DNA of 64,000 nt from Rubrobacter aplysinae. Lineage in GTDB: Bacteria > Actinomycetota > Rubrobacteria > Rubrobacterales > Rubrobacteraceae. The stretch spans positions 75,230 through 139,229 of the forward strand of contig NZ_LEKH01000004.1 in assembly GCF_001029505.1 (NCBI RefSeq). The letters are read 5' to 3'. Below are positions 1 to 64,000 of this stretch, piece after piece. Each line of letters starts with the position of its first letter. Within the stretch, counting starts at the first letter, position 1. The position numbers and the translations under genes are program-made. The notes beneath the pieces are model-generated. The model worked only from the letters and a program-made list of their open reading frames with translations, had not been told where the DNA came from and made no database searches.

Positions 1-361
1 CAACCCTGTCGGTACCCGACCCTATCCCGATCTTCGTTTGCAGGTTGTGTTCTGCTAGCACAAAGGCCTCGTCCACGAATACTCCTTCCCCGTCGGCCTT
101 GCCTTCCGGGTCGTACACGACGCCGGGTGGCACTCCAAAGAACACCGCCCAGGTCGAGGAATCACGGCGCAGACCCAGAAACCTACCCGGCCACTTGAAG
201 CTGTGTGGAGACTCTACGGGGACCAGCCCGAGGTTTCTAATGGCCAGCCACTGGCTCAAACCGACCCCTACATCGCCGGGCACCTCGGAAGGCTCCACAT
301 CCAGCATGTACGCGACGCAGGCTCTCAGAGAAGCCGCCTTACGATCTTCGGCTGTATACAT
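1..361 (-). CDS. unknown protein, 3' end outside window
   Basis: An open frame on the minus strand starts at ATG 361-359 (MYTAEDRKAASL...) and stays open to base 1, so the C-terminus lies beyond the window. A good Shine-Dalgarno (GAGAGGAG) sits just upstream of the ATG. The 120 visible residues are soluble, with segments such as GLSQWLAIRNLGLVPVES and RDSSTWAVFFGVPPG; I recognise no family. It is transcribed divergently from the MocR regulator, whose family often controls its divergent neighbour, so it may be the regulatory target. Function unknown; the gene call rests on the long clean frame plus ribosome site. Confidence 0.7.
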   Translation of the reverse strand, partial: MYTAEDRKAASLRACVAYMLDVEPSEVPGDVGVGLSQWLAIRNLGLVPVESPHSFKWPGRFLGLRRDSSTWAVFFGVPPGVVYDPEGKADGEGVFVDEAFVLAEHNLQTKIGIGSGTDRV

Positions 362-538
362 TGCGTTGCTCCTCTCGCAAGCTCTTCACTACGCCTTGCC
401 CGCAGCGTCCCGCCGGCGTCAGACGGTCCTGTCTCGACGCTGGCATCCTGGAGCGACACACTCAAGCGTATTCGCCCGATTGGAACCTGTTCAAGACCCA
501 ATCTTTGCTATTATTCTGGATCCAATACAGGCACTGGG
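362..538. promoter_or_regulatory. divergent intergenic region
   Basis: This stretch separates the leftward unknown gene from the rightward MocR regulator and must contain both promoters. An AT-richer patch around 497-530 (TTGCTATTATTC, CAATAC) is the most promoter-like part. MocR regulators usually bind direct repeats in such a divergent spacer, but I could not pick a convincing repeat by eye. Confidence 0.35.
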
Positions 539-2218
539 GTGCATGGTCTTAGACCTCTAGGCTTAGGAGGCAACGTTCTGGACGAGTCCGAGGCCCTCAG
601 CGAGGCTGTTGGGCTATATTTGCCGCTGGATCGCTGCTGTGGTGTGTCACTTCAGGAGCAGATCTACCGGGGACTACGCTCTGCCATACTGGAGGGTAGG
701 CTTTCTGCCGGTCGCCGCCTGCCAGCCTCACGGGCGCTCGCGGCCGACCTTAGCGTCTCCCGCAACACGGTGAAGGGCGCGTATCTCAGGCTCAAAAGCG
801 AAGGGTACCTACGAAGCAGGACGGGCTCCGGGAGCTACGTCGCTCCTGAGTTGCCCGAGGCGCTACTGCGGCCGGGCAACGAGGCATTGAGCCGGCCACG
901 CTATCCGGAAGGTACTTCGGCGTATGCGACAGGGAGCGGAGCGACGGAAAGAGAGAAGGACGAGCAAGCTAGTCGCCGCCTCTCGCGCCGCGGCGCGAAG
1001 CTGCTCGAAACCCCGGTCAAGGTCTCGGTTGCGGCGGGATCTCCCAGACCATTCCGCCCAGGCATGCCAGCGGTGGACGCCTTCCCCTGGCGGCTGTGGT
1101 CGCGACTGTGCAGTAGGCGATGGCGCAATCCTCCGAGAAGATGGCTCGTCTACGGCGATCCCGCGGGCTACCGGCCGCTTAGAGAGGCCATAGCCGACCA
1201 CCTGCGCTCCTCGCGCGCGGTGAACTGCTCGTGGGAACGGGTGGTGATCGTATCCGGCTCCCAGCAGGCCCTCGACCTCTGCGCCAGGGTGCTGTTGGAT
1301 CCGGGCGAGGAGGTATGGGTAGAGGAGCCGGGTTACCCGGGTGCCAAAGCGGCCTTCTCGGGTGCGGGAGCGAAGCTTGCGCCCGTACCGGTCGACGAAG
1401 AAGGGCTCGACGTGGCGGCCGGAGAAGAGCTGGCGCCCGAGGCCAGGCTGGCGTTCGTAAGTCCCTCTCACCAGTATCCCACCGGCGCAACGATGAGCCT
1501 CCCACGGCGGCTTGCCCTGCTCGACTGGGCCGCGCGCAGCGGCTCCTGGGTCGTCGAGGACGACTACGACGGAGAGTACCGCTACTCCGGGGCGCCGCTG
1601 CCCGCGCTCCAGGGCCTCGACGAGGGCTTCGGAGATATATCTGAAGATGGTCCGGGAGCGTTGGCAGGAAGAGTCGTGTACATAGGTACCTTCTCCAAGG
1701 TGCTCTACCCATCCTTGCGTCTGGGCTACCTTGTTGTCCCGCTCGACCTTCTCGACGCGTTCATCGCCGCCAAGGAGCTTTCTGACCGCCAGGCCCCGAC
1801 GATGGAGCAGGCCGTGCTGGCCGACTTCATATACGAGGGCCACTTTGCCAACCATCTGAAAAGGACCCGGACGCTACACGCCCACCGCGCGCAGACTCTC
1901 GCCTGCGCCATCCGCGAGCGCCTGGGCAGTGTACTGGAGGCGCAGAGCCCGGAGGCGGGTCTGCACCTGCTCGCCCGCCTTAGCGGAGGGGGTGGCTTGA
2001 TGCGATCCCCGGAAGGGACAGCACCACACGAGGACGTGCAGGCCTCACGAGCTGCGTTGGGTGCAGGGGTCGAGGCCCTGCCCCTCTCCGCCTTTCACAC
2101 AGGCTCTGCGCCTCGTCCCGGCGGCCTAGTGCTGGGGCATGCCGGCTTCGCAGAGGACGAGATAGTCACTGCAGTAGATAAGCTAGAGGAGGTGTTGGCT
2201 GCTAGAGAAGACACATAG
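539..2218 (+). CDS. MocR/PdxR-family transcriptional regulator (GntR HTH + aminotransferase-like domain)
   Basis: A GntR-type winged helix (VSLQEQIYRGLRSAILEGRL then SRALAADLSVSRNTVKGAYLRL) is followed by a fold-type I PLP-dependent aminotransferase domain. PLP-site features are visible: VVEDDYDGEYRYS, and the lysine motif GTFSKVLYPSLRLGY. This is the MocR architecture, in which the PLP domain senses an amine, vitamer or amino acid and changes DNA binding. The start is uncertain: GTG 539 is the conventional choice, but a perfect AGGAGG at 565-570 lies 7 bases before an in-frame CTG at 578, and the conserved protein only begins near 620. It is divergent from the unknown gene at 1-361. The specific ligand cannot be told. 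Confidence 0.9.
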   Translation: MHGLRPLGLGGNVLDESEALSEAVGLYLPLDRCCGVSLQEQIYRGLRSAILEGRLSAGRRLPASRALAADLSVSRNTVKGAYLRLKSEGYLRSRTGSGSYVAPELPEALLRPGNEALSRPRYPEGTSAYATGSGATEREKDEQASRRLSRRGAKLLETPVKVSVAAGSPRPFRPGMPAVDAFPWRLWSRLCSRRWRNPPRRWLVYGDPAGYRPLREAIADHLRSSRAVNCSWERVVIVSGSQQALDLCARVLLDPGEEVWVEEPGYPGAKAAFSGAGAKLAPVPVDEEGLDVAAGEELAPEARLAFVSPSHQYPTGATMSLPRRLALLDWAARSGSWVVEDDYDGEYRYSGAPLPALQGLDEGFGDISEDGPGALAGRVVYIGTFSKVLYPSLRLGYLVVPLDLLDAFIAAKELSDRQAPTMEQAVLADFIYEGHFANHLKRTRTLHAHRAQTLACAIRERLGSVLEAQSPEAGLHLLARLSGGGGLMRSPEGTAPHEDVQASRAALGAGVEALPLSAFHTGSAPRPGGLVLGHAGFAEDEIVTAVDKLEEVLAAREDT

Positions 2219-2541
2219 CGCCACCCTTTCGGAGTAGAGCTATCGCGGGTAGGTGTTTGCGGACACGCCCTAGTGAGTTGTCCGTCTTCCGGCGGGGTGC
2301 GGCTCTATAAACGTCCAGTACACCTCGGGGTTCTCCGAGCGGATCTTCTTGCTCAACCTCTCCAGGAGGCCCTCGATCTCGTCCGTGTGGTGCCCTTTTC
2401 CTTACCGCTCGTGGAAGGGCTTGCGAGCGGGCTGTTCTGGCTCAACTCTCTCCTATCTATTCCTATCTATCAGATTCTAGCTGCGCCCGGCTGCACCGGA
2501 GCTCCGTGGAAGCCCGCGGAGGCTAGGGTGGGGTAGGTGGC
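2219..2541. other. intergenic region with relic and short tandem repeat
   Basis: No intact gene. It holds the leftward coding relic listed separately and a perfect 10-base tandem duplication (TCCTATCTAT twice, 2451-2470). It lies between the 3' ends of the MocR gene and the HTH-MEDS gene, so no promoter is required here. Confidence 0.6.
2270..2449 (-). pseudogene. C-terminal relic of an unidentified protein, interrupted by TAA
   Basis: In one minus-strand frame ...QPARKPFHER is followed by a TAA and then, in the same frame, GKGHHTDEIEGLLERL and YWTFIEPHPAG before a TAG at 2272-2270. The amphipathic, charged composition and the unbroken frame on both sides of the TAA look like former coding sequence with one nonsense codon. 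There is no start codon and no ribosome site, and the frame is closed by TAG further upstream. I do not recognise the family. It is probably the 3' stump of a gene lost by deletion. Confidence 0.35.
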
Positions 2542-3324
2542 TTAGTCGGGCGGCGGGGGTGTGACGCGGCTCAGTGACAGCCCGGTATCGGAGAGCCACA
2601 CCACCCCCGAGTGCAGGAGCTGCGAGCGCCGTCGCAGGTCGGGCGACCATTCGTTCATCACCTCCTCTAGCACGGAGGTGGCGACCACGATCTGCCTCTC
2701 GTTGACCAGTTCCGCAACAGACTCCTGGTGCGAGATCGCCTCACGTGGGCCCAGGCTCTCCGCCCAGTCGAAGGTGGCCCACACGGTGCGCCCCGTCTCT
2801 GCCGCCGCCTCCTCGTCCAGGTAGCGTCTCAACCCTTCGGCCCTGTCAGAGGGTGGGGCCGGTTCGATCCTGAAGTCCAGACGCCCCCCGGTCTCGAGAC
2901 GCCGCGCCTCGAGGCCGGAGCTCTCGTATGCGTCTCGCAGCCCTTCCAGGTTCTCGGGGTCTTCCCCATGAAACTTCACCAGCTTCCCGCCGTGCGCCTC
3001 GCCCACCCGGAGAAAAGCCGCGTCCAGCCGGTGCAGCAGCTCCGGCCTCTGCGCAACGGCCATCACGTTGTCCGGCACCGTAACGAACGACCTTAGCTGC
3101 CCGGTAAGCGTTACCGGGCGTTCCCGGCTGATCAGGAAGTCCTCCAGGGCCGAGCGGCGCACGCGCCAGCCCTTGCCCGCCTTTATACAGGGCAGCCGCC
3201 CCTCCCGGCACCAACGCCAGATCGTAACCTTCGCCACCCCCATGCGCCGGGCTATCTCTTCTGGCCCGAGTAGATCTTCCCCGCTCTGATGCGGCTCCGT
3301 TCCCCTGCCCCTGTCGTTGCCCAA
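2542..3324 (-). CDS. HTH (excisionase/MerR-like) protein with MEDS/DcmR sensory domain
   Basis: Residues about 15-60 form an excisionase-type helix-turn-helix (LLGPEEIARRMGVAKVTIWRW, GKGWRVRRSALEDFL). The rest (FVTVPDNVMAVAQRPELLHRL ... VKFHGEDPENLEGLRDAYES ... TVWATFDWAESL ... VVATSVLEEVMNEW) matches the MEDS/DcmR sensory fold, known from regulators of one-carbon metabolism and from sensor kinases of methanogens and methylotrophs. It is likely a transcription factor sensing a small molecule. TTG start at 3324 is preceded by a GAGAGG-type ribosome site. No adjacent co-directional partner; the divergent neighbour is the ZIP transporter, with an AT-rich spacer between them. Confidence 0.75.
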   Translation of the reverse strand: MGNDRGRGTEPHQSGEDLLGPEEIARRMGVAKVTIWRWCREGRLPCIKAGKGWRVRRSALEDFLISRERPVTLTGQLRSFVTVPDNVMAVAQRPELLHRLDAAFLRVGEAHGGKLVKFHGEDPENLEGLRDAYESSGLEARRLETGGRLDFRIEPAPPSDRAEGLRRYLDEEAAAETGRTVWATFDWAESLGPREAISHQESVAELVNERQIVVATSVLEEVMNEWSPDLRRRSQLLHSGVVWLSDTGLSLSRVTPPPPD

Positions 3325-3496
3325 CTCTCGCCTCTCTCGCTCTTCTCTATCGTCCTACCATTATCTTGCTACATACCACCTAACTCTTTTACCCGCACCT
3401 GCACCGGCCGGATCTGTGAATTAAATTACTTATCAGTAGCGTACATTAGTTTATTTTACTTGCCACTGAAAGCGTTTTTCACAGGAGAGATCCCTG
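3325..3496. promoter_or_regulatory. AT-rich divergent promoter region
   Basis: This spacer between the HTH-MEDS regulator and the ZIP transporter is strikingly AT-rich from about 3335 to 3475 compared with the high-GC surroundings. It includes TTGAATTAAATTACTT-like and TTAGTTTATTTTACTT-like stretches (with variations), suitable for two divergent promoters and possibly a regulator site. The regulator may act here, but no clear operator stands out. Confidence 0.4.
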
Positions 3497-4189
3497 ATGC
3501 TTACAGCCCTTCTAGTAGGAGCGATAGCCTCCAGTGCCCTGGTGATCGGCGGGATCCTAGGGGCCTTCTGGAGACCGCCGCAGAGGCTATTGGCCGTCGT
3601 GATGGGGTTCGCCGCCGGGGCCCTGATCATCGCGGTGGCCTTCGACCTGTTCGAGAAGTCTTTCAAGGCGGCCGGTCCCCTTATCGCGGGCGGTTCCCTG
3701 GTGGTCGGGGCGGCGGCGTTCATGGGGGCTACCGAGCTTCTGGACCGTTACTCCAGCAGCACCTCCGGCTTCTATCTTCTGGCAAACATACTCCTCGACG
3801 GCATCCCGGAGAACCTCGCAATGGGGGTGGCCCTCATCGGTAAGCCCTTGACCGGCATCCTCTCCCTGGTGGTCGCCATCTTCTTCTCGAACTTTCCGGA
3901 GGCGCTGGGCGGCGCGGTGGGGATGAGAGACAGCGGACGCTCCAAGAAGTTCGCGATCATCTCCTGGAGTGTCACCGCGGTCGTGCTGGCGATCATGGTC
4001 GTCATAGGCAATGCAGTGTTCTCCTCCTTCGGAGAGGTGCCGCTGGCGGCGGTGAGGGCCCTGGCCGCCGGAGCCGTCCTCGCCGGGCTTGCCGAGGCGA
4101 TCATGCCCCAGGCTTACGGCGAAGGCGGGAAGATAGTGGCCATAGCCACCACGGCGGGCTTCTTGCTGACCTTCTTGATCACCCAGTAG
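3497..4189 (+). CDS. ZIP-family metal transporter
   Basis: The 230-residue protein has about eight hydrophobic segments and both ZIP signatures in the central helices: LDGIPENLAMG (residues about 100-110) and SNFPEALGGA (about 129-138), whose His/Glu/Asn/Asp residues line the metal path in the family, although the first motif has DG-IPEN rather than the common HNxPEG. The start ATG follows AGGAGAGATCCC. ZIP proteins import zinc or other divalent cations into the cytoplasm; which metal is carried cannot be read from sequence. Single-gene unit after an AT-rich promoter region. Confidence 0.85.
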   Translation: MLTALLVGAIASSALVIGGILGAFWRPPQRLLAVVMGFAAGALIIAVAFDLFEKSFKAAGPLIAGGSLVVGAAAFMGATELLDRYSSSTSGFYLLANILLDGIPENLAMGVALIGKPLTGILSLVVAIFFSNFPEALGGAVGMRDSGRSKKFAIISWSVTAVVLAIMVVIGNAVFSSFGEVPLAAVRALAAGAVLAGLAEAIMPQAYGEGGKIVAIATTAGFLLTFLITQ

Positions 4190-4355
4190 ACCCCGTAAAG
4201 CAAGGGTCGGGATGGCCGCAAGAGCGCGATTGTGGCATGATTGATCCGTTACGCCAGAGGGCCGCGCGGCGCGCTCGCAATACGGTGCGCTCCCGGCGTG
4301 GCCGGCGAGCATTGAAGCCGAGGATGCCGGGCCGGACGGACAGAGGAGAACCAGG

Positions 4356-4868
4356 GTGCGAGTGGATATCGAAGCGCCTGAGGCGAGAGGTTCCGAGAGG
4401 CATGTCTACCGCATGAGGTTCTACTGGCTTTACATACTCTTTGGTGTGTTCTTGTTTTTCTACGCCAGCGCCATCTTCGGGCAGGGCCTCACAGAAGGCG
4501 ATGCCCTACTCCTCTTGTCAGGCTTGCTCATGTTGCCCGCGGGGGCTCTCTTCCCCCTGATAGGCTGGGTCCTGCGCGTCGAGACCACTCCAGAAGGCTT
4601 GACCTACCACAACATGGGCTTCTACACGGTGCGCGCGGGCTGGGATGACGTGGACCGGGTGGGCAGAACACCGTTCCGCCTCATGGGGCGGGTCGAGTGC
4701 ATCCTCCTCAGCCGGTCATCGGTCCAGGGCTGGACGGGCGGGGCGTGGATGGTGCCGAGGTCCGAACGAAAGTTGACGATACCGTTGGGTAAGAGTCGGT
4801 GGACCTGGTCGAACGCTGATGAGCTCAAGCGCGACATCCTACGCTATGCGCCACACGCCGTTAGCTGA
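4356..4868 (+). CDS. membrane protein of unknown function with two transmembrane segments
   Basis: Residues about 20-45 (FYWLYILFGVFLFFYASAIF) and about 52-72 form two transmembrane helices, followed by a cytoplasmic-type region of about 95 residues (VETTPEGLTYHNMGFYTVRAGW ... ILLSRS) whose beta-rich pattern with WDDV resembles a bacterial PH-like domain. This resemblance is by eye only. GTG start at 4356 with GAGGAGAACCAGG upstream. No operon partner. Confidence 0.7.
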   Translation: MRVDIEAPEARGSERHVYRMRFYWLYILFGVFLFFYASAIFGQGLTEGDALLLLSGLLMLPAGALFPLIGWVLRVETTPEGLTYHNMGFYTVRAGWDDVDRVGRTPFRLMGRVECILLSRSSVQGWTGGAWMVPRSERKLTIPLGKSRWTWSNADELKRDILRYAPHAVS

Positions 4869-5151
4869 CCGGGCGGATCAGGGGTAAGGTGCGCCAGAGG
4901 GCCTGTAGGAAAATACTTGTTGCTCTGTACAGCCCGGAGGTTGCGACGAGTTTTTCGGTAGACCTCCATAGAGCAAGTGGTTGATCACCGCTAATAGCTC
5001 GCAACCGCTACATTGCTACACCGCTGGAGACCTTTCTGCCCGGAACACCGGCCGGTGGCGTGGTGGTATGCGAGAGTGGGGCGGAGGACGTCTAATACGA
5101 TGTGGCTCACTACTCGCGAGGGGGTCGGAAACTCGTCCGGTCCCGGGGGTG
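4869..5151. other. intergenic region, nothing identified
   Basis: Spacer between the 3' ends of two convergent genes. I see no conserved coding frame, hairpin-plus-T terminator or known RNA motif in it. Confidence 0.4.
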
Positions 5152-5610
5152 CTAGATCATCACCAGCGTGAGGATGAAGAACAGGACGATACCCGCGAGG
5201 GCTCCGACGGCTAGCTGGAGGGCGGCGTCCCGCGCGTCACGCCCCAGGATGCCCGCGTCTATCGCGATCAGGACGACTAGCAGAATCTCCACGAGCTTGT
5301 CCACGGTACCCAGCAGGTCGAAGGCGGCGGCGTAGAGGTACGAGGCGAACGAGGCCACGGCGACGGCGACCAGCAGCACCCGTATTAGCCGGCGGTATCG
5401 TGCGAGTGCGGGGCTGTACAGGGCGGCGGCCAGCCCGGCGTAGACCAGGAAGTTGCAGAAAAAGAGTAGCTGGTAGACCGGCAGCATAGAGCCGCTGCCC
5501 ACAAAACCCTTTACCAGAAACAGGTAGAGGTGTATCAGGGCCGTTACCAGCGCCAGGATCATGGCCCCGATCCGGACCCCGCTCGTGGAACCCCTTACGG
5601 AGCTATGCAC
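5152..5610 (-). CDS. small multi-pass membrane protein, unknown function
   Basis: The 152-residue product has about five hydrophobic segments (IGAMILALVTALIHLYLFLV; LPVYQLLFFCNFLVYAGLAA; RVLLVAVAVASFASYLYAAAF; LVEILLVVLIAIDAGIL; LQLAVGALAGIVLFFILTLV) with short charged loops. No catalytic motif. GTG start; no clear Shine-Dalgarno, so the transcript may start close to the gene (a TAAGAT-like box lies about 80 bases upstream). Function unknown. Confidence 0.65.
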   Translation of the reverse strand: MHSSVRGSTSGVRIGAMILALVTALIHLYLFLVKGFVGSGSMLPVYQLLFFCNFLVYAGLAAALYSPALARYRRLIRVLLVAVAVASFASYLYAAAFDLLGTVDKLVEILLVVLIAIDAGILGRDARDAALQLAVGALAGIVLFFILTLVMI

Positions 5611-5812
5611 GGACCCGTTTACCGCCCTGCTGGATGTAGATCCTCCACCACCTCCGGCGCCGTAGCCGACGCAAAGACGAACATACCAATGCTATCTTAC
5701 CCGATACATAGGAGGATACATAGAAGTTGTCCGTTCCCGCCGCCGGGCTTGGGCACCGTGACCACCATCGCCATAGCGCAAGACCCCGCTCTCACGTCCG
5801 TCGTCCGGCGGG

Positions 5813-6511
5813 TTACCCCGGCTCGTGCGAGAGGCCAAGCGCTTCCAGGGCGGCGCGGGTGTTCGCCAGATCCCCTCGGTTCGCCACCTTCCGCAGACTC
5901 TCCAGGTCCTCCGCGGTGTCCACGTCGAACAGCCGCTCCACCCACCCCACGGAGAGCCCCGAGCCACGGGCCTTCCGCGCGAGGTCGTCGAGCTCGGAGC
6001 CGGTGCCCATCGGGACGCCGTCGAGCACCCCCCGGGAGAGCGTGACGCCGGGATCTCTCATACCTATGAGATAGTAGCCGCCGTCGCGTGTCGGCCCGAG
6101 GACGAGGTCGTGAACCTCTAGGAGCTCGAACGCCGTCCGCACGATACCGGCGTCCAGCGTGGGCACGTCCGCACCGGCCAGCACGACGCGCTCCTCCTCG
6201 CGCCCGGCGGCGAGCCGGAAAAGCTCCCGCTGCCGCCTTGTGAGATCGCCCTCCTCCTGAAACAGCACCTTGGACGGAGAGCCGATCAGGGGCCGCATCT
6301 CGGGTAGCGCGTCCGGCGGCGTCAGGTACCAGCCGGGCTCGTAACCCGAGCCGGAGAACCGCGCGGCAAGATCCTGCAAGAGCGCCCGGTACAACGCGGC
6401 GGCCCGCTCGTGGCCGATCTCCTCCCCCAAGCGCGTCTTGGCGAACCCCGGTCTCGGGGCCTTGGCGATTATGTAGAAAGCCTCTTTGATCCCGCCGTCC
6501 GTCGCGCTCAT
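5813..6511 (-). CDS. TIGR04282/DUF2064 nucleotidyltransferase-like glycosyltransferase
   Basis: The protein of about 232 residues has a GT-A/nucleotidyltransferase fold: the N-terminal nucleotide loop YIIAKAPRPGFAKTRLGEEIG, GADVPTLDAGIV, and LGPTRDGGYYLIGMRDP, all diagnostic of DUF2064. Relatives are annotated as glycosyltransferases or CofC-like transferases; the acceptor is not known. ATG 6511 (MSATDGG) is chosen over upstream codons because the conserved fold starts 8 residues later and the longer extension is low-complexity arginine-rich. Co-directional with the M50-like protease upstream. Confidence 0.8.
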   Translation of the reverse strand: MSATDGGIKEAFYIIAKAPRPGFAKTRLGEEIGHERAAALYRALLQDLAARFSGSGYEPGWYLTPPDALPEMRPLIGSPSKVLFQEEGDLTRRQRELFRLAAGREEERVVLAGADVPTLDAGIVRTAFELLEVHDLVLGPTRDGGYYLIGMRDPGVTLSRGVLDGVPMGTGSELDDLARKARGSGLSVGWVERLFDVDTAEDLESLRKVANRGDLANTRAALEALGLSHEPG

Positions 6512-6703
6512 CCCGCGCCCGCCTCTCGTTCGCGTCCCTGGAGGACAATATCTCTCCCGGTATCCAGACCTCCGCCGCCGGTCTCGCACCGCTCCGCGTG
6601 CAGCGGGAACAAGCCGGTTGCGGGGCTTGTGCCCGATACGGCTGTGACGGGCCGGGGCCCGGACGCTCCGAAAGGACGCTCCGAAAGAGGGGAGGCCGGT
6701 AAG

Positions 6704-7261
6704 CTAGCGGGTCCGGGAGTCGTCCCCGTCGCCCTCCGCGCTTTCTGAGCCCACCGCGGCCGTAGTGTCCATCGCCCACAGAGCCCGCAGGCCGTCGCTG
6801 GGTTTTCCTCCGGCCCTACCGAGCCAGTCCGGGTAGTGGATCGGGATCATGGCCAGCAACACCTGCGCGAACGCGACGAAGGCGAGCACCGCCAGCAGGG
6901 CAGAGACCGGCCCGTCCGGCGCAAGATAGCTCCCGAGCCCGAAGACCAGCGTGGCGGAGGCGGAGGCCGCCGGGCCCCCGAGGGCGACCAGGAGCCTGCC
7001 CTCGGGGGAAAAGCCTCGTTCGGGCTCCTCGTAGCGACACTCGCCGCCGAAGCCGACAGGACGCCTTATCCTCAGCTCGACCTTGCCGAAGTCGAAGGTC
7101 GGCCGCGCGCGGGGGTCCGGGCGTCCCATGTATATCGTGGCCTGCTGCCCGGCGAGCGCGAGCGGCAGGGCGTGGCCCAGCTCGTGCAGCAGCGTCAGCG
7201 GCGGACCGGCGAACAGGTAAACGGCGGCCGCTATCAGCGCCAGATACAGGGCGGTGATCAT
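6704..7261 (-). CDS. M50-like integral membrane metalloprotease
   Basis: The N-terminal transmembrane helix leads directly into LLHELGHALPLALAG, an HExxH-type zinc site (HELGH, residues about 26-30). Two further hydrophobic blocks (LLVALGGPAASASATLVFGLGSYL; VSALLAVLAFVAFAQVLLAMI) are followed by HYPDWLGRAGGKPSDGLRAL, which may supply the third metal ligand (Asp) as in the NPDG motif of site-2 proteases. At 185 residues it is a minimal version without PDZ or CBS domains. Substrate unknown. About 190 bases upstream of the DUF2064 gene on the same strand. Confidence 0.75.
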   Translation of the reverse strand: MITALYLALIAAAVYLFAGPPLTLLHELGHALPLALAGQQATIYMGRPDPRARPTFDFGKVELRIRRPVGFGGECRYEEPERGFSPEGRLLVALGGPAASASATLVFGLGSYLAPDGPVSALLAVLAFVAFAQVLLAMIPIHYPDWLGRAGGKPSDGLRALWAMDTTAAVGSESAEGDGDDSRTR

Positions 7262-7316
7262 CTACGGTATGCTCCCGGTTTCCACGCCCGATAGCCTAGA
7301 CTAAAGCCGCCCCTCC

Positions 7317-7479
7317 GGCTACGGCCGGGACCGCGGATTCAACGCCCACTCGAACGCCGGGCCGCCGGAGTACCGCCGGAAGCCCGGCGCCAGGCCCTCC
7401 GGGAGCCCCCACACTTGGGCGTACCCCACGCCGGTCGCCCGGTAGTACCCGCGTATCAGCCGGTCGTCAGTAGGTGGTC
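7317..7479 (-). pseudogene. unidentified coding relic downstream of the SnoaL-like relic
   Basis: Minus-strand frame PPTDDRLIRGYYRATGVGYAQ ... EGLAPGFRRYSG ... FEWALNPRSRP ending at TAG looks like genuine protein sequence (aromatic/glycine pattern, good codon bias) but has no start of its own and follows directly after the stop of the SnoaL-like relic. It may be the C-terminal part of another deleted gene. I do not recognise the family. Confidence 0.35.
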
Positions 7480-7724
7480 TCAGACCTCCAGTACGCTCTC
7501 GAACTCCTCCGTAAACTCGCTCCGCCCGGCCACGAGCCGGGCGTACGCGCCGTCGGCACCGCGCCGGGGCGGACGTAGAGGTTACCGTCGGAGTAGGGGG
7601 AGCCTTCGGCTTCGAGCCCCGCGATCTCCGGGCCGAGCGGGTCGCGGACGGCGTCGAGGTCGCCCCGGGCGGAGGCGGTGTAGAGGCCGCGGATGATTCG
7701 GGTGTTTCCGGTAGACTCGGGCGT
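7480..7724 (-). pseudogene. SnoaL-like (NTF2-superfamily) gene relic with lost start and frameshift
   Basis: Immediately after the dapB stop the frame reads TPESTGNTRIIRGLYTASARG, LEAEGSPYSDGNLYVRPGA, then, after a one-base frameshift, DGAYARLVAG and EEFESVLEV followed by TGA (7482-7480). Intact SnoaL-like proteins have the pattern NTRIIRxLYxAFxxGD...EGxPYxGxYxGxxAVxxxVFxRL. Here the expected ATG is ACG, the middle is internally shifted, and the C-terminal half is missing. I judge it a decayed gene formerly cotranscribed with dapB. Confidence 0.6.
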
Positions 7725-8498
7725 CTAAACCTCCAGCACGTCTGACATGGTGTAGAGGCCGGGCCCGGAGTCCGCTGCGAACTTCGCGGCCCGCATCGCG
7801 CCCATCGCGAAGGTCTGCCGGGAGAGGGCGCGGTGGGTGACCTCGACCTCCTCTCCTTGCGAGTAGAACACCACCCGGTGCTCGCCGACGACCGCGCCGC
7901 CACGCAGGGCGTGGATGCCGATCTCACCGTCCTCGCGGGGCTGGCGGCCCTGTCTGCCGTACGTCGCCAGCTCGTCCAGCGGGAGGCCCCGGCCCTCGGC
8001 GGCGGCCTCGGCCAGGAACAGCGCGGTCCCGGAGGGCGCGTCCTGCTTGTGGCGGTGGTGGCTCTCGACGAGCTCTATGTCGTAGGCCGTCCCGAGCTTC
8101 TCCGAGAGCTCGCGCACGACCTCCCCGAGCAGGTTGATGCCGACGCTCATGTTCGGGGCGAGCACGATGGGCTTCTCCGAGGCCGCCGCCCCGACCTCGG
8201 CCTGCTGCTCGGCGGAGAGCCCGGTCGTCCCGATAACGTGCGGCGTGTCGAAGCGGAGGTGCTCGATGGTGGCCTCCGGGGTGGAGAACTCGATGACGGC
8301 GTCGGCCTCGGGGAGCTCCTCGGTGGCGTACAGCCCCATCTCTACCGTGCCGCACAGGCCGCCGAGGTCCGCGCCGAGCTCGGGCGCGCCGGGCTCGACG
8401 GTGCCGCCCACGAGCTCTATCTCCGGGTCGTCTATGGCGGCCCGGCACAGCTCGCGGCCCATGCGGCCCGCCACCCCGATTATCGCTACGCGTGGCAA
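7725..8498 (-). CDS. dapB: 4-hydroxy-tetrahydrodipicolinate reductase
   Basis: Reduces the dapA product with NAD(P)H in the diaminopimelate/lysine pathway, in the cytoplasm. The Rossmann motif VAIIGVAGRMGREL is at residues 4-17, IGTTGLS near 90, and the catalytic signature ESHHRHKQDAPSGTA (residues about 144-158) carries the active-site His and Lys. Length of 257 fits the family. A TTG start lies three bases after the dapA stop, with GGAAGAGG inside the end of dapA, so translation is coupled. Last intact gene of the lysC-dapA-dapB operon. Confidence 0.95.
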   Translation of the reverse strand: MPRVAIIGVAGRMGRELCRAAIDDPEIELVGGTVEPGAPELGADLGGLCGTVEMGLYATEELPEADAVIEFSTPEATIEHLRFDTPHVIGTTGLSAEQQAEVGAAASEKPIVLAPNMSVGINLLGEVVRELSEKLGTAYDIELVESHHRHKQDAPSGTALFLAEAAAEGRGLPLDELATYGRQGRQPREDGEIGIHALRGGAVVGEHRVVFYSQGEEVEVTHRALSRQTFAMGAMRAAKFAADSGPGLYTMSDVLEV

Positions 8499-8501
8499 GC
8501 T

Positions 8502-9404
8502 CTACGCCTCTTCCGGGGCCGGGAGCAGCTGGGGCATGGTCTCCAGCATCTCCTCCATGTAGGCCAGGTTCTTGCCGGAGAGCGGGGCGAGCGGCAGGCG
8601 CATCTCGTCCGAGCAGAGCCCTATGAGAGCCGCCGCCGTCTTCACGGGGATGGGGTTCGTCTCCAAAAAGAGCGCCCGGAAGAGCGGCAGCATCTCGTAG
8701 TGCAGCGCCCGGCCCCGGTCTACCTCCGTGGCGTCGGGGCTGCGCAGGGCCGTGACGAGGTCGCTCATCGCGCCGGGTGCTACGTTTGCGGCGACCGAGA
8801 TCACGCCGTTTCCCCCGAGCGCCATTATGGGCAGCGTCAGCGAGTCGTCGCCCGATAGGATGGAGAACTCGGTGCCGCACATGCGGCGGAGATCCGAGAT
8901 CTCATCCATCGAGTGGGTCGCGTCCTTGGTGCCCACGACGCCCGGGATCTCGGCGAGGCGCGCCGTGGTCTCTGCCGAGATGGCGACGCCCGTGCGGCCC
9001 GGGATGTTGTACAGGATGAGGGGAAGATCGGTGCTCTTCGAGATCTCGGAAAAGTGCCGGTACAATCCTTCCTGGGTCGGCTTGTTGTAGTACGGTGCGA
9101 CCTGCAGCGAGCCGTCCGCGCCCGCCTCCTCGGCCATCTTCGTGTACTTTATGGCGCTCTCGGTGGAGTTGGAGCCGGTGCCCGCGATAACGGGCACGCG
9201 CCCGTTCGACACCCGGACCACGGTCTCTATGACCGTGCGGTCCTCCTTCTCCGAAAGTGTGGGGGTCTCGCCGGTGGTGCCGCAGGGGACGAGGCCGTGG
9301 ATGCCCTGCCGTATCCCGTGCTCGACCATGCCTTCCAGTGCCTCCACGTCGAGCTCGCCGTCGCGGAAGGGCGTTATGAGTGCCGTCAAAGCGCCGCTAA
9401 ACAT
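8502..9404 (-). CDS. dapA: 4-hydroxy-tetrahydrodipicolinate synthase
   Basis: Condenses pyruvate with aspartate semialdehyde, the first committed step to diaminopimelate and lysine. The TIM-barrel aldolase features are present: GTTGETPTLSEKE (residues about 45-57), YYNKPTQEGLYRHF with the conserved tyrosine, YNIPGRTGV, and GTKDAT whose lysine forms the Schiff base (about residue 163). 300 residues is typical. ATG 9404 follows GGAGGAACG and overlaps the end of lysC by 8 bases, so translation is coupled. Confidence 0.95.
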   Translation of the reverse strand: MFSGALTALITPFRDGELDVEALEGMVEHGIRQGIHGLVPCGTTGETPTLSEKEDRTVIETVVRVSNGRVPVIAGTGSNSTESAIKYTKMAEEAGADGSLQVAPYYNKPTQEGLYRHFSEISKSTDLPLILYNIPGRTGVAISAETTARLAEIPGVVGTKDATHSMDEISDLRRMCGTEFSILSGDDSLTLPIMALGGNGVISVAANVAPGAMSDLVTALRSPDATEVDRGRALHYEMLPLFRALFLETNPIPVKTAAALIGLCSDEMRLPLAPLSGKNLAYMEEMLETMPQLLPAPEEA

Positions 9405-10635
9405 CTCGTTCCTCCAGTCTGAAATCCTCGTGCAAGATTCGTACCGCCTCCTCCACCCGGTCCCCGGGGACGACGCAGGTGACCTGTATCTCGCTGGTGG
9501 AGACCATGCGGATCGGTATCCCGGCCCGGCCCATCGCGCCGAACATGCCCGCGGCGTAGCCGGGGCGGTTGAGCATCCCGGTGCCGACGACGGATACCTT
9601 GCCGAGCTCCCGCTCGCCCTCCACCACGCCGCCGAGGGACTCCGCCACCTCGCCCGCCAACCGGCGGGCCTCCTCGAAGTCGCCGCGCCCAACGGTAAAG
9701 GCGATGTCCGAGGTGCCCTCCTTCTGGCCGCTCTCCACGATCACGTCCACCGAGATGCCCCGCTCTGACAGCGGGGTGAAGATGCGGCTCATGGTGCCGG
9801 GGCCGGTCTGGATGCCGGTCAGGCTTATGCGGGATACGTCGAGATCGTGGACGATGCCGGCGACGGTCTCCCGGGTTTCGAGGTTCCCCAGATACTCCAA
9901 CTTATCTCCTCCTATTATGGCGGTGCCCGGCCCCTCCTCGAAGGAGGAGCGGACGTGGATCTCGACCCCGTACAACGCCCCGAGCTCGACGGCGCGCGGG
10001 TGCATCACCTTCGCCCCGCGCCACGCCATCTCGGCCATCTCCTCGGAGGATACCGTGGCCACGCGCCGCGCCTCGGGCACGATTCGGGGGTCCGCGGTGT
10101 AGATGCCGTCCACGTCGGTGTAGACCTCACAGCGGTCGGCGTCGAGCGCCGCCGCGAGCGCCACGGCGGTCGTGTCCGAGCCGCCTCTACCCAGGGTCAT
10201 CACGTCCCCGAGGGCGTTCATACCCTGGAAGCCGGCCACGATCACGACCTTTCCCTCCTCCAGGAGACCCTGCATCCTGTCGGGCTTTATCTCCGATATG
10301 ATGCCGGACCCGTAGCGGCCGGTGATCCTCATCCCCGCCTGCGGACCCGTTAGAGACACGGCATCCACGCCCCGGGCGTGCAAGGCCATCGCCAAAAGCG
10401 CCACCGACTGCTCCTCGCCGGTCGCCAGGAGCTGGTCGATCTCACGCGGGGCGGGGTCTTCTGAGACCTCCCCGGCGAGCCGCAGGAGGCGGTCGGTGGT
10501 CTTGCCCATCGCCGAGACCACGACCACGAGCTGCTGCCCGGAGTCCCTGGCGCGCCCTACCCGGGCGGCGACCGCCGCTATGTGCTCCGCCGTCGCAACG
10601 GAGCTACCGCCATACTTCTGGACGACGATCCCCAA
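9397..10635 (-). CDS. lysC: aspartate kinase
   Basis: Phosphorylates aspartate as entry to lysine, threonine, methionine and diaminopimelate synthesis. N-terminal VQKYGGSSVA is the aspartokinase signature; GRGGSDTTAVALAAALDAD and CEVYTDVDGIYTADPRIVPEA follow in the kinase domain, and the C-terminal third contains two ACT domains (SLTGIQTGPGTMSRIF, VSVVGTGMLNRPGYAAGMF) for feedback control by lysine or threonine. Length of 412 fits. TTG start with GGAGG 8 bases upstream. First gene of the lysC-dapA-dapB operon; no lysine riboswitch is visible upstream. Confidence 0.95.
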   Translation of the reverse strand: MGIVVQKYGGSSVATAEHIAAVAARVGRARDSGQQLVVVVSAMGKTTDRLLRLAGEVSEDPAPREIDQLLATGEEQSVALLAMALHARGVDAVSLTGPQAGMRITGRYGSGIISEIKPDRMQGLLEEGKVVIVAGFQGMNALGDVMTLGRGGSDTTAVALAAALDADRCEVYTDVDGIYTADPRIVPEARRVATVSSEEMAEMAWRGAKVMHPRAVELGALYGVEIHVRSSFEEGPGTAIIGGDKLEYLGNLETRETVAGIVHDLDVSRISLTGIQTGPGTMSRIFTPLSERGISVDVIVESGQKEGTSDIAFTVGRGDFEEARRLAGEVAESLGGVVEGERELGKVSVVGTGMLNRPGYAAGMFGAMGRAGIPIRMVSTSEIQVTCVVPGDRVEEAVRILHEDFRLEERDV

Positions 10636-10950
10636 GGGCGTTACCTCCGGCTCTAGTGTACGCTTCCCGCCGCCAACAACGCCCCATAGCCTAGCGTATA
10701 GCCCCGGCCTCCGCGAGACGGGCCCGATACCGGCAGGAGGGCTCGCGGCTACTCCCCTGCGGGCCGCGAGCCGTTCTCCGGGAGGATTTGTGAGGCCAGC
10801 TTTCTGTGAGGGCCGCGCCGGGAGGAGGCTATATAATCTGCCGGTGGATAAACTTGCGAGGCGAAGTTTCGCGGCGGCCGGAGCGCCGTACAGTGCCGTA
10901 CCCCGGTCTCGCGGCCTTCGCCGAGCGGCCCGGAGCGAAGAGGAGCGCCG
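10636..10950. promoter_or_regulatory. divergent promoter region between lysC and a PAS-GGDEF gene
   Basis: A TATAAT box at 10832-10837 on the plus strand is the clearest promoter element and would serve the diguanylate cyclase gene, leaving a 5' leader of about 105 bases; no good -35 hexamer precedes it at 17 bases. The lysC promoter must lie between 10640 and about 10800. No known leader RNA recognised. Confidence 0.4.
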
Positions 10951-12291
10951 TTGGAGCTAGCTAACGACGGAGGAGACGGAGGAGACCTGCCTCTCTCTGT
11001 ACACGCCCGCTACGGTTCCGAGATGATCACCATCATGGAGCCCTGGGGCGTGCCCCGGTACGAGAGCCCGAACATAGACCGCGTACTGGGTTACAGACCC
11101 ATAGACGACTTCGAGGGCGGCCCCGAGGGCGGTAAGTGGACAGAGATGATCCACCCCGACGACGTGGAGAAGATGTCGGAGTCGGTAAAGAGGAGCATCT
11201 CGGAGCCCGGAGAGCATCCCCCGGTAGAGTACCGGATAAAGGACGCCGAGGGCCGCTGGCGGTGGTTCGAGTCCCGGGGGGTCAACCTGACGGACGACCC
11301 CGAGGTGGCCGGCATAGTGGTCTCCACGCACGAGATCACGGAGCGCAAGCAGACCGAGTGCGCCCTCGCCGAGAGCGAGCGGCGTCTGCGGGCCCTCACG
11401 GAGGGCGCGCCGGTAATAATGTTCGCCTTCGACACAGAGGGCGTGATCACCTTCGACGCCGGCAGCCGGCTCTCGGCCCTCGGGCTCTCTCCCGGCTCGA
11501 CCGTCGGGGTTTCCGTCTTCGAGCTCTACGAGGACCGGCCCCGCGTGCTCGGCCACATGCGGCGGGCCCTCGCCGGCTATGAGGTGGTGGACATAGTGGA
11601 TATAGAAGGGCCTTCCGGCACGCTCTTCTTCGACACCCGTTACTCGCCGCAGTGGAACTCCGCCGGAGAGGTCGAGGGCGTGGTCGGGGTCGCCACCGAC
11701 GTGACCGAGCGCAAGCGCCTGGAGGACGAGCTGGCTTACCGGGCGACGCACGACTCCCTGACCGGGCTGCCGAACCGGGCCCTGTTCCAGGACCGCCTGC
11801 AACACGCGCTGGAGCGCTCCCGGCGTGAGGCCTGGCCCCTGGCGGTGCTGCTCCTGGACCTCGACGGCTTCAAGAGCGTGAACGACTCCTGGGGCCATGA
11901 CGCCGGCGACGAGCTGCTGGTGGCCGCCTCTCGCCGGCTGGAAGGCCTCCTGCGCCCCTCAGACACCGTCTGCCGCCTGGGCGGCGACGAGTTCGCGCTG
12001 CTACTGGAGGGCACCGGCGAGGAGGGCGCTTGCACGGTGGCGCAGAGGATAACCGAGGAGTTCGCAAAGCCGTTCAGGTTCCCGGAAAGCGGCCTCGAGG
12101 CCTCTGTCACCGTGAGCCTCGGTATAGCGCAACAAGACTCTTCGGAAACCGGAGACGCGCCGCCGGACGAGCCATCCGAAAAGCCCGATCCCCACTACTC
12201 GTCGGGGTGGACGAAGAGCCTGCTCCGGCGGGCCGACCGGGCCATGTACGAGGCAAAGGCCCAGGGTAAGGCGGGCTACCGCGTGGCCTAG
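10951..12291 (+). CDS. PAS-PAS diguanylate cyclase (GGDEF)
   Basis: Makes the second messenger c-di-GMP from two GTP. Two PAS domains with PAC motifs (residues about 30-130: RWRWFESRGVNLTDDPEVAG; about 140-260: VEGVVGVATDVTERKRLEDEL) precede a GGDEF domain starting at HDSLTGLPNRALF. The active-site motif is intact (RLGGDEFALLLEG, residues about 342-354) and an upstream RPSD matches the RxxD inhibitory site, implying product feedback. No transmembrane segment, so it is probably a cytosolic sensor. TTG start with GAGGAGCGCC upstream. Stop overlaps the 3' end of the convergent hydrolase gene by four bases. Confidence 0.9.
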   Translation: MELANDGGDGGDLPLSVHARYGSEMITIMEPWGVPRYESPNIDRVLGYRPIDDFEGGPEGGKWTEMIHPDDVEKMSESVKRSISEPGEHPPVEYRIKDAEGRWRWFESRGVNLTDDPEVAGIVVSTHEITERKQTECALAESERRLRALTEGAPVIMFAFDTEGVITFDAGSRLSALGLSPGSTVGVSVFELYEDRPRVLGHMRRALAGYEVVDIVDIEGPSGTLFFDTRYSPQWNSAGEVEGVVGVATDVTERKRLEDELAYRATHDSLTGLPNRALFQDRLQHALERSRREAWPLAVLLLDLDGFKSVNDSWGHDAGDELLVAASRRLEGLLRPSDTVCRLGGDEFALLLEGTGEEGACTVAQRITEEFAKPFRFPESGLEASVTVSLGIAQQDSSETGDAPPDEPSEKPDPHYSSGWTKSLLRRADRAMYEAKAQGKAGYRVA

Positions 12292-13193
12292 TCTGCGGGC
12301 CGGTCGGAGACTAGCCAGTCGGAGATTCTGCGCCCGATCCTATCTCCGGCGTCCTCCTGCAGGAAGTGTCCGGCGCTCTCGACCGTCTCCGGGGCTTCCG
12401 CGTTCGGGAAGAGCTCCGCCAGCGCGTGGCCCACGGGGTCCAGCGGCAGCACGGGGTCGGAGTCGGCCCAGAGAAAGAGCGCGGGACGGCCATCGCCGGA
12501 TAGCGCCTGTGCCACCCGCTGCCCCTCGGCCGCGCCCGGGTCGTCGGGCTCCAGCGGGATCAGGGGCGGAAAGGTTCGGGGTCCGGCCTTGGAGCGCTCG
12601 TCGGGGAAGGGGGCCTCGTAGGCGGAGACCACCTCCGACGGGAGACCGGTTACCGTGGCGCGCTCGATCAGCATCCCGACCGGCACGTCCGGGTTGCGGG
12701 CGACGAAGTCCCTGAACTGTAGCCACTCCCGGCTCATCCGCTGGTGGCCTGTAAACACTCCGGTGTCCATCACCACGAAGCGCCCGACGCGCTCCGGGCA
12801 TTCCAGGGCCGCCACCCGGAAGCCTATCGGACCGCCCCAGTCCTGCACGACGAGCGTTATGTTTGAGAGGTCCAGCTCCTCCATCAGAGAGACCATGGCG
12901 TCGGTGTGCCGGGCGTAGGTGTACCAATCGTCGTCCGTGGGCTTGTCCGAGCGCCCGAAGCCGGGCAGGTCGGGGACGACGCAGCGGTACCCGGCTTCGA
13001 GGAGCGGGCCCATCACCTTGCGGTACAGGTATGACCACGTCGGCTCGCCGTGCAGCAGCACGACGGGCGGGGCATCCCGGGGGCCCTCGTCTATGTAGGC
13101 CAGCCTCATGCCCTCCCACTCACGGTAGCGGGGCTCGTAGGGGAAGCCGGGCAGGTTGCTGAAGCGTTCCTCTGGCGTGCGGTATATGTCCAT
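12288..13193 (-). CDS. haloalkane dehalogenase-like alpha/beta hydrolase
   Basis: The 301-residue protein matches haloalkane dehalogenases: the oxyanion/halide segment LLHGEPTWSYLYRKV (residues about 46-60), nucleophile elbow VVQDWGGPIGFR (Asp at about 124), and catalytic His in SAGHFLQED (about 280). The Trp after the nucleophile and HGEP are hallmark halide-binding residues of the DhlA-like group. Substrate unproven; related epoxide hydrolases are the alternative. ATG at 13193. Convergent with the diguanylate cyclase gene, same strand as the SDR gene upstream. Confidence 0.8.
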   Translation of the reverse strand: MDIYRTPEERFSNLPGFPYEPRYREWEGMRLAYIDEGPRDAPPVVLLHGEPTWSYLYRKVMGPLLEAGYRCVVPDLPGFGRSDKPTDDDWYTYARHTDAMVSLMEELDLSNITLVVQDWGGPIGFRVAALECPERVGRFVVMDTGVFTGHQRMSREWLQFRDFVARNPDVPVGMLIERATVTGLPSEVVSAYEAPFPDERSKAGPRTFPPLIPLEPDDPGAAEGQRVAQALSGDGRPALFLWADSDPVLPLDPVGHALAELFPNAEAPETVESAGHFLQEDAGDRIGRRISDWLVSDRPAD

Positions 13194-13244
13194 GAGGGAA
13201 AGTTAAGCTCCGGGGGCCTCCGGATCAAGGCCCGTCTACAGGGG

Positions 13245-14144
13245 CTAGAGGGGCATGCCGCCGGTGACGCCGATGGTCTCGCCGTTTATGTAGCTCGACT
13301 CGTCGGAGGCCAGGTACACGTAGGCCGGGGCGAGCTCGGCGGGCTGGGCCGGACGCCCGGTCGGGGAGCCCTGACCGAAGCCCGAGACCGACTCCGCGGG
13401 GAGCGTGGCCGGTATCAGGGGGGCCCACACGGGGCCGGGGGCGACGGAGTTTACCCGGATGCCACGCTGTATCGTCTCCTGGGCCAGGCCCTCGTTGAAC
13501 GCGACGAGCGCGCCCTTGGTGGAGGCGTAGGCCAGCAGCGAGTTGCTCGGCTCGGTGCCCTGTATGGAGGTGGTGTTGATGATTACACCGCCAGGAACCA
13601 TGTGCTCCAGCGCCCGCTTTGAGAGGTGGAAGGGGGCGTAGATGTTGGTCTTGAAGGTGTGGTCGAACTCCTCGGCGGGGATCTCGGCTATCCCGCCCCG
13701 GGCCATCTGGAAGGCGGCGTTGTTCACCAGCACGTCCAGCCGACCGAACTCCTCGGCGGCCCGGTCTATGACGCGGCGGCACTGCTCCTCGTCGGTGATG
13801 TCTCCGGGCATGGCAACCGCCTTGTGCCCGGCCTGCTCGATGTAACCGACGGTGTCTCTGGCGTCCTCCTCCTCCGCTTCGAGGTACGAGATCAGGACAT
13901 CCGCTCCCTCGCGGGCGAAAGCGATAGCCACCGCGCGCCCGATGCCGGAGTCGCCGCCGGTGATCACGGCCGCGCGCCCCTGTAGCTTGCCGGAGCCCTG
14001 GTAGCTATCCTCGCCGTGGTCGGGTACCGGGCTCATGCGCCCCGCGAGGCCCGGATGCTCCTGGCTCTGCTCGCCAAACTCCGGGAACGGATAGTCTGAC
14101 TGCGGGCTGTTCTGGTCGTTCTGGTCGTTTTGGTCGGAGCTCAT
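13245..14144 (-). CDS. SDR-family oxidoreductase (YghA/YhxC type)
   Basis: A classical short-chain dehydrogenase with a polar N-terminal extension. Cofactor motif TGGDSGIG (residues about 62-69) replaces the usual TGxxxGIG, NNAA follows, and the catalytic tetrad shows in NTTSIQG and YASTKGAL (Tyr/Lys). The extension (QNDQNDQN tandem, then YPFPEFGEQSQEHPGL, MSPVPDHGEDSYQGSGKL) is typical of the YghA/YhxC/glucose-dehydrogenase-like group. I choose ATG 14144 because GAAAGGTG is six bases upstream, rather than GTG 14153. Substrate unknown; possibly stress-linked. Confidence 0.85.
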   Translation of the reverse strand: MSSDQNDQNDQNSPQSDYPFPEFGEQSQEHPGLAGRMSPVPDHGEDSYQGSGKLQGRAAVITGGDSGIGRAVAIAFAREGADVLISYLEAEEEDARDTVGYIEQAGHKAVAMPGDITDEEQCRRVIDRAAEEFGRLDVLVNNAAFQMARGGIAEIPAEEFDHTFKTNIYAPFHLSKRALEHMVPGGVIINTTSIQGTEPSNSLLAYASTKGALVAFNEGLAQETIQRGIRVNSVAPGPVWAPLIPATLPAESVSGFGQGSPTGRPAQPAELAPAYVYLASDESSYINGETIGVTGGMPL

Positions 14145-14277
14145 AGCGTTCACCTTTCACAGCCTCTCGGCGTAAATTAGTAGTGGAAAGACCCAGATTC
14201 CCCGCCCGAGCCAAAGGCAAACGCCTCTCACGCGCCCCCGGTGCGGGTTGAGCCGTGGACCGGGCTAGAATAGGCCC

Positions 14278-14727
14278 ATGATACGGGGCCTCAACCACCT
14301 GACCTTCGCCGTCTCCAATCTGGGGGTCTCGTTCGACTTCTATACCCGGGCGCTCGGGCTTTCGCCGGTGGCGCGGTGGGAGGGAGGCGCGTACCTGCTG
14401 ACCGGGGAGGACTGGATCACGCTCATCGCCGACCCCGCCGTCCAGGATAACCCGCACCCGGACTACACTCACGCCGCATTTACCGTCGGTCCAGAGGATT
14501 TCGACGAGGCGAGCCGTCGCGTTCTCGGAGCGGGGGCGCGGCTCTGGCAGAGAAACGGCACCGAGGGTACGTCGCTGTACTTCACGGACCCCGACGGGCA
14601 CAGGCTGGAGCTGCACGCCTCGGATCTCGCCGCCCGGCTCGCGGCCGAGCGCGAGGACCCGCCGCTGGGGATGGAGTTCTACCGGGGCTCTGCGGATTCT
14701 GCGGAAGGACCGGAGTTCGAGGCGTGA
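14278..14727 (+). CDS. FosA-like VOC metalloenzyme
   Basis: A single VOC (glyoxalase/bleomycin resistance) domain of about 120 residues with a 25-residue tail. IRGLNHLTFAVSNL starts the fold, WEGGAYLLTGEDW follows, and three metal ligands are placed as in FosA: His in GLNHL, His in DYTHAAF, Glu in GHRLELH. FosA adds glutathione to fosfomycin; FosB/FosX variants use other nucleophiles. Resistance is not proven and the nucleophile cannot be told. Its 3' end overlaps the convergent CPBP gene by 49 bases. Confidence 0.8.
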   Translation: MIRGLNHLTFAVSNLGVSFDFYTRALGLSPVARWEGGAYLLTGEDWITLIADPAVQDNPHPDYTHAAFTVGPEDFDEASRRVLGAGARLWQRNGTEGTSLYFTDPDGHRLELHASDLAARLAAEREDPPLGMEFYRGSADSAEGPEFEA

Positions 14728-15719
14728 TCCCCCGGGCGGGCGGCCAGCGGCAGGTGCAGGCCCACCTTGCCATTTCGCAGGCGCATCCAGAGCGAGATCA
14801 GGAGCACCCCGAGTAGGGTGGCGAACACCGTGAGCAGCCCGGCCTCGGGGCCGAAGGGCCCGCCGGTCCACGCCTCGGGACCGCCCTGCTCGACGGCGAG
14901 GAAGCTGGCCCGCCCGGAGTCGAGGCCGCTTACCGGGAAGCCGAATACGCCGGCCTGGAAGAAGTTCCAGGTAATGTGGAGCCCTATCGGGATGGCCAGG
15001 CTACCGCCGAGGATGTAGCCTGCCCCGAGCATGAGCCCGGCCAGGGCGATATTTACCGTGCTTAGGAGCGTGGAGTTCGGGTTCGGCAGGTGCAGCAGGC
15101 CGAACACCGAGGAGGTCAGTATCCAGGCGGTGAGGATCGCCGTCCGAGGGCCGATCACACCCCCGAGCCCTTCGGAGATGTTCTTGAGCTGATAACCCCG
15201 GGTGAGCAGCTCCTCGTACACTCCGACGCACACGAACGTCGCCACCGGGCCGAGTATGGCGAGCCAGAATGGCGCGCCGCCCGGAGAGCCGGTCGCAAAG
15301 CCCCCGGTAACGCTCACCCAGCCCATACCGAGCTCTATCAGGAAGATCGCCGTCATTAGCGCGGCTCCCAGCGCTAGGCCGAAGCCGAGATCCAACCACC
15401 ACCCCCGGTTCAGCCTCAGCCCGTAGTCCCGCAGCCGCCGCCGGTCCAAAAAACGCCCCGCCGCCCACACCGCCAGGAGGGCCGCGAGCAGCGAGGCGAC
15501 GCTGCTGATGAGCAGCAGACCGCCCCCCGACGGCTGTGGAGAACCGCCGCCGGGCGCGCCCATGGCGGCAAAGACCAGCACGAGCGGCGCGGTCAGGAAC
15601 GCGCTAGCCACCAGAAAGAGCACGAGCTGCGCCAGTATGCGCCACAGGGCCCGCGGCCTGCGCCGCCCGTTCTCGAGCTCCTCTACGAAAGGCTGGGTCA
15701 GGATCTCCTGCCTGCTCAA
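14679..15719 (-). CDS. CPBP-family intramembrane metalloprotease
   Basis: About eight transmembrane segments with the CPBP (Abi/Rce1-like) motifs: EELLTR (EExxxR, about residue 167), FGLLHLPN (FxxxH), and a third conserved His in GLHITWNFF. Members cleave membrane-bound substrates; the target is unknown. TTG start at 15719 overlaps the end of the DUF4174 gene by four bases, so it is the third gene of the thioredoxin-fold operon. The 3' end overlaps the convergent FosA-like gene. Confidence 0.85.
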   Translation of the reverse strand: MSRQEILTQPFVEELENGRRRPRALWRILAQLVLFLVASAFLTAPLVLVFAAMGAPGGGSPQPSGGGLLLISSVASLLAALLAVWAAGRFLDRRRLRDYGLRLNRGWWLDLGFGLALGAALMTAIFLIELGMGWVSVTGGFATGSPGGAPFWLAILGPVATFVCVGVYEELLTRGYQLKNISEGLGGVIGPRTAILTAWILTSSVFGLLHLPNPNSTLLSTVNIALAGLMLGAGYILGGSLAIPIGLHITWNFFQAGVFGFPVSGLDSGRASFLAVEQGGPEAWTGGPFGPEAGLLTVFATLLGVLLISLWMRLRNGKVGLHLPLAARPGDHASNSGPSAESAEPR

Positions 15720-16072
15720 GGTCCTTCCCCGCGACCCTCACGCCCCTCTTCCGCCTCTCGCATCTCCCGGCGGCGCAGGGGCATCTCGTCTACGTGGCCG
15801 AACAGCTCGTCCGAGGCGACGAGCTCCGGGTAGCGGCGTTTCACGCCGCCGTCCCGGCCCACGAGAAGGGCCGCGAAAACGTCCGCAGCGACGCCGTACT
15901 CCCGCCGGGCGGGCGCGGCCCGGTCTCCGGTCAGGTACTCGACCCGCAGGTCCCGGTCGGAGAGCCCCTCCGCTGCGCCGGAGAGCAGCTCTCGCTGCCG
16001 GAGGAGGCGGGCGTCCTCCGCGGCGGGTGCGAAGACGAGTAGCCGCCGCGGTTTCTCCGGGAAAGGGTCCAG
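15716..16072 (-). CDS. DUF4174-containing protein, start uncertain
   Basis: The frame reads LAELDPFPEKPRRLLVFAPAAEDARLL ... DVFAALLVGRDGGVKRRYPELV ... FGHVDEMPLRRREMREA, which is the DUF4174 pattern: a thioredoxin-like fold of about 115 residues, function unknown. No ATG, GTG or TTG precedes the conserved region in this frame. The first near-start is CTG 16072, just after the stop of the upstream gene, whose final codons supply AAAGG as a ribosome site. The gene is therefore probably translated by coupling from a rare start, unless it is fused to the upstream protein by frameshifting. Confidence 0.6.
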   Translation of the reverse strand: MDPFPEKPRRLLVFAPAAEDARLLRQRELLSGAAEGLSDRDLRVEYLTGDRAAPARREYGVAADVFAALLVGRDGGVKRRYPELVASDELFGHVDEMPLRRREMREAEEGREGRGEGP

Positions 16073-16077
16073 CTCTG

Positions 16078-16827
16078 CTAGCCTTTCATCTTCAGGGTCT
16101 GGCGCACCGCCTCGTTGTAGCGCTCGACGATTTCGCGGTACTCGTCCACCTCCCGGCCGGCCTCGGTCTCGCCCAGACGCTTCTTGAGGGCGACGCAGCT
16201 GAAGTACGCGCCGAGGTAGTAGGGCCGCAGGCTTTCGAGTGGCATCGGCTGGCGCTCGGGGCGGACCGTCTTCTCGGCGGCCTCCTCGGCGGTGTACTGG
16301 ATCTCGGGCTCGTCGGCGCCGGTCGTACTGCTGTTGCCGCTGGCGTTCCCGGCGTCGTCGAGGGCCGAGATCACCGCGTCCTCGGCGGGCCGGTCGGAGA
16401 AGTCCTTGCCGCCGGTGTAGGCGTAGCGGACCTTGCCGGAGGCGTCGAGCACGACGATTGCGGGCTCGGCCACGCCCTCGCTCTCGTTCCACACGCCGCA
16501 CCGCTTCGCGAGCTCGCCTTCGGGGTCGCTGAGTAGCGGGAACGGCAGGGCGAGCTTCTCGACCATCGCCCGGTTGCTCTCTGGCGGGTCCACGCTGACC
16601 CCGGCGATCCGCGCCCCGCGGCTTTCGATCTCTTCGTATCTCCTGGCGAAGCTAACTAGCTGCCCGTTGCAGTACGGTCACCAGTCGCCCCGGTAGAACA
16701 GGAGCACCACCGGACCCTCGGGTAGCCTCTCCGGCAGGCTGAAAGCGCCGCCCCGTTCGTCGGGCAGCTCGAATAGGGGGACGGTGGATGCCCCCTCCGT
16801 GACCGGGTGTGTCGCCGTGTCCGTCAA
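16078..16827 (-). CDS. peroxiredoxin/thioredoxin-like protein, probable selenoprotein (in-frame TGA = Sec50)
   Basis: From TTG 16827 (GGAGG eight bases upstream) the frame reads VPLFELPDERGGAFSLPERL, VVLLFYRGDW, then TGA at 16680-16678, then PYCNGQLVSFARRYEEI and GVSVDPPESNRAMV through to the TAG at 16078. The TGA replaces exactly the first cysteine of the expected YRGDWCPYC redox motif of this AhpC/TSA-like family, giving UxxC. A hairpin 14-33 bases downstream fits a bacterial SECIS. The 249-residue protein continues past the redoxin fold (about 1-165) with a helical C-terminal extension of about 80 residues. It heads an operon with DUF4174 and CPBP genes. Alternative: nonsense mutation or sequence error at that one codon. 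Confidence 0.75.
16645..16664 (-). promoter_or_regulatory. candidate bacterial SECIS hairpin
   Basis: On the coding strand, 14 bases past the in-frame TGA, GGC-AGCT-[AGTT]-AGCT-TC-GCC folds as a 7-bp stem with a two-base bulge and an apical AGUU loop. The loop lies 20 bases after the TGA and has a G among its first two bases followed by U, matching the general rule for bacterial SECIS elements that bind SelB. Folding was done by eye only. Confidence 0.5.
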
Positions 16828-16979
16828 GTGTTCCTCCAGAGCCTTTCGAGTTCGCTGAACCTGTCGGATCCGCCGGATCCGAACGAGGGCCGAGTATATC
16901 GCCGGAGGGTCGGATTTCGAGCCCGGTTTACCTGCCAGCTACGCTAGCCGTGTTGGTTGTGCTAACCGTGCAGGCGCAT

Positions 16980-17651
16980 TTAGCGGCGGGGACGGCGGGG
17001 GATGGTGAGCCAGGAGGCCGAGTATCCGGCCATCTCCAGGCTCTGGACGACGGTCGAGGGGTCCTCGACGGCGAGGCGGAAGATCATGGTCCGGTTCTCG
17101 AACTTTTTCTCGGGCCGGGAGAGGACGCTGACTATGTCGGCGTCGAGCGCCCGGATCTCGTCGGCGACCTCGGCGATGATCCCGGCTCGGTCCGGAGCCG
17201 TTACCTGGACCTGGGTGCCGGGCTCGTGGACCCCGGTGAGGGTGACGAGCGCCCGCATCACGTCGGTGGAGGTGACGATCCCGATAAGCTCCTCCTCGTC
17301 GCCGTCCTCGGAGATGACGGGCAGCGCGTCTATCTTGCGCTCGTACATCTCCTGGGCGGCGAACCCGACGAGGTCCTGGGGATGGACCGTGATCGGGTCC
17401 GGGGTCATTATCTCCCGGACCGTGAGCTTCTCCAGCGCGGTCTTCTGATCCGTGTCCGCGCCTATGGCCGGGCTCGCGTCCCTGAGGTCCCGGTCGGAGA
17501 GTATGCCCGCGAGCTTGCCTCCATCGCCCCCCTCCAGGACGATGACGTGGCGTATCTCGTGCTCGTTACAAAGGGCCAGGGCCTCCGCCGCCGTGGACCC
17601 CGTCCCGAGCGTCACGGGCGCCGGGGTCATGAGATCCCGCATCTGAAACAT
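16980..17651 (-). CDS. CBS-CBS-ACT domain protein (AcuB-like)
   Basis: Two CBS domains form the first part: MRDLMTPAPVTLGTGSTAAEA (residues about 4-60) and VREIMTPDPITVHPQDLVGF (about 75-135), the latter with ITSTDVMRAL-like ending (VTSTDVMRALV). An ACT domain follows (VQVTAPDRAGIIAEVADEIRAL, residues about 148-215). CBS pairs bind adenine nucleotides and ACT domains bind amino acids, so this is a small allosteric sensor like AcuB; partner unknown. ATG 17651 has AGGAGG six bases upstream. It lies about 150 bases after the thioredoxin-like gene on the same strand, as a separate unit. Confidence 0.85.
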   Translation of the reverse strand: MFQMRDLMTPAPVTLGTGSTAAEALALCNEHEIRHVIVLEGGDGGKLAGILSDRDLRDASPAIGADTDQKTALEKLTVREIMTPDPITVHPQDLVGFAAQEMYERKIDALPVISEDGDEEELIGIVTSTDVMRALVTLTGVHEPGTQVQVTAPDRAGIIAEVADEIRALDADIVSVLSRPEKKFENRTMIFRLAVEDPSTVVQSLEMAGYSASWLTIPRRPRR

Positions 17652-17903
17652 CGCCAGCCTCCTAGCTCTCCGGTTCCGCGCGGCGTAGACAGCGTAGAAG
17701 TGAAGACCCCAAAACGCGGCCGCGCAGGGGACAGACTATCAGGAGGGGCTCTCCGCAGGAAGTGTCCGGGTATTGCCGGGAGGATACGTCCCGGGCGCGG
17801 CGGTGCCGTATCCAGGCCTCTCCGGGGAAACGGTGCTATTCCGGGGAGCATGCCTCCGGCCGGGGAGTTACGGGTGCTCAGGAGAAGGACTTGGGAGGAG
17901 AGC

Positions 17904-19196
17904 TCAGGAGGAGAGCTCGTACGGCTCGCCCCTGAGCCGGGCCCTGCACATTGACTCGTAGGCCGCGTCGAGCGCCTCTTCTGGTCCCTCTTCAGGCTTC
18001 TCTTCCGGTTCTCCGCCTGGCCCCTCGCGGGGCGCGAGGGCGATACCGGCCGTGATCTCGGTCTGGATCTCCGCTTCATCGAGCGGCAGCGGGTCGCGGA
18101 GGGCTTCGAGGATCTCCAGGATGATCCTCGTCGCCGTTTCCTCGTCTCCGGCGCTCTCGACGATCACCGCGAGGTCGTCGCCGCCCGTTCTGGCGACGGT
18201 ATCCTCCGGCCCGAGACAGCCGCCCATGCGCCGGGCTACCCCGTCTAGCAGCCGGTCCCCGGCCCGGTAGCCGAGTCGTTCCCGGGCCCGGTCCACTCCT
18301 CCGACCCTCAGCAGCATGACCGTCAGGCGGCTCTGGCGGCGTCTGGCGCGGGCCAGGGCGTTTTTCAGGCGGGCGTCGAGCAGCTCGCTGTTGGGCAGGC
18401 CCGTCGGGGGGTCGTGGTGCGTGCGGTAGGCGAGCTCCTCCTCCAGACGCCGGCGGCCGGAGATGTCCCTGGCGGAGGCCAGCACCAGCCGCTCTCTGCC
18501 GTAGTCCATCGCGCCGATGCCGACCTCGACCGGGAAGGTGCCGCCGTCCTTACGCCGGTGCTCGTTCTTGTGGAAGGTGCTCTGGAGGCCGGGGCCGGCG
18601 CGCAGGGCCTTGCGCCAGGGCGTGTCCGCGCGTCGGCGGCGCTCCTCTTTTGGTATGACGTCCGAGGCGAAGTCCGCGACCGACAGCGAGAGCAGCTCCT
18701 CCCGGCTGTACCCGAGAGACGCGCAGGCCTCCTCGTTACAGTCCACGATGCGGCCCTCCGCGTCGTGCAGAAAGATGGCCTCCACCGTGCTATCGAAGAG
18801 CTGCCGGAATCGCCGCTCGCTCTCCTCCAGAAGACTCCAGGCCTCCCGGCGTCCGGTGATGTCCGAGGCGTAGACCCGAATGCCGCCGGTGCCCGGCACG
18901 AGGTAGACCTCCAGCTCGTAGGCCGTCCCCTCCAGATCTGCCTCGCCCGTGCCCGAGAGCGGGCCGGACTCCCGCAGCCCGGAGGCGATGCGTCTGGCGG
19001 CGGAGATCAAGCCATGCGCCTCCTCCCTCTGCCGGAGATCCGGGAAAAGCGCCAGCGCCGCCGGGTTGGCGTAGAGGAGGCCCCGGTCGTCGAGCTCCAC
19101 GACCGGGTTCGGGTTCTGCTCTGGAAAGGCCGCGAGATGCGCGAGCCGGTCGAGGTTGTCCCCGTCCCGCCAGTAGCCGGAGTCGCCAGCGTTCAT
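17904..19196 (-). CDS. PAS-PAS-GGDEF protein with degenerate active site
   Basis: Architecture parallels the gene at 10951: a divergent PAS (residues about 25-130), a PAS with PAC (RFRQLFDSTVEAIFLHDAEG ... ASARDISGRRRLEEELAYR) and a GGDEF domain. Key residues are lost: TGLPN is preceded by HHDPP, the signature is TGGDDLAV (GGDDL instead of GG[DE]EF), and the metal-binding Asp region is LLRVGGVDRARE rather than LLDLDGFK. It is probably catalytically inactive or a GTP/c-di-GMP receptor. The tail contains a Glu/Pro/Gly repeat (GGEPEEKPEEGPEEAL). Confidence 0.85.
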   Translation of the reverse strand: MNAGDSGYWRDGDNLDRLAHLAAFPEQNPNPVVELDDRGLLYANPAALALFPDLRQREEAHGLISAARRIASGLRESGPLSGTGEADLEGTAYELEVYLVPGTGGIRVYASDITGRREAWSLLEESERRFRQLFDSTVEAIFLHDAEGRIVDCNEEACASLGYSREELLSLSVADFASDVIPKEERRRRADTPWRKALRAGPGLQSTFHKNEHRRKDGGTFPVEVGIGAMDYGRERLVLASARDISGRRRLEEELAYRTHHDPPTGLPNSELLDARLKNALARARRRQSRLTVMLLRVGGVDRARERLGYRAGDRLLDGVARRMGGCLGPEDTVARTGGDDLAVIVESAGDEETATRIILEILEALRDPLPLDEAEIQTEITAGIALAPREGPGGEPEEKPEEGPEEALDAAYESMCRARLRGEPYELSS

Positions 19197-19238
19197 GGGG
19201 GGTACGTTACACGCGCGGGGCCGACTTCGCTACGGACG

Positions 19239-19475
19239 TTATCCCTCTGCTATCCAGATACACTTCTCCTCGACCGGCCCGCCGTCGGCGGGTACGTCCT
19301 CCAGCACGGGCTCGGCGGTCTCGTCGTGGCCCCGCAGCCGGTACACGTCCATCCTCTCAGAGCCGTCGGCCCTGAAGGAGATCATGGCCCTGTCCCGCCC
19401 GGAGGCGAGCTTCTCCCCTCCAACGACCACGAAGGCCAGCGCCCCAGTGCTATTCGGATACTGCCAGATCGCCAC
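19239..19475 (-). CDS. small hypothetical protein
   Basis: A 78-residue frame from GTG 19475 (CGGAG a few bases upstream) encodes a soluble beta-rich protein: VAIWQYPNSTGALAFVVVGGE, RDRAMISFRADGSERMDVYRL, EEKCIWIAEG. The composition and codon bias look coding, and it is the only frame in this gap. No family recognised and no operon partner; moderately sure that it is a gene. Confidence 0.45.
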   Translation of the reverse strand: MAIWQYPNSTGALAFVVVGGEKLASGRDRAMISFRADGSERMDVYRLRGHDETAEPVLEDVPADGGPVEEKCIWIAEG

Positions 19476-19525
19476 GGCGCTCCGTTTCCACGTCTTCCTT
19501 GTCTACGTCCATACCACCCACAATG

Positions 19526-19630
19526 TTACAAGAACCGTGGCGTACTAGGCGGCTCGGTCCTCCAGAGCAGGTCTGTCTCGGCTTCGGTGGGGCCGTGGGT
19601 GGCGTTTACGAGCCCCACCAGGGTGTCTGC
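19526..19630 (-). pseudogene. decayed copy of the restriction-modification gene 3' end (copy C)
   Basis: Minus-strand reading LVGLVNATHGPTEAETDLLWR, TEPPSTPRFL then TAA aligns with the C-terminus of the large restriction protein ending at 22354 (LVNAAYGLTDAEIDLLWR, TAPPRMPRF). Several substitutions and no upstream homology show that it is an old partial copy. It lies downstream of DarG and next to the DUF433 gene, marking one edge of the defence island. Confidence 0.7.
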
Positions 19631-19676
19631 TGTGTGACAATAATAAACAAACAGAAAGAAGAGACGTGTAGGGAAG

Positions 19677-19877
19677 GTGGTGGATTTGGAGAAGGGGCAG
19701 GTGGTCTCCTGTGATTCCGAGGTCATGGGTGGGACTCTGGTCTTCTCGGGTACCCGCGTCCCCGTGCATACGCTCGTGGATTATCTGGAGGCCGGTCACT
19801 CGCTGGACGACTTCCTCGATGGCTTCTCGAGCGTGAGCCGCGATCAAGCCTCTGCTTACCTGGAGACGATGCTCTGA
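19677..19877 (+). CDS. DUF433-domain protein (antitoxin-like)
   Basis: A 66-residue protein with the DUF433 pattern: MGGTLVFSGTRVPVHTLVDYL, AGHSLDDFLDGF, VSRDQASAYLE. DUF433 proteins form a winged/helix-turn-helix fold and many are antitoxins of PIN-type or DUF5615 toxins. No toxin gene follows: the next gene is the convergent DarG one base away, so this is an orphan. GTG start with GGAAGGTG upstream; there are alternative codons nearby. Confidence 0.8.
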   Translation: MVDLEKGQVVSCDSEVMGGTLVFSGTRVPVHTLVDYLEAGHSLDDFLDGFSSVSRDQASAYLETML

Positions 19878-19878
19878 G

Positions 19879-20937
19879 CTATGCGTTACTTACGGCTGTG
19901 TTCACGGATAGCCAGCCTTCTTCTTTTAGGTGCTGCCAGGCGATGGAGATATGGTCTTCGCTAAAGAGGTGCTCTTTTCTGCGGCTCCAGCTCTGGACCG
20001 TTCTCGTCACTTCCTCTAGAGAGGTCTCTTCTCTCTCGGTGGCCGCCCAGTGAACGGTCGCCAGTAGCTCAAGGCCGTAGGGGGTCTCGAAGCCTTCGAT
20101 CAGGCGCGACACATGCTCGATGTTTTCCTCTGTATCGGGGTGATCTCGGAGATAGTCTCTCGCTTCCTCTTCTGCATTCGGCAAGAGTTCTATATCAGAG
20201 CCGCCGCTACGGTCGCCGTAACCGGTGATGTAGTGTCCTTCCAGCTTTTGTAGGACGAAGTTAAGATTCTCTGCGTATGGACCGTACCGATGAGCTTCGA
20301 ACTTGAGGCCGAACGTCTCCTCTCCGGCCGCCTGGGCGAAGTACGCCAACTTCTGTGCCACGGTGCGGCCGAGCCTGTAGTGCGAGGCCTTGTACGCACC
20401 AACGAGCTGTATCATAGTCGCCCGTAAGTTAGTAAGACTCGGTCTCTCGCCCTCGGCTTCAAGAGTTGTAGGCTTCGCCTCTTCGGAGGGCTCGTACACA
20501 TATGCTTTCACCTCTGGCACTTGCAACAGAACCTCTTCGATGAGCGGGCGCACCTCATGTTCCCAGCTCAGACCTCCGTTGCCACACCCCAGCGGTGGTA
20601 TCGCTATGGAATTCAAGTCTAGACGGCGAATCTCGCTCACCAGCGCCTCAAGCCCTTGCTCTACGTACTCCAGGCGTGAAGCGCCGCGCCAGTGCTTCTT
20701 CGTGGGGAAGTTGATTATGTACCTGGGGTTCGTGAGGCTGTCCAACTCGACGGTGAACATCTTGCCCACCTCTACCTCATCGTGCTTGCAGGCGCGCTCG
20801 TACTCCTTGAAGTTGCCGGGGAACTTCTTCTTGAACTGTAGCGCGACGCCCTTGCCCATGACGCCGACGGTATTAACCGAGTTGACCAGCGCCTCGGCGT
20901 CTGCCGCGAGCAGGTTGTTGCGGCGGAATTCGATCAT
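19879..20937 (-). CDS. darG: DarG antitoxin: macrodomain DNA ADP-ribosylglycohydrolase
   Basis: Residues 1-155 form a macrodomain (ALVNSVNTVGVMGKGVALQFK, IPPLGCGNGGLSW) that removes ADP-ribose added to DNA by DarT. Residues about 165-350 match the DarG C-terminal region (IQLVGAYKASHYRLGRTVAQKL, FEAHRYGPYAENLNFVLQKLE), which binds and blocks the toxin. Length of 352 is usual. ATG with AAAGGG upstream, 57 bases after darT, so it is cotranscribed. Lower GC than the surrounding genome, which fits transfer. Confidence 0.92.
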   Translation of the reverse strand: MIEFRRNNLLAADAEALVNSVNTVGVMGKGVALQFKKKFPGNFKEYERACKHDEVEVGKMFTVELDSLTNPRYIINFPTKKHWRGASRLEYVEQGLEALVSEIRRLDLNSIAIPPLGCGNGGLSWEHEVRPLIEEVLLQVPEVKAYVYEPSEEAKPTTLEAEGERPSLTNLRATMIQLVGAYKASHYRLGRTVAQKLAYFAQAAGEETFGLKFEAHRYGPYAENLNFVLQKLEGHYITGYGDRSGGSDIELLPNAEEEARDYLRDHPDTEENIEHVSRLIEGFETPYGLELLATVHWAATEREETSLEEVTRTVQSWSRRKEHLFSEDHISIAWQHLKEEGWLSVNTAVSNA

Positions 20938-20994
20938 CCCTTTACCCTTTAATCCCTCGTAGACCCAATCCTCTGGTGGCTAGATTACTAAATA

Positions 20995-21639
20995 CTAAAA
21001 GTACCAGCCAGCCTCTACCCTGACCGGCTTGATCCGGTGCGGCCACTCCCTTTGTAGATAGCCTTCTAGCCTCTCCTTTAATCTTACGTTCTTGACGGCC
21101 AAAAACTCTACCGCATCCCAGGGAAACTCGCCGTATACGAGAAATTCGGCCATACGACGACGGCTTCTGTCAGGGTCACCTACCGTGTCAAACCAGTATC
21201 TTGACCTCATAAGTTTCCAGTCTATTTCCCCCAAATGACCTATGTCATCGTAGAATTTCGAGAAAAGCGGAACGACTGGATGACCGTCTGAGAACACAAA
21301 TTCTAACCTGTGTTCCTGTATGCGCTGCACAGTCGACACCAGATAGATCAGAGGAGTGGTGCCGCCTTGATACTGTTCTGTATGGTTCTTTGAGTGTCTG
21401 TACATCATCGGCGAGCGCGGCGCAAAGTAGAAAGGAACAAAATCATGGAGGGTGCCTCCTGGGCCGCATCCTGTGTGCTTTCGACGCCGCTTATCTTGCA
21501 AATCCAAGTGCGATAAATCCACTTCCCTCTTGCCTTCTGGCAATTGGGATTGGCAATAGACACGCCCGGCACTCAAAATAGCTGGCAGGTTCTTAGCGTG
21601 TGTGAAGTGGTAGATGTACGTCGGTTCCGGGTAGCTCAT
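20995..21639 (-). CDS. darT: DarT toxin: ssDNA ADP-ribosyltransferase
   Basis: A DUF4433/DarT protein of 214 residues. The NAD-binding segment TYIYHFTHAKNLPAIL is at residues 7-22, FVPFYFAPRSPMMY at about 67-80, and RRMAEFLVYGEFPWDAV (about 162-178) carries the catalytic Glu and the region around it. DarT transfers ADP-ribose from NAD onto thymidine (or guanosine) in single-stranded DNA, blocking replication; it acts as a toxin and anti-phage effector. ATG lies one base after the stop of restriction-gene tail copy B, so translation was once coupled to that reading frame. Confidence 0.92.
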   Translation of the reverse strand: MSYPEPTYIYHFTHAKNLPAILSAGRVYCQSQLPEGKREVDLSHLDLQDKRRRKHTGCGPGGTLHDFVPFYFAPRSPMMYRHSKNHTEQYQGGTTPLIYLVSTVQRIQEHRLEFVFSDGHPVVPLFSKFYDDIGHLGEIDWKLMRSRYWFDTVGDPDRSRRRMAEFLVYGEFPWDAVEFLAVKNVRLKERLEGYLQREWPHRIKPVRVEAGWYF

Positions 21640-21640
21640 C

Positions 21641-21805
21641 TCAATACCGAGGCATCCTGGGCGGGGCGGTCCTCCAGAGCAGGTCTATCTCCGCGTCGGT
21701 GAGGCCGTAGGCGGCGTTTACGAGCTCCGAGAGGCGGCGCTCAAGCTTCGTGGCCTCGGTGCGGGCACTCTGCGAGGACAATTCGCCAGAGTGGGCCCGC
21801 GCCTG
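21641..21805 (-). pseudogene. second copy of the restriction-modification gene 3' end (copy B)
   Basis: The frame TEATKLERRLSELVNAAYGL, TDAEIDLLWRTAPPRMPRY then TGA (21643-21641) is nearly identical to the last 40 residues of the large restriction protein. DNA identity is high over about 85 bases (21655-21740 against 22375-22460). It follows the DUF2283 stop and has no start of its own. The TGA is one base before the darT ATG, so an earlier version of the locus probably had a restriction gene directly ahead of darTG. Confidence 0.8.
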
Positions 21806-21813
21806 CGGCGGTC

Positions 21814-22032
21814 TCAGCCCAAGCCTTCTAGCAGCCGGGCTCTCAAGCCTATTAGCGTGACGCCTACAAGCTCGTTGTTCTCCTCGTCGTAGCGGGCTAC
21901 CGCTCCTTCACCGATATCTACTCCTGTGGCCGGACGCGGGTCTCCCACGGAGACATACAGTACGTCGGCCTCTGCGTCGTATTCCCACCGGACGTCTTCC
22001 GTACTCTCCAGAATCTTCATCGCCGCTTCCAT
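21814..22032 (-). CDS. DUF2283-family protein (putative antitoxin)
   Basis: A 72-residue protein with the DUF2283 core: VRWEYDAEADVLYVSVGDPRP, GVDIGEGAVARYDEENNELVG. These small beta proteins are commonly encoded beside a small toxin-like nuclease gene. Here the gene overlaps the upstream PBECR-like frame by 16 bases, a coupled two-gene arrangement typical of toxin-antitoxin pairs. The antitoxin role is inferred from context and family habit. Confidence 0.75.
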   Translation of the reverse strand: MEAAMKILESTEDVRWEYDAEADVLYVSVGDPRPATGVDIGEGAVARYDEENNELVGVTLIGLRARLLEGLG

Positions 22033-22331
22033 ATGCTCTCCCTTCTAGCTGAGGGCCTTCTGGTCAGGTACGCCGTGAGTACGAATCCGTCGCTTGCGCT
22101 TGCCTCCCGATATACCACCGTTAGATGCTTGCTCCCAAGCGGTGTTTGTGGATAGCGCCGAATCGCCAGTAGAGCCCCGTAGTCGCCCTCCTGGATCAGG
22201 TCAGGGTTCGCTATAGTCTCAAGAAGCAACTCTCGTTGGCCGCCCAGTTCCGGGTGATGGGAGACTACGTGTTCCCATCGTTCGTCCGTTAACCGAACCG
22301 GCACGTCGTTTATCGAGCGCGCTACCTCCAC
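22017..22331 (-). CDS. PBECR-like small nuclease/toxin candidate
   Basis: The 104-residue protein (INDVPVRLTDERWEHVVSHHP, LLETIANPDLIQEGDYGALLA, LTVVYREASASDGFVLTAYLT) resembles the PBECR group of the Barnase-EndoU-colicin E5/D-RelE nuclease superfamily: WEHxxxxHPE, DPD.I..GD, and a final TAYLT strand. Such proteins are metal-independent RNases or phage polyvalent-protein modules. GTG start at 22331, 23 bases after the restriction gene. Paired with DUF2283 downstream. Family assignment by pattern only. Confidence 0.65.
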   Translation of the reverse strand: MEVARSINDVPVRLTDERWEHVVSHHPELGGQRELLLETIANPDLIQEGDYGALLAIRRYPQTPLGSKHLTVVYREASASDGFVLTAYLTRRPSARRESIWKRR

Positions 22332-22353
22332 TCAAGGATTGTAACGGCTTACC

Positions 22354-25300
22354 TCAAAAGCGCGGCATCCGGGGCGGGGCGGTCCTCCAGAGCAGGTCTA
22401 TCTCCGCGTCGGTGAGGCCGTAGGCGGCGTTTACGAGATCCGAGAGGCGGCGTTCGAGCCCGGCGGCCTCGGCGCGCCGGTCCTGCACGGGCGTGGCCTG
22501 CTCGGTGTATACGCTCCTGAGCTCCTTTAGTCCGGCTGGGGTGAGGCGCGGGGCTCCTTTCGGGCGGCGCTTTCGGACCTCCTCTACAAACTCCTCCCCG
22601 GTGAGCGCGGCGAAGTCCTCTAGCTTCTGGCCGGGCTTCTCGACGCCGAGCTCGACCCGCAGCCAGTCCAGCGTCTCCCGGCGGGCGGCGTGCTCTGTGC
22701 CCCGGATCTCGACCAGTCGGCCCGCCGCCGTATCCGCCTCCTGTCTCGCGGCGTCCGTGGGCGAGGCTATTGGGAGCTTCTCGACGAACGAATAGATCAG
22801 ACGCAGCGCCTCGTCCTTGCCGTGCATGGCGTTGCGCCACATGTAGGACCACATCAGCGGCGAGTTGAGCACCGTCAGAATCCACTGGTCCGACGTGCTC
22901 CACAGGTAAGCCGTGTTTACCAGATACGTCGGCTCCTCGGTAAAGGCGAACTGCGGCCGCCAGGTAATGTCGGTGTGGATGATCTTCGGCTGCTCGAAGA
23001 GCTCGTAGTAGGAGCAGGAGCGTAGCTCCCACCAGTAGCGGCCCCGGTCGCTGCGCTTGCGGAGCCTCGCCTCCAGCGGCTTCACGTGGGCGTGGAGGGC
23101 GGGGTGGGTGCGACGGAATGTCTCCTCGGCCTCGGCTTCGGGCCGGTTGCTCCAGGGCCAGGCGCGGTTCTCGCTGGAGGCCAGCACGATCATCCACAGA
23201 TCCTGCCAGTCCGGGGACCAGCGTTTTATGTCCTGGCCGCGCAGGTAGGGCTTGATAATCTCCCGCGACGCCGGGTCCTCGCGCACGAGCCGCTCCCTGG
23301 TCGCCGTGTCTATGAGGAACGCGTCGTTCAGGCCGGTCTTGATGCCATAGGCCGGCTCGACCCCGGCGTACTCGGCGAGCGGGCTCCCGGCGGCCCGGAT
23401 GCGCTGCATCAGGTCGTCAACCTCGGCGGGCTCCAGGCTCCAGGAGTCCGAACCGAAGCGGGAGTGGCGCTTGCGGTGGGCGTTCTGGGCGACGTAGTCC
23501 GGGATCGGGGTCCGGTGCAGCTCCTCGCGGGGGAAGGTCGCGACCTCGGCCTCTCGCTCCTCCGGGATTTCATCGCTCCCGGATTCCTCCGGCTTGTGCA
23601 GGATCAGGATGCAGGGGAACACGTCGGCGTCGGGGAAGACCGGCGCGTGGCCGAAGTCCACGATCTTCTCGACCGCGCCCGAGAGGGCGAAGTACGCCCG
23701 GAGCGGCCCGCCGTAGCCGGAGCGGAGCCACTTGTTGGTGACGATGTAGCCCATCCTGCCGCCGGCGCGCAGGCTTTCGAGGCCCTGCTGGTAGAAGTAC
23801 ACGTACAGGTCGGCCGTGCCGTGGTAGGTCTCGGGGAACGCGGCCTTGAGGTACGGCTTTATCTCCCCGAGCGACTCCTGCCGGATGTAGGGCGGGTTGC
23901 CGATTACCGCGTCGAAGCCGGACTCCGCGCCCAGCGGCCTGCCGTAGCGGTCGAAGAATACCTCCGGGAACTCAAGCTCGAAGTGGAAGAAACGGTGCTC
24001 GGCGGACATCCCGGCTGCCTCCTCGATCCAGCGCTCGAACTGGCGGGGGGTCGCGTGCGGGGCGGTGCCGGAGGCGTGATCCGCGACGAACCTGAAAAGC
24101 TCCCGGTCCACGCTAAGACCGAACCGCGCCGCCGCCGAGAGGTCGGCGAGCCGGGCGTAGCGGCGGGTCAACTCTTCGCGCAGCCGCCCGTACAGTTCCT
24201 CCTGCTCCTTGACTTCCGCGACGGTCTCGGCGGGGGTGCCCTCGATCATCCACATATTACTTACCGCCGTGGACATGCTCTGCCGGAAGGAGTCGTCCGA
24301 GAGCATCGAGAGCTGTCCGCCGCCGGGAGCTCCCTTGCCGCTCTTCTTGCGCTTTTTCTGATTCTTATTACCCGAGCCGCCAGTGTCCAGCGCGCCGACG
24401 CTCGCCCCTACGAGTGAGTTTCCGGTTCGCAGGTGATGGTCCAGGAACGAGAGCGGCCGGTCTTTGGCGACCGTCGAGAGCCACAGCGAGAGCTTCGCCA
24501 GCTCGACCGCCAGCGGGTTCAGGTCCACCCCGTACACGCACGACTGCGCAACCCGCCGCTTCCAGTACGCCAGCTCCGCGCCTGCTCCGGCGTTAGCCTC
24601 GTCCTCCGCCTCTTCCGCTTCGGAGACTCCGAGCCCGACCAGGAAGCGGGCGACGTACTCCGTAGCCTCGACGAGGAAGTGGCCGCTGCCCATCGCCGGG
24701 TCGAGCACGTCAAGCTCCAAGACGGCCCGTATCCTCCCCTCGTCGTTCTCCTCCCCGGCGACGGCCTCTCGGAGCAGTGGTCCGAGAGTCTCGTCCACGA
24801 TGTACTTCACCACGTAGTCCGGCGTGTAGTACGCGCCCGAGGTGTGACGCTCACCCTTGTCGTTTACCAGATCCACGGTCCAGCCAGAATCGTTCTGTTC
24901 TTCCTGAGCTTTCTGAGCAGCCGGGACGGGGTGGAACTCCAGCAGGCTCTCGTAGATCGTGCCCAGGTGACGTTCGGCCAGGTCCCGGTAGTCCACAAAC
25001 TCGCCCTCCACGCGGGCGAGGCGGTCTATCGCTTTCTGGAGGTGCTCGTCGCCGACGGCGTTACGCTCCAGGAACGGGTGCCGCGCCGGGTCGAACAGGC
25101 CGCCGTTGAACGTCGCGACCGCAAGCGGCGGGCTGCCCTGATCTATGATGGCGAACAGGTCTTTGAGGCGCTGCCACATGCGGGCGGTGGTCGGCAGCAG
25201 GGCGTGGCCCCGGTCCAGGTCCTCGGCGACCTCGTGCTTGACGGCGTAGAGGCTGTAGCTCTCGCGGTAGCGCTCGCTCTCCGAGATCGGCAACAGCCCG

Positions 25301-26214
25301 CGCGACTCTGCGTACAGCACGAAGAGCAGCCGGTACAGCACTATGAGCGAGGCGTCGTACACCTCGCGCAGCGTGCCCTCATCGGGGGAAAGCTGGTTCG
25401 ACGGGTGATCCAGAAAGCCCTGCGAGAGATGCCGGAGAGCCTCGTACACCTGCTGCCTGAGGCCCTCCCCGACGGCGCGGGCGTACTCGGCGCTCTGCTC
25501 CAGGAATGCGGCATTCGAGAGCGGTACTTGGGATCCATCGTCGAAGGCCCCGCGCCGGAAGAAGGCGTAGAGGTACACGAAAGCCTCGTCCGACTCCAGC
25601 GCCTCGGTGAGATCCACCTCGTAGAAGGTGTCGAGGCGGTGGGCGGAGTCGCGGTGGTACAGCCGCCACAGCCTACCGTTCGTCAGGATTCCCCACTCCA
25701 CGCCGGAGTGCTGCATGTAGAAGGAGATCTGAAAGCCCGGGTTCTTGTTCGTGAAGGTGTCTCCCTTGCGCTTGAGGGAGAGGTCGAGCGGGCGCTCCCA
25801 GTACTTCGCGTCCCCGACGGCGTAGGCCCGCCCAGCCAGGCTCTCGGCGGTGAGGGTCGTGCCCTTGTTCTCATTCAGGGCTTCTTCTTCGCCGTAGAAG
25901 ACGTAGTCCGGGTACTGGGTGCTGCCAGGCGTTGTGAGCGGGGCCTGTACCTGGAAGGCCTCGTGCCCGAGCAGCCGCAGGACGGGACGGATCAGGTCCT
26001 GCTCGACCTGTGACTCGCTCTCGTCCGGCACGTACCCGGCCAACTTCTCCGCTACCGCCGCCCGCACGGGCCGAGCCTCCTCCAGGAGCTCCTCCCAGCC
26101 CGGTAGCCCCGGTAGCGTGTTCTCAAGGTAATGGTCGGAGAACAGACCGTGGTTGCGGTGTACGAGGCGCGGCGTATGCGGGGTGCCGGACACGGAAGCA
26201 TTGGACTCAGGCAT
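22354..26214 (-). CDS. type IIG-like restriction-modification protein (Eco57I-type N6-adenine methylase)
   Basis: A 1286-residue single-chain enzyme. The N-terminus has a PD-(D/E)xK-like nuclease pattern (QYPDYVFYG near 100-108, YAVGDAKYWERPL near 131-142). The methylase part has AdoMet motif I DPAMGSGHFLVEA (about 505-517) and catalytic NPPYIRQE (about 771-778), then a TaqI-like specificity region (KRWSPDWQDLWMIVLA onward) and a helical tail. It should methylate adenine and cut unmodified DNA; related BREX PglX methylases lack the nuclease, and no brx genes are seen here. ATG 26214 lies 6 bases after a TATAAT box, so the mRNA is probably leaderless. First gene of the defence cluster. Confidence 0.88.
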   Translation of the reverse strand: MPESNASVSGTPHTPRLVHRNHGLFSDHYLENTLPGLPGWEELLEEARPVRAAVAEKLAGYVPDESESQVEQDLIRPVLRLLGHEAFQVQAPLTTPGSTQYPDYVFYGEEEALNENKGTTLTAESLAGRAYAVGDAKYWERPLDLSLKRKGDTFTNKNPGFQISFYMQHSGVEWGILTNGRLWRLYHRDSAHRLDTFYEVDLTEALESDEAFVYLYAFFRRGAFDDGSQVPLSNAAFLEQSAEYARAVGEGLRQQVYEALRHLSQGFLDHPSNQLSPDEGTLREVYDASLIVLYRLLFVLYAESRGLLPISESERYRESYSLYAVKHEVAEDLDRGHALLPTTARMWQRLKDLFAIIDQGSPPLAVATFNGGLFDPARHPFLERNAVGDEHLQKAIDRLARVEGEFVDYRDLAERHLGTIYESLLEFHPVPAAQKAQEEQNDSGWTVDLVNDKGERHTSGAYYTPDYVVKYIVDETLGPLLREAVAGEENDEGRIRAVLELDVLDPAMGSGHFLVEATEYVARFLVGLGVSEAEEAEDEANAGAGAELAYWKRRVAQSCVYGVDLNPLAVELAKLSLWLSTVAKDRPLSFLDHHLRTGNSLVGASVGALDTGGSGNKNQKKRKKSGKGAPGGGQLSMLSDDSFRQSMSTAVSNMWMIEGTPAETVAEVKEQEELYGRLREELTRRYARLADLSAAARFGLSVDRELFRFVADHASGTAPHATPRQFERWIEEAAGMSAEHRFFHFELEFPEVFFDRYGRPLGAESGFDAVIGNPPYIRQESLGEIKPYLKAAFPETYHGTADLYVYFYQQGLESLRAGGRMGYIVTNKWLRSGYGGPLRAYFALSGAVEKIVDFGHAPVFPDADVFPCILILHKPEESGSDEIPEEREAEVATFPREELHRTPIPDYVAQNAHRKRHSRFGSDSWSLEPAEVDDLMQRIRAAGSPLAEYAGVEPAYGIKTGLNDAFLIDTATRERLVREDPASREIIKPYLRGQDIKRWSPDWQDLWMIVLASSENRAWPWSNRPEAEAEETFRRTHPALHAHVKPLEARLRKRSDRGRYWWELRSCSYYELFEQPKIIHTDITWRPQFAFTEEPTYLVNTAYLWSTSDQWILTVLNSPLMWSYMWRNAMHGKDEALRLIYSFVEKLPIASPTDAARQEADTAAGRLVEIRGTEHAARRETLDWLRVELGVEKPGQKLEDFAALTGEEFVEEVRKRRPKGAPRLTPAGLKELRSVYTEQATPVQDRRAEAAGLERRLSDLVNAAYGLTDAEIDLLWRTAPPRMPRF

Positions 26215-26267
26215 ACTGGGATTATATGCAACCCGCGTCGGACGGACACGGTGTTAGACTGCTCCGG
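26215..26267. promoter_or_regulatory. compact divergent promoters, apparently leaderless on both sides
   Basis: Only 53 bases separate the restriction gene ATG (26214, leftward) from the phosphoesterase GTG (26268, rightward). On the minus strand TATAAT (26226-26221) ends six bases before the ATG; on the plus strand TAGACT (26255-26260) ends seven bases before the GTG. Neither gene has a Shine-Dalgarno. The spacing puts both transcription starts at or next to the start codon. Confidence 0.55.
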
Positions 26268-27119
26268 GTGAACGGCGGCATAACAAAGGTGGCGGGCGTG
26301 CTCGCGGGGGTTGCCGCGGCGGCGGGCAGCGTGGTGTACCGGGGGCGCTCGGAGCTTACGAGCATCGAGGTCACGCGGCGCGAGGTGACCATCCCCGGTC
26401 TCGGGCCGGGCTTTGACGGGTACAGGATCGCACAGCTCAGCGACGTGCATCTGGACGGCTGGATGACCTCGGGACGCCTGATGGAGGCCGTCAAGCTCGC
26501 GAACGGGGAGAGCCCGGATCTCACCGTGTTCACCGGGGACTTCGTGAGCCGGCAGAGCCCGGACGACGAGCAAGGCCTCGTGGACGCCTTCCGCTCCCTG
26601 AACCCGCCCGACGGCACCCTGGCGGTGCTCGGCAACCACGACCACCTCGTCAGTGCCGGTTACGTGCGGGAGCTGGCGCGGCTCTCGGGGCTGCGCGAGC
26701 TCGGCAACGACGTCCACACCCTGCGCCGGGGCGCGGACACGCTGCACATCGCCGGGGTGGACGACCTGCTCCAGGGGTATCTCAGGATAGACCGGGTGCT
26801 GGAGCGCCTCCCGGATGAGGGCGCGGCTATCCTCCTGTGTCACGTACCGGACTTCGCCGACGTGGCCGGTCCGACGGGACGCTTCGGTCTGCAGCTCTCC
26901 GGGCACTCCCACGGCGGCCAGTTCGTGTTGCCGCCCTTCGGCCCCGTCGTGAGGCCCCGCTATAGCCGGCGCTACCCGCTGGGCTACTACGAGGTGGCGG
27001 GCATGCCGCTGTACACGAACCGCGGCCTCGGCACCATCCACATCCCGCTGCGTCTCAACTGCCGCCCGGAGGTCTCCATATTTACCCTGCGCTCCCCGCG
27101 GGCCCCGGTCTCCGGTTAG
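26268..27119 (+). CDS. membrane-anchored metallophosphoesterase (YkuE-like)
   Basis: An N-terminal hydrophobic segment (VAGVLAGVAAAAGSVVY) is followed by the calcineurin-like phosphoesterase motifs in order: IAQLSDVHLDGW (DxH), VFTGDFVS (GD), LGNHDHL (GNHD), LCHVPDF, and GHSHGGQF (GHxH). Two metals bind these residues. Relatives (YkuE, LpxH-like) act on lipid or nucleotide phosphoesters at the membrane. Start: GTG 26268 fits a leaderless mRNA; an in-frame ATG 26226 would overlap the opposite promoter. Confidence 0.85.
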   Translation: MNGGITKVAGVLAGVAAAAGSVVYRGRSELTSIEVTRREVTIPGLGPGFDGYRIAQLSDVHLDGWMTSGRLMEAVKLANGESPDLTVFTGDFVSRQSPDDEQGLVDAFRSLNPPDGTLAVLGNHDHLVSAGYVRELARLSGLRELGNDVHTLRRGADTLHIAGVDDLLQGYLRIDRVLERLPDEGAAILLCHVPDFADVAGPTGRFGLQLSGHSHGGQFVLPPFGPVVRPRYSRRYPLGYYEVAGMPLYTNRGLGTIHIPLRLNCRPEVSIFTLRSPRAPVSG

Positions 27120-27154
27120 ACTTATTCTGAACCGATCCCGACTCTGGAGGACAT

Positions 27155-27805
27155 ATGAAGGTAGCAGTTGCGGGCGCGGCCGGGAACACGGCGAGCAGGC
27201 TCCTGGTCCGGCTGGCCGGGCGCGGCCACCAGGTGCGCGGGCTCGTGCGCAGGGAGGAGCAGCTCTCGCGGGTCGAGGAGCTAGGGGCGGAGCCCTGGAT
27301 GTTGGATCTCGAGGAGGCCGGACCCGAGGAGACGGCCCGGGCCGTCGAGGGCTGTGACGCGGTCGTGTTCGCCGCCGGAGCCGGGCCCGGCAGCGGACCG
27401 GAGCGCAAGCAGACGATGGACTACGGCGGGGCGGTAAAGCTCGTCGAGGCCGCCCGGGCGAGCGGCGTCGGCCGTTACCTTATGCTCTCCACGATGAACG
27501 CCGACGCACCGGACGCCCTGGGCGAGCAGATGCAGCCCTACTTCGAGGCGAAAGGGGCGGCGGACGAGCGCCTGCGCGAGAGCGGCCTCGACTACACCAT
27601 CATCCGGCCCGGCAGGCTGACCGACGACGCCGGGACCGGCCGCATAGACGCCGCCCGCTCACTCGGCCGGGGAGACGAGATCCCGCGCGAGGACGTGGCC
27701 GAGACCTTCGCCGCCGCCCTCGAACAGGACGCAACCCGCAAAGAGACGATAGACGTACTGAGCGGCGACACCCCGATAGCTGAGGCCCTGCGCACCTTCG
27801 AGTAA
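27155..27805 (+). CDS. atypical SDR / NAD(P)H-binding protein (NmrA/YwnB-like)
   Basis: The 216-residue protein begins with the Rossmann motif VAVAGAAGNTASRLLVRLAG (GxxGxxx at residues 6-12), then GCDAVVFAAGAGPG, YLMLSTMNADAP and YFEAKGAADERLRESGLDYTI (YxxxK at about 129-133). This fits the atypical SDR subgroup a5/biliverdin-reductase-like, whose members bind NADPH and often regulate or reduce flavins or quinones. Function otherwise unknown. ATG with GGAGGACAT upstream. Follows the phosphoesterase gene by 35 bases. Confidence 0.8.
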   Translation: MKVAVAGAAGNTASRLLVRLAGRGHQVRGLVRREEQLSRVEELGAEPWMLDLEEAGPEETARAVEGCDAVVFAAGAGPGSGPERKQTMDYGGAVKLVEAARASGVGRYLMLSTMNADAPDALGEQMQPYFEAKGAADERLRESGLDYTIIRPGRLTDDAGTGRIDAARSLGRGDEIPREDVAETFAAALEQDATRKETIDVLSGDTPIAEALRTFE

Positions 27806-27859
27806 ACATTCGGGTGGAGCCACTTTAGCGAACGTGTCCCGGCGCGCGACGAATGTGGC

Positions 27860-28777
27860 CTAACTGAGCCGCTCGTTTACGAGGCGCACGACCTCGCGCG
27901 GCGCTTGTAGCTGCGGTATGTGGCCGACGTCTCCGAGCATTATGAGCTCGGAGTCCCGTAGTGCGGCGTGCATCCTCTCGCCGTGGTCCGGGGGGATGAG
28001 GCGGTCCCTCTCGCCCCAGATTATGGTGACCGGCGACTGTATGCGCGGGAGGTCGTCCTTTACGTCGGTCGGCTCCGCGCTGCGGAGGTAGGCGCGGCGG
28101 TCGGGGTCCGCCGCCCGCCGGACCATACCGTCGAGCACGAAGCCGGGGGTTCTATCGGGCTCGCCGGTGACGAGCCGGGTCAGCTCCCGAGCCTGCTCGC
28201 GGTTCCGGGGCTCGAGCTCCGGGGGAGCGTCGTACAGGAGGCCCGCGCTGTCCAGCAAGAAAAGCCGCTCGGCGCGTTCTGGGTTGCGGGCGGCGTGCCG
28301 GATGACGACGGCGCCGCCGAGCGAGTTCCCGGTGAGCGCCGCCCGTTCCACGCCGAGCCTGTCCAGAAAGCCTCCCAGGTAACGCTCCAGCGCCGAAAAG
28401 CTCATCCCCTCCGGCGGGGCCGGGGTGTCCCCGAATCCCGGGAGATCCAGCGCCAGCACCCGGTAGTTCCGGGAGAGCCTCGGCATCACGAAGCTCCAGT
28501 CCGCCGCGCTGCCGCCGAGCCCGTGTACCAGCACCAGGGTCTTACGCCCTGGCCCGTCCCGGCCGGCTTCGAGGCAGCGCACCGGCAGCCCGTCCACCTC
28601 CACGGTACGCTCCGAAACCCCTCGTAGCCGGAGCCCGAGCCGCAGCGCCGAACGTACCGTCTCGAAGGGCCTGCGGTAGATCGCCAAGCCGCCCGCCACA
28701 ACCAGTGCCGCCCCGGCGAGCGCGACCCACGAGCCTCTTTGGCCTTTGTAGCCTCTGGGAATCGTCCTCTCTAGCAT
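27860..28777 (-). CDS. membrane-anchored alpha/beta hydrolase
   Basis: An N-terminal transmembrane helix (SWVALAGAALVVAGGLAIY, residues about 15-33) is followed by an alpha/beta hydrolase: LVLVHGLGGSAADW oxyanion loop, LTGNSLGGAVV nucleophile elbow (Ser), IIWGERDRLIP with the acidic residue, and GDVGHIPQLQAP with the catalytic His. Substrate unknown. ATG 28777 is preferred over an upstream codon at 28834 because the signal helix follows immediately; TACGAT ends six bases before it, again suggesting a leaderless message. Confidence 0.82.
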   Translation of the reverse strand: MLERTIPRGYKGQRGSWVALAGAALVVAGGLAIYRRPFETVRSALRLGLRLRGVSERTVEVDGLPVRCLEAGRDGPGRKTLVLVHGLGGSAADWSFVMPRLSRNYRVLALDLPGFGDTPAPPEGMSFSALERYLGGFLDRLGVERAALTGNSLGGAVVIRHAARNPERAERLFLLDSAGLLYDAPPELEPRNREQARELTRLVTGEPDRTPGFVLDGMVRRAADPDRRAYLRSAEPTDVKDDLPRIQSPVTIIWGERDRLIPPDHGERMHAALRDSELIMLGDVGHIPQLQAPREVVRLVNERLS

Positions 28778-28975
28778 TACCCTATCGTACCCGGACCTCC
28801 GCCACACTAAATCCGGAAAGCTACGGAAAGTCATGGAAAGACACGGAGTCCCAGGAGAGGGCGTAAAGAGCCGGGGCGAATCCGGCTCTACCCCGTCCGT
28901 ACCGAGTTTCGGGGAGCGGCGTGCGCGGCATACGGTCTGCCTCGGGCGTCCGGGAGCCGGATTTGCCGCCGGAGG

Positions 28976-29428
28976 CTAACGCCGGAGGGGCCGGACCCAG
29001 ACCGGAAAAAAGGTGCATGCAAAGGCGAGGAGCAGCATGCCGCCGAGCGTCCACCGGTCGCGCCTGTACGAGAAGAGGCTCCAGGAGAGCACTATCCACA
29101 CGAGCATGTTCGCCGAGGCCACCGCGTAGACCCAGCTCGCGAACTTGTGCTGGTCGCCGAAGAAGCTCATGTCCGGTAGCTCGGGGTAGTGGGTTCCTTC
29201 GTCCAGCCGCGAACGTAGCAGGATCACCGGCAGTACGTTCGCGGAGATCACACCCCCGGACCACGCCGGGAGCGTCAGGGCCCCTCCGCGGCGGCCCCGG
29301 AGCCCGTACGTCAGCAGGATGGTAAGGAGCACGTTGGCGGTGGCCCCGGCGTGTACGGAGACGGGAAAACGGCCCATGTCCCGCAGGTCGTCCATCTGAT
29401 CCAGGCGCTTGTGAGGATTCCCGCCCAC
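28976..29428 (-). CDS. multi-pass membrane protein of unknown function
   Basis: The 150-residue protein has three or four hydrophobic segments (VSVHAGATANVLLTILLTYGL; WSGGVISANVLPVILL; WVYAVASANMLVWIVLSWSLF; TLGGMLLLAFACTFFPVWV) separated by a loop with HYPELPDMSFFGDQHKFASW. No recognised family. It may form a short transcription unit on its own; a GAGCCGG/CCGGCTC hairpin lies at about 28869-28889 downstream. Confidence 0.65.
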   Translation of the reverse strand: MGGNPHKRLDQMDDLRDMGRFPVSVHAGATANVLLTILLTYGLRGRRGGALTLPAWSGGVISANVLPVILLRSRLDEGTHYPELPDMSFFGDQHKFASWVYAVASANMLVWIVLSWSLFSYRRDRWTLGGMLLLAFACTFFPVWVRPLRR

Positions 29429-29601
29429 GGCTCCAGTGTACGACGCCGGAGACTCGGCGGCTACCGTCCGGACTGCGCCGTTCCGACCTCCGCCGCGGAA
29501 GAATGATCTGTGTAGTCAAGCTCATCACAGAGCGTACCGGGGAGGATGGCAAACTCTGTGGCAGGAAAGCGAAAAGCAAACGGACCGTAAGGAGCCTGGA
29601 G

Positions 29602-29922
29602 ATGGCGTACAGCGTAATAGTGTGGCTCGTGGAGCCGGGCGAGCAGCCCTACGAGGCGGAGGAGCGGGAGCTCTCCGCGGACAGGCAGGAAGCGCCGGGG
29701 GCCAGGAGCGGGTCGAACGTCGCCCCGGCCCTGCCGCGCATGACCTACGGAGTGTACGACTCCCAGAGCGAGGCGGACTCTGCACTACAGCAGATCGGGG
29801 ACCTCCTGCGGGAGAACCGCCCGCTCAAGATAGACTCCAAGGCCCACCGGGTGTTCCTCGTGCCCGCCCACAGGGTCCACTACGTGGTCTGTGAAGAGGT
29901 GGAGCGCCCGATGGACGGCTAG
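29602..29922 (+). CDS. small hypothetical protein
   Basis: A 106-residue soluble protein from ATG 29602 (MAYSVIVWLVEPGEQPYEAEE), with AAGGAG 11 bases upstream. C-terminal part LKIDSKAHRVFLVPAHRVHYVV is strand-rich. In-frame codons further upstream (29503) would add a basic, unconserved-looking extension, so I take the later ATG. Family not recognised. Convergent with the nitronate monooxygenase gene, ten bases away. Confidence 0.6.
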   Translation: MAYSVIVWLVEPGEQPYEAEERELSADRQEAPGARSGSNVAPALPRMTYGVYDSQSEADSALQQIGDLLRENRPLKIDSKAHRVFLVPAHRVHYVVCEEVERPMDG

Positions 29923-29931
29923 ATTCCGGGA

Positions 29932-31002
29932 CTAGCCTTCTCGGGGGCCGCCACGTGCCCGGAGCGCCTGCTCGACCGTGCGCTCGACGATCTCCGCGGC
30001 CGGCAGCTCCCGGCTCATCCCCGAGGCCTGCCCGGCCCACAGCGACATGAGATCCGGATCGCCCCGGCTTGCCGCCGCCGCCCGGAGGTCGCGGGTGTAG
30101 GCGTTCTGCACCGGGTAGTCTGGCAGGCCGGCCTCGTGCGGGGCCATCTCCCGGGTGAAGCGGTTCCGCAAGCCGCGGGCCGGCTTGCCCGAAAAGGCGC
30201 GGGTAACGGTGGTGTCCTCGTCGGTGGCGGCGAGCAGCGCCCGCTTGTACGCCGGATGCGCCCCGCTCTCCGCAGAGGTCAAAAACGCGGTGCCCATCTG
30301 GGCTCCATCGGCGCCGAGCGCGAGGGCCGCCGCCAGCCCGCGGCCGTCCATGACGCCGCCGGCCGCGATCACCGGCGTCTCCATGGAGTCCGCGACCTGG
30401 GGCACGAGCGCGAACGTCCCGACCATCGCCTCCAGCGCGTCCCCGGTAAACGTGCCCCGGTGGCCTCCGGCCTCGTAGCCCTGGGCGCAGACCGAGTCCA
30501 CCCCGCGCCGCTCCAGCTCCGCCGCCTCCCGGACGGTGGTGGCCGTGCCGCAGGTAACGACGCCCGCCTCCCGCAGGGCGGCTAGCCGTTCGTCCGACGG
30601 TACCCCAAAGGTAAAGCTAAAGACCGGGACCCGCTCCTCGATCACGACCGCCAGCTGCTCCTCGAAATCCGGGGCGTAGGAGGAGACCTCCGGTTCGTCT
30701 ATGCTGAGCTCCCCGCGGTATGGTGCGAGCAGCGCGTCGGCCGCCTCCCGGGAAACGGGCTCCTCGAAAGCCTCCGGAACGAAGAGGTTTACCGCGAACG
30801 GCGCTCGCGTAAGGATCCGTACCTCCTGTACGGCCTCCCGGATCGCCCGCGGCTGCAGATACCCCGCGCCGAGCGTGCCGAGACCCCCGGCCTCCGAGAC
30901 CGCCGCCACGAGCCGAGGCGTCGTCGCGCCGCCCGCCATACCGGCCTGCACCAGCGGGTGCCGGATGCCGAAAAGCCGCGTTAGCCTGTTCTCCAGCGAC
31001 AT
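29932..31002 (-). CDS. nitronate monooxygenase / 2-nitropropane dioxygenase family
   Basis: An FMN-dependent TIM barrel: HPLVQAGMAGGATTPRLVAAV at the N-terminus, GGLGTLGAGYL, VCAQGYEAGGHRGTF with the conserved GxEAGGH loop, and IAAGGVMDGRGLAAALALGADGAQMGT phosphate-binding region. These enzymes oxidise alkyl nitronates such as propionate-3-nitronate to prevent their toxicity. 356 residues is typical. ATG 31002 is preferred because GGGAGG lies five bases upstream and the barrel starts at once. Confidence 0.88.
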   Translation of the reverse strand: MSLENRLTRLFGIRHPLVQAGMAGGATTPRLVAAVSEAGGLGTLGAGYLQPRAIREAVQEVRILTRAPFAVNLFVPEAFEEPVSREAADALLAPYRGELSIDEPEVSSYAPDFEEQLAVVIEERVPVFSFTFGVPSDERLAALREAGVVTCGTATTVREAAELERRGVDSVCAQGYEAGGHRGTFTGDALEAMVGTFALVPQVADSMETPVIAAGGVMDGRGLAAALALGADGAQMGTAFLTSAESGAHPAYKRALLAATDEDTTVTRAFSGKPARGLRNRFTREMAPHEAGLPDYPVQNAYTRDLRAAAASRGDPDLMSLWAGQASGMSRELPAAEIVERTVEQALRARGGPREG

Positions 31003-31522
31003 GGACCTCCCGTCCTTGGCGGCCTCTCGCCGCCCTCTCGCTCTGCCCGTCAAAGGTTAGGCGAGCGGGTAGGAGGGTGCAAGCGCAACGCCACAGGAGC
31101 TGGAGACAGGGGCGAACAGCGGGCGGACCCGTACATACTGAGGCCCGTTCCGGTACCCGTGGAGCGATGATCCGGGCGTCTACGCTAGAGATGTATTAGC
31201 CTTTGTGCTCCAGTGACCACGGACTCCGTGCCGAGCGGACCCCGGAGACGCGGCTCTCCAGGAAGCCGTCTTTCTTAGTGGGACCGAAGATCTCACCTCC
31301 ACTCGGGCGGAGCGGGTGCAGCAGAACTTGTCCTCGGTGATCCGGCTTTCGAGTCCCGTACCCGCGGTACCGGCTCATTTAGCAGGCCACGGGAGGCCGC
31401 GAGATACCATTCAGCTCCCCGTCGGATGCGGCCCGCCCCGGGTAGCTCACGGCTGTCACGTACTCCAGCCTTGCTCCACCTTCTCCGGTTAAAAGAGCTA
31501 CGAGGTAGCGGCCCCTAGGCCC
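31003..31522. other. long intergenic region, no gene identified
   Basis: About 520 bases between the nitronate monooxygenase start and the nickel permease stop, both on the minus strand. It must carry the monooxygenase promoter. I checked both strands for coding-like frames and RNA motifs; short open frames (for example 31196-31378) look random, and no riboswitch or tRNA was seen. Confidence 0.4.
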
Positions 31523-32293
31523 CTAGAACGGATACCCCATCATCCCCAGTGCCCCGAGCGCGTACCACGCTCCGAAGGCCATGCCCGCCACCCCGAGCAC
31601 CGGCGCGACCTTCTCGAAGCGCCGGGCGACCGGACCGCCGGATATGGCGAGCCCGAAGGCCGTCGAGAGCAGGGCCATGGAGACCGCCGTGCCCACAGCG
31701 AAGATGAGCAGCGCCACCGACGCCGCGCCCTTGTCCGGGATGGTCGAGAGCAGCAGCAGGGTGAGCCCGCCGCTGCCGCCGACGCCGTGGACGAGCCCGA
31801 CGCCGTAGGACGAGAGCGGGGTACGGTGGGGGACGGCGTGACCGTGCTCGTGCGCCGGGGCCTCGGCGTGGGAGTGCAGGTGGCGGTGCGAGGCGTCGTC
31901 GTGGCGGTGGGTGTGGGCGTGATAGGCCCCGCGCCGCCAACGCAGGAGGAGCCGGACGGCGAGCAGGACGATGATCGCGCCTATCGTCACCTCGGCGAAC
32001 ATTACTATCGGCTCGGGCAGAAACTTGCCGACGAGCACGAGCGGGAGCCCGATCAAGATCAGGGTGGTCCCGTGCCCGAGACCCCACAAGAGACCCATCG
32101 TCCCCGCCCGGCCTATACCTTCTCTGCCCTTCTCGGGCTCGCCTTCTACGCCACCCGCGATCAGGGTCGTAACCGCCGCGAGGTGGTCGGGATCGCTGGC
32201 GTGCTTGAGGCCGAGCGCCAGGCTCACCACCAGCACCAGAGCCAGGCTCCCCTGACTCTGCATCAAACCTTCGAGCCACTCACCTATACCCAA
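31523..32293 (-). CDS. nickel/cobalt permease (NicO/NiCoT-like)
   Basis: About six transmembrane segments. Motif LGLKHASDPDHLAAV (residues about 27-41) is the HxxxxDH metal signature; WGLGHGTTLILIGLP and VGLVHGVGGSGGLTLLLL carry further conserved histidines. A cytoplasmic or external loop is very histidine-rich (HAHTHRHDDASHRHLHSHAE). It would move Ni or Co across the membrane and could feed the urease encoded 15 kb away; export (RcnA-like) is the alternative. Two bases separate its start from the NUDIX stop, so it ends the operon that starts with the methanol-dehydrogenase-like gene. Confidence 0.82.
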   Translation of the reverse strand: MGIGEWLEGLMQSQGSLALVLVVSLALGLKHASDPDHLAAVTTLIAGGVEGEPEKGREGIGRAGTMGLLWGLGHGTTLILIGLPLVLVGKFLPEPIVMFAEVTIGAIIVLLAVRLLLRWRRGAYHAHTHRHDDASHRHLHSHAEAPAHEHGHAVPHRTPLSSYGVGLVHGVGGSGGLTLLLLSTIPDKGAASVALLIFAVGTAVSMALLSTAFGLAISGGPVARRFEKVAPVLGVAGMAFGAWYALGALGMMGYPF

Positions 32294-32295
32294 GT

Positions 32296-32862
32296 CTAGC
32301 CGCCCCCTCCAGCGTTCCCGTGATCCTTCTGGTTATTCCCTTCGTGATCCAGCGCGGCCCGCACCAGCTCCCGATCGTGCTCCCAGGCGAAGTCCAGCCC
32401 TTCCAGCTTTTCCGGAGAGATCCACTCGATACCCGCCGCGTCGTCCGCCGCCGCCGGCTCGCCTCCCGCTATTCGCGCCGTAAATCCTAACGCAAGCACG
32501 TAGTCGCCGTCCTCGCCGTAGCGGTGGACCGCCATCTGCACGGGGCCTTTCACCCCCTCTATCTCGACCCCGAGCTCCTCGCGGGCCTCCCGGCGCAGCC
32601 CGTCCACTGGATGCTCTCCCGCCTCCAGGAAGCCGCCCGGCACGTCGTAGCTGCCCTTCTCCGGCTCGATGCCGCGCACCGTCACGAGCGCCCGCCCGTC
32701 CCTTATCAGCACGCAGCCGACCGTGAGCGAGGAGCTCCGGTACCAGGAGTGGTCGTGTACCGGACAGTACGCGCCGCCCGAACCCTCGGAACGGCTCAGC
32801 TCAGTGCCGCACAGCGGGCAGTAGCTGAACCGTTGTAGCGCGGTGTTGTTAGAGTCGCTCAT
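32296..32862 (-). CDS. NUDIX hydrolase with N-terminal zinc ribbon
   Basis: A short zinc ribbon (FSYCPLCGTEL ... YCPVHDHSW) is followed by a NUDIX domain with the box GGFLEAGEHPVDGLRREAREELGVEI fulfilling GxxxxxExxxxxxxREUxEExGU (residues about 78-100). These enzymes cleave nucleoside diphosphate-linked substrates such as NADH, ADP-ribose or capped RNA; zinc-ribbon versions resemble NudC. ATG overlaps the stop of the CoxE-type gene as ATGA. Confidence 0.85.
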   Translation of the reverse strand: MSDSNNTALQRFSYCPLCGTELSRSEGSGGAYCPVHDHSWYRSSSLTVGCVLIRDGRALVTVRGIEPEKGSYDVPGGFLEAGEHPVDGLRREAREELGVEIEGVKGPVQMAVHRYGEDGDYVLALGFTARIAGGEPAAADDAAGIEWISPEKLEGLDFAWEHDRELVRAALDHEGNNQKDHGNAGGGG

Positions 32863-34382
32863 ACAGGGCTTTTTACCAGTTCTTCGGCCACCCCGGCGAG
32901 CTGTTCGGCGCTGCGGACGACCTCCACCCGGTCGCACAGCGGCTCGTACAGCGGCATGTCCGACGCCCCGAGCGACCAGAACCACTTCTGCTCGGGTGTT
33001 ATCCAGATAAGCTGCTTCGCGTGCTGGGCTATCTCCTCCAGAGCCTCGACGTTCGGGGGCTTGCCGTTGTTCCGGCCGTCGCCCAGGATCACGACCGTCG
33101 TGCGGTGGTTTATGCTCGGCAACGAGTGGGCCACGAACTGCTCGGCGGCCTTGCCGAAGTCGCTGTTCACGTCGGCGTCCAGGAGACGGCCGGAGAAGAT
33201 CTCATCCACCGCCCGCTCTATGCCGTGCTCCTCGAATAGCTGCGTGACCTCCGCCGTGTCGGCGACGAACACGAACGTGCGTACCTTCGAGAACAGGCTC
33301 TGCAGCTGGTACACCATGTGCAGCCAGAACCGCGAGAGGTTCCTCGTGGAGAGGCTCACGTCGCAGAGGAGGACTAGCCGGGGCTTCTGCTCCCGGTGGC
33401 GTCTGAGGACAGGCTGGAACGGGATGCCCTCGTAGCGGGCGTTGTTTCGGATGGTGTGGCGGACGCTGATCCTGCCGGTCCTGTCCTGCTTGAGGCGGCG
33501 GGTCTTCGCGCCGTGTATTTGGCGCGCCATCCGCCTCACCGCACCCTCCATCTCCCGCTGCTCGGCGGTCGAGAAGTTCAGGAGCTTGCGCAGGGAGCGC
33601 CGCCTGAACTCGGAGTCGTCCTTTGGCTCGTCGAGCTCCTGCTGGCGCTCTTTCATCTTCTCTATGAGCTGTGGTAACTGGCGCAGGATCTCGTCTGACT
33701 GCTCCTCTAGCTGCCGGATGAGATCCTCGTCCACCTCCATCTCGTGCAGGTGATCCACGAGGTCGTCGAGCTCCGCCGCCGAGACGTCCAGCGGCAGCTC
33801 CTGGCCTCCGGCGTCGGGCACGAGGTCTCCGGGCGAGAACATGTTGCGCGAGCGGCGCAACTTTAGCTGGTGGGTGAGTTTTTGCAGCGCCTGATCCAGA
33901 GCCCCAGGCTTCCGGTTCAGGATCAGCTCCTGCGAGAACAGCGAGAGCCGCATCTTGTCCGACTCGCCGTGGATGTCGTCCGAAGGCCGCATCCGCTCGT
34001 CGTCGAAGTGGCGGCGGAACTCGGTGGAGTCGGCGTCCTCGTGGCTGTGCTCCTCGCTGTCCGGCGCCTCGCCGCCGGCCTCCTCGCCGAACTCCATCTC
34101 TGCCGCCGAGCCGTGGTCGTGGTCGTGATCCGGGACCTCTAGCTTCGCCTTCCGCTCCTCCGTCTGTGGGTGGAGCCCGAAGTACACGTCGAACAGCCGC
34201 TCGAAGGTCTCGACGTCCTCCGGGCTCTTTACCAGCGTAGTCCGCAGCGCGTCCCGCACGGCCTCCCGCTCGCCGAGCCCGGTGTGCTTGAGCGCCGCCA
34301 GCGCGTCCAGGCTCTCCGCCGGAGACACTCGCAGCCGGTGCCGCCGCAAGACCTGCACGAAGTCGTTTATTACCGTGTCCAC
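32859..34382 (-). CDS. CoxE-type VWA-domain protein, paralogue 1
   Basis: The 507-residue protein has an N-terminal helical region (VINDFVQVLRRHRLRVSPAES) found in CoxE-like proteins, an acidic/His-rich linker (EVPDHDHDHGSAAEME), a central coiled-coil-like stretch (residues about 215-255), and a C-terminal VWA domain with MIDAS LVLLCDVSLSTRN (DxSxS). CoxE works with a MoxR/CoxD AAA+ ATPase to mature a metalloenzyme. Here the partner ATPase is two genes upstream, separated by the glycosylase gene. GTG start overlaps the glycosylase stop by one base. Confidence 0.85.
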   Translation of the reverse strand: MDTVINDFVQVLRRHRLRVSPAESLDALAALKHTGLGEREAVRDALRTTLVKSPEDVETFERLFDVYFGLHPQTEERKAKLEVPDHDHDHGSAAEMEFGEEAGGEAPDSEEHSHEDADSTEFRRHFDDERMRPSDDIHGESDKMRLSLFSQELILNRKPGALDQALQKLTHQLKLRRSRNMFSPGDLVPDAGGQELPLDVSAAELDDLVDHLHEMEVDEDLIRQLEEQSDEILRQLPQLIEKMKERQQELDEPKDDSEFRRRSLRKLLNFSTAEQREMEGAVRRMARQIHGAKTRRLKQDRTGRISVRHTIRNNARYEGIPFQPVLRRHREQKPRLVLLCDVSLSTRNLSRFWLHMVYQLQSLFSKVRTFVFVADTAEVTQLFEEHGIERAVDEIFSGRLLDADVNSDFGKAAEQFVAHSLPSINHRTTVVILGDGRNNGKPPNVEALEEIAQHAKQLIWITPEQKWFWSLGASDMPLYEPLCDRVEVVRSAEQLAGVAEELVKSPV

Positions 34383-35014
34383 TAAGCGTCCTTATGTGAT
34401 AGCGATCTAGTCACTCGACGTAAGACCTCGAGTATTTCTTCACGGCGCTGTGGAACAGGATTAAGGGATTGCGGGCTAGGATGCCACATCTCCTCAATCT
34501 GAATAGACGGGTAATGTTCTCTAATGTCGCTCTCCACTCTCTGTGCTTTGCGACCACCTAAGACTATTACCTCTAAACTAAGGTGACTTAGAAGCTCCCA
34601 TAGATAAGGTAAACCTTGATTAATGTCAGCGCGCTTTGCCGCTCTGATTTTCTCGCCCGAGCCTAGATACCAGGGAACGATGTTCCATGAGGCGGTTAGG
34701 CGACGATCCAAGCCAGCCTTTTCGTTCAGCTCAAAGAAGTTCTTCGCAGATTCGTCCGGGTTGTTACGCGAGGCAAAACCACTCTCTAATGCTTTAGGCC
34801 CAGGAGTTTCAAACAGAAAAAGACAGCGAGCCTTTGTACCGCCGTCGAGTGGATCAAAATGTGGAACGTGCTCTTCTCGATCCACATTTTGGCGCAGATC
34901 GTTCACGAACTCCGTCAAGGGAGAGACGTGCGGTTGTTGTAGTAGCGTCATGCGCTCTTGCTGGACCTGTAAGTCGCGTAAGGACTTCGGTACGTCGGGA
35001 AACTGACTCTCCAT
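34382..35014 (-). CDS. uracil-DNA glycosylase superfamily protein
   Basis: A 210-residue protein with the UDG-superfamily layout: LFLFETPGPKALESGFASRNN (motif I region plus GS/AS loop), SAKNFFELNEKAGLDRRLTA, WNIVPWYLG, and WHPSPQSLN (motif II histidine). It would remove uracil or a similar base from DNA. Base composition is clearly less GC-rich than its neighbours, and it splits a MoxR/CoxE pair, suggesting insertion. ATG 35014 is preferred since GGAG lies six bases upstream; GTG 35020 is the alternative. Confidence 0.75.
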   Translation of the reverse strand: MESQFPDVPKSLRDLQVQQERMTLLQQPHVSPLTEFVNDLRQNVDREEHVPHFDPLDGGTKARCLFLFETPGPKALESGFASRNNPDESAKNFFELNEKAGLDRRLTASWNIVPWYLGSGEKIRAAKRADINQGLPYLWELLSHLSLEVIVLGGRKAQRVESDIREHYPSIQIEEMWHPSPQSLNPVPQRREEILEVLRRVTRSLSHKDA

Positions 35015-35032
35015 ACTCACTCCGATAGCGAA

Positions 35033-36040
35033 CTAGTGCGCGTGCTTGTGCTGGCTGCGGTGCATCTCGTACATCGCCTCCTCGGGGCTGTCGCCGGTGG
35101 GCTGCTTCTGACCGAGGTCTCTGCGGCCCTGGGCATTTACTCCGAGGTGGGCGAGCGCCTTCTCGGCGTCGCGGTCGTACTTGATGATTACGCTGATGGT
35201 CTCCTCGATCAGCTCCTTGCTCAGGTTCTCGGCGTTTAGCACCACGAGCGACTGCGCCCAGTCCAGAGTCTCGCTGATAGATGGGGACTTGCGCAGGTCC
35301 AGCTCGCGCAGGGACTGGATCGTGCTCACCAATTCTTCGGCTAGCTCATCCGCGATACCAGGAGCCTTGAGGCGCACTATCTGCAGCTCTACCTCCTTGT
35401 CCGGGTAGTCGAGCTGCAGGTGGAGGCAGCGGCGTTTAAGGGCCTCGGAGAGTTCGCGGGTGCGGTTTGAGGTCAGGATCACGGTCGGCGGAGTCTCGGC
35501 TTTTACCGTTCCGACTTCGGGGATGGACACCTGATAGTCCGAGAGGAATTCAAGCAGGAACGCCTCGAACTCCTCGTCGGCGCGGTCGATCTCATCCAGC
35601 AAAAGTACCGGCGGCGTCTCGGAGCGCAGGGCTTTTAGTATCGGGCGCTCCACGAGGAAGTTCTCGGAGAAGAACACGTCCTCCTGGCTTCTGAGGGTCT
35701 CGGCGGCCTGGTGCAGGTCCTCGGTCGGCCCGAGTAGCTCCCCGATCTTCTCCCGCAAGACCTGCGTGTACAGTAGCTGCTTGCCGTACTCCCACTCGTA
35801 CAGCGCCTTCGCCTCGTCAAGCCCCTCGTAGCACTGCAGCCTTACGAGCTCGCGCCCGAGCGAACCGGCGAGCGCCTTCGAGAGCTCGGTCTTTCCGACC
35901 CCCGCCGGACCCTCGACGAGTATGGGCTTGTGCAGCTTCGTCGCCAGGAACACGACCGTGGCGAGCCGCCGGTCACAGACGTAGCTCTGCTCTTCGAGCC
36001 CGCTCTTTACGCCCTCTATGCTCTCGAACCCCTCAAACAA
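35033..36040 (-). CDS. MoxR/CoxD-type AAA+ ATPase, paralogue 1
   Basis: AAA+ ATPase of 335 residues with Walker A VEGPAGVGKTELSKAL (residues about 39-54), Walker B VLLLDEIDRADEEF, and sensor ILTSNRTREL. The segment RLQCYEGLDEAKALYEWEYGKQLLY is characteristic of the CoxD/MoxR subfamily. Such ATPases pair with VWA proteins to insert metal or cofactor into enzymes. Located 91 bases after the methanol-dehydrogenase-like gene, which recalls the original MoxR of methanol oxidation. About half identical by eye to the ATPase at 41799. Ends with a His-rich tail (HRSQHKHAH). Confidence 0.88.
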   Translation of the reverse strand: MFEGFESIEGVKSGLEEQSYVCDRRLATVVFLATKLHKPILVEGPAGVGKTELSKALAGSLGRELVRLQCYEGLDEAKALYEWEYGKQLLYTQVLREKIGELLGPTEDLHQAAETLRSQEDVFFSENFLVERPILKALRSETPPVLLLDEIDRADEEFEAFLLEFLSDYQVSIPEVGTVKAETPPTVILTSNRTRELSEALKRRCLHLQLDYPDKEVELQIVRLKAPGIADELAEELVSTIQSLRELDLRKSPSISETLDWAQSLVVLNAENLSKELIEETISVIIKYDRDAEKALAHLGVNAQGRRDLGQKQPTGDSPEEAMYEMHRSQHKHAH

Positions 36041-36131
36041 GGATGCTCCTCATATTTTAAATATTCTCGAATACCGGCGGGAGCGGGACCTTCCGCTCCC
36101 GCCGTGAATGCTGGCCGTAGTGCGTCGCGGC

Positions 36132-37496
36132 CTAGTTGGGACCGGGGCGCTCGGCGAGAGCCTGCGGGGTGTGTCGGCCCTTGATCGGGTCCATGCCCCA
36201 GACGTTCTGGCGGTAGCCGTTGTTGGTCTTGGTCGCCATGTCGTCGTAGACGCAGTCGCGCAGGATCTCCTTCGCTCCCTCCGTCGTGAGGTCGCGCGGG
36301 TTCCCCGGCGTGCAGAGGTCGGTCATCATGTGCTCGGCCATCTTCTGTAGCTCTTCGTCGCTGCTCTGGATGGCCTCTTTCGGGCCTCCCTCGTAGTAGC
36401 CCTGGCCCATGCGGGTCTTCGGGTACTCCGCGACCCGGCTGAAGTTCTCCGGGCAGCCGCAGTCTTTGACGAGCCGGATCACCTCCTCTATAGCCTCGTC
36501 GGCGGCCTGCGGGGTCGACATGTCTCTCGTGTCCACGCCCATAGCCTCCGCGATGTCTGCGAACTTGTCCGGCGCGGCGGGCTGGTTATACGTCCACACC
36601 CTCGGGAGGCCCACGCCGTTGTTCAGGCCGTGGTGGATGTCGTAGTAGGCGCACATCGCGTGCGAGAGCGAGTGCAGTATCCCGAGCAGGCCGGAGCTAA
36701 ACGCCTGGGCCGCGATGTACTGCGCCCAGACCATGTTCTCCATCGCCTGGTAGTTGTGCGGGTTGTAGGTCGCCTCGCGCAGGTTCTCCTGCACCAGCTT
36801 CACGGCGGACAGAGCCTGCGGCGTCGTGGAGAGGTGCTGCACCCGGCCGACGTAGCACTCCGAGGCGTGGGCCATAGTGTCGAAGCCGGTGTAGGCGACG
36901 TACTCCGGCGGCTGGGTCATGCACAGGACGGGGTCGTTGATCGCCAGCGTCGTCGTCGTCGCCCGATCGAAGCCGACCCACTTGTGCGGCGCATCCGGCG
37001 AGGTGGTGTCCGTGATGACGTAGGCCGGCGTCGTCTCAGATCCCGTCCCGACCGTGGTGTTTATGGCGATGTGCGCCGGGTTGTCCAGCGTCTCCGAGGC
37101 GTTCAGGCCCTGGAACTCGTTCACGTTTCTGCCGTCGTGGGCCGCGACGACCCGCGCGCCCTTCGTGGTGTCGTGCGAGGAGCCGCCGCCGATGGACACG
37201 AACCCGTCGCACTCGGCGTCGGCGAACGCCTTGTAGGAGTCCATGACGTTGTAGTCCTTGGGGTTGGTCTCTACCTTGTCGTAGACGGTGACCGAGACCC
37301 CGGCGTTCTCGAAGTTGGTCTTGCACTCGTCTATGATCCCGGTTCCCCGCAGGCCCGAGGTCACGAACAAAACGTGCTTGAGGCCCATTGCGGCCGCCTC
37401 GGGCCCCGCGTTCTCGTAGGCGCCCGCGCCTAGCAGCGACCTCGGTTGCTTGAAGAACTCCTTTACCGGAAACTCGAAGATCTTGGACGTATCCAT
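36132..37496 (-). CDS. iron-containing alcohol dehydrogenase, NDMA-dependent methanol dehydrogenase-like
   Basis: Type III (Fe/Mg/Zn-dependent) alcohol dehydrogenase of 454 residues. NAD loop SIGGGSSHDTTKG (about 103-115), TVGTGSETT (about 150), and metal ligands in GFDTMAHASECYV and ILHSLSHAMCAYYDIHHGLNN. Its length and the TTPAYVITD, AYYDIHHGLNN, GVDTRDMS features fit the actinobacterial group that includes nitrosodimethylaniline-dependent methanol dehydrogenase (Mno/MDO), known in CO-oxidising methylotrophic mycobacteria. Methanol or formaldehyde conversion is likely but not proven. ATG with AAAGGAG upstream. First gene of the leftward operon with MoxR, UDG, CoxE-like, NUDIX and NicO. Confidence 0.85.
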   Translation of the reverse strand: MDTSKIFEFPVKEFFKQPRSLLGAGAYENAGPEAAAMGLKHVLFVTSGLRGTGIIDECKTNFENAGVSVTVYDKVETNPKDYNVMDSYKAFADAECDGFVSIGGGSSHDTTKGARVVAAHDGRNVNEFQGLNASETLDNPAHIAINTTVGTGSETTPAYVITDTTSPDAPHKWVGFDRATTTTLAINDPVLCMTQPPEYVAYTGFDTMAHASECYVGRVQHLSTTPQALSAVKLVQENLREATYNPHNYQAMENMVWAQYIAAQAFSSGLLGILHSLSHAMCAYYDIHHGLNNGVGLPRVWTYNQPAAPDKFADIAEAMGVDTRDMSTPQAADEAIEEVIRLVKDCGCPENFSRVAEYPKTRMGQGYYEGGPKEAIQSSDEELQKMAEHMMTDLCTPGNPRDLTTEGAKEILRDCVYDDMATKTNNGYRQNVWGMDPIKGRHTPQALAERPGPN

Positions 37497-38022
37497 AGAC
37501 TTGCAGCTCCTTTCCCTTTTCCCCTAATCTCTATTACCCCTATACACCAGGCACACCAGGCGCGACGAAACACGAACAAGCTCGCGCCATGAGCGTCATA
37601 AGCGCCATAAGATCCACCCCACCGTGTCGGCCCTGTATGCCCCTCCTTTCGGACGGGGTCCCTGGGTTCTCCTGCCTGGTTCCCCTGCCAGCCGGAAGCC
37701 CGACTCCAATGTTCCACCGCAAACGGTGCAATGTCAAATACGTTTCAATACACTCCGCGAAACGTGGTTCGGCTTTTCAGGTGTGCCGAGACCGAGATCC
37801 CGGACGCCAGGCAGTCGTCACGAAAATAATGGCCCGGTCTCCCGTTCCGGGCTTCGTCTGCACTATAATAAACGATATACGCTTAACCAGGGGGTGGGAG
37901 CGTTAGGCTAGTCAGGCGGTTGTAACCGGATTGACAGCGTAGATCCGGTTGCCAGGGTGATATGTTTGATGCAATACTGTCTGCGGTATATTTCGTGGGC
38001 TCGTCTTAGGGAAAGGAGAGCG
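37497..38022. promoter_or_regulatory. divergent control region between alcohol dehydrogenase and cox operons
   Basis: About 526 bases with no gene, carrying promoters for both clusters. On the plus strand GTTTGA and TATATT (37987-37992) are 17 bases apart shortly before coxS, and a TATAAT is at 37864-37869. A GCCCGG/CCGGGC hairpin (37832-37852) lies just upstream of the latter. A tandem CCTGGTGTG-type repeat (37549-37566, minus reading) is near the dehydrogenase. No molybdenum-cofactor riboswitch was recognised. Confidence 0.45.
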
Positions 38023-38484
<462 letters not shown>

Positions 38485-38537
38485 ACCGGGAAAAAAGTTA
38501 GAGAACCATCCAGAGAAACAGCTAGAAGGGAAACAGA

Positions 38538-40931
38538 GTGACCCAGGCACCAGAGAGGTATATGGGTGGCGGCGTACCTCGCAAGGAGGACCCGAACCTC
38601 GTAACCGGAAAAGCTAACTGGACCGACAACATCAAGCTGCCGGGGATGCTGCACTTCGCCGTCCTGCGCAGCCCGTTCGCCCGGGCGAAGATCACGCACA
38701 TAGACGTCTCCGCCGCCCGCGAGCGTGACGGCGTTACCGCCGCCTTTACCGGCGCGGACCTCGCCGGGGAATGGCCGGGCGGCGTGCCGTGCGCGGCCAC
38801 CGTTGTAGAGGACCAGAAGACCCCGTTCCAGCCGCCCATCGTCACAGATGAGGTCAGGTACATGGGCGACATAGTCGCCGTGGTGGTCGCCGACGACCGC
38901 TACAAGGCCCAGGACGCGCTGGAGTCCATAGAGGTGGACTACGAGCCGCTGGACGTGGTCACAGACATGGAGTCCGCGCTCGAAGACGACTCGCCGCTGG
39001 TTCACGAGGAACTCGGCACCAACCAGTGCTTTGACTGGCAGGCCGAGGCCGGAGATATAAACGGGGCGTTCGAGCAGGCCGACGTGGTCGTAAACGAGCG
39101 GTACGTGCAGCAGCGCCTCATCCCGAACGCCATCGAGCCCCGCGCAACCGTCGCCGCGCAGGAGCCCGGACACGGCGGGTACATCGTATACACGGCGACC
39201 CAGGTGCCGCACCTGGCGAAGGTCGTGCTCTCGCTGTCTACCGGGATACCGGAGAACCACATCCGGGTCGTCGCGCCGGACGTCGGGGGCGGGTTTGGCT
39301 CCAAGCTGAACGTGTACCGCGAGGAGATCATGGCCCTCGTGCTCGCCAAGAAGCTCGAGACGCCCGTGAAGTTCGTCGAGGACCGCTCCGAGAACTACCA
39401 GGCGACCATCCACGGCCGGGGTCAGATTCAGGACATCGAGCTAGCTGCGACCAGTGAGGGCCGCCTCCTGGGCATGCGGGTGAACCTGCTGGACGACATG
39501 GGCGCGTACCTGCAGCTACTGACGCCCGTGATCTCGGTCAGCGGTGCCGGGATGTTCCCCGGCGTCTATACTTTCGGCGCTTTCTCCTGCCGCCTCCAGG
39601 GTGTGTTCACCAACCTCACCCCGACCGACGCCTACCGCGGCGCGGGAAGGCCGGAGGCCGCCTACGCCATAGAGCGCGCGATGGACGCTCTGGCCCGCGA
39701 GACCGGGCTGGATCCTGCGGAGGTGCGGCGGCGGAACTTCTACGAGCCGTTCCACGAGCCGACCGCCACCCCGGCGGGCCTGGAGTACGACTCCATGGAC
39801 ATGGAGCCCGCGCTCGACAAGGCCCTGCAACACGCAGGCTACGACGACCTGCGCGCCGAGCAGCAGCGCCGCCGCGACAATAACGACGTCGTCCAGCTCG
39901 GCATCGGGCTCTCGACGTACACCGAGATCTGCGGCCTCGGGCCCTCACAGGTGCTCGCCGCGCTCGGCATCGGCGGCGCGGGCTGGGAGTGGGCAAACGT
40001 GCGCATGCTCCTGACCGGCAAGGTCGAGGTCGCTACCGGCACCTCGCCCCACGGCCAGGGCCACGAGACGAGCTGGTCCCAGATAGTCGCCGACGCGCTC
40101 GGGGTGTCTCCCGACGACGTGGAGGTTCTGCACGGGGACACGGCTATCTCCTCCTACGGCCGCGACACCTACGGCTCCCGCAGCCTTGCTGTCGGCGGCA
40201 TCGCAGTGTGGCACGCGGCGAACAAGGTGCTCGACAAGGCCAAGAAGATAGCCGCCCACATGCTGGAGGCATCAGAAGAGGACATCGAGTTCGACCGGGG
40301 CAAGTTCAGCGTCGCGGGCTCGCCGGACCAGAGCGTGACCATCCAGGACGTCGGCGGCACGGCATACCTCGGTGTTAATCTCCCCGAGGGGATGGAGCCG
40401 GGCCTGAACGAGAACATGGTCTTCGACCCGCCGAACTTCACGTACCCGTTCGGGGCGCACGTCTGCGTCACCGAGGTGGACACCGAGACCGGCAAGGCCC
40501 GGATCCGGGACTACATCGCGGTCGACGACTGCGGGCCGGTGATCAACCCGATCATCGTCGACGGTCAGCTACACGGCGGGCTCGCCCAGGGCATCGCCCA
40601 GGCCTTGTACGAGGAGGCCATCTACGACGAGGACGGCATGCTCGTCACCGGCTCGATGGTGGACTACATGATCCCAGGCGCCCCGGAGCTACCGAACTAC
40701 ACGCTCGACCGCACGGAGACCCCGTCGCCGTCCAACCCGCTCGGGGTAAAGGGCGTCGGCGAGGCTGGGACCATCGGCGCGCCGCCGGCGGTGATGAACT
40801 CGATCATCGACGCGCTCTCGCCGCTCGGCGTGACCAACATGCAGATGCCCGCCCTGCCGATGCGGGTGTGGGAGACGATCCGGGCCGCGCAGGGTAACTC
40901 AAACGGCAACTCGAACGGAGGTAACGCTTAA
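38538..40931 (+). CDS. coxL: CO dehydrogenase-like large (molybdopterin) subunit, form II
   Basis: A 797-residue xanthine-oxidase-family subunit that binds Mo-molybdopterin cytosine dinucleotide. The active-site loop reads TDAYRGAGRPEA (residues about 363-374): AYRGAGR marks form II (BMS), whereas proven form I CO dehydrogenases have AYXCSFR with the Cu-binding cysteine. The conserved catalytic glutamate is in GVKGVGEAGTIGAPP (about 736-750). Substrate may be CO at low efficiency or another aldehyde/heterocycle. GTG start at 38538; stop overlaps the coxM ATG (TAATG). Tail has Asn/Gly/Ser repeats (NSNGNSNGGN). Confidence 0.92.
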   Translation: MTQAPERYMGGGVPRKEDPNLVTGKANWTDNIKLPGMLHFAVLRSPFARAKITHIDVSAARERDGVTAAFTGADLAGEWPGGVPCAATVVEDQKTPFQPPIVTDEVRYMGDIVAVVVADDRYKAQDALESIEVDYEPLDVVTDMESALEDDSPLVHEELGTNQCFDWQAEAGDINGAFEQADVVVNERYVQQRLIPNAIEPRATVAAQEPGHGGYIVYTATQVPHLAKVVLSLSTGIPENHIRVVAPDVGGGFGSKLNVYREEIMALVLAKKLETPVKFVEDRSENYQATIHGRGQIQDIELAATSEGRLLGMRVNLLDDMGAYLQLLTPVISVSGAGMFPGVYTFGAFSCRLQGVFTNLTPTDAYRGAGRPEAAYAIERAMDALARETGLDPAEVRRRNFYEPFHEPTATPAGLEYDSMDMEPALDKALQHAGYDDLRAEQQRRRDNNDVVQLGIGLSTYTEICGLGPSQVLAALGIGGAGWEWANVRMLLTGKVEVATGTSPHGQGHETSWSQIVADALGVSPDDVEVLHGDTAISSYGRDTYGSRSLAVGGIAVWHAANKVLDKAKKIAAHMLEASEEDIEFDRGKFSVAGSPDQSVTIQDVGGTAYLGVNLPEGMEPGLNENMVFDPPNFTYPFGAHVCVTEVDTETGKARIRDYIAVDDCGPVINPIIVDGQLHGGLAQGIAQALYEEAIYDEDGMLVTGSMVDYMIPGAPELPNYTLDRTETPSPSNPLGVKGVGEAGTIGAPPAVMNSIIDALSPLGVTNMQMPALPMRVWETIRAAQGNSNGNSNGGNA

Positions 40932-41782
40932 TGTACCCGGTTCCCTTCGACTACGAGGTAGCCGAGTCCACCGACCACGCGATCGAGCTCCTCGGCCAGT
41001 ATGGCGACGAGGCGAAGCTGCTGGCCGGTGGGCACTCCCTGATCCCGCTCATGCGCCTGCGGCTCGCCGACCCGGCTGTCCTGATAGACATGGACCGCCT
41101 CGAAGACCTGCGCTACGTCCGGGATGCTGGAGACAAGCTTGCGATCGGGGCGCTAACGCGCCACCGCGACGTGCTAAACGACCCGCTGGTGCAGGAGCAC
41201 TGCGGCATCCTCTCGCACACCGCCGGGCTGCTCGGGGACCCCTCCGTGCAGCACCGGGGCACTCTGGGCGGTACGCTCGCCCACGGCGACCCCGCCGGTG
41301 ACATGCCGAGCGTGATCTCGGCGCTCGAAGGCGAGATCGACGTCAAGGGCCCGAACGGCGAGCGCACCATCTCCGCGCTCGACTTCTTCGAGGACTACCT
41401 GATGACGACGCTCGAAGAGGGTGAGGTGATAACCGAGATCCGAGTCCCCAAGCTCGGCCAAGATACTGGCTGGGCCTACCACAAGTTCTCCCGCCGCTCC
41501 CAGGACTGGGCCATGGTCGGCGTCGCGGCCATAGTAGAGCGGTCGAACGGCAACATAGGCTCGGCGCGCATCGGGCTCACCAGCATGGGCTCGACCCCCA
41601 TAAGGGCGCGCACCGTCGAGGATGCACTCTCGGGCGCAAGCTCCGACGGCGTAGAGGAGGCCGCGAGCCACGCCGACGAGGGCACCAGCCCGGCCTCGGA
41701 CGCGGCGGCCTCCGAGGATTTCCGGCGTCACCTCTCGCGGGTCATCACCCGCCGCGCCGTGGAGGAGGCGCTCTCGCGTTGA
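40931..41782 (+). CDS. coxM: CO dehydrogenase-like medium (FAD) subunit
   Basis: FAD subunit of the molybdenum hydroxylase. FAD-binding motifs AKLLAGGHSLIPLM (residues about 29-42) and HRGTLGGTLAHGDPAGDMPS (about 108-127) are intact, and a CO_deh_flav C-terminal domain follows (IGLTSMGSTPIRARTVEDAL). It takes electrons from CoxS and passes them to quinone or another acceptor. Overlaps coxL by one base; a Ser/Ala/Asp-rich insertion (residues about 238-260) is low-complexity. Followed within 16 bases by the CoxD-like gene. Confidence 0.92.
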   Translation: MYPVPFDYEVAESTDHAIELLGQYGDEAKLLAGGHSLIPLMRLRLADPAVLIDMDRLEDLRYVRDAGDKLAIGALTRHRDVLNDPLVQEHCGILSHTAGLLGDPSVQHRGTLGGTLAHGDPAGDMPSVISALEGEIDVKGPNGERTISALDFFEDYLMTTLEEGEVITEIRVPKLGQDTGWAYHKFSRRSQDWAMVGVAAIVERSNGNIGSARIGLTSMGSTPIRARTVEDALSGASSDGVEEAASHADEGTSPASDAAASEDFRRHLSRVITRRAVEEALSR

Positions 41783-41798
41783 TCGCGCCGGGGCTGCT

Positions 41799-42758
41799 TT
41801 GAGCGAGGCACTAAACGGAGACCGGGGGGCACTGCCCCCCGGCGTCTCCCGCCCGACCGAGCTGCGGGAAACCCTGGAAAAGGACGGCTACCTCTCCGAC
41901 GAGGGGCTGTCCACCGCGATCTTCCTGGCTCTCAAGCTCGGACGCCCGCTGTTTCTGGAAGGCGAGGCCGGGGTTGGCAAGACCGAGGTTGCGAAGACCC
42001 TATCGCGTGTACTGGATACGCCCCTGATCCGGCTGCAGTGCTACGAGGGCATGGACGCGAGCCAGGCCGTCTACGACTGGGACTACGCCCGCCAGCTACT
42101 GCACATCCGCACCACCGAAGCTTTCGGTGAGGACGAGGACCGCAAAAGAGTCGAGGACGAGCTGTACACGCGGGAGTTCCTGGTCGGCAGGCCGCTACTG
42201 CAGGCGCTGGAGCATCACGGCGAGAACCCGCCGGTGCTTCTAATAGACGAGGTTGACCGGGCCGACGACGAGTTCGAGGCGTTTCTGTTGGAGGTGTTGT
42301 CGGAGTTCGCGATCACCATCCCCGAGCTCGGCACCGTCGCCGCCGCCCGCCCCCCGATAGCCGTCATCACCTCCAACCGTACCCGCGAGGTACACGACGC
42401 CCTCAAGCGCCGCTGCCTGTACTTCTACATAGATCACCCCACGCTCGAACGCGAGGTCGAGATCGTACGCCTCCGAGTACCCGGCGCGGACGAGCGCCTG
42501 GCCCGGCAGGTGGCAGAGGCCGTGCAGAGCCTGCGCGGGATGGGCTTGTACAAGTCGCCGGGTGTCGCCGAGGCGCTGGACTGGACCGAGTCGCTCGTCG
42601 CCCTCGGGGCGAAGGAGCTGGACGAGGGCCTGATCGAGGCTACACTAGGCTCGGTGGTCAAGTATCGTGAGGATCAACAACGCACACTCGGATCAAGCCT
42701 CTCCGCGATCATGGGAGGAATGGGAACCGCGGGCCGCTCCGGGAGCGGCGGTGCCTGA
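41799..42758 (+). CDS. coxD: CoxD-type AAA+ ATPase, paralogue 2
   Basis: MoxR-family ATPase with Walker A LEGEAGVGKTEVAKTL (residues about 51-66), Walker B VLLIDEVDRADDEF and sensor VITSNRTREVHD. RLQCYEGMDASQAVYDWDYARQLL is shared with the ATPase at 35033. In characterised systems CoxD acts in building the metal centre of CO dehydrogenase. TTG start at 41799. Stop overlaps the CoxE start by eight bases, so the pair is made together. Confidence 0.88.
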   Translation: MSEALNGDRGALPPGVSRPTELRETLEKDGYLSDEGLSTAIFLALKLGRPLFLEGEAGVGKTEVAKTLSRVLDTPLIRLQCYEGMDASQAVYDWDYARQLLHIRTTEAFGEDEDRKRVEDELYTREFLVGRPLLQALEHHGENPPVLLIDEVDRADDEFEAFLLEVLSEFAITIPELGTVAAARPPIAVITSNRTREVHDALKRRCLYFYIDHPTLEREVEIVRLRVPGADERLARQVAEAVQSLRGMGLYKSPGVAEALDWTESLVALGAKELDEGLIEATLGSVVKYREDQQRTLGSSLSAIMGGMGTAGRSGSGGA

Positions 42759-43923
42759 GAGCGCCGGCAACGGCCGACCGCCCGTGCTCGCGGCGGCCAC
42801 CACTTTCGGGCGGCTGCTGCGCCGCGCCGGGCTGAACGTCGGGACCGACCGCACCGTGGAATTCGTCCGCGCCCTGGAGGAACTGGACGTAACGAGCCGT
42901 GAGGAAGTGTACTGGGCCGGGCGCGCCACGCTGTGTTCCAAGCCTGAGGACAGGGAGGTCTACGATAGGGCGTTCCACGCTTTCTGGGAGGGCGAGGCGA
43001 AGCCCGCCGGACGCGGCATACCGGGGCCGAAGATCGAGCTTCCCCCCGTGGAGGACTCCGTGCAGCCTGCGAAGAGGAAGGCGGAGCGCGACGAGGCCGG
43101 GGAGGAGGAGGTCCGGCTGCGCTACAGCCCGGTGGACGTGCTACGTAAACGGGACTTTGCGCGTTGTACGCCGGAGGAGCTCGCGGAGATGAACCGGATG
43201 TTCGCGCAGGTAAGCCTCGCCGGGGCGATGCGGCGCAGCCGCCGCCCCGAGCCCGCCCACCGGGGCCGCCACGACATGAAGCGTACCCTGCGCCGCGCCA
43301 TGCAGACCGGCGGCGAGCCGATTCGGCCTCACTTCCGGCGCGCCCGGCAGAGGCCGCGGCGGGTCGTGACCCTCTGCGACGTCTCAGGCTCGATGGCCCC
43401 GTACAGCCGGGCGCTGCTGCGCTTCGTTCACGCGGGCGTCGCATCCGGCGAGCCTGTCGAGGCGTTCGTGATGGGGACCCGGCTAACGCGCGTCACCCGT
43501 GAGCTCGGCACCCGAGATCCGGACCAGGCGCTCGCGGCCGCTTCTGCCGCCGTCGAGGACTGGTCTGGCGGTACGCGGCTCGGCGACACGATGAAGGAGT
43601 TCGTGGACCGCTGGGGGCAGCGTGGCATGGCGCGCGGCGCGGTGGTCGTGGTGCTATCCGACGGCTGGGACCGGGGGGACACCGGGGTGCTGGACGAGCA
43701 GATGCGGCGTCTTGGCCGATTGGCTCACAAAGTGATCTGGGTAAACCCCCTCAAGGCATCCCCCGGCTACCAGCCCCTGGCGCGCGGGATGGCTACCGCG
43801 CTGCCCCACGTGGACGAGTTCCTGCCGGGTAACAATCTGGAGTCGCTTGAGGAACTCGCCCGGGCCGTCTCCCGGTCGGGCGCCGGACGGGAGCCCCTGG
43901 TAGTCGCTGGAGGTGACGCATGA
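42751..43923 (+). CDS. coxE: CoxE-type VWA-domain protein, paralogue 2
   Basis: A 390-residue protein with the CoxE N-terminal helical domain (LAAATTFGRLLRRAGLNVG ... FVRALEELDVTSREEVYWAGR) and a C-terminal VWA domain whose MIDAS is VVTLCDVSGSMAPYS. Basic low-complexity region in between (RRSRRPEPAHRGRHDM). Partner of the upstream CoxD ATPase in enzyme maturation. GTG 42751 is preferred over an upstream ATG (42667) because GGGAGCG precedes it and it gives the normal operon overlap. Stop overlaps the XdhC gene as ATGA. Confidence 0.87.
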   Translation: MPESAGNGRPPVLAAATTFGRLLRRAGLNVGTDRTVEFVRALEELDVTSREEVYWAGRATLCSKPEDREVYDRAFHAFWEGEAKPAGRGIPGPKIELPPVEDSVQPAKRKAERDEAGEEEVRLRYSPVDVLRKRDFARCTPEELAEMNRMFAQVSLAGAMRRSRRPEPAHRGRHDMKRTLRRAMQTGGEPIRPHFRRARQRPRRVVTLCDVSGSMAPYSRALLRFVHAGVASGEPVEAFVMGTRLTRVTRELGTRDPDQALAAASAAVEDWSGGTRLGDTMKEFVDRWGQRGMARGAVVVVLSDGWDRGDTGVLDEQMRRLGRLAHKVIWVNPLKASPGYQPLARGMATALPHVDEFLPGNNLESLEELARAVSRSGAGREPLVVAGGDA

Positions 43924-45047
43924 ACCCGGTCGTGGAGAAGGTGGCGGCCTGGAGTGAAGCCGGCAAGAAGGCCGCGCTCGCCACCGTGGTAAAGGTCGAG
44001 CGTTCCGGGCCGCTCGGTCCCGGCACGATGATGGCCGTGAACGAGGACGGGCAGGTCGTGGGCTCTGTTAGCGGCGGCTGTGTCGAGCCCGCAGTCTTCG
44101 AGGAGTGCATGGCCGCCATAGAGGGCGGCGGCGCGAAGCTCGTTACCTACGGTATCTCCGACGACGAGGCCTTCGGTGTGGGGCTGACCTGCGGCGGCAT
44201 CATCCACATCTTCGTCGAGCCGGTGGCGGACGACGGTCAGGCGGAGACGTTGCGGCGGGCGCTCTCGGAGCAGTCCCCGATAGCCGTCGCCACGGTTATA
44301 CATACCGCCGAAGAATCCGGCGTTACGCCCGGCGGCCGGCTGCTGGTCACGCCGGAGGCCCACGACGGAGAGCTGGACGACGAGGAGCTCGAGAGGGCCG
44401 TCGCCGACGGGGCGCGGGGGATGCTCGAAGGCGGCCAGACCGGGCAGCGGCACTACGGCCCCCGGGGACAGCGCCGGATGGAGGACGTGACCGTCTTCGT
44501 AAACTCGTTTGCGCCGCCGCCCCGGATGTACGTCTTCGGGGCCATAGACTTCGCCGGGGCGGTCGCGAAGATGGGCAAGTTCATGGGCTACCGGGTCACT
44601 GTCTGCGACGCCCGGCCAGTGTTCGCCACCCGCGAGAGGTTCCCGAGCGCCGACGAGGTAGTCGTGTCGTGGCCCGACGACTTTTTGCAGACGGCGGAGG
44701 TAGACGGGCGGACCGTGATCTGCGTCCTCACCCACGACCCGAAGTTCGACGTGCCGGTACTAAAGGCCGCGCTCGACACCGAAGCCGGATACATCGGCGC
44801 GATGGGCAGCCGCCGCACCCACGAAGACCGTACCGCCCGCCTGCGAGAGGAGGGCGTTACCGACGAGCAGCTCTCGCGCATAGCCAGCCCCGTCGGCCTC
44901 GACCTCGGCTCTCGCACCCCCGAGGAGACGGCGGTGGCGATCTCGGCCGAGATCATCGCGCTGCGAACCGGCCACGAGGGTGGGCGTCTCGCCGACCGCT
45001 CCGGTCCTATCCACGCCGCTGGCTTCGAGGAGGCTAACCGTGGATGA
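43920..45047 (+). CDS. XdhC/CoxF-family molybdenum-cofactor maturation protein
   Basis: N-terminal XdhC_CoxI domain (AALATVVKVERSGPLGPGTMM, GSVSGGCVEPAV with the conserved Cys) and C-terminal Rossmann-like XdhC_C domain (RMYVFGAIDFAGAVAKMG, YIGAMGSRRTHEDR). XdhC proteins bind molybdenum cofactor and help its sulfuration before insertion into xanthine-dehydrogenase-family enzymes. 375 residues is full length. In the cox operon between CoxE and the MocA-like gene, overlapping both. Confidence 0.9.
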   Translation: MNPVVEKVAAWSEAGKKAALATVVKVERSGPLGPGTMMAVNEDGQVVGSVSGGCVEPAVFEECMAAIEGGGAKLVTYGISDDEAFGVGLTCGGIIHIFVEPVADDGQAETLRRALSEQSPIAVATVIHTAEESGVTPGGRLLVTPEAHDGELDDEELERAVADGARGMLEGGQTGQRHYGPRGQRRMEDVTVFVNSFAPPPRMYVFGAIDFAGAVAKMGKFMGYRVTVCDARPVFATRERFPSADEVVVSWPDDFLQTAEVDGRTVICVLTHDPKFDVPVLKAALDTEAGYIGAMGSRRTHEDRTARLREEGVTDEQLSRIASPVGLDLGSRTPEETAVAISAEIIALRTGHEGGRLADRSGPIHAAGFEEANRG

Positions 45048-45597
45048 TGGCTCGTCGGGCATCTCGCTCATACTGCTGGCCGCCGGAGGCGGGAGCCGCT
45101 TCGGGGGCGACCCCGGGGACAAGCTCTTCGCCGACTACGGCGGCCTGCCCCTCATACAGGCGACCCTCTCGGGCATGATAGAGGCGCCGGTAGACGAGAT
45201 CGTGATCGTCGCCGGGGCGCGGGCCGGCGAGGTGCGTGAGGCGTGCGAACTCTATAGGGCGCGGGATTTGAAAGTGGTGGAGAACCCGGAATGGAGGGCC
45301 GGGATGTCCACCTCAGTCAGGCTCGGGATCTCGTCGTGTGCCTCAGGGGCGCAGGCGGCGGTAGCCACCTACGGCGACGAGCAGCGGAACCCGGCGCTCT
45401 TCGCGCGCGGGCTGTGGCCGATGTTGGCCGAGAACCTCTCCGGCGACGCCGGGGCCCGGTCGGTGCTACGGGAGCGGCAGGATCTCGTCACCGAGGTCCC
45501 CTGTGACGGCGTAGCCGACCCCGCCGACGTGGATACGGGTGAGGATCTGTGGCGGCTTGAGAGTATGATGTATCCCGCAACTGGTAGGGAAAGATAG
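45040..45597 (+). CDS. MocA-like molybdenum cofactor cytidylyltransferase with internal deletion
   Basis: N-terminal nucleotide loop ISLILLAAGGGSRFGGDPGDKL and VDEIVIVAGARAGEVRE match MobA/MocA-type transferases, which convert molybdopterin to the cytosine dinucleotide form needed by CoxL. However, GISSCASGAQAAVATYGDEQR runs directly into the RNPALF segment, so the 30-40 residues that normally contain the GDQP/GDMP metal-binding motif are missing. The frame is kept and the C-terminus (DVDTGEDLWRLE) is normal. At 185 residues it is short. It may be inactive. GTG 45040 overlaps the XdhC stop. Confidence 0.8.
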   Translation: MDDGSSGISLILLAAGGGSRFGGDPGDKLFADYGGLPLIQATLSGMIEAPVDEIVIVAGARAGEVREACELYRARDLKVVENPEWRAGMSTSVRLGISSCASGAQAAVATYGDEQRNPALFARGLWPMLAENLSGDAGARSVLRERQDLVTEVPCDGVADPADVDTGEDLWRLESMMYPATGRER

Positions 45598-45621
45598 GGA
45601 AACAGGGGAAAGGAGCAAGGC

Positions 45622-46077
45622 ATGAAGCTGGAGAACGAGTTTACGGTAGACGTGCCCGTCGAGCGCACCTGGGAGGCGCTGATGGACATCGAGCGGGTCA
45701 CGCCCTGCCTGCCCGGCGCCGCGCTGACCGAGCAGGTCGGGGACGAGTACAAGGGCGTTATGACGGTAAAGATGGGGCCCGTCTCCCAGAAGTACAACGG
45801 TACCGTCCACTACGAAGAGGTGGATGAAGAGAACCGCCGCGCCGTACTCCGGGCCGACGGCAAGGACGCCCGGGGACAGGGGACCGCCTCGGCCACGATC
45901 ACCTCCACGCTGCACGACGAGGGCGGCTCCACGCGGGTAACCGTGGAGACGGAGATGCAGATCACGGGCAAGGCCGCCCAGTTCGGCAAGGGCATGCACA
46001 AGGAGGTCGCCTCGAAGGTGATGACCCGGTTCTCGGAGTGCCTGGAGCAGGAGATCTCCAGCGGCGTCAAGGCATAG
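45622..46077 (+). CDS. coxG: CoxG-family SRPBCC protein, copy 1
   Basis: A 151-residue SRPBCC/CoxG protein: FTVDVPVERTWEALMDIERV, CLPGAALTEQVGDEYKG, GPVSQKYNGTVHYEEV, GGSTRVTVETEMQITGKAAQF. CoxG proteins bind lipids or quinones and help recruit CO dehydrogenase to the membrane. This copy lacks a membrane anchor. ATG with GGGGAAAGGAG upstream. Very close to the next gene in sequence, see the repeat entry. Confidence 0.88.
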   Translation: MKLENEFTVDVPVERTWEALMDIERVTPCLPGAALTEQVGDEYKGVMTVKMGPVSQKYNGTVHYEEVDEENRRAVLRADGKDARGQGTASATITSTLHDEGGSTRVTVETEMQITGKAAQFGKGMHKEVASKVMTRFSECLEQEISSGVKA

Positions 46078-46616
46078 AGCGGCTCGCTACCCGCAAACCG
46101 CGCCCTCAGATGTTAGCGGTCGGCTATCAGTGAGCAAAGAGCCAACGGCTGACGGCTAATAGCTGAATGCTATACGAAAGGAGGCCGCTTGAAGCTCGAA
46201 AACGAGTTCACCGTCGAGGCACCCGTCCAAGAGGCGTGGGACGTTATGCTGGATCTCGAAAGGGTCACCCCCTGCCTGCCCGGTGCCTCTCTCACGGGCG
46301 AGTCCGGGGACGAGTACGAGGGCGTTATGACGGTACGGATGGGGCCCGTCTCCCAGAAGTACAACGGCACCGTCCACTACGAAGAGGTGAATGAAGACAA
46401 CCGCCGGGCGGTCTTGAGGGCAGATGGTAAGGACGCCCGGGGGCAGGGTACGGCGTCGGCCACGATCACCTCCACGCTGCACGACGAGGGCGGCTCCACG
46501 CGGGTAAAGGTGGAGACGGACATGCAGATCACGGGCAAAGCAGCCCAGTTCGGCAGAGGCATGCAGCAGGAGGTAGCGACCAAGATCTTCGACCAGTTCG
46601 CCGACTGCCTGGAGCG
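45622..46616 (+). repeat. tandem duplication of coxG
   Basis: 45622-46066 and 46189-46633 are direct repeats about 567 bases apart, with long identical DNA runs (for example around 45757-45800/46324-46367 and 45886-45942/46453-46509). The spacer 46078-46188 does not repeat. This is a gene duplication followed by divergence of the 3' end. Confidence 0.8.
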
Positions 46617-46953
46617 GGAGATCATGGGCCAGAACGTCCGCGAGGAGCCGGTCGCAGCCGGTGTCCAGGCTGACCTGGCCAGTGGAACGGTGGCCAGCGG
46701 TACGACGGCCAACGGCGCCTCTTCGGGCACGAGCGTCGACAACGGCTCCGAAGGCTCCGGCGTGGGTTCCGAGACCACGGAGGAGCAGCCGCGGCGCAGG
46801 ATACTCAACCAGGATGCCCCGGAGCCGGAGCCGCTCGATCTCGGCGAGGCCAGCCGGGACGCGGTGGTAAAGCGCCTCGTACCCGTGGTCATCGGTGCTG
46901 GCGTGCTGGCGGCCGTGATCTGGCTCTGGAGCCGGAGACGCGCTGTAAAATAG
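46189..46953 (+). CDS. coxG: CoxG-family SRPBCC protein with C-terminal membrane anchor, copy 2
   Basis: The first 150 residues repeat copy 1 almost exactly in pattern (CLPGASLTGESGDEYEG, GPVSQKYNGTVHYEEV). A Ser/Gly/Thr-rich linker (residues about 155-205) and a single C-terminal transmembrane helix (LVPVVIGAGVLAAVIWLW, then RRRAVK) follow. This anchored form is like the CoxG of CO oxidisers that tethers the enzyme to the membrane. TTG start with AAAGGAGG seven bases upstream. Confidence 0.88.
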   Translation: MKLENEFTVEAPVQEAWDVMLDLERVTPCLPGASLTGESGDEYEGVMTVRMGPVSQKYNGTVHYEEVNEDNRRAVLRADGKDARGQGTASATITSTLHDEGGSTRVKVETDMQITGKAAQFGRGMQQEVATKIFDQFADCLEREIMGQNVREEPVAAGVQADLASGTVASGTTANGASSGTSVDNGSEGSGVGSETTEEQPRRRILNQDAPEPEPLDLGEASRDAVVKRLVPVVIGAGVLAAVIWLWSRRRAVK

Positions 46954-46957
46954 CATC

Positions 46958-47377
46958 ATGGACGGGATGCGGGACCTGCACGCGCAGGTAATAATGGACC
47001 ACTCCGAGCGTCCCCGTAACCGGGGCGCTCTGGATAACGCTGACCTCGAAAACCACCTGCTAAACCCGCTGTGCGGCGACGAGGTAACGGTATACGCCGC
47101 CTTCTACGGCGACACGGTCTCGGAGGTCCGCTTCACGGGCCGGGGCTGCTCCATATCCCAGGCCTCGGCGTCCATGATGACCGAGCGTCTCACCGGTAAG
47201 AGCCGGGAGGAGGCCGAGGCCGAGATAGCGGGCTTCAAGTCCCGGATGACCGGTGACGGCGAGTTTTCCGACACCGAAGAGCTGGCCGCGCTCGGCGGCG
47301 TGATTCGGTATCCCTCGCGCATCCGGTGCGCCACCCTGGCCTGGACGGCGTTCGAGGAAGGTCTGGAAGGCTCCTGA
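46958..47377 (+). CDS. SufU/NifU-like Fe-S or zinc scaffold protein
   Basis: A 139-residue SufU/IscU-type protein. The three cysteines and aspartate are in place: NPLCGDEV (C about 40, D 42), GRGCSISQ (C about 66) and SRIRCATLAW (C about 128). An insertion typical of SufU precedes the last cysteine. It would donate or exchange sulfur/clusters, for example for CoxS. ATG 46958 is four bases after copy 2 of coxG; ATG 46967 is an alternative. No suf genes adjoin. Convergent with ureD. Confidence 0.85.
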   Translation: MDGMRDLHAQVIMDHSERPRNRGALDNADLENHLLNPLCGDEVTVYAAFYGDTVSEVRFTGRGCSISQASASMMTERLTGKSREEAEAEIAGFKSRMTGDGEFSDTEELAALGGVIRYPSRIRCATLAWTAFEEGLEGS

Positions 47378-47387
47378 GCCCGGGTAG

Positions 47388-48209
47388 CTACCGGAGGTCG
47401 CGTACCGGAGGCGACAGGCCCAGGTAGCGCCGGATCACGCGCCTGCCGCCGTTCAACGCCCGGTACAGGGCGGGCGCGTTCCGGGCGAGTACACGTCCCG
47501 TGCACAGCCCACGCTCCGGGGCGCTCGCGGAGGCCAGCGTTCCGGGCAGCGCGTCGAGGAAAGAGTGCAGCTCCCCGGCCAGCCCCCCGAGTTCCCCCGG
47601 CGAACAGACGTAGAGGGTGGAGGTGTAGTCGTACCCGGCGAACGGTTCGCCCCCGCCGGGGAGATCCAGGCCGTCTACTATCAGGGGGAGGCCGTCGCGT
47701 GTGATGCGCGTTCTGGCACATAGGCGGTCGAAGGCGAAACGCTCACCCCGGGAGATACGCCCGGCGGAGTGGGCTTCCCACGTGATCAGGGTCGAGCCAG
47801 CGGAGAGGCGAAACTCGTTCTCGGACTGATAGTGCGAGCCCGCGAACGGGATCAGGTGGTGCGGCAGATATTCCAGGCACGCGCCATCCTCCACGTGGAA
47901 GAGGGCGTGCTGGCTCGCCGGCGGGCCCCGATAGATACGGTTCGCGCCCTGGCTCAGGAGGGTGGCGGAGGAGCCGGGGCCGAGGTTTATCTGCATCTCG
48001 TAGGCGTCCCCGCCGAGCACGCCGCCGGCGGGGTTCGTGATCTGGAGCTCCGCCGTCCCGTCCTGCCCGGGGTGATTGGCCCACACCGGACCGAATGGCG
48101 CGCTCCAGTAGCGGTCCCGCAGCGCGGTGCGATCCCCTCGTTGCGCGAGCTCCAGGCGCAGCTCGCCGCGCTGGCCGACTCTAGTGATCGTGGGCGTGGT
48201 CGTGCTCAT
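47388..48209 (-). CDS. ureD: urease accessory protein UreD
   Basis: Scaffold for the UreD-UreF-UreG complex that delivers nickel and CO2 to apo-urease. Features: [56 protein letters not shown], all conserved in UreD/UreH. 273 residues is normal. ATG 48209 lies inside the 3' end of ureG, overlapping it by 29 bases. Last gene of ureABCFGD. Confidence 0.9.
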
Positions 48210-48873
48210 GGCTGCCGTCTCCCCGGATGGTGGACTCGGCCGGGATCCACTCGCGCTCGTCTACGGCGGCTCGGATCCAGTCGGCTATCTCGGGGACACC
48301 GTCTCCGTGTAGCACCGCCGCCGGTATCGTCGGGGCGTCTCCGCGTAGCTCGTGTGCATCGTGTTGCATCACTGATACATCAGCACCGACGAGCGGGGCG
48401 AGGTCGGTCTTGTTTATAACGAGAAGCTCCGAGCGGGTCACGCCGGGGCCGCCCTTGCGCGGTACCTTCTCGCCGCCGGCGACGTCCACGACGTAGATCG
48501 AGGCGTCAACAAGCTCCGGCGAGAACGAAGCCGCCAGGTTGTCGCCGCCGCTCTCGACGAGGATGAGATCCAGGCCCGGCAGGTCCACCTCTAGTCCCTC
48601 GATCGCCTCCAGGTTCACCGAGACGTCGTCGCGGATGGCGGTGTGCGGGCAGCCGCCGGTCTCCACGCCCACGACCCGGCCTTCCGGCAATACGGCGGCC
48701 TTTTGCAGGGCCTCGGCGTCCTCGCGGGTGAAGATGTCGTTGGTGACGGCAGCGATCTCGTACTCCCCCGAGAGCCTGCGGCAAAGCTCGGCCACGAGCG
48801 CCGTCTTGCCGGAGCCTACCGGGCCACCCACACCTATCCTGAGTGCTGCTTTCTTGCCCTCCCGCGCACTCAC
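48181..48873 (-). CDS. ureG: urease accessory GTPase UreG
   Basis: SIMIBI GTPase that binds nickel and drives urease activation. P-loop [14 protein letters not shown] (residues about 14-27), [12 protein letters not shown], nickel-site [10 protein letters not shown] (CPH), [19 protein letters not shown], and base motif VINKTDLA are all present. C-terminal His-rich tail (HEHDHAHDH) can store nickel, possibly making up for the missing UreE. That tail is coded within the overlap with ureD. GTG start overlaps the ureF stop (GTGA). Confidence 0.95.
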
Positions 48874-49558
48874 GAGACGAACAGCCTTACTCTCTGACGC
48901 TCGTGCTGCATCGAGCGCGCGTCCACCAGTGGTGCGAATGTGTACATGTCCTCTACCTCCAGTCGTTCGCTGTCCTGTACCGCTGTCTGTATTTTCCCGC
49001 GAAGCTCGAAGAGCACGCGTTGGGCGGCGCCGCCGCCGAGTGGGATCAGCTTCTGTCCCGCGGCGACCAGCGCGGCGGCGCTCGCGTACAGATACGCGTG
49101 GAGCGCCTCCTCCACCCCGGTCCCGAGCGCCCGGGCCGCCACCCCGTGGGCCACGGCGAGGCTGCCGGGCGTGCCGCCCTCCCGCGAGAGCCCGGCGAAC
49201 TCCCGGAGCAACTCATCCTCCACCCCGAGCGCCACGACGCTGGCCGCAAACCTCCGGCCCGTTGCGGCGCTGGCCTGCCGCAGCTCGCGGGTCGGCCTGG
49301 TCGCCGCGAGCAGGCGGTCTGCGTGTACCAGCTCCTCCGAAGAGCCCGCCGTGCGGGCGGCCCGCAGCGCGACGCAGTCCGAGGTCGCCATCGGCTCCAG
49401 ATGCAGGCTCACGGCCCGTGCCAGGTGCTCCTTTCCCTCTAGCTCCCCGGCCGCCTGGAAGGCTTCGAGGCCGAGGGAGTGGGCGAAGGCTCCGGTGGGG
49501 AAGGCGGAGTCCGAGATCTGGAGCAGCCCGAGCAGCGCCTGCGGGTTCAGGCTACCCA

Positions 49559-49559
<1 letters not shown>
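48870..49559 (-). CDS. ureF: urease accessory protein UreF
   Basis: All-helical activator working with UreD and Ure[25 protein letters not shown] at the N-terminus and [16 protein letters not shown] near the C-terminus are typical UreF signatures, as is the length of 229. GTG 49559 overlaps the ureC stop by one base (TAGTG); no separate Shine-Dalgarno, so translation is coupled to ureC. Confidence 0.92.
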
Positions 49560-51264
<1,705 letters not shown>

Positions 51265-51265
<1 letters not shown>

Positions 51266-51639
51266 TAGCCGTCCTCCCTTATGAAGCCCTGTTCCCGGGC
51301 GCTCCGCAACGCCGCCTCCTTGACCTGCGGGTCGTCCAGCGGGCCCTCCACGAGGCCGTTGAAGCCGTGTACCACCCGGTTTCCGGCGAAGGCTGCGAGC
51401 TCCAGGTCGTGCTCGTCGCCCGGCTCGAAGCGCACGTAGGAGCCCCCATGCAAGTTGAGGTGCATACCGTACGCTTTCTCGCGGTCGAAGGAGAGCGCCT
51501 TGTTCGCCTCGAAGAAATGGTAGTGGCTGCCGACCATTACGGGCCGGTCGCCGGTGTTGGTCACGCTCAGGCTCACGGTCTCGCGGTCGGTGTTGAACTC
51601 CAGGTAGCCCTCTTTTGGCATGGACTCACCAGGTATCAT
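51265..51639 (-). CDS. ureB: urease beta subunit
   Basis: Structural subunit of the urease heteromultimer. It begins [16 protein letters not shown], close to the family start, and contains [24 protein letters not shown] and [16 protein letters not shown], all typical. 124 residues. ATG follows GAGGAGATACGC, 37 bases after ureA. Confidence 0.93.
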
Positions 51640-51676
51640 GCGTATCTCCTCGGGTTATTTGCCGTTTTTGAATGAT

Positions 51677-51979
51677 TCAGGTGATCGGGTTGCGGACGGT
51701 TACGAGTTTCGATCCTGTCGGGAAGGTGGCCTCGATCTGGATCTGGCTCACCATCTCCGGAACCCCGTCCATCACGTCCTCGCGCGAAAGGATGTTCGCG
51801 CCGAGGCTCATAAGCTCGGATACGCTCTTACCATCGCGCGCGCCTTCTAAGATGTCGGCGGAGATGATCGCCTCCGCCTCCGGGTAGTTCAGCTTCAGTC
51901 CCCGCTCCCACCTCTTGCGGGCAACCTCCGCCGCGGTAAAGATCATGAGCTTCTCTTGCTCCCTGGGCGAGAGCTGCAT
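51677..51979 (-). CDS. ureA: urease gamma subunit
   Basis: Small structural subunit, 100 residues: [44 protein letters not shown] (partly), [17 protein letters not shown] 51979 is chosen over the in-frame ATG 52024 because AAAGGGG lies upstream and the protein then starts exactly where other UreA proteins do. First gene of the urease operon, promoter between here and 52239. Confidence 0.94.
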
Positions 51980-52239
51980 GGCGCCCCTTTCCGGTCCTCG
52001 CGCAGCGACCTGCGTAACCTGCATACCATCCGCGTACTATTATCAGAGCGGTAAGTACCCGGGACACCAGCCGGCTAATCCGAAGAATTCAAATAGGAGA
52101 GGCCGCGCGAGTCAGAATCCACGTTGATGTATGACCGATGCGTGGATCATGGCGGACCGGGAAAGCTACGGTACGGGTCTGTAACCGGCCCGGATAGGCA
52201 AGCGTCGACGATAAAGCCACTCGGAGGAGGGAAGCGGAG
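51980..52239. promoter_or_regulatory. divergent promoter region, urease and aldo-keto reductase
   Basis: 260-base spacer between ureA (leftward) and the aldo-keto reductase (rightward). It must hold both promoters. An AT-richer patch at about 52070-52140 is present, but I cannot assign hexamers or a nitrogen/nickel regulator site with confidence. Confidence 0.35.
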
Positions 52240-53241
52240 ATGCGTTATAGGAAATTGGGTTCATCGGATCTGGAGGTCTCGGAGATAGCTCTGGGCTCCT
52301 GGCTCACGTACTCGGGCGGTGTGGAGTTCGATCAGACGGAGGCCTGTACGGAGGCGGCCTTCGAGGCCGGCATCAACTTCTTCGACACCGCCAACGTCTA
52401 CGGCAGGGGCGCGGCCGAGGAGGCGTGGGGCAAGATACTCTCGAAGAGGCCCCGCGACTCCTACGTGCTGGCAACCAAGGTCTGGGGCCAGATGTCCGAC
52501 GACCCCGCGGAGAAGGGACTTTCAGCGGACCAGATAGGTAAGCAGATAGACGCCTCGCTCAGACGGCTACAGACCGACTACGTGGACCTCTACCAGGCCC
52601 ACCGCTTCGATACGGGCGTGCCCATAGAGGAGACCATCGAGGCCCTGCAGCAGGTCGTCGAGAGCGGCAAGGCCCGCTACCTGGGCTTCAGCGAGTGGAC
52701 GCCGGAGCAGATCCAGGCCGCGATAGACATTGCGGGCCCCGACCTCTTCGTCTCGAGCCAGCCCCAGTACTCCATGCTGTGGCAGGCTCCGGAGGCTGAG
52801 GTGTTCCCCCTGACCCAGGAGAACGGCCTCTCCCACATAGTGTGGTCGCCGCTCGCCCAGGGTCTTTTGACCGGCAAGTACCGCCCCGGCGAGCCCCTGC
52901 CCGCGGACTCCCGGGCGGCCAACGAGTCCATGAACGAGTCCATGAGCGTCGTAATGAGCGACGAGGCCCTACAAGCCGTGCAGAGGTTACTACCGGTAGC
53001 AGAGGACGCCGGGCTTACGATGCCCGAGCTCGCGCTGGCGTGGGTGCTGCGCCGGACGGAGCTCGCATCGGCGATCATCGGGGCCTCGCGGCCCGAGCAG
53101 GTGCACGCGAACGCGGCGGCTTCCGGGGTCGAGCTATCCCGTTCCACCCTCGACGCCGTAGACGAGGCGCTCGGCGACGCGCCGATGAAGGGCCAGACGC
53201 TGGCTCCACTGGCTAAAGAGGGCGTGCTACACAGAGAGTAG
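52240..53241 (+). CDS. aldo-keto reductase
   Basis: NADPH-dependent (beta/alpha)8 reductase of 333 residues, close to the Kv-beta/YghZ group. Catalytic tetrad residues visible: Asp and Tyr in FFDTANVYGRG (residues about 48-58), Lys in LATKVWG (about 81) and His in YQAHRFD (about 122). C-terminal cofactor loop AIIGASRPEQVHAN. ATG with GGAGGAGGGAAGC upstream. Physiological substrate unknown; possibly carbonyl detoxification. A short repeat NESMNESMS sits near residue 228. Confidence 0.9.
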   Translation: MRYRKLGSSDLEVSEIALGSWLTYSGGVEFDQTEACTEAAFEAGINFFDTANVYGRGAAEEAWGKILSKRPRDSYVLATKVWGQMSDDPAEKGLSADQIGKQIDASLRRLQTDYVDLYQAHRFDTGVPIEETIEALQQVVESGKARYLGFSEWTPEQIQAAIDIAGPDLFVSSQPQYSMLWQAPEAEVFPLTQENGLSHIVWSPLAQGLLTGKYRPGEPLPADSRAANESMNESMSVVMSDEALQAVQRLLPVAEDAGLTMPELALAWVLRRTELASAIIGASRPEQVHANAAASGVELSRSTLDAVDEALGDAPMKGQTLAPLAKEGVLHRE

Positions 53242-53298
53242 CGAGAGAGCCAGGCTAGCTTGAGCTAGCCCGGTATGTAAGTGTATGCAAGCGTATGG

Positions 53299-53333
53299 AA
53301 GCGGCGGCGGCTATCCCGGCTGTCGCCGCTTTT
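53299..53333 (+). terminator. rho-independent terminator after aldo-keto reductase
   Basis: AAGCGGCG pairs with CGCCGCTT, extended inward by GC and GU pairs to a stem of about 13 bp around a short loop, and ends in TTTT. It lies about 60 bases after the reductase stop and reads in the plus direction. Confidence 0.7.
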
Positions 53334-53460
53334 GCGCCGGTAGCTTGATGGGGTGATCCAGCCACGGAGTTGTGAGCTACCTGGTGGAACGTCCACGAGC
53401 CCGGTATCGTGCACGAGTTGTTTCTCTATTTCTCGACGCGAGGCTCGTCGTGGCTCGCGG

Positions 53461-53673
53461 CTACTTCTTCTCGTCACCTAGGATGGAGTAGATCTCGTCT
53501 ATGAGAGCCTGGCGCTTTTCGGGCGGTAGGTCGCGGGGGTGGATGGTCTGCTTGTCGGACTGGAGGTTCCTCAACTCCGCCTCTTCGGAGAGGTACTGGT
53601 CTATCAGCCGTACTATGGCGTCTACCTTCTCGCGGGGTAGACCGTCGCCGCCGCGGGTAAGCCTGCTCCACAT
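53461..53673 (-). CDS. small hypothetical protein
   Basis: A 70-residue helical, charged protein: LPREKVDAIVRLIDQYLSEE, AELRNLQSDKQTIHPRDLPPE, QALIDEIYSILGDEKK. AGGGAGGTAGCGAC-type ribosome site precedes ATG 53673. The codon bias looks real. No family recognised; the heptad-like spacing suggests a helical hairpin or oligomer. Single-gene unit. Confidence 0.6.
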   Translation of the reverse strand: MWSRLTRGGDGLPREKVDAIVRLIDQYLSEEAELRNLQSDKQTIHPRDLPPEKRQALIDEIYSILGDEKK

Positions 53674-53827
53674 CTGTCGCTACCTCCCTCTTGGCCCCTC
53701 TTGGCGTGGCCCTCGTCACGGATTATACCAACCCGCGCGCACCGGCCCGCCGGAGAGGCGTACCCCGCTATGACGCAGAGCTCCTAGGCCAGATTGCCCC
53801 ATGATTTACCAGAGAAGCTCTAAAGCT

Positions 53828-54691
53828 CTAGACGCGGCCGGAGGCGGAGGCCCTGCGGAAGACCCGTTGCTTTGAGGGCCGGAAGGCTCCGGTCTTCCAG
53901 GAGTAGGTCGTGATCCCCATATCTTGCTCCGTGGTCTCTACGAGGTTGAAGCTGGACGGCCTGCCGGCCCTGACGCGGTTGGAGATGGTGCCGGCGGTCG
54001 AGATCACGAGCCCGGGCGCCGTCTCCTCCAGGCTTTCCAGGGTGTGGATGGCCTCCTGATGGTCGTGGCCGCACAGCACGAGCTCGGCTCCGAGCTCCGA
54101 GAACGAGCGCAGCGCCTCTTTGGTGTTCGCGAGGCCGTGGCGTCCGGTTCTCTCGCCCTTGACCGGGTTGTGGTGGATCATGACGATGCGCGCCGCATCC
54201 GGGTCCGCCTTCTCGAAAGCTTTTGCAACCTCCTCGACGTCCCGGCGCTTGACGTGCCCGATGACGCCGAGGTCCCTGAAGCGGCGGGTCAGCGAGCCCC
54301 GGCTTATGCCGTGCGCCGTGTTGATCCCGGCTATAACCGCGCCGGGCACCTCCAGTGTCGGGCTGAGGTCCTTCGATATGTAGCGGAAATACCGGGAGTA
54401 CTTGAACTCGTGGGCCTGGCGTCCGAATAGCCCTAGGTTGCGGGCGACGGCCCCGAGCCACCGGATGTCGTGGTTGCCGGGTATGACCAGCACCGGCGCG
54501 ATCTCCCGCATCCGCTCCAGATAACTCCGGGCTTGCTCGAACTCCGGGGCCGAGCACCGCTGGGTGAGATCCCCGGAGACGGCTATCGCGTCGGGCGTGA
54601 GCCCCCGGACGCTCTCCTCCATGCAGTCTAGCTGCTCGGATACCGAGGGCCTGCCGAAGTGCAGGTCGGAGGTGTGGACTATCCGCGTCAC
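53828..54691 (-). CDS. CpdA-like metallophosphoesterase
   Basis: Calcineurin-like phosphoesterase of 287 residues with motifs in order: IVHTSDLHFGRP (DxH), VSGDLTQR (GD), VIPGNHDIRW (GNHD), IVMIHHNPV, LVLCGHDHQEA (GHxH). The layout matches CpdA-type 3',5'-cyclic nucleotide phosphodiesterases, but substrates vary (for example lipid pyrophosphates). No signal peptide, so cytoplasmic. ATG 54691. Same strand as the hydrolase gene upstream, 71 bases apart. Confidence 0.85.
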   Translation of the reverse strand: MTRIVHTSDLHFGRPSVSEQLDCMEESVRGLTPDAIAVSGDLTQRCSAPEFEQARSYLERMREIAPVLVIPGNHDIRWLGAVARNLGLFGRQAHEFKYSRYFRYISKDLSPTLEVPGAVIAGINTAHGISRGSLTRRFRDLGVIGHVKRRDVEEVAKAFEKADPDAARIVMIHHNPVKGERTGRHGLANTKEALRSFSELGAELVLCGHDHQEAIHTLESLEETAPGLVISTAGTISNRVRAGRPSSFNLVETTEQDMGITTYSWKTGAFRPSKQRVFRRASASGRV

Positions 54692-54762
54692 AGAGACCGA
54701 TTCTAACCGAAGCGCCGCGTCTCCGGTGAGACGAGCGATAACCCTCCTCCGGTTTCCTCCGG

Positions 54763-55593
54763 TTACGTCTCTTCCAAGAACCCCGAGAGCGCGGCGCTGA
54801 ACTTCCCGGGGGACTCCAGGTTGGAGAGGTGACCGGCCTCGGAGAGCACGACGTGGCGGGAGTCCGGTATCGCGTCGGCCATGCCGGCCATCGTCTCCGG
54901 AGGGGAGAGGGCGTCTTCCTCGCCCCCGACGACGAGGGTGGGCACGCGTATCTCCCCGAGCAGCGGCGTGGAGTCCGGGCGCTCGCGCAGGGCCCCGAGC
55001 GCGGCGACCACCCCGTCGGGGGAGCTATCCAGCATCATCTGCTGAACCCGCTCGACGGTCTGTGGGCTCTCGCGGCGGGTGTGCTCCGAGAGCAGCCGCT
55101 CGGTGAGCAGGCCCGGTAGTATCCCGACCCCGCTCTCGGCTATGAGTGCGGCGGTCTCGTTGCGGCCCCGGCGGGCCTCCTCGGTGTCCGGGGCGGCGTT
55201 GGTGTCGGCGAGGATGAGGCCGGAGATCCGCTCGGGGAAGCCGCGCAGCGCGGCGAAGGCCACGTAGCCGCCCATCGAGATGCCGCCGAGCACGACCCGC
55301 TCCAGACCCAGACGGTCGAGCAGCTCCCGCAGGGCCTCGGCGTAGTAGCCCATCTCCGGCACCGCCGGGACCGGCTCGGAGGCGGCCCGGCCGAAGCCCG
55401 GGTAGTCCGGCAGGATCACACGCCGCGACTCCGCTAGCGCCTCTAGCTGAGGCTCCCACATCCCGCCGTGCAGCGGGAAAGCGTGCAGCAGGACGAGCGG
55501 GTCTTTGGAGCCTCCGTATCCGGTGCCCCCGCCTTCTGGGACGTGTTCCGTATAGGGCATCCGTCTCCCCCCGGTCGGAGCGTTATCCGACAT
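54763..55593 (-). CDS. alpha/beta hydrolase
   Basis: Soluble alpha/beta hydrolase of 276 residues: LVLLHAFPLHGGMWEP oxyanion loop, VLGGISMGGYVAFA nucleophile elbow (Ser), VVGGEEDALSPPE acid region, and SEAGHLSNLESP with the catalytic His. Resembles 3-oxoadipate enol-lactonase-like and esterase members; the substrate is not known. ATG 55593 with GGGAGGTAAAG upstream. Confidence 0.85.
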   Translation of the reverse strand: MSDNAPTGGRRMPYTEHVPEGGGTGYGGSKDPLVLLHAFPLHGGMWEPQLEALAESRRVILPDYPGFGRAASEPVPAVPEMGYYAEALRELLDRLGLERVVLGGISMGGYVAFAALRGFPERISGLILADTNAAPDTEEARRGRNETAALIAESGVGILPGLLTERLLSEHTRRESPQTVERVQQMMLDSSPDGVVAALGALRERPDSTPLLGEIRVPTLVVGGEEDALSPPETMAGMADAIPDSRHVVLSEAGHLSNLESPGKFSAALSGFLEET

Positions 55594-55688
55594 CTTTACC
55601 TCCCGTATCTTCCTGCGTTGCTCTTGGTGGATCTTGCTGGTTTCATTCTTCCCCTCTAGGCCCCGATGTACTCTAGAATGCCTGTCCT

Positions 55689-56561
55689 ATGAGGCTACTC
55701 TACACGCTGGCGCTCGTCGGGGTAACGATGGTGTGGGGCTGGACGTTCGTGGTGGTGCAGGATGCCATAGCGGTGTACGGCCTGTTCGCGTTTCTGGCGG
55801 TGCGCTTCGGGCTCGCGGCGGTTGCGATGTCCCCATTCTTCCGCCGGATGACGCGCCGCACGCTCGCCGTCGGTGGCGGAATCGGGGTGGTGCTCGCGCT
55901 CTCGTACCTCTCCCAGACCGCGGGCCTGCTGTATACGACGCCGACCAACGCCGGGCTCATCACCGGCCTGTTCGTCGTGTTCGCTCCTATAATGGACCGC
56001 CTCCTCTTCGGGGTACGGATCTCACGCCAGATCGGACTGGCCATAGCCGCGAGCGTCTTGGGCCTCTTGTTTTTGGCGGGCGGGAGCCCGACCGAGGCGC
56101 GGCTGGGGGACGCTCTGGTACTCCTGTGCGCCGTCGCGCTCGGCACCCACATAGCACTGCTCTCGCGCTACTCCCGGGAGTTCGACGCCTCGGGGCTCGC
56201 GGCGGCGCAGATGCTCTCGGTGGCGGTGATCTTCCTGGTCGCGTGGCCCCTTTTCGAGCCCGTTACCCTGCCACCCGGCGAGGTGGTGTTCGCGCTGCTT
56301 TTGACCGGGCTCGTCGCCTCTGCCGGGGCGTATTACATCCAGACCAGCGTGCAGCGTCACATACCGGCGGCCCGCGCGGCCATCGTCCTCACGATGGAGC
56401 CGGTGTTCGCCGCCTTCTTCGGCTACTGGCTCGCCGGAGACCGGCTGAACGCCGTGCAACTCGCGGGCGCGGCGCTCGTGCTCTCCGCTCTGGTGGTGGG
56501 GGAGATCCTGCCGGTGCTGCGGCGGGAGCGCAAGAAACCTTCGAAATCCTCGAAATCCTAG
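55689..56561 (+). CDS. EamA/DMT-family transporter
   Basis: Ten-helix drug/metabolite transporter with two EamA repeats: residues about 5-140 (GVTMVWGWTFVVVQDAIAVYG, TPTNAGLITGLFVVFAPIMDR) and about 150-280 (YIQTSVQRHIPAARAAIVLTM, EPVFAAFFGYWLAGDRLN). These carry metabolites across the membrane, usually outward; the substrate is unknown. Basic Ser/Lys tail (KKPSKSSKS). No Shine-Dalgarno before ATG 55689; TAGAAT ends nine bases upstream, so the message may be nearly leaderless. Confidence 0.88.
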   Translation: MRLLYTLALVGVTMVWGWTFVVVQDAIAVYGLFAFLAVRFGLAAVAMSPFFRRMTRRTLAVGGGIGVVLALSYLSQTAGLLYTTPTNAGLITGLFVVFAPIMDRLLFGVRISRQIGLAIAASVLGLLFLAGGSPTEARLGDALVLLCAVALGTHIALLSRYSREFDASGLAAAQMLSVAVIFLVAWPLFEPVTLPPGEVVFALLLTGLVASAGAYYIQTSVQRHIPAARAAIVLTMEPVFAAFFGYWLAGDRLNAVQLAGAALVLSALVVGEILPVLRRERKKPSKSSKS

Positions 56562-56705
56562 AAAACCTCTAGAAAGCCTCCAGAAGAAACCTGAGCGATC
56601 CCGCTCGCCCGAGATGCTCGCTATCCTGGCGTTTTCCCGCGTGTTTGATCCGGATCACAGACCTGGATCACACCCCGTTTGAATGTCTCCTCTCTTGTCG
56701 GTAGC

Positions 56706-56734
56706 TTGCAAATGGTACTGAGAAGCATGTGCAA
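56706..56734. promoter_or_regulatory. imperfect inverted repeat upstream of iron lipoprotein gene (candidate operator)
   Basis: TTGCAAATG and CATGTGCAA form two 9-base arms with one mismatch, 11 bases apart, about 80 bases before the iron-transport lipoprotein start in an AT-rich patch. Shape and place fit a metal-regulator or other dimeric-repressor site. The sequence does not match the DtxR/IdeR consensus, so the regulator is unknown. Confidence 0.4.
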
Positions 56735-56812
56735 TAAAAACCACCGGTGCGCACGATGCAGGGGGTAGAGTCCCCGGACTCCGGGGCGCGCCGGAGAGAC
56801 GGGAGGTAGGTT

Positions 56813-57559
56813 TTGGCGGAGGCGAGGCTGTTGCGGGCGCCGGTTCTACTGGCGGCGCTTCTTGCGCTCTTGCTCGTGGCGGGTTGCGGGCAGAGCGCGG
56901 TCCAGGACACGAGTCAAGAATCGAGCCAGGAGGCAGCTGCGGAGGAGAGCACTACCGGGGCCGGGGAGATGGGTCAGACGAGCGCCGCGAGTGAGGCTGG
57001 TGGGACGACCTCCGGAGGTCCGGGGACGATGTCCGGCACCACGGGAGAAAGCACGAGCGCGGAGGGTGACTCGGGGCTATCCGCCGTCACCGGGGCTTAC
57101 TCGGCGGCCCAGGAGGAGATCGAGGAAGCCGGTGGGGAGAAGGTGGTCGACGGGTACAGGGTCGGCTACATCGTCGAGGACGCGGAGAGCTGGTGGGAAG
57201 GCGAGCCGGGTAACCTGCGGTGGCGCGAGCCGGCCCCGGACGAGACCAACCACATAGAGATACTCCCCTACGACCGTGAGAGCGGGCAGTTCGTCCCGTA
57301 CATGGATGTCAGGTTGACCGTGCTCGACGAGTCGGGCGAGGCTGTGGACCGGCACGATCTCGGCTTCTACTGGTCGACTTTCAAGCACTACTCCAACAAC
57401 TTCAGCGTCCCCGAGACCGGCACCTACACGCTGCGTGCCGAGCTACAGGCCCCGGACTTCTACGGCCGCCACCAGCTGGAAGGCAAGAGCCGGGAACAGA
57501 GCAAGGTATTCACAGAGCCCGTGACCGTGGAGTTCGAAGGTGTCGAGATAGGCGGCTAG
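56813..57559 (+). CDS. P19/Tp34-like iron-transport lipoprotein
   Basis: A lipoprotein signal (VLLAALLALLLVAGCGQ, lipobox Cys25) is followed by a Ser/Glu/Gly-rich linker (about 26-95) and a P19/Tp34 (Fe2+ transport protein) domain: VDGYRVGYIVEDAESWWEGEP, TNHIEILPYD, VPYMDVRLTVLD, GTYTLRAEL, YGRHQLEGK. The beta-sandwich binds Fe/Cu through conserved Met and His. The usual partner FTR1 permease is not nearby. TTG start with GGAGGTAGGTT upstream. Confidence 0.87.
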   Translation: MAEARLLRAPVLLAALLALLLVAGCGQSAVQDTSQESSQEAAAEESTTGAGEMGQTSAASEAGGTTSGGPGTMSGTTGESTSAEGDSGLSAVTGAYSAAQEEIEEAGGEKVVDGYRVGYIVEDAESWWEGEPGNLRWREPAPDETNHIEILPYDRESGQFVPYMDVRLTVLDESGEAVDRHDLGFYWSTFKHYSNNFSVPETGTYTLRAELQAPDFYGRHQLEGKSREQSKVFTEPVTVEFEGVEIGG

Positions 57560-57608
57560 CAGAGCGGGGAGAGGGGAGAAAAGAGGAATATAGCCACATA
57601 GCCACAGA

Positions 57609-57652
57609 CTCCGCCGGGGTCCGCGACCATCGCGGGGTCCGGCGGAGCTTTA
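57609..57652 (+). terminator. terminator hairpin after iron lipoprotein gene
   Basis: CTCCGCCGG pairs with CCGGCGGAG, with an inner CGCGA/TCGCG stem and a CCA loop; CTTTAT follows. It lies about 50 bases after the lipoprotein stop, before the convergent VTT gene. Confidence 0.65.
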
Positions 57653-57669
57653 TCCGATTTTGGCTGAGT

Positions 57670-58305
57670 TTAGCCGAGCAGCTTGCCCTTCTTGCCGCTC
57701 TCGGTGTCCTGGTTGCGGCGGTGGAGATAGGCGCCGCCGTAGCGGACGGCGACGAAGCCGAGGATGATGAGCGCCAGGAAGCCTATGGTGAGGAGCTCGA
57801 AGTACTGGTCGAGGACCCGCTGTATCGTGGGTCCGAAGAAGAAGACCGCGGCCCCGATGGCGAAGAAGCGGAGGCCGCGGCCGATCACGGAGGCCACGAC
57901 GAAGCGTTTGAAGTTTACCCGGGCGAGGCCGGCGGTGATGGTAAAGACCTTGAACGGGACCGGGGTCATCGCGGCGGCGATAACGGCCCAGGCGTCGTAG
58001 CGCCGGTAGAGACCGGAGGCCGCGTCGAGCCTCTCTTGCTTGAAGAGCCGCTCGGCTATCGGGCGGCCGCCCTTGAGGCCGATCAGGTAGCCGAGCATCG
58101 CGCCGAGCACCGAGCCCACCGTACAGATTGCGGCGTACCACAGCGCGGACTCGGGCTTTCCGACGGCCATCGCTATGAGGAGCGGGTCCGGCGGTAGCGG
58201 GAAGAAGCTCGACTCCCAGAAGGCGAACACGAACAGCGCCGCCAGCGCGTAGGGGGAACCGGCGAAGGAGATCATCCAGTCTACGGCGGCGTGTACGAGC
58301 TCCAA
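57670..58305 (-). CDS. VTT-domain membrane protein (YqaA/DedA-like)
   Basis: A VTT (DedA superfamily) protein of 211 residues with about five membrane segments. FAFWESSFFPLPPDPLLIAM (ExxxxPxP re-entrant motif, residues about 28-47), VGSVLGAMLGYLIGLKGGRP and AAMTPVPFKVFTITAGLARV are conserved in YqaA. DedA proteins move phospholipid carriers such as undecaprenyl phosphate across the membrane; YqaA itself is uncharacterised. Ends in a basic cytosolic tail (SGKKGKLLG). Confidence 0.85.
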   Translation of the reverse strand: MELVHAAVDWMISFAGSPYALAALFVFAFWESSFFPLPPDPLLIAMAVGKPESALWYAAICTVGSVLGAMLGYLIGLKGGRPIAERLFKQERLDAASGLYRRYDAWAVIAAAMTPVPFKVFTITAGLARVNFKRFVVASVIGRGLRFFAIGAAVFFFGPTIQRVLDQYFELLTIGFLALIILGFVAVRYGGAYLHRRNQDTESGKKGKLLG

Positions 58306-58430
58306 CTTCTCACTGCTTTCCTGGTGGTTACTCCGGGTCTTTTTAGATCTTGCGAGCTTACGAGCCTCTAAAAGCCTCTACAAGGGCAAGAGTATAAACC
58401 ACGCCGCGCCCGGCGCTACCGGTGCGGGAC

Positions 58431-59252
58431 CTACCGCCGCTCGTGGCGGTCGAGTATGGCGCGCAGCGCCTCGACCTCGTGCTCTTCGAGCCGGGGCCCC
58501 GCTCCGGGCTCCGTGGCATCTCCGAGCTCTCTGGAGTCTGCGGGCCCGGTCTGCCGGGAATCCAGACCGACGAGTACGGAAGAGATGGAGGCGATGAAGT
58601 ACGAGAAGATCCCGACGGCGTAGAGCATGAGCGAGAAGGCCAGGACGCGGCCGCCGGCGGTAACAGGCTCTATCCCGCTGCCGACCGTGGTCATCGTGGT
58701 TGCCGCCCACCACAGGGCGTCTCCGAAGTCCTCGATCCGGCTCCGGGGCGCGCCAGCCTCCAGGATAAAGACCAGCGCCGCCCCTATGAACACCACCAGC
58801 GCCGAGATTATGGCGAGCTGCCCGAGCCGGCGGCGCTTGAGGAGCACGAGCGCGGCCCCCGACCCCCGGCCGCCGAAGACCAGCAGCCGGAACACTGGCA
58901 GGGCGCGGGTTGCTCGCAGGACCCGCGCCAGCCGCAGGAACTTCAGGAAGGGCACGAGGACGGTAAGCGCGTCGAGCCAGTGGCGGCGCAGGTAGCGGCG
59001 CTTGTCCGGGGCGAGGACGAACTTCACGACGAACTCCGTCAGGAACAGCGCCCACAGCGCCCAGCCGAGCACGGCGAGCCGTCCCCGCCACGGCTCCCCG
59101 ACCTCGCCGCCGAGCTCTATCAGGGCCAGCAATAAGAGCGCCAGGGAGGCGAGCGCGAGCGGCACGTCCGTGTAGCGGTCGAGCCGCTCCCGTAGCTCTT
59201 CCCTGTCGGTCCAGACTCCCGGCTCTTCCTCTGTGTCGTTTCCCGTTCTCAT
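58431..59252 (-). CDS. voltage-gated-type ion channel with altered selectivity filter
   Basis: A six-helix channel subunit of 273 residues. S4 is arginine-rich (LKFLRLARVLRATRALPVFRL), preceded by S1-S3 and followed by S5, a pore loop and S6 (VLAFSLMLYAVGIFSYFIASI). The pore reads TTMTTVGSGIEPVT where potassium channels have TVGYGD: Tyr to Ser and the following Asp absent. The C-terminus is a short acidic coiled-coil-like helix (LEEHEVEALRAILDRHERR). Ion selectivity cannot be assumed. ATG 59252 is preferred for the GGAGAGAAAC upstream. Confidence 0.85.
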   Translation of the reverse strand: MRTGNDTEEEPGVWTDREELRERLDRYTDVPLALASLALLLLALIELGGEVGEPWRGRLAVLGWALWALFLTEFVVKFVLAPDKRRYLRRHWLDALTVLVPFLKFLRLARVLRATRALPVFRLLVFGGRGSGAALVLLKRRRLGQLAIISALVVFIGAALVFILEAGAPRSRIEDFGDALWWAATTMTTVGSGIEPVTAGGRVLAFSLMLYAVGIFSYFIASISSVLVGLDSRQTGPADSRELGDATEPGAGPRLEEHEVEALRAILDRHERR

Positions 59253-59365
59253 GTTTCTCTCCGTTATCCGCCCGCAACTCGCCCGCAACCTGGCGAGAAC
59301 GGTACACCATGCAAAGGGGCGGAGGCGGTACCGGGGTCGATGCGGAGTACGAAGCCAAACGCTAA

Positions 59366-59410
59366 TCTCCCCCGGTAATCGGCGAGATCTCCGCCGATTA
59401 CCGGGGGAGA
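59366..59410. terminator. perfect 19-bp inverted repeat
   Basis: TCTCCCCCGGTAATCGGCG and its exact complement flank a seven-base AGATCTC loop. It lies between the channel gene and the 3' end of the DUF2795 gene. No T run follows on either strand, so it may be a factor-assisted terminator or mRNA 3' stabiliser. Confidence 0.55.
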
Positions 59411-59459
59411 AGAGAACCCTTCAAACCCTTCACAGGGTTTTCAGAGGTTACGGGGGGTG

Positions 59460-59663
59460 TTACAGGAGGTTGCCAAGGGTCGACTGCAGGTCACCCAGGT
59501 TGGAGAACTCCTGCTTGTCCACGCCCTTGATCTGGTCCACTACCTCCTGCGGCGCGCCGTTTTCTTCGGCCTTGGAGGCTACCTCGTCCTTCTGGGCCGG
59601 AAAGTTCAGGTCTCCGACGTACTTCTGCAGGTCGTCCGGGTTCAAGTTTCCACCTAGTGCCAT
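59460..59663 (-). CDS. DUF2795-family small protein
   Basis: A 67-residue protein matching DUF2795: NPDDLQKYVGDLNFPAQKDEV ASKAEENGAP (with LQKYV...FPA pattern), then VVDQIKGVDKQEFSNLGDL. The small helical domain is of unknown function and common in actinobacteria and cyanobacteria. ATG 59663 follows GGTAGGAGC. An in-frame codon at 59804 would add an unrelated basic stretch. Single gene. Confidence 0.8.
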   Translation of the reverse strand: MALGGNLNPDDLQKYVGDLNFPAQKDEVASKAEENGAPQEVVDQIKGVDKQEFSNLGDLQSTLGNLL

Positions 59664-59846
59664 GCTCCTACCTTTCCCGAGCTTGCTTAGGGTCTTCCAC
59701 GTCGGAGCCACGTTACCCGGGGACTTGCCACGACAAACCTCTCCTGGATTTTCCCGTCTCTCCGGCCTACCCCGGGTAGACTCTGGACGGAACAGAAGAA
59801 ACATAAAGAGACGGAAGAGGGAGCAAGAGAAAGCAGAGGAGGCGCG

Positions 59847-60443
59847 ATGGCCCGCACGCTAGAAGTACCGGAGTACGAGGTACACGCGGGGGTGGATCTC
59901 GACCCCGCCCGTACGGCCTTGATAGTCGTGGACATGCAGAACGACTTCGTGAAGGACGGCGGCGCGCTACAGGTGCCCGACGCGGAGGCCACGATACCCC
60001 GAATACGGGAGCTACTCGAAAAGGCCCGCGCATCCGGCGCGAGGGTGGTCTTCTCGCAGGACACCCACGACGAGGGCGACCCGGAGTGGGAGATCTGGCC
60101 CGAGCACGCCCGCAAGGGCTCCTGGGGCCACCGGATAGTCGAGGAGCTAGCACCGCGCGGCGACGAGACCGTGATCCAGAAGGTCCGCTACGACGCCTTC
60201 TACGGCACTCACCTGGACCATTTTCTAAGGCTCTGGGGCGTGGAGTCGCTCGTGATCTGCGGCACCGTCGCCAACATCTGTGTCCACTACACCGCCGCGA
60301 GCGCCGCCCTGCGCTGGTACGACGTGGTGATACCCCGGGACGCCACGAGCGCCCTCCACCCGTTCGACCTGGAGACGAGCCTGCGGCAGACCGCTTTCCT
60401 GTTCGCCGGCAGGATCACCGAGAGCGCGGGTGTGAGGCTCTAG
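59847..60443 (+). CDS. isochorismatase-like cysteine hydrolase (nicotinamidase-like)
   Basis: Cysteine hydrolase of 198 residues with the catalytic triad of the family: Asp in LIVVDMQNDFV (residue about 29), Lys in VIQKVRYDAFYGT (about 112) and Cys in CGTVANICVHYTA (about 148, with the cis-peptide VAN before it). Possible metal ligands in DTHDEGDPEW. Nicotinamidase (nicotinamide to nicotinate for NAD recycling) is a good candidate; other amidases share the fold. ATG with GAGGAGGCGCG upstream. Confidence 0.85.
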   Translation: MARTLEVPEYEVHAGVDLDPARTALIVVDMQNDFVKDGGALQVPDAEATIPRIRELLEKARASGARVVFSQDTHDEGDPEWEIWPEHARKGSWGHRIVEELAPRGDETVIQKVRYDAFYGTHLDHFLRLWGVESLVICGTVANICVHYTAASAALRWYDVVIPRDATSALHPFDLETSLRQTAFLFAGRITESAGVRL

Positions 60444-60478
60444 CGGGGGCGGTGCGGGCGTAGGACAAACACGGAGCG

Positions 60479-60507
60479 TTGACAGCGGGACGTTACAGGC
60501 ATATATT
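60479..60507 (+). promoter_or_regulatory. strong sigma-70-type promoter of the TerC-family gene
   Basis: A consensus TTGACA (60479-60484) and TATATT (60502-60507) are exactly 17 bases apart. Transcription would start near 60514, immediately before the riboswitch. Confidence 0.8.
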
Positions 60508-60514
60508 CCCGGTC

Positions 60515-60710
60515 TGTAAGCAGGGGAGTAGCCGCCCGCGATTCTCGAATCGTACTACCGAGTAGCGCGGGAGCGGCCGGTCGTCAATACGGAGTGTGGG
60601 GTAGTTCCAGCTCCCGGTCGGTCGCGGGCGAGGGTGTGGCCTTGAGCTCATCAAGGTGCATCCGGCGCGACGGGCGAGACCACGACGTGTCCAGTGCTGG
60701 TCGTGGTGAG
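60515..60710 (+). ncRNA. yybP-ykoY manganese riboswitch
   Basis: Hallmarks of this RNA occur in order: AGGGGAGTAGCC (60522 on), a hairpin CCCGCG/CGCGGG, CGTCAATACGG (60582-60592), CATCCGGCGCGACGGGCGAGACC (split here: CATCCGGCG 60659 on, GGGCGAGACC to 60681), and a closing CACGAC/GTCGTG arm to about 60708. The yybP-ykoY class binds Mn2+ and switches on Mn exporters, often MntP or TerC-family proteins. It is directly after a consensus promoter and about 170 bases before the TerC-family gene. Confidence 0.9.
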
Positions 60711-60880
60711 ACGTGGCGAGGTCTGGTGAAATCCCCGGCTGTCATCCGCGGCCTCTCCTCGAAAGGAGTAGGGCCATACTCGGTATCGAATGTATAACGC
60801 GTAAGGTGTATGAGACGTGTGAGGCATATCCTGTGCCCCGGTGGGCAGGGGACTCGGCCCCCGGAAGGAGGCTTCGCTAG
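60711..60880 (+). promoter_or_regulatory. riboswitch expression platform and leader
   Basis: The 170 bases after the aptamer and before the TerC-family ATG probably contain the switching hairpin; CCGGAAGGAGGC at 60860-60871 is the ribosome site. A stem that would hide this site or a T-rich terminator was not clear by eye. Confidence 0.4.
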
Positions 60881-61585
60881 ATGGACTTTCTAAGCGGGGA
60901 GCTTCTGGTCCGGTTCCTGGGGATCGTGGCTATAGACTTGATCCTCTCCGGCGATAACGCGGTGGTGATCGCGCTGGCCGTCCGCAATCTGGAGGGCAAA
61001 ACCCGTAGACGGGCGATCTTCCTCGGCACCTTCGGTGCGGTCGCCTTGAGGCTCCTTTTCGCCGCCGTGGTAACGTTTCTACTCCAGATACCGTTCCTGC
61101 AGGTCGCGGGCGGTCTGCTCCTGTTGTGGATAGCCTGGAGGCTCGTGGCCGACAACCACTCCGAGCACGAGGATGTCTCCGCCGGCACGAACATCTGGCA
61201 GGCGGTCAGGATAATCATCGTGGCCGATGTGGTGATGTCGCTGGATAACGTGGTCGCGCTGGTCGGGGTCTCGGGCGGGAACCTGTGGTTACTCCTGTTC
61301 GGCATCGCGCTAACCATCCCGCTAATAATCTACGGCAGCCAGCTACTCTCTAACCTGATGAACCGTTTCGGCTGGATCGTGTACGCCGGGGCCGGGGTGC
61401 TCGTGTTCGTGGCGGTGGAGATGGTCTTCAAGGACCGTGTGATAGCTGGCCTCACCGGCGAGACGCTACACCTGCTGGAACGCCCGATAGCCCTCGTCGC
61501 CGCGCTGGCTTTCGTCGCTGCGGTCTGGGTCTGGAGCTCGCGCCGTTCGAGAGGCTCCAAGGGAGGCGCGGACCGCGTTAGCTAG
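60881..61585 (+). CDS. TerC-family membrane protein, probable manganese exporter
   Basis: Seven or so transmembrane helices with the two acidic TerC motifs LILSGDNAVVIALAV (residues about 20-34) and VVMSLDNVVALVGVSG (about 118-133). A cytosolic loop has HSEHEDVS. TerC proteins of the MeeF/MeeY group export Mn2+, helping metalate secreted enzymes and avoid Mn toxicity. Control by the upstream yybP-ykoY riboswitch strongly supports manganese as substrate. ATG with GGAAGGAGG upstream. 234 residues. Confidence 0.9.
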   Translation: MDFLSGELLVRFLGIVAIDLILSGDNAVVIALAVRNLEGKTRRRAIFLGTFGAVALRLLFAAVVTFLLQIPFLQVAGGLLLLWIAWRLVADNHSEHEDVSAGTNIWQAVRIIIVADVVMSLDNVVALVGVSGGNLWLLLFGIALTIPLIIYGSQLLSNLMNRFGWIVYAGAGVLVFVAVEMVFKDRVIAGLTGETLHLLERPIALVAALAFVAAVWVWSSRRSRGSKGGADRVS

Positions 61586-61626
61586 AGCCGGCTTCGTGGA
61601 GCCGTCTCTGGCGCGCCAATCCGGAT

Positions 61627-62976
61627 CTACTGCTCCCAGTAGACGACCCGCCCGTCTCTGGAGGAGACGAACTGCACGCCGCCGTCCTGGGAGACGACGA
61701 TTATGAGGACGCCCGGCAGCGCGCCCGCCAGGCGGTAGGCGGAGCGGTGTCGGGTGCCGCCGTCCTCGGAGGCCTCCTCCCGGAGCTCCGCGCCTTCGAG
61801 GTCGAGGGCCTGCCAGACCGTGCGCACCTCGGGCAGGTTGCCGGAGATCTCGGCCCCGAAGCCGAGCAGCTCGTGGTGCTTGTCCATTACCACCGCGCCG
61901 TCGGCCGCGGCCAGCCCGGCGATAAGGTGCGCTATCTCGAAGAGGCCCTCGTCCAGGGTGGCTATCTCGCCGTCTGTGGTGGTCTCGAACTCCTCCCAGC
62001 GTACGGGTCCGGGGTCTTCGGGCGACTCCAGAGCGTGGATACGGGCCATCCGGTTCATCAGGCCCACGGTGAGGTCCCGGAAGCGGACGGTAGGATCTCC
62101 CGCTTCGAACGGGTACTTGACCTCCATGTAGGGGTTCTCCCCGCACAGATCGCCCGTCATGTCCCGGGGGATGAAGATCAGGGTCCCCCCGTGCCGGGAC
62201 TCCCGGGCCACCGAGATGACGCGCTTTAGCTTGCGCTCAGCTATCCTGCGGTCGAGCTCCGGCTCCAGGGGAGGCCACGCCTCGCCCAGGGACCGGAGCG
62301 CCTCCTCCCGCGCCTCCTCGTGCAGCGCGACGAACTCTGCTCTTAGGCCGTGAAACTCGGCCTGCAGCCACTCCGACTCGAAGAGATCCACCTGGGAGCC
62401 GGTCAGCCTGCCGGCCTCTAGCTTGCCTACGAGCTCGTGACCCTTGCGGGCCTCTATGCTGCCGGGCGCTATGACGTGGACCGTGGGGACGGGGGGCAGC
62501 GCGGCGCCAACCCTTCTACCTCCGTGGGAGTCCCGCATCCAGCGCGGCCCGGTCTGTAGCAGACCCCAGATCCTGAGCCCGTCCTCCTCATCCAGCCTTA
62601 CCCCGATCATGGACCGGTGGAACTCGGCGGCGACCGAGAGGCGCTTCAGCTCCCGGGCGTTGAACGGCCTCGGGTCCGGGAACTCCAGCCTGTGCAGGCC
62701 GTCCGGCGGACCTCCGGACGTGTCGAAAAGCCCAGGGTCGGCGAGGATAGCCCGGAAGGCGACCTCCTGTTCCTCTTCCCGCAGGAGGCTCGCCTGGTAA
62801 CAGCCCGAGAGCAGCGCCCCGAGCACCGCCTCGTCGAGACCCGGGTGCCCGGGCCCGCAATACACGCCCTCTATCGGGGTCTCTCCCCAGTTCTCCCTTA
62901 CGAACCGGGTGAGGTCTCCGGGGTATGCGTGCAGCGCTTCCCCGGCGAGCGGCGAGCGGTATTCGTCTATAGACAT
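61627..62976 (-). CDS. protein with C-terminal DAC (diadenylate cyclase) domain
   Basis: A 449-residue soluble protein. Residues about 330-445 form a DisA_N-type DAC domain with both signature motifs: DGAVVMDKHHELLGFGAEI (DGA, about 361) and TRHRSAYRLAGALPGVLIIVV (RHR, about 408), then SQDGGVQFV. These make c-di-AMP from two ATP. The first ~320 residues (YCGPGHPGLDEAVLGALLSG, FHRSMIGVRLDEEDGLRIWG, GGTLIFIPRDMTGDL) are unlike DisA, CdaA or CdaS and I do not recognise them; possibly a sensor. ATG 62976 has GAGAGGCAG upstream. Divergent from the LarA-like gene. Confidence 0.85.
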   Translation of the reverse strand: MSIDEYRSPLAGEALHAYPGDLTRFVRENWGETPIEGVYCGPGHPGLDEAVLGALLSGCYQASLLREEEQEVAFRAILADPGLFDTSGGPPDGLHRLEFPDPRPFNARELKRLSVAAEFHRSMIGVRLDEEDGLRIWGLLQTGPRWMRDSHGGRRVGAALPPVPTVHVIAPGSIEARKGHELVGKLEAGRLTGSQVDLFESEWLQAEFHGLRAEFVALHEEAREEALRSLGEAWPPLEPELDRRIAERKLKRVISVARESRHGGTLIFIPRDMTGDLCGENPYMEVKYPFEAGDPTVRFRDLTVGLMNRMARIHALESPEDPGPVRWEEFETTTDGEIATLDEGLFEIAHLIAGLAAADGAVVMDKHHELLGFGAEISGNLPEVRTVWQALDLEGAELREEASEDGGTRHRSAYRLAGALPGVLIIVVSQDGGVQFVSSRDGRVVYWEQ

Positions 62977-63173
62977 TCTGCCTCTCTGCCTCCTGCTCGG
63001 CTCTCTCCGGTCGCGCCGAGTATAACCCGGCCCGCCGGAGGTTCGGGTGCCACCTCGAGCCGGTTTTGACACCCGTTTGGGGTTCAAATACTATCAATGG
63101 GCGACGGCGCGGGCCGTCTCCGGGACGGACGAGCCCCGGCGGATGACGGGGTTTCAAAAGGGAGGTAGCTAGG

Positions 63174-64000
63174 ATGAGCCAAGAGCAAACCGGAGGCGGG
63201 CGGATCATAACCCTGGACCGGAATAGCCCGCCGATGATGTTCAACGCGGGGGACGGGTTTCACTACGAGAAGCTCCCGGAAGGGACACGGGTGGTGTATC
63301 CGAAAGACCCCGTGCCCCCGCTCGAAGACCCGAACGCCGCCATCGAGCGGGCGCTCCTGGAGCCGCTGGGGATGGAGCCGCTGCACGAGCTCCTCTACCC
63401 CGGCATGAAGTTGACCATCGTCTTCGACGACGTGTCCTGTCCGCTGCCGCCGATGAAGCCGCCGGACAACCGTCAGCTCGTCATAGAGAAGGTTCTCGAG
63501 AAGGCCTCCGCGAAGGGTGTCGAGGATATAAACCTGATCGCGGCTCTCGGGCTGCACCGGCGCATGACTGAGAAAGAGCTGCGCTGGGCGCTGGGGAAGA
63601 AGATCATGTCCGGCTACTACCCCGAACGCCTGTACAACTACGACGCCGAGGACCCGGAAGGCAACACGGTCATCGGGCACACCGAGCGCGGCGAGGAGAT
63701 CCGCATCAGCCGCCGGGCCGCGGAGAGCGATCTCGTCGTGTACGTGAACATCAACCTCGTAACCATGAACGGCGGCCACAAGTCGGTCCACACCGGCATC
63801 TCGCCGTACTCCTCCATCCGGCACCACCACAACGCCGAGACACTGAGCAACGCCCGCTCGCTGATGGACCCGCCGAACTCGGCGCTGCACGGGTCGGTGA
63901 ACCGGATGGGAGAGATACTGGAGGAGCAGGTCAAGGTCTTCCACATCGAGACGACCCTGAACAACGAGGCCTTTCCGGGAGCGTTCGACTTCCTCTCCAA
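63174..64000 (+). CDS. LarA-like (DUF2088, lactate racemase N-domain) protein, 3' end outside window
   Basis: From ATG 63174 (GGGAGGTAGCTAGG upstream) the frame is open to the window end; 275 residues are visible. KLTIVFDDVSCPLPPMKPP and LGLHRRMTEKELRWALGKK (GLHRxxTxxE) are typical of the LarA N-domain; VTMNGGHKSVHTGISPY carries conserved His/Lys residues that may bind the nickel-pincer cofactor. LarA family members are racemases/epimerases of 2-hydroxy acids. The substrate of this divergent member is unknown; no larB, larC or larE is visible in the window. Confidence 0.8.
   Translation, partial: MSQEQTGGGRIITLDRNSPPMMFNAGDGFHYEKLPEGTRVVYPKDPVPPLEDPNAAIERALLEPLGMEPLHELLYPGMKLTIVFDDVSCPLPPMKPPDNRQLVIEKVLEKASAKGVEDINLIAALGLHRRMTEKELRWALGKKIMSGYYPERLYNYDAEDPEGNTVIGHTERGEEIRISRRAAESDLVVYVNINLVTMNGGHKSVHTGISPYSSIRHHHNAETLSNARSLMDPPNSALHGSVNRMGEILEEQVKVFHIETTLNNEAFPGAFDFLS

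Follow-up and report, generated by a model that had tools for sequence, protein, structure and literature searches.

We found that a gene on the reverse strand of a 64,000-nucleotide stretch of the Rubrobacter aplysinae genome (the window, to which all positions refer) almost certainly encodes a selenoprotein, in which the UGA at codon 50 would be read as selenocysteine (Sec). This reading is favoured because both the codon and an RNA signal that follows it are conserved in about 30 actinobacterial genomes, and because the full machinery for Sec is present in the genome of the organism itself (G000; 3.19 Mb, 99% complete). The features of the gene, its product and its neighbours are collected in Table 1.

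Table 1. Features of the selenoprotein gene and of the genes downstream of it, in window coordinates.
Feature	Positions	Strand	Basis or remark
Selenoprotein gene, 249-residue Prx-like UxxC protein	16078..16827	-	TTG start at 16827, TAG stop at 16080-16078
Predicted Shine-Dalgarno region TGGAGGAA, just before TTG16827	16831..16838	-	sequence
In-frame TGA, predicted to be read as Sec; residue 50, first of UPYC	16678..16680	-	30 aligned genomes share TGA here; non-Sec relatives have TGC, TCC or GAC
Cys53, last residue of UxxC, opposite the peroxidatic Cys of peroxiredoxins	16669..16671	-	alignment
Predicted SECIS hairpin GGC-AGCU-AGUU-AGCU-UC-GCC	16645..16664	-	tetraloop 16657-16654, conserved GU 16656-16655, cross-loop A-U pair (G-C or C-G in relatives)
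Pro122, invariant, opposite the catalytic Arg of peroxiredoxins	16462..16464	-	alignment
Peroxiredoxin/thioredoxin-fold domain, about residues 14-165	16333..16788	-	Pfam AhpC-TSA; AlphaFold model; match to PDB 1xxu
C-terminal extension, residues 166-249	16081..16332	-	two long predicted helices; in most actinobacterial orthologues
DUF4174 gene, directly downstream	15716..16072	-	start uncertain, nearest candidate CTG16072; similar gene 3' in several relatives
CPBP (Rce1-like) membrane protease gene, third in the same-strand cluster	14679..15719	-	similar gene downstream in many relatives

The gene had been proposed from the letters of the window alone (hereafter, the sequence-only reading), and its account of the frame was borne out. 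Translation from TTG16827 to TAG16078 gives 249 residues with a single in-frame TGA (residue 50), placed as described between YRGDW and PYC (YRGDW-U-PYCNGQLVSFA); an alignment of homologues has either TGA or Cys in exactly the predicted column, and the frame is open and conserved on both sides of it. The strong ribosome site that had been noticed, GGAGGAACAC, precedes TTG16827 and is a good one. The expected loss of residues 1-78 in standard gene calling was also reproduced, with a table-11 ORF caller beginning at GTG16593, 3' of the active site. Thus, mechanical gene calling loses the active site here, and presumably in related genomes too.

The TGA occupies the column of codon 50 in 30 aligned genomes from ten families, 29 of which are other species (G002, identical to G022 at this gene, was omitted from this set). 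Within the Rubrobacteraceae, 19 genomes have an orthologue with TGA at this exact codon, 17 of them full-length; in the incomplete ones, the frame stops early (G023) or the copy is shifted upstream of the motif (G061). Beyond this family, the UxxC site with TGA is present in 12 genomes from nine further families of Actinomycetota, most of them having the same C-terminal region as well, and other Rubrobacteraceae copies show TGC (Cys), TCC (Ser; G004 and G060) or GAC (Asp; G012) at this codon. In all comparisons made, dN was lower than dS on either side of the TGA, and the decay in relatives that had been named as a sign against the proposal was not seen: the frame is unbroken, and selection is purifying both before and after the TGA.

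Residue 50 is Ser, Cys or Asp in the paralogues or orthologues L103 (G004), L167 (G016), L095 (G012) and L168 (G060), two of which have Asp at position 53, and G016 holds one Sec copy and one non-Sec copy. The copy of G028 (L104) has a 12-base tandem duplication spanning the UGA, which gives two UGA four codons apart, and also a TAG; it is either decaying or an assembly artefact. Secondary matches with one TGA in G008, G019, G077 and G096 were rejected as selenoproteins, as their motif is GDWS..C and their TGA is the normal stop. Among PLSDB plasmids only distant homologues were found (below 60% identity), and PADLOC returned no match.

The sequence-only reading had also placed a hairpin with an AGUU loop 20 bases past the TGA, and this was found, with its loop at 16657-16654 and a stem of AGCU/AGCU. 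In TGA genes the RNA can form GGC-AGCU-NGUN-AGCU-NN-GCC, an element just 3' of the UGA with a G in its small apical loop. RNA folding, proposed as a check, agreed in part: the hairpin forms, is conserved and covaries, but its energy is no better than that of shuffled sequences (z = +0.66). Therefore, conservation and covariation, and not folding energy, were used as evidence for the SECIS. In the G-C version of the hairpin, a competing alternative fold is present.

In 15 TGA genes the codons 3' of the TGA are nearly frozen as GGG CAG CTG/CTA GTC/GTT AGC TWY GCC AGG, encoding GQLVS(Y/F)AR. Synonymous identity among TGA genes is 0.85 at codons +1 to +13, versus 0.55 upstream and 0.58 downstream, whereas in Cys genes this stretch does not stand out (0.63 versus 0.68 and 0.64, respectively). 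AGG stands at codon +12 in 15 of 15 TGA genes, while it accounts for 9.6% of the Arg codons in eight neighbouring genes; CTA and GTT (6.7% of Leu and 5.5% of Val codons) appear at the hairpin only in combination, each supplying one side of the same pair. Over the 30 TGA genomes, GU is at the loop centre in 28, not being seen at the usual place in G302 and G200, and the flanking pair is G-C in 23, A-U in three and C-G in three. The lower stem reads GGC/GCC in the Rubrobacteraceae and GCC/GGC in most other families. Since the groups with the A-U pair (our genome on the one hand, G013 and G021 on the other) are placed apart in the tree, the change of both bases probably arose on two occasions. 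In G302 (L152) the loop appears to lie about four bases further 3' than usual (GCC-GGUCU-GGC).

When the window was scanned with a covariance model of this hairpin, the present site alone was significant (E 2.5e-21; the following match had E 2.9), and in the whole genome it was again the one clear match (E 1.3e-19, followed by 0.5). The model is therefore specific to this gene and gives no catalogue of further selenoproteins. The conserved GU and the concerted changes of its flanking pair are as expected for a SelB-binding SECIS, and the three types of pair around it mark what SelB probably recognises in this lineage. SelB carrying Sec-tRNA would bind this hairpin, which lies at a distance from the UGA that suits SelB (20 bases to the start of the loop), and the ribosome would then insert Sec at codon 50.

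In Escherichia coli, the loop of the fdhF element is GGUC and starts 18 bases after the UGA, compared with 20 here. The conserved apical bases of the E. coli SECIS are G23 and U24, and SelB contacts U17 and G23 (PMC8659212). Both elements expose an apical-loop G-U at a similar distance from the UGA, the GU described here corresponding to G23/U24. However, a 5' bulge like that of U17 is not evident in our element, which has a bulge on the 3' side instead, and the lower stems are unrelated.

As for the machinery, the sequence-only reading had deduced that the cell makes selenocysteine, to be checked by a search for selA, selB, tRNA-Sec and selD, and all four are present together in G000. The tRNA-Sec (anticodon UCA, 61.1 bits, in agreement with ARAGORN) forms one cluster with selB and selA, which lie directly beside it on the same strand. 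The selB gene, an open frame of 630 codons, scores 316 bits and has the C-terminal winged-helix domain of SelB, and selA (488 bits) is adjacent to it. The selD gene (G000:C22:28730-29647, L114) has an in-frame TGA of its own, in KAG-U-ASK, and is thus itself a selenoprotein candidate; a strong hairpin with a G-rich loop follows this TGA, and the selD genes of most Rubrobacteraceae have one TGA each. Since selA was found in all 22 high-quality Rubrobacteraceae genomes, the Sec trait is general in the family. Outside it, 11 of the 12 TGA-bearing genomes have selA, versus around 55% (197/357) of the sampled phylum. SelA was not detected in four TGA genomes, namely G284 (93% complete, 590 contigs) and the three incomplete Rubrobacteraceae G031, G035 and G061.

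These data bear on three other ways of accounting for the TGA. A nonsense mutation or a sequencing error in an ordinary Cys gene, which would make it a pseudogene or an artefact, could draw on the damaged relative G028, with its 12-base duplication, two TGA and one TAG. This explanation is nevertheless extremely improbable, and is already refuted by the recurrence of the same TGA in 30 genomes across families; the frame is intact, purifying selection acts on either side of the codon, and the downstream bases are constrained at the RNA level solely in TGA genes. We also consider it very unlikely that the UGA is read through in another manner, by mis-reading as Trp or Cys or by a change of code. 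Sec insertion here is deduced from sequence, which leaves this reading some room, but TGA is the ordinary stop of the orthologues in G008, G013, G016 and G021, relatives carry Cys rather than Trp in the column, and the SECIS signal is present along with the four sel genes. Finally, it is hardly credible that the main product is a short one from GTG16593, with the UGA as a regulatory stop. A mechanical ORF caller does select this start; however, a clear ribosome site accompanies the upstream TTG, conservation at the N terminus is strong throughout the orthologues, and the truncated form would have neither the initial strands of the fold nor its active site.

Turning to the product of the proposed selenoprotein gene, it has the domain of the Prx-like UxxC family, Pfam AhpC-TSA (PF00578; E 1.4e-33, 115.9 bits against a cut-off of 26), with U50-P-Y-C53 as its UxxC motif. 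The AlphaFold model has a mean pLDDT of 87.5, and its nearest solved fold, over residues 14-165, is Mycobacterium tuberculosis AhpE (PDB 1xxu, TMt 0.90), a 1-Cys peroxiredoxin that lacks both the UxxC and the two-helix tail. When the sequence is aligned with solved peroxiredoxins, U50 stands opposite the Thr of TxxC, C53 opposite the peroxidatic Cys and the invariant P122 opposite the catalytic Arg. The classical peroxiredoxin site (PxxxTxxC plus the catalytic Arg) is therefore absent, and, since U50 and P122 take the positions of its Thr and Arg, the active site, as judged from this alignment, resembles that of thioredoxins (UxxC plus Pro) but is set in a peroxiredoxin fold. This also qualifies the earlier statement that the TGA sits at the catalytic cysteine: U50 does replace the first Cys of a CxxC, but it aligns with the peroxiredoxin Thr, and it is C53 that has the position of the peroxidatic Cys.

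Helices were predicted for residues 197-218 and 222-248 of the C-terminal extension, which has no match in Pfam or NCBIfam; our guess is that this two-helix tail may serve contacts with a partner or within a dimer. No NCBIfam model reaches its cut-off for the protein, so automated annotation would probably miss it; the model for SelL-related redox proteins (NF040769) scores 36.6 bits, under its curated cut-off of 120, and membership in that group is not assigned.

By its sequence, the protein is probably a thiol/disulphide oxidoreductase or an atypical peroxidase, and oxidoreductase chemistry is the assignment that we favour, with some reserve. A selenoprotein that works as a conventional peroxiredoxin, with C53 peroxidatic and U50 merely assisting or resolving, would agree with the peroxiredoxin fold and with C53 lying opposite the peroxidatic Cys. 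We regard it as rather doubtful, given the invariant Pro at the position of the catalytic Arg, the U in place of the Thr of TxxC, and the Asp found at the C53 position in some non-Sec homologues. In the preferred thioredoxin-like site, U50 would most likely be the attacking selenolate, a selenenyl-sulphide between U50 and C53 would form, and a thioredoxin-like partner would reduce it.

An initial tree of the orthologues, in which only one outside row was included, had poor resolution, and a second one including more outside Sec forms was used. When midpoint-rooted, this tree has two changes between Sec and non-Sec forms, and the simplest reading, with the root so inferred, is that Sec would be ancestral, with about two losses within the Rubrobacteraceae. 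The Cys gene of G018 keeps a SECIS-like remnant, GCTGGTCGGC, which fits the direction from Sec to Cys. Moreover, the genomes with non-Sec genes mostly still have selA, so it was the gene that changed and not the Sec trait that was lost. The resulting natural series, in which the same residue is Sec, Cys, Ser or Asp and at least one Cys gene still has the trace of a SECIS, offers a testbed for the retention or loss of selenium.

The sequence-only reading had called this a probable new selenoprotein; the selenoprotein part is supported, but the word new claims too much. As a predicted family, Prx-like UxxC selenoproteins are already established, having been described from the Sargasso Sea (PMC1088965) and in later surveys (PMC2398784, PMC13188914), and a 2006 survey credits Rubrobacter xylanophilus with five selenoproteins (PMC1794560). 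The tRNA-Sec of R. xylanophilus has been noted as well (PMC5330540); in the literature consulted, that 2006 survey and a tRNA-Sec survey were the only informative mentions of Rubrobacter.

With the Prx-like thiol:disulfide oxidoreductase selenoproteins of these reports (PMC1088965, PMC1794560, PMC2398784, PMC13188914), our protein shares the AhpC-TSA domain (PF00578), Sec as the first residue of UxxC and a bacterial SECIS just 3'. It appears to differ from them (published representative, WP_010940744.1) in combining YRGDWUPYCNGQLVS with a conserved, mostly helical tail of about 84 residues. Sec-containing peroxiredoxins likewise share the fold and selenium chemistry, but carry Sec in TxxU, whereas here the motif is UxxC and the catalytic Arg is absent. 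Cys relatives with RGDWCPYCN (annotated as peroxiredoxin-like family protein) are nearly identical in the active-site segment save for U to C, but their matches in other phyla mostly stop near residue 160, before the tail. The tail-bearing actinobacterial subfamily with its well-resolved SECIS is thus possibly new, and would extend Sec in Actinomycetota beyond the classic selenoenzymes. In our judgement it is an evenly balanced proposal that these genes form a selenoprotein subfamily which has gone unrecognised and spans the actinobacterial phylum, with Sec as its ancestral state and the helical tail as its defining feature; the subfamily would be tied to a partly conserved DUF4174/CPBP-protease cluster as a dedicated redox module, and its Sec would occasionally have given way to Cys, Ser or Asp.

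Genes for a DUF4174 protein and a CPBP membrane protease follow the selenoprotein gene here and in part of the relatives. The earlier claim that the gene heads a tightly overlapping operon holds insofar as the DUF4174 gene comes at once on the 3' side, in another frame, and is followed by the CPBP-protease gene, but the start of the former is unclear. It has no ATG, GTG or TTG near the expected place; the nearest in-frame candidate is CTG16072, just past the TAG, and alternatively its translation may be coupled to that of the preceding gene. Another Prx-like selenoprotein candidate, which lacks the tail and has RGTWUPHC or RGTWUPFC as its motif, was observed in other families of the phylum (G090:C3:952227-952712, G180:C48:40045-40527 and G121:C17:8190-8675; L163-L165), and all three of these genomes have selA.
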